Origin: Bacillota bacterium
GTDB taxonomy: Bacteria > Bacillota > Bacilli > Alicyclobacillales > Alicyclobacillaceae
NCBI GenBank assembly: GCA_021820805.1
Contig: JAKADF010000074.1
Span: 1-10,173 of the forward strand
Direction of reading: 5' to 3'
Length of the DNA stretch: 10,173 bases
Of the stretch, positions 1 through 10,173 are shown one piece after another; positions within the stretch are counted from its first letter, which is position 1, and every line of letters starts with the position of its first letter. A program made the translations under genes and the position numbers. The notes below the pieces were generated by a model, which saw only the letters and a list, made by a program, of their open reading frames with translations, searched no databases and had not been told where the DNA came from.

Positions 1-477
1 GCAACCGTTGATGGCTTGTTACATAATCCGATGTTTCGCATTGCCTCAATTCTTTTATTAGGCTGGATGTGTATTCGAACTTTATCAATACGGTCTAACG
101 AAACAGTTGAAAATTGGGGAATAGGAAGTTTGTGGTTTTATACTGTTTTTGGGAATCTCGATAACATGATTTGGCTAGGAGCAACTCTGAAGGAGGAATG
201 GAGTTTTTTAGTTATATCGACGGTGTTAACCATTCCAATATTTATAGTGGTTACTTTGTTTTTGGCGCAGAAATGTGAAAAGCAATATTGGATTTTATAT
301 TTCGGTGCAGGTATGATGGCTTGGACTGCAGCATCTCTTACGCTGAATGTTCCAATTGTAAAGGGTATCATAAATAAATGGAATGGAACGACATCTCAAT
401 GTTTAATTGCTTGTTCAATTCTGCTGGTCGGCTTTGGATATCGCCAATTAGTTGGATTATGGCTACAGAAAGGATAA
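1..477 (+). CDS. C-terminal part of an unrecognised multi-span membrane protein (5' end outside window)
   Basis: The reading frame is open from base 1 (GCA ACC GTT GAT GGC TTG) to TAA at 475-477, so the gene very probably begins upstream. The TTG at 16 has no convincing ribosome binding site and is probably internal. About 158 residues are visible. They contain three clear hydrophobic stretches (around WSFLVISTVLTIPIFIVV, WILYFGAGMMAWTAASLTL and CLIACSILLVGFGY) and a weaker one near the visible N-terminus, separated by short polar loops with K/R clusters, as in an integral membrane protein with roughly four spans in this part. I see no catalytic or family motif and do not recognise it. No clear intrinsic terminator follows. 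Being a real coding sequence is likely from the long frame and regular hydrophobic periodicity; the function is unknown. Confidence 0.7.
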   Translation, partial: ATVDGLLHNPMFRIASILLLGWMCIRTLSIRSNETVENWGIGSLWFYTVFGNLDNMIWLGATLKEEWSFLVISTVLTIPIFIVVTLFLAQKCEKQYWILYFGAGMMAWTAASLTLNVPIVKGIINKWNGTTSQCLIACSILLVGFGYRQLVGLWLQKG

Positions 478-906
478 AAAAAGGAAGAGACTTTACCCTC
501 CGAACTATGGGCTTTCACTCATACCTTTAGATTGGCTTCTGCGAATTCCAGATGGAAAGGTTCCATATGGATATACACCTGACGGTGCGATACGGAATAC
601 TGTCTTCATGACCTTTACACCATTTTCAACTGGCAACAATCGTTTACAATTTGGACACCATGCTAGCGGACTCTTTTCAGGGGAATACCTGTAATCCTGC
701 ACACACATCAACCCATTCTATAGTGTAAAATTACTAAGGGCTATTAAAACACATAGGTAATGATAGCATCATATATTCAATTGTGTTGTCGATGCTTGTC
801 GAAGGTAATTCATAAAAATTCGTAATGATAAGGGTTGTAATCCGTGCTTAAGTTTTTAAAGTTCATAAAGATTATTAATTTTAATGTATATTCTATTAAT
901 ATAGGA
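478..906. other. Gene-poor intergenic stretch; no supported gene
   Basis: No ORF here has both a good start signal and a recognisable product. Between about 480 and 710 both strands are open for 68-80 codons. The plus-strand frame (TTG at 452) contains a protein-like patch, RIPDGKVPYGYTPDG, and the minus-strand frame contains CPNCKRLLPVENG. Neither has a ribosome binding site or a family I recognise. The segment also holds a small palindrome, ATGGAA-AGG-TTCCAT, near 552-566. It may be a decayed gene or repeat fragment. From about 715 the sequence is AT-rich and leads into the promoter of the next gene. Confidence 0.4.
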
Positions 907-912
907 TATAAT
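907..912 (+). promoter_or_regulatory. Candidate -10 box of the DUF1275 gene
   Basis: A perfect TATAAT lies 36 nt before the TTG start at 949, in an AT-rich stretch. The -35 region at 16-18 bp spacing is weak (TGTATA or ATGTAT around 884-890), so only the -10 element is well supported. The first transcribed base would be near 919. Confidence 0.45.
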
Positions 913-948
913 CGAGAAAATTGTGTATAGGAATAAGGAGTTGGTAAC

Positions 949-1719
949 TTGCCCAATACGATTGTTCGCAACATGATGTTGGTGCTGCTCACAATGACTT
1001 CTGGATGCGTGGACGCCATAAGCTTCCTTGCACTTGGGCAGGTGTTTACGGCGGCAATGACTGGGAATACAGTGCTATTTGGCTTGGCTGTTGTTCATTC
1101 CGGCAAACTTTCAGTTATTGGATATGCGGTTGCACTGCTAGGATTTATTATGGGAGCAGCCATTGCTTCGATGTTGCTTAGGCGTTATCAAAAAACAACT
1201 GGTTGGAACTCAGTGGTAACGATTTCCTTGTGTATTGAATGGGTAGCACTCATTTTATTTGCTGTCGTCATAAATGTCTCGCCAGAAGCGACTTTAACCG
1301 TTCCGCGAACAGCTCTTCTTATTGCGTTTTTATCGTTTGCGATGGGTATTCAAAGTGTCTCAGCAAGAAGGATTGGTGTAACAGGCGTCACTACAACTGT
1401 CATTACAAGCACCTTAACAGGACTAGTAGAATCTATTGTATGGAAACTAGAATCGTCGCTTTCGGCCCAGTCCAAATCCGGAAATCAAGATAAGAGCGTT
1501 CCTGTAAAACCTGTGAACAAGACATCCATAGCATCGATTGTGATGTGGATTTCAGTCATCGTGTTTTATGGTATTGGAGCTGGAATTTGCGGAGCAATTG
1601 AAATTCGGTTCCAATTACAGGCGATTTGGCTTCCAATTATTATCGTCATGGCAGTAATCTTAACTACTTCAGCAGCAAGGGTATTTGTGATGGAACGAAA
1701 AGCAGGTATGAGTATGTGA
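949..1719 (+). CDS. YoaK/DUF1275 family integral membrane protein
   Basis: A 256-residue polytopic protein of the DUF1275 (YoaK-like) family, usual length about 220-260. The family signature is visible at residues 18-41: SGCVDAISFLALG followed by QVFTAAMTGNTV. A second conserved block, AMGIQSVSARRIGVTGVTTT, lies at 131-150, followed by STLTG. About six membrane spans are evident (residues ~8-30, 55-76, 90-110, 120-137, 196-216, 225-247). A hydrophilic insert rich in K, S and Q at ~168-192 separates the last two spans from the rest. The function of this family is not established; a transport role is often guessed, and I would not go further. The start is TTG with AAGGAG at 935-940, 8 nt upstream. 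The gene has its own -10 box and terminator, so it is probably monocistronic. Confidence 0.88.
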   Translation: MPNTIVRNMMLVLLTMTSGCVDAISFLALGQVFTAAMTGNTVLFGLAVVHSGKLSVIGYAVALLGFIMGAAIASMLLRRYQKTTGWNSVVTISLCIEWVALILFAVVINVSPEATLTVPRTALLIAFLSFAMGIQSVSARRIGVTGVTTTVITSTLTGLVESIVWKLESSLSAQSKSGNQDKSVPVKPVNKTSIASIVMWISVIVFYGIGAGICGAIEIRFQLQAIWLPIIIVMAVILTTSAARVFVMERKAGMSM

Positions 1720-1756
1720 TTCGCACCCTTCGGTGATTAATGTTAAAAATAATAAT

Positions 1757-1790
1757 AAAAAGCTCCAGTGATGAACTGGAGCTTTTTATT
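1757..1790 (+). terminator. Rho-independent terminator after the DUF1275 gene
   Basis: Perfect stem GCTCCAGT (1762-1769) / ACTGGAGC (1775-1782) with a 5-nt loop, flanked by A5 (1757-1761) and T5 (1783-1787), so it can act in both directions. A small CACC-CTTC-GGTG hairpin (1724-1735) sits just after the stop codon, upstream of it. Confidence 0.88.
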
Positions 1791-2002
1791 ATGAGCTCCT
1801 TTACCTCCAGCTTATTGTTGAGGACAATAAATAAATCGTTCTTAGAATCATGGATAGATAGTGAAACTCAAGTCATTTTTACTAATAGAATCAAACTAAG
1901 ACTACCTATAATTATCATATCCCTGCAATTTTCTCGTTGGCTGGGTTGAAATGTGACAACATTCCTTATTTCAGGCATATAAATTTAACGCTTAAAGAGT
2001 CT

Positions 2003-2038
2003 TGGGCAATGATAGACTGATGGCCCAATTAAGGCCAT
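2003..2038 (+). repeat. Overlapping, mutually exclusive inverted repeats in the malic enzyme leader
   Basis: TTGGGC (2003-2008) can pair with GCCCAA (2023-2028). ATGGCC (2020-2025) can pair with GGCCAT (2033-2038) across a 7-nt spacer. The two hairpins share bases 2023-2025, so only one can form at a time. The second is also a perfect dyad that could be a protein-binding site. No U-run follows, so it is not a standard terminator. Confidence 0.4.
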
Positions 2039-2103
2039 TTGATGACTTGAAGGAATAAAAAAAGATATTTTTGCTCCCTTCTTGTCATACAAGGAGTACA
2101 ATT

Positions 2104-2127
2104 ATGTCCAAGCAGAATATTAGCTGA
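2104..2127 (+). CDS. Possible 7-codon leader ORF (MSKQNIS)
   Basis: ATG at 2104 is preceded by a textbook AAGGAG (2091-2096) at 7 nt spacing, and the frame ends at TGA 2125-2127 after seven sense codons. It lies 40 nt before the malic enzyme start and is not in frame with it. It could be a translated leader that influences the CTGAAT/ATTCAG hairpin directly downstream, or simply a chance Shine-Dalgarno match. There is no run of a single amino acid that would point to classical attenuation. Confidence 0.25.
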   Translation: MSKQNIS

Positions 2128-2167
2128 ATCTTGTAACTATTCAGTTGCCTGTTGGGAGGAATGTATA

Positions 2168-3568
2168 TTGTCAGTCTCGTCTTCGAGTAATTTGAGCGTG
2201 ATTTTAAGACTAAAACTATCTTCCAGTGTTACTTTTAGTTCTGCGAATAGTGCCATCAGTGCTGCAGGCGGCGATATTGTCGCGGTGGATGTCATTCATG
2301 TAGAAAAGGATAATTCGGTTCGTGACATAACTGTTAATGTCTCTGGTCAAGAGGCGCTTGACAGCGTTGTTCAAGCTCTGAATGATACTGAAGGTATTGA
2401 AATTGTACACATGTCTGATAGGACATTTCTAATGCACTTAGGGGGAAAGATAGCAACTCAGTTAAAGTCTCCCGTACGCAACCGTGATGATTTATCCAGG
2501 GTTTACACACCTGGAGTGGCTCGCGTTTGTGAAGCTATCCATGAGAATCGTTCAAAAGTTCATCAGTTAACAATCAAACGGAATACAATTGCTGTGGTTT
2601 CAGATGGATCGGCTGTACTCGGACTTGGCGATATTGGTCCAGAAGCGGCGTTGCCTGTTATGGAAGGGAAATGTATGCTTTTTAAACAATTTGCCGATCT
2701 CGATGCATTTCCAATTTGCCTTGCAACGCAAAATGTAGACGATATCGTAAACACAGTAAAATGGATTGCCCCCGTATTTGGCGGAATAAACCTTGAAGAT
2801 ATTTCCTCACCACGTTGTTTTGAAATTGAATCTCGCCTAAGAGAGGAATTAGATATACCCGTTTTCCACGACGACCAACACGGTACAGCCGTCGTCATGC
2901 TAGCAGGGCTTTTAAATGCACTTAAAATAGTTGACAAGAAAATAGAGGATTTGCAAGTTGTCGTAGCTGGCGTTGGTGCGGCTGGTGTCGCGTGTACAAA
3001 AATACTATTGGCATCAGGTGCAAAAAATATCATCGGTGTTGATCGTCAAGGAATCATTTCAAGTAACCGGACATTCGACAACCCAATTAAGGCATGGTAT
3101 GCAGAGAACACCAATCCGGACAGAAGAACTGGTGATTTGCTAAATGCTATGCATGGTGCCGATGTGCTCATTGGTGTTTCTGGACCGGGAATTGTAACAG
3201 TTGAACATCTAAAGGCAATGGCGAAGGATCCTATTGTGTTCGCTATGGCCAATCCTACACCGGAAATTTCACCAGAAATAGCTGAGCCATATGTACGCAT
3301 TATGGCAACTGGCAGATCCGATTATCCTAACCAAATTAACAATGTTTCATGTTTCCCAGGAATATTTCGAGGGGCACTCGATGCACGTGCACGGGAAATT
3401 AATGAGCCAATGAAAGTTGCCGCAGCACGTGCAATTGCTGAATGTGTCCTTCCAGAACAATTAAATGAACAGTATATTACCCCCAGTGTATTTAATCAAA
3501 ATGTTACTAAGGCTGTAAGTAAAGCAGTAAAAGAAGCTGCTATTCAGTCTGGAGTAGCGAGAAAGTAA
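2168..3568 (+). CDS. Malic enzyme (oxaloacetate-decarboxylating malate dehydrogenase) with N-terminal ACT-like region
   Basis: Converts malate to pyruvate and CO2 with reduction of NAD(P), in the cytosol. The protein has 466 residues, as expected for the ACT-containing bacterial form. Residues ~8-85 form the ACT-like region (SVILRLKL ... AAGGDIVAVDVI ... VRDITVNV). The malic N domain follows, with YTPGVARVCEAI (Tyr113, the family's catalytic tyrosine), VMEGK (Lys168, candidate general base), INLEDISSP (Glu210/Asp211) and FHDDQHGT (Asp235/Asp236, metal site). The Rossmann domain has GVGAAG at 268-273 and Asp292 at the end of the second strand, which favours NAD, though that is not decisive. 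ANPTPEI at 361-367 is typical. The start is TTG at 2168, with GGGAGGA 7 nt upstream. The ATG at 2161 is out of frame and stops quickly. The gene is followed by a strong terminator, so it is a single-gene unit. ACT domains usually bind small ligands, which suggests allosteric control. Confidence 0.95.
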   Translation: MSVSSSSNLSVILRLKLSSSVTFSSANSAISAAGGDIVAVDVIHVEKDNSVRDITVNVSGQEALDSVVQALNDTEGIEIVHMSDRTFLMHLGGKIATQLKSPVRNRDDLSRVYTPGVARVCEAIHENRSKVHQLTIKRNTIAVVSDGSAVLGLGDIGPEAALPVMEGKCMLFKQFADLDAFPICLATQNVDDIVNTVKWIAPVFGGINLEDISSPRCFEIESRLREELDIPVFHDDQHGTAVVMLAGLLNALKIVDKKIEDLQVVVAGVGAAGVACTKILLASGAKNIIGVDRQGIISSNRTFDNPIKAWYAENTNPDRRTGDLLNAMHGADVLIGVSGPGIVTVEHLKAMAKDPIVFAMANPTPEISPEIAEPYVRIMATGRSDYPNQINNVSCFPGIFRGALDARAREINEPMKVAAARAIAECVLPEQLNEQYITPSVFNQNVTKAVSKAVKEAAIQSGVARK

Positions 3569-3576
3569 TTATAGGT

Positions 3577-3626
3577 ACTTCTCCTGCCATGGGGAAAAAG
3601 TTGTGCCTGGGCAGGAGAAGTTTTTT
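3577..3626 (+). terminator. Rho-independent terminator of the malic enzyme gene
   Basis: Perfect 12-bp stem ACTTCTCCTGCC (3577-3588) / GGCAGGAGAAGT (3610-3621) followed by a T-run to 3626. The loop is unusually long (21 nt). It lies between convergent genes (malic enzyme plus, arsB minus) but has a U-run only for plus-strand transcription. Confidence 0.85.
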
Positions 3627-3647
3627 GCATCGAATAACTAATAAGTA

Positions 3648-4946
3648 TTAACCAATAAACATGAGCCATAAATACAGCCCAGACAGGGTCACAAACAGTG
3701 TTGGGATTGTAAGAATAATGCCTGTCTTGAAGTACCTGCCCCAAGAAATCGTGATCCCCTTTTTACCAAGGACATGCAGCCACAAAAGAGTTGCGAGTGA
3801 GCCAATTGGTGTCATTTTCGGCCCTAAATCGCATCCGATGACATTCGCATAGATAAGTGCTTGCTGCATAAGCCCGGATACATGAGTTCCGTGAATTGCT
3901 AAGGCGCCGACCATAACTGACGGCAGATTATTCATCACGTTCGATAGTATTGCAGCAATGAATCCTGTGGCAATAGTTCCTGCAAAGAGGCCACTGTGTG
4001 TAGTTCCACTTATTACACTGCCAAGTATTGATGTAAGGCCGACATTGCGTAGTCCATATACTACGACATACATGCCAATGGAGAAAAATACAATCGACCA
4101 AGGCGCTTCGGATATGATTTGCCAAGGACGAATGACATTCGCTTTGCCTCCAGCTATTAAGAATACAATAGCTATAAGGCCGGCAGCGAGTGAGACAGGG
4201 ATGTGGAGTAGTTCGGTTAGGATATACAGAGCAAGGAGGATTGCGAGAATAGCCCAGGAAAGCCGAAACATACCTTTGTGTACGATTGCATCAGATGGTT
4301 TTGGTAAATGGTTCGGTCGATAAGTTTTCGGAATATCCCTCCGAAAGAATAGATATAGTACCGCGATGCTCGCTGCAAGTGAAAAAAGGTCTGGTACTAT
4401 CATTCGTGCGGCATAACTGATGAATCCAATATGGAAGAAGTCAGCAGAGACAATGTTTACGAGATTGCTAACAATGAGCGGCAAAGATGTGGTGTCAGCA
4501 ATAAACCCGCTTGCCATAATGAATGGCAGCATTCTCTTCATATCGAATTTCAGCAATTTTACTTTTTCGAGGACAATTGGTGTAAGAATCAAAGCTGCTC
4601 CGTCGTTAGCAAAGAAAGCAGACACGAGTGCGCCAAGAATAGTTACATAAAGAAAAACCAGGTGTCCATTTCCTCTAGCAGTATGAGCTATTTTCAGTGC
4701 TGCCCACTCGAAAAAACCGATTCTATCCAGGATTGTTGAAAAGATGATTATAGCAATAAAGGTGAGAGTCGCGTCCCATACAATCTGGGTAACAGACCAA
4801 ACGTCCTTGTATGTTACAACCCCCAAAATTAGAGCAAGCACAGCACCGCCCATCGCGGTCCATCCAATGCCTAAACCTTTTGGCTGCCAGATGACGAGGG
4901 AAAGAGTAACACCAAAGATAAGAAATGCAATCCACGTTAAAAGCAT
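3648..4946 (-). CDS. arsB: ArsB-type transporter (arsenite/antimonite efflux permease family)
   Basis: A 432-residue inner-membrane protein with about 10-12 hydrophobic spans and the hallmark ArsB blocks: FFANDGAALILTP (111-123), ADTTSLPLIVSNLVNIVSAD (150-169), SNVMNNLPSVM (335-345) and GCDLGPKMTPIGSLATLLWL (371-390), followed by HVLGKKG. In the family this permease extrudes arsenite or antimonite, driven by proton motive force or with an ArsA ATPase. The length is usual. ATG at 4946 has GGGGGA a few bases upstream. It is unusual that no arsR, arsC, arsA or arsD lies beside it: its neighbours are a convergent malic enzyme and a divergent CoA-transferase. The family assignment is firm from the motifs. 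Arsenite as the physiological substrate is an inference, and transport of an organic anion by a related family member cannot be excluded from context alone. Confidence 0.88.
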   Translation of the reverse strand: MLLTWIAFLIFGVTLSLVIWQPKGLGIGWTAMGGAVLALILGVVTYKDVWSVTQIVWDATLTFIAIIIFSTILDRIGFFEWAALKIAHTARGNGHLVFLYVTILGALVSAFFANDGAALILTPIVLEKVKLLKFDMKRMLPFIMASGFIADTTSLPLIVSNLVNIVSADFFHIGFISYAARMIVPDLFSLAASIAVLYLFFRRDIPKTYRPNHLPKPSDAIVHKGMFRLSWAILAILLALYILTELLHIPVSLAAGLIAIVFLIAGGKANVIRPWQIISEAPWSIVFFSIGMYVVVYGLRNVGLTSILGSVISGTTHSGLFAGTIATGFIAAILSNVMNNLPSVMVGALAIHGTHVSGLMQQALIYANVIGCDLGPKMTPIGSLATLLWLHVLGKKGITISWGRYFKTGIILTIPTLFVTLSGLYLWLMFIG

Positions 4947-5014
4947 AAGTCCCCCGAAAGAAATAAGCCCCGAAAAGCAGATAGTAGTAAGTGTTCGCTT
5001 GAATAACCTATATA

Positions 5015-5043
5015 ACTATGTTGCTTTTTGCTTATGTGGTCAA
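5015..5043 (-). promoter_or_regulatory. Candidate sigma-A promoter for arsB
   Basis: On the minus strand, TTGACC (complement of 5038-5043) and CATAGT (complement of 5015-5020) are separated by 17 bp. These match 5/6 and 4/6 bases of the -35 and -10 consensus. Transcription would begin near 5008, about 60 nt before the arsB start codon. Confidence 0.4.
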
Positions 5044-5094
5044 GTACATCTGCAAATTAAGGCCAATAGTCAGAATGAGTATTTGTATTCTAGT

Positions 5095-5127
5095 ACATTT
5101 ATGCTCATATTTTACTCACATAAATGT
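5095..5127. repeat. Inverted repeat in the arsB/CoA-transferase divergent region
   Basis: ACATTTATG (5095-5103) and CATAAATGT (5119-5127) are perfect 9-bp inverted arms with a 15-bp spacer, so the arm centres are 24 bp apart. The repeat lies between the two divergent promoter candidates. It could be a split operator or a weak hairpin. It is AT-rich, so chance is possible. Confidence 0.4.
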
Positions 5128-5163
5128 GTCATGCGTTCTGCTTATTATTCAGTTAGTCTAAGC

Positions 5164-5192
5164 TTGAGACTTCATAAAAAGACATAAATAAA
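5164..5192 (+). promoter_or_regulatory. Candidate sigma-A promoter for the CoA-transferase gene
   Basis: TTGAGA (5164-5169, 5/6) and AATAAA (5187-5192, 4/6) are 17 bp apart, which would start transcription around 5199, about 50 nt before the gene. The -10 is weak and the region is AT-rich, so this is tentative. Confidence 0.3.
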
Positions 5193-5202
5193 GCGTTTTC
5201 AT
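5187..5202 (+). promoter_or_regulatory. cre-like CcpA site overlapping the candidate promoter
   Basis: AATAAAGCGTTTTCAT matches the Bacillus cre consensus (WTGNNARCGNWWWCAW) at every defined position except the left-arm TG. Its position over the candidate -10/+1 would suit catabolite repression. The match is imperfect and unverified. Confidence 0.35.
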
Positions 5203-5249
5203 TAATGGGCTTATGAAAGGTAAAATCATGGAAACAGGGGGAGTCAGTG

Positions 5250-6521
5250 ATGAAAATTGTTAATGTAGATGAAGCAATGCAATCGATTTGTTCAAATATG
5301 CGAATTTATGTACAAGGAATATCCTCAACCCCGCACCGACTTTTACAAGGTATTGCAGATAGATGTACAGAGCTTGAAAATGTCAGTCTGTTTCACCTTC
5401 ACTTGGAAGGACCAACCCCCTGGATTAAACCAGAGCTTGAACAAAAATTACGAGATGTATCCTTGTTTGTCGGGCCAAACCTGAGAGAGGCAGTTAATTC
5501 AGGAAGAGCTGACTATGTTCCAATTTTTTTGTCTGAAGTACCTTGGTTTTTGCAGCAATCACAATTTCGGCCACATGCAGTACTAATTAATGTAAGTCCT
5601 CCGGATAGACACGGTTATGTCAGCCTTGGCCCTTGCATCGAAGCTGTGTTAGAAGCCATTCATCAGGCGGATATCGTTATTGCGCAATTTAACCCATATG
5701 TTCCTCGTGCACTTGGTGATGCACTCATTCATGTGAACGATATTACTTATGCAGTAGAATGGGCACAGCAGCTGAATGAATCAGTGCCGAAGCCTTCTGA
5801 CGCTATTTCCGAGGCGATTGGACGTAACGTTGCAGAGCTTATACCAGATAGGGCAACACTTCAACTTGGTATTGGCCGAATTCCGGATGCCGTACTGAAT
5901 CAGTTAACCAACCATCAAGATTTAGGAATCCATAGCGAAATGATATCGGATGGAGTACATATGCTTGCAGAGCGGGGGGTTATTACGGGGCGCTTTAAAG
6001 AAACGGATCCTGGTAAGATTGTTTCAACTTTCTGCCTTGGCAGCAGTTCACTTTATGAATTTATCGATGATAACCCAGCAGTATCTCTGAGGTCTGTCGA
6101 CTATACCAACAACACGGCTGTCATACGTCGTAATCCGCGAATGATTTCGGTGAATTCCGCAGTGGAAGTTGACCTTGCCGGGCAGGTTGTTGCTGAGTCC
6201 ATTGGGTCGCGCGTGATATCCGGTGTTGGAGGACAAATGGATTTTGTTAGAGGAGCAAGTTTAGCTGTAGAAGGGAAATCGATTATTGCACTGCCGTCGA
6301 GAACTAAGATGGGAAAATCAAGAATTGTTTCAGAAATACAGCATGGGGCAACCGTTACAACGACCCGCAATCATGTACAGTATGTCGTTACAGAATACGG
6401 TATTGCAGAATTGCATGGGAGAACGTTAGGCGAGCGTGCTAGACAACTCATCTCCGTTGCCCATCCTGATGACCGGGATGAACTTACTCGTGCTGCAAAA
6501 GTTCGATTGGCAGGATTTTAG
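5250..6521 (+). CDS. Acetyl-CoA hydrolase/4-hydroxybutyrate CoA-transferase family enzyme
   Basis: Transfers CoA between an acyl-CoA (often acetyl-CoA) and a carboxylate, or hydrolyses acyl-CoA, in the cytosol. The 423 residues match the Cat1/Cat2 family length. Visible signatures are the N-terminal half with INVSPPDRHGYVSLG (113-127), LGIGRIPDAV at 207-216, IHSEMISDG (227-235), where Glu230 aligns with the glutamate that forms the CoA thioester intermediate in this family, and the CoA-binding loop GVGGQMDF (325-332). TEYGIAELHGRT lies near the C-terminus. ATG at 5250 is preferred because AGGGGGA (5236-5242) ends 7 nt before it; an in-frame GTG at 5247 is directly adjacent. The gene stands alone between its own promoter region and terminator. 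The acyl substrate (4-hydroxybutyrate, butyrate, propionate, succinate or another) cannot be read from the sequence. Confidence 0.9.
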   Translation: MKIVNVDEAMQSICSNMRIYVQGISSTPHRLLQGIADRCTELENVSLFHLHLEGPTPWIKPELEQKLRDVSLFVGPNLREAVNSGRADYVPIFLSEVPWFLQQSQFRPHAVLINVSPPDRHGYVSLGPCIEAVLEAIHQADIVIAQFNPYVPRALGDALIHVNDITYAVEWAQQLNESVPKPSDAISEAIGRNVAELIPDRATLQLGIGRIPDAVLNQLTNHQDLGIHSEMISDGVHMLAERGVITGRFKETDPGKIVSTFCLGSSSLYEFIDDNPAVSLRSVDYTNNTAVIRRNPRMISVNSAVEVDLAGQVVAESIGSRVISGVGGQMDFVRGASLAVEGKSIIALPSRTKMGKSRIVSEIQHGATVTTTRNHVQYVVTEYGIAELHGRTLGERARQLISVAHPDDRDELTRAAKVRLAGF

Positions 6522-6549
6522 GGTTAAAAAGTTTATTGATTAATACGGA

Positions 6550-6587
6550 TAGGATAACGTGCTTTTACGTACGTTATCCTATTTTAT
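6550..6587 (+). terminator. Rho-independent terminator of the CoA-transferase gene
   Basis: Perfect 11-bp stem TAGGATAACGT (6550-6560) / ACGTTATCCTA (6571-6581) with a 10-nt loop, followed by TTTTAT. It lies 28 nt after the CoA-transferase stop codon. Confidence 0.85.
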
Positions 6588-6591
6588 ATCT

Positions 6592-6621
6592 ATAAAAAGC
6601 TCTCTTTCGAACAGAGAACTT
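6592..6621 (-). terminator. Orphan minus-strand terminator-like hairpin
   Basis: Read on the minus strand: stem AAGTTCTCT / AGAGAGCTT (9 pairs, one G-U wobble), 7-nt loop GTTCGAA, then a U-rich tail (the A-run at 6592-6598 on the plus strand). No minus-strand gene lies to its right within several kilobases, so it may be a relic of a lost gene or a barrier to antisense transcription. Confidence 0.5.
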
Positions 6622-6779
6622 ATCGATGTTCTTGAATGTGAAGGATAAAAGGTATGCTGTACACATATTTCCAAAGTAAGGAGGATATTTTCAAGGAACT
6701 TGTAAATGATCGCACAGACAGGTTTCTTACACAGTTACGTTTACGAAAGGGTTGCAATTTTAAGAGAACTCCTAACGAA

Positions 6780-6798
6780 TTGTTTCATTTTGAAACAA
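6780..6798. promoter_or_regulatory. Perfect dyad, candidate enhancer-binding (UAS) site
   Basis: TTGTTTCATTTTGAAACAA is an 8-bp perfect inverted repeat with a 3-bp centre. It is centred about 73 bp before the -24 element and roughly 100 bp before the predicted transcription start, the usual distance for a sigma-54 activator site. Bacillus RocR-type activators bind comparable palindromes. It lies within the dead TetR fragment, so the dyad is not obviously explained by coding constraint. Confidence 0.5.
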
Positions 6799-6801
6799 AC
6801 A

Positions 6802-6818
6802 TGTTGCAAGTTACAACA
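6802..6818. promoter_or_regulatory. Second, weaker dyad beside the candidate UAS
   Basis: TGTTG (6802-6806) and CAACA (6814-6818) are inverted around a 7-bp spacer. It is 21 bp centre-to-centre from the stronger dyad (two helical turns), which would put both on one face of the DNA. Short arms make this tentative. Confidence 0.3.
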
Positions 6819-6860
6819 AAATATTTTCGGTTATTTGCGATAGTTCATGCTCTATTTAAG

Positions 6861-6877
6861 TTGGCATAAATCTTGCG
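6861..6877 (+). promoter_or_regulatory. Sigma-54 (SigL) -24/-12 promoter of the sugar-acid operon
   Basis: TTGGCATAAATCTTGCG matches the sigma-54 consensus TTGGCAC-N5-TTGCW, with the invariant GG (6863-6864) and GC (6875-6876) exactly 10 bp apart. Transcription should start near 6888, giving a leader of about 110 nt before the dehydrogenase gene. Such promoters need an ATP-hydrolysing enhancer-binding protein; none is encoded in the window. The TAA stop of the TetR fragment lies inside the element. Confidence 0.75.
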
Positions 6878-6887
6878 TGCACTTTAT

Positions 6888-6996
6888 AGTCGATCGCGTG
6901 TACGAATGTTCGAGACTTAAAAAATATGGAGGTTTCAAAATAGCGGCGTCTGACGGGATGGCCTACTAGGTTTGAAATGCGGGAGTTGAAAGGCAA
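6888..6996 (+). other. Untranslated leader of the sugar-acid operon
   Basis: The stretch from the predicted sigma-54 start to the first gene holds inverted copies TTTCAAA (6933-6939) and TTTGAAA (6971-6977) around a GC-richer centre. The copies resemble the half-sites of the upstream dyad. An isolated Shine-Dalgarno-like GGAGG (6928-6932) has no proper start codon after it. I see no known riboswitch class. Confidence 0.35.
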
Positions 6997-8019
6997 ATGA
7001 AGAGTATTGTTTGTAAGGAACCGAATCAATTTGTTATGCAAAAAGTTCCTTCGCCAACAGTTGGCCGTCGTGAAGCTTTGATTCGAATTCGTCGAGTCGG
7101 CATTTGCGGGACAGACTATCATGCTTTTCGTGGAAACCAGCCATATTTCACGTATCCACGGGTGCTTGGACATGAGTTGTCTGGCGAAATTGTTGAACTT
7201 GGTGAGGATGCCGGCGATTTTAGAATTGGAGAGCAGGTATCAGTCATTCCTTACCTAAACTGTGGACAATGTGTTGCTTGCAGGAACGGCAAACCGAATT
7301 GCTGCACTTCCATTCAGGTATTAGGAGTCCATGTAGATGGTGGAATGTGCGAGTTTCTTGCGGTACCGACAGATCATTTAATCAAAACCCCAGGGCTCAC
7401 TCTCGAACAGTCAGCAATACTTGAGCCGCTCAGTATCGGAGCACATGCAGTAGCTCGTTCTGGGCTTTCTGCAGGTGAGAATGTTCTTGTAGTTGGCGCC
7501 GGGCCCATTGGTCTTGGAGTAATGGCATTAGCCAAGGATCGCAAAGCACGTGTTATTGCTCTAGATATAGATGAAGAGCGCCTTCGGTTTGCGAAACGGT
7601 TTGCAGAAGTAGATGAAGTAGTAAATGGTGCACGGCCGATGAACGAAGTGCTTGATACACTTGCAGAGTTAACGGATGGGGAGTTTCCAACAGTTGTTTT
7701 TGACGCAACGGGAAATGTTTCATCAATGGAAAATGCATTTTTATACCCTGCACATGGCGGTAAGTTAGTTTTTGTGGGACTTGTCAAAGGAAATGTTGTT
7801 TTCTCTGACCCAGAATTTCACAAGCGAGAGCTGACAATCTTAAGCAGCCGTAATGCGAAACGTGAGGACTTTGAAACGGTTATGCGGGCAATTGAAACAG
7901 GTGTACTAAAGTCTGAATTGTATGTTACGCACCAATGTGATTTTGATTCTTTACCAAATAGGTTTTTGGACTTTCTGAATCCTGAAGCCCGAGTTATAAA
8001 AGCGATGGTTCAGTTATAA
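6997..8019 (+). CDS. Zinc-dependent medium-chain dehydrogenase, L-galactonate 5-dehydrogenase (LgoD/YjjN)-like
   Basis: Oxidises a secondary hydroxyl of a polyol or sugar acid with NAD(P). The 340 residues are the family length. Catalytic zinc ligands are visible at Cys37 (GICGTD) and His59-Glu60 (GHE), with Glu143 (EPLSIG) nearby. The structural zinc site is Cys89, Cys92, Cys95 and Cys103. The nucleotide-binding loop GAGPIGLG is at 167-174, with Asp190 ending the second strand, which favours NAD. The protein closely follows what I remember of E. coli LgoD: the stretch GNQPYFTYPRVLGHE, the IPYLNCGQC region, then VGLVKGNVVFSDPEFHKRE and SSRNAKREDF. L-galactonate to D-tagaturonate is therefore the best guess, but related polyol dehydrogenases share this fold. 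The start is ATG with GAAAGG only 3 nt away and GGGAG 11 nt away, a weaker signal than the genes behind it. It is first in the sigma-54 operon, 16 nt before the next gene. Confidence 0.85.
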   Translation: MKSIVCKEPNQFVMQKVPSPTVGRREALIRIRRVGICGTDYHAFRGNQPYFTYPRVLGHELSGEIVELGEDAGDFRIGEQVSVIPYLNCGQCVACRNGKPNCCTSIQVLGVHVDGGMCEFLAVPTDHLIKTPGLTLEQSAILEPLSIGAHAVARSGLSAGENVLVVGAGPIGLGVMALAKDRKARVIALDIDEERLRFAKRFAEVDEVVNGARPMNEVLDTLAELTDGEFPTVVFDATGNVSSMENAFLYPAHGGKLVFVGLVKGNVVFSDPEFHKRELTILSSRNAKREDFETVMRAIETGVLKSELYVTHQCDFDSLPNRFLDFLNPEARVIKAMVQL

Positions 8020-8035
8020 CAAAGGAGGCTCACAT

Positions 8036-9199
8036 ATGAAGGAGAACATTACTGGTTTTGTTCGGGCAGATGGGCGAATTGGAGTTCGCAATCATGTACT
8101 CATCTTGCCGATTTCTTACGAAATGAACCAAATTGCTCATCAAATTGCTTCACGTGTTCCTGGGACGACCACATTTCGCAATCAGCACGGTATTGACCAG
8201 CGCGGTGCTGACTTACTACAGACTTTGCGCGTCCTTAGCGGGTTTGCGACACATCCAAACGTTTTTGGCGTCGTGTTCCTTGCATGGGGAAGAGAAACTT
8301 TTAATGTAGATGCACTTGCGAAAGAGGCAGAGGCTGCCGGCAAACAGGTCGAAGTGATTACGCTTAAAGATGCAGGCGGTATGCGACGCACCCTAGAGCA
8401 AGGAGTTCGGGTTGCAAGCGCTTTTGTTGCAGAAGGAGCAAAGAGCGAGCGGGTGCCAATTTCTCTGTCGGATATTATTCTAGGTACAGAATGCGGTGGT
8501 TCTGACGCATGCTCCGGAATTTCAGGAAACCCTGCTTTAGGCGTAGTCAGTGATCTATTAGTCGCTAAAGGCGGCACAGCTATTCTTTCCGAGACAACTG
8601 AATTAATCGGTGCGGAGCACCTGTTGGCCCAGCGCGGCGAGACACCTGAAATAGGAGAAAGAATTCTTTACATCGTAAATCGAATTGAAGAGAATGCAAT
8701 GCGGATGGGCGCAGATATTCGAGGGGCACAGCCGTCACCCGGGAATATGGACGGCGGCATTACAACTATCGAAGAGAAGAGCCTAGGCTGTATCTATAAA
8801 GGCGGCACGACCAAGGTGCAAGAAGTGATTGAATACGCAGAACGCCCAACAAAGAAAGGGCTCGTTGTCATGGATACACCAGGTCATGATATCGAGCAGG
8901 CAACTGGGATGGCTGCAGGCGGTGCACAGGTCATCATCTTTACAACAGGCCGCGGGACACCAACGGGTTCTCCAATTGTACCTGTCATTAAAGTTGCCAC
9001 GAATACATTTACGTACAAAAACATGCACGTCAATATTGATTTCAATGCAGGTACGATTGTCGAAGGACGCGAGAGTGTGCAGCAGGTTGGCGAACACTTA
9101 TTCCAAGTTATGCTTGGTGTGCTTGATGGAAGGCAAACTGCAGCAGAGCGTTTAGGACACCGTGAGTTTGGCATTTACAGAATTGGAAACAGCATCTAG
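8036..9199 (+). CDS. UxaA-family (altronate/galactarate dehydratase) large protein lacking the N-terminal-half cysteines
   Basis: 387 residues, corresponding to the second and third domains of UxaA/GarD without the N-terminal SAF domain. The opening GFVRADGRIGVRN is the family signature. The C-terminal half is canonical: GTECGGSDACSGISGNP (150-166), GGITTIEEKSLGC (240-252), DTPGHD (280-285) and TTGRGTPTGSP (303-313). The N-terminal half has lost the cysteines conserved in E. coli UxaA: Glu29 stands where VxCxN has Cys, Ile53 where HxxGC has Cys (here HGI), and Arg86 where GLGCE has Cys (here WGRE). Family members eliminate water, or sulfite in SuyAB, from hydroxy acids and need iron. This chain alone probably lacks a full metal site. 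Start ATG with AAAGGAGG 7 nt upstream. It lies 16 nt after the dehydrogenase gene and 31 nt before the SAF gene, and a paralogue follows. Substrate unknown. Confidence 0.88.
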   Translation: MKENITGFVRADGRIGVRNHVLILPISYEMNQIAHQIASRVPGTTTFRNQHGIDQRGADLLQTLRVLSGFATHPNVFGVVFLAWGRETFNVDALAKEAEAAGKQVEVITLKDAGGMRRTLEQGVRVASAFVAEGAKSERVPISLSDIILGTECGGSDACSGISGNPALGVVSDLLVAKGGTAILSETTELIGAEHLLAQRGETPEIGERILYIVNRIEENAMRMGADIRGAQPSPGNMDGGITTIEEKSLGCIYKGGTTKVQEVIEYAERPTKKGLVVMDTPGHDIEQATGMAAGGAQVIIFTTGRGTPTGSPIVPVIKVATNTFTYKNMHVNIDFNAGTIVEGRESVQQVGEHLFQVMLGVLDGRQTAAERLGHREFGIYRIGNSI

Positions 9200-9230
9200 C
9201 AGAAATAGTAAAAAAATGAGGTGAGTAAAC

Positions 9231-9539
9231 ATGGTAGGAAACCTCCGCAAGTGGTTGATTGTAAACAAGAATGATGATGTTGCAACTGCGCTAGTTGATC
9301 TTGGCGCAGGTGAAGAGGTTTTAGATGAGGATGCAGGTGTCAAATTGACACTCCTTCAACCAATACCTTTTGGCCATAAATTCGCTATACGCTCCGTTGC
9401 GAAAGACGGGCTTGTCCACAAGTACGGACAGGTTATAGGTAAAGCAACGAATGAGATTACGCAGGGAGAACACGTACATGTCCACAATCTTGAAAGTCGC
9501 CGTGGTCGCGGGGATCTCTCAAAGGAGGCTCTGTCATGA
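9231..9539 (+). CDS. UxaA-family small subunit (SAF domain)
   Basis: 102 residues made almost entirely of one SAF domain, equivalent to the N-terminal ~100 residues of E. coli UxaA or to the small SuyA-type subunit of sulfolactate sulfo-lyase. Characteristic blocks are KNDDVATALVDLGAGEEV (residues ~13-30), PFGHKFAI (~46-53) and KYGQVIGKATNEITQGEHVH (~64-83), followed by VHN. The His-rich end (HVHVHN) is the family's active-site segment. It presumably pairs with a large subunit to complete the dehydratase/lyase. ATG at 9231 has GAGGTGAG at 9218-9225. Its stop overlaps the next start as ATGA (9536-9539), which points to translational coupling with the second large protein rather than with the first. 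Confidence 0.88.
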   Translation: MVGNLRKWLIVNKNDDVATALVDLGAGEEVLDEDAGVKLTLLQPIPFGHKFAIRSVAKDGLVHKYGQVIGKATNEITQGEHVHVHNLESRRGRGDLSKEALS

Positions 9540-10173
9540 GTCAGCTAGCGGTATATCGGCGTAAAGACGGCCGAATTGCAGTTCGAAACCAGATTTTTGT
9601 TTTACCGGCTGTTGTTTGCGCAAATCAAGTTGCGCTCGATGTCGCAAAGAAGATTCCAAGTGTGAAGTATATCGAACACCAACATGGTTGCGCTCAAATT
9701 GGGGATGACCTTGAATTAACTCGATCCGTCTTCACCCGCATGGCCCTTCATCCCAATGTTTACTCAAGCCTTCTTGTTGGACTTGGTTGCGAGGCTGTTT
9801 CCGCAAAGGTGGTTGCAGAGCGTGCACGTGGAGAACACAAGCAAGATGTTGAACTTGTCGTTATCCAGGAAGCAGGCGGAACGCTAAACGCAGAAAGTGC
9901 CGTTGAAAAGTGGATTCTCGAGACAAACGCCGTCGCGTCACAGGAGCCGCGGGTACCTGTGCCTTGGAATGAGTTAGTCGTTGGCGTGTTGTTTGAAAAC
10001 AAGGATGTGGCTGCTTCAAAAGCCGCACAAAATTTGCTTGATACATTATGGGATTTAGGAGTACGAATTGTGGTTCCGGAAGAAAGTTCAGTTGCGCTTG
10101 AGCACTTTTTCACGCAAACTCCGCAAGTTGAGTATGGAAAAGAGACAGATGAGCGCGCATGGGTAATGTCTGG
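9536..10173 (+). CDS. Second UxaA-family large protein lacking the CGGSD segment (3' end outside window)
   Basis: ATG at 9536 has AAAGGAGG (9521-9528) 7 nt upstream and overlaps the SAF stop. 212 codons are visible and the frame is open to the window end. It is a paralogue of the 8036-9199 product: KDGRIAVRN at 10-18, LPAVVCAN (Cys28), HQHGCAQIGDD (Cys52), LHPNVYSSLLVGLGCE (Cys85) and VIQEAGG (109-115). These N-terminal-half motifs are canonical for UxaA/GarD. In contrast, after Gly150, where the family has xECGGSDxxSGIxxNP, this protein reads VLFENKDVAASKAAQN, with about four residues fewer. The metal/substrate segment is therefore gone, although the following secondary structure still aligns (RIVVPEESSVALEHF against TAILSETTELIGAEHLL). 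This is the reverse of the loss pattern in the first paralogue and suggests the two work together. No frameshift or stop is visible, so it does not look like a pseudogene. Confidence 0.85.
   Translation, partial: MSQLAVYRRKDGRIAVRNQIFVLPAVVCANQVALDVAKKIPSVKYIEHQHGCAQIGDDLELTRSVFTRMALHPNVYSSLLVGLGCEAVSAKVVAERARGEHKQDVELVVIQEAGGTLNAESAVEKWILETNAVASQEPRVPVPWNELVVGVLFENKDVAASKAAQNLLDTLWDLGVRIVVPEESSVALEHFFTQTPQVEYGKETDERAWVMS

Follow-up and report, generated by a model that had tools for sequence, protein, structure and literature searches.

Four cysteines conserved in the UxaA/GarD superfamily have been proposed, in the part of PMC6336799 available to us, to bind a single ferric iron in a rubredoxin-like manner, and the reaction proposed there is abstraction of the alpha proton followed by elimination of the 3-hydroxyl group. 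For the D-arabinonate dehydratase C785_RS13685, the same part of that paper names Cys 134, 173, 208, and 276 as the proposed iron ligands (PMC6336799); their spacing fits the alignment columns used here, a match made by spacing rather than by alignment. Heteromeric members of the superfamily are described as well, namely the SuyAB sulfolactate sulfo-lyase and an L-fuconate dehydratase, and the sulfo-lyase is reported to lack the conserved cysteines (PMC6336799, available part). The available part of PMC12421959 makes no mention of iron. E. coli UxaA (D-altronate dehydratase) has the same domains as the proteins described below, with C132, H162, C166, C199, Q225, and C264 in the columns that matter here, and GarD (galactarate dehydratase, PDB 6u7l) has C144, H175, C179, C215, Q244, and C288 in those same columns. 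As the original prediction stated, E. coli UxaA has its cysteines and the SAF domain on one chain; the His and the Gln are on that chain too. In SuyAB-type heteromers SAF makes up the small chain, and the structure study of GarD reportedly found domain 2 to be the dimer interface.

The window, by which we mean the whole stretch of 10,173 nucleotides that was analyzed, comes from a Bacillota bacterium of the family Alicyclobacillaceae and carries, on its forward strand, two UxaA/GarD large-chain paralogues that we call A and B. Gene A (8036-9199) encodes 387 amino acids and matches PF04295 (GD_AH_second; 103.8 bits, cut-off 27.3 bits) and PF20629 (GD_AH_C; 336.2 bits). It is followed by a SAF subunit gene of 102 codons (9231-9539; PF08666, 40.7 bits), found between the two large genes just as had been predicted, and then by gene B (9536-10,173), which is open at its 3' end and passes the same PF04295 cut-off with 110.7 bits. 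The original prediction took both frames to be intact; this stands directly for A, and for B, which ends with the window after 212 codons, the evidence of intactness comes from relatives 309-321 amino acids long. PF20629 has no match in the cut B of the window; full-length B relatives carry it in listings, with a more distant B scoring 36.6 bits. The galactarate dehydratase equivalog TIGR03248 (cut-off 730.85) is reached by none of the three products (A 226, SAF 34.1, and B 26.8 bits). A predicted ribosome binding site, AAAGGAGG, precedes A at 8021-8028, and the same sequence, AAAGGAGG, precedes B at 9521-9528, inside the 3' end of the SAF gene. The SAF stop and the B start share the bases ATGA, an overlap found at 13 of 18 loci, with GTGA instead in one locus (L045). 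Directly 5' of A lies a zinc alcohol dehydrogenase gene (6997-8019, forward strand) whose stop is 16 bases from the A start, and the two are perhaps in one operon; related alcohol dehydrogenase genes are near 12 of the 18 loci, the window counted. Elsewhere in the window, a 71-amino-acid frame at 6654-6869 resembles, by eye, the start of a TetR-type regulator but has no Pfam or NCBIfam match, and is possibly a remnant, and an ArsB arsenite efflux pump gene (3648-4946, reverse strand; NF011980, 654.8 bits) is flanked by malic enzyme and acetyl-CoA hydrolase/transferase genes.

The two large chains have lost complementary sets of motifs. At the domain 2 positions that hold Cys, His, Cys, Cys, and Gln in canonical members, A has Glu29, Asn49, Ile53, Arg86, and Lys111, the codons that replace the three cysteines lying at 8120-8122 (Glu29), 8192-8194 (Ile53), and 8291-8293 (Arg86). 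A retains Cys153-Gly-Gly-Ser-Asp157 (8492-8506), which contains the fourth family cysteine (Cys264 of E. coli UxaA and Cys288 of GarD), together with Glu247-Lys248 of the EKSLG motif and Thr304-Gly-Arg306 of the TGRG motif. In an alignment with canonical members, E. coli UxaA and GarD among them, B retains Cys28 (9617-9619), His48 (9677-9679), Cys52 (9689-9691), Cys85 (9788-9790), and Gln111 (9866-9868), the last being a fifth residue that accompanies the cysteines, and it has Phe-Glu-Asn-Lys-Asp in the place of CGGSD. Both motif losses had been read from the letters of the window, and the alignment agrees with that reading. The four cysteines that canonical members hold on one chain are here divided 3 + 1 between B and A. 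The idea that the three cysteines of B might serve the other chain can also be sharpened, since by spacing the fourth proposed iron cysteine would be the CGGSD cysteine of A.

This division is conserved among the closest orthologues, 31 of A and 34 of B, which were chosen by rank and not by motif. All three N-half positions are Cys in 34 of 34 B proteins versus 0 of 31 A proteins; the His position is His in 34/34 B versus 3/31 A, and the Gln position is Gln in 34/34 B versus 4/31 A. The CGGSD cysteine, in turn, is present in all 31 A proteins versus two of the 34 B proteins, both without the remaining motif, and every B orthologue has lost the EK motif by deletion. Because the split is conserved across orthologues chosen by rank, it is not due to chance. 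Moreover, position 29 is Glu in 31/31 A proteins, and the dead half-site of A is therefore not simply drifting.

Retention was also scored on 68 columns with conservation of 90% or more across 29 canonical rows, with the cut B of the window left out. The A clade (12 rows) retains 0.56 of the conserved N-half columns and 0.98 of the conserved C-half columns; the B clade (12 full-length rows) retains 0.85 and 0.20, respectively. The 146 canonical sequences and most of the 29 canonical rows were picked as motif-bearing, such that cysteine invariance among them is by selection; the unselected figure for four cysteines is 74 of 84 single genes. For one B relative (P0001), a structure model was confidently predicted and has a GarD-like fold, with a Foldseek match to GarD 6u7l. 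The VIA-align/Foldseek matches ranked under those to 6u7l and to two SAF fragments were disregarded for their generic Rossmann-type look.

The original prediction raised the prospect that the two motif-loss types recur together as adjacent genes across genomes, and they do. A scan of genome contigs returned three loci, all in the order A-SAF-B. Among 41 genomes of the family Alicyclobacillaceae, a PF04295 search found the domain in 35 and A in 16, and the order A-SAF-B is present in 16/16 of the latter; in one of them (G031) the contig ends within B and the other part of B is on another contig. In addition, for 18 of 30 A orthologues, the window's own being left out, the length of the longest contig recurs among the 34 B orthologues, an indirect sign that the two share contigs. 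Across 200 genomes of the class, 101 domain matches were found in 62 genomes, of which 16 matches make up eight two-copy loci with the copies within about 4 kb of each other (six gene pairs and two fusions). All eight are complementary. Of the 85 other matches, 84 were classified as single genes, one frame containing a stop (L150) being left out; 74 have all four cysteines, eight have the fourth cysteine but none from the N-half, two are neither (L148 and L149), and none of the 84 is B-like. In these samples neither paralogue is commonly found alone, and the parts of the original prediction's refutation criteria that sequence can address do not refute it. Two exceptions are one extra SAF-B copy, described below, and one draft genome, G563, in which a B of the Sulfobacillus type lies at the edge of a contig (L161:139-1038) and a search with a Sulfobacillus-type A as query found no A partner. 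A B profile run against 398 genomes of the phylum gave at least two open reading frames that match almost the entire profile, in G001 and G563. Four further proteins (P0153, P0157, P0195, and P0205) are A-like, lack the N-half cysteines, and lie outside the 31 nearest A orthologues; among the matches listed for P0153 in the 398 phylum genomes, none exceeded 57% identity.

Eight of the 84 single genes are thus Cys-less. Seven have a His/Arg/Glu set together with CGESD, and one more has CGGSD. The CGESD-type singles (L136, L140, L141, L144, L145, L146, and L007) form a distinct class. Since such intact-looking Cys-less singles exist, loss of the cysteines is by itself no proof that a partner is needed.

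The same split is found in other gene orders and in archaea. Two genomes (L062 and L063) have the order B-SAF-A, with a C-half of B that is full-length but degenerate, and one (L061) has SAF-A-SDR-LarA-like-B. In Sulfobacillus-type genomes, defined as those whose B is nearest to P0069 of Sulfobacillus harzensis, A is followed by a fumarylacetoacetate-hydrolase-family domain fused to SAF and then by B; two such loci are complete (L197 and L198), and in a third (L167) A is cut by the contig end. The fused genes, at L197:2941-4305 and L198:2222-3568, suggest a physical coupling of successive pathway steps. Haloarchaeal plasmid records numbered at least 11, of which eight were examined (H5, H6, and H7 being left out), and all eight have a first gene, SAF, and a third gene; in one (L156) another small annotated gene precedes the third. 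In 8/8, CGGSD is present and the N-half cysteines are absent in the first gene, and the third has the Cys, His, Cys, Cys, and Gln residues and no CGGSD. At L057:4988-7298, an A/SAF/B-like trio lacks the N-half cysteines altogether, and its motifs are still divided between the large chains, with the His and Arg of the Cys-less type in one gene and CGGSD in the other. Given this Cys-less pair, a four-cysteine iron is not essential to every split.

In some genomes the two halves are one long protein. A frame of 906 amino acids in one genome (L056) was the entry to a family of fusions of about 900 amino acids, exemplified by P0241, in which SAF is followed by both large-chain domains twice. The set comprised 120 fusions listed of 3753 matches, and 117 of the 120 are at least 850 amino acids long. 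In these 120, the first repeat has no Cys at the three N positions (one short row being gapped), still has the His, and has the CGGSD cysteine in 120/120; the second repeat has Cys588, His619, Cys623, Cys657, and Gln685 in 120/120 and CGGSD in none. Plasmid records include one fusion in Rubrobacter and one in Pantoea. We conclude that the complementary motif split is real and general.

How often the split arose was addressed with trees. On domain 3, a single clade of all A-types tested (Alicyclobacillaceae, A2 (P0152), Sulfobacillus-type, haloarchaeal, L061, and L062/L063) is rejected (p = 0.0133), as are one clade of all A-types plus three A-like proteins labelled X (p = 0.0371), one of A, A2, Sulfobacillus-type, and haloarchaea (p = 0.0111), and one of A with A3 (p = 0.0234). 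Not rejected as one clade are A with the fusions (p = 0.395), with A4 (p = 0.22), with the Sulfobacillus-type (p = 0.431), or with haloarchaea (p = 0.065), and A3 with A4 (p = 0.259) or with haloarchaea (p = 0.502). All trees were quick; those rejecting all A-types on domain 3 were built without the long-branched fusions and L057, and the N-half tree, with its few columns, was kept out of our claims. As judged from these sequence trees, the A-type split likely arose at least twice.

The neighboring genes bear on the reaction. Neighbors were clustered from stop-to-stop frames, with some antisense contamination, and only clusters with a Pfam-tested representative are cited. Conserved around the Alicyclobacillaceae loci are genes for an SDR, a fumarylacetoacetate-hydrolase-family protein, a LarA-like protein, an aldehyde dehydrogenase, an IlvD/EDD dehydratase, a zinc alcohol dehydrogenase, and a PrpR-type sigma-54 activator. 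Haloarchaeal neighbors vary and include DapA-family, fumarylacetoacetate-hydrolase-family, aldehyde dehydrogenase, enolase-like, SDR, and lactate-racemase-domain genes. From these sugar-acid type neighbors we infer that A, SAF, and B would dehydrate an aldonate to a 2-keto-3-deoxy acid.

Because the two paralogues have lost complementary halves and co-occur almost constantly, sometimes as one long protein, a shared single site is the most likely explanation. We consider it quite probable that A, SAF, and B form one sugar-acid dehydratase, a hetero-oligomer with a single composite site. The ancestor would have been a homo-oligomer in which, most likely, domain 2 of one chain formed the site together with domain 3 of a second chain. 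After duplication, each copy would have retained only what one of the two sites requires of it. B would give domain 2, with its three cysteines, His, and Gln, and A would give domain 3, with the CGGSD cysteine and the EK and TGR motifs. Of the two composite sites in an A-B dimer, one would then work and the other would be dead, since complementary loss spares a single complete site in each pair, and one iron would probably be held by four cysteines, three from B and one from A. As in SuyAB and other split members, SAF would make the enzyme complete. Several observations count against a composite site: the B of G563 for which no A was found, the four A-like proteins with no known partner, the few A orthologues with the Gln or His, and the His in the first repeat of the fusions.

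Other explanations were weighed against the same data. A could be self-sufficient, like the Cys-less single members, with B a pseudoenzyme that stabilizes or regulates it. The eight Cys-less single genes and the sulfo-lyase said to be without the cysteines (PMC6336799, available part) speak for this, as does the disappearance of the domain 3 motifs and the EK segment from all 34 B orthologues. However, a scaffold would not need the Cys, His, Cys, Cys, and Gln residues that are kept in every B orthologue, every listed fusion, and every haloarchaeal locus examined, and among the eight Cys-less singles seven have the same His, Arg, and Glu set, whereas the residues of A-types vary by lineage. We therefore regard a self-sufficient A as unlikely, though deserving of some weight.

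Alternatively, B may hold an iron or Fe-S center of its own and act next to A, with no shared site, as an iron donor, a sensor, or a separate enzyme. Its three invariant cysteines and His on a confidently predicted fold would suit such a role, but this account leaves unexplained why A keeps the fourth cysteine, why complementary losses occur in several lineages, and why the halves occur on one chain; we consider it very improbable. The split could also be an accident of decay, with one or both duplicates degenerating and the two sharing no function. One genome does contain an A copy that has truly decayed: at L054:6165-7226, an A with many stops lies upstream of open SAF and B frames, this SAF-B being an extra copy in a genome that also has an intact A-SAF-B set. 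As a general account, decay is contradicted by the open frames and invariant motifs of the 31 A and 34 B orthologues, by the order conserved in all 16 genomes, and by recurrence in archaea and as fusions, and its probability is close to negligible.

Returning to the composite site of A and B, on balance we lean toward extending it: throughout the UxaA/GarD superfamily, the iron site would lie between subunits (3 + 1 cysteines), and a symmetric two-site homodimer would have become an asymmetric one-site pair more than once in bacteria and archaea, and a one-chain pseudo-dimer in some lineages.

A composite site would predict where the active site lies in a widespread and poorly understood dehydratase family. 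The loci amount to a natural, apparently repeated experiment in which a symmetric enzyme was split into two complementary, half-dead paralogues, and the fusions of about 900 amino acids offer a single-gene construct for testing such a site. There is also a warning for annotation. The names 'UxaA family hydrolase' and 'altronate dehydratase' cover proteins, the 31 A and 34 B orthologues among them, that are probably half-sites unfit for assay singly.

The open-licence literature yielded no description of the A/B half-site arrangement, which is weak evidence of its absence. UxaA and GarD carry SAF and the whole site on one chain with no complementary second chain, whereas here the site residues are split, and the single gene product C785_RS13685 likewise has all four cysteines (PMC6336799, available part), in contrast to the 3 + 1 division between B and A. 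For SuyAB, in which SuyB was compared by description only, and for the L-fuconate dehydratase, the available text describes no pair of half-site large chains. A further likeness is to the trypanosome AdoMetDC and its prozyme, two paralogues that, as proposed here, function jointly (PMC5201418, available part). The partner of AdoMetDC is described there as catalytically dead, whereas each of the two chains here seems to hold a different half-site.
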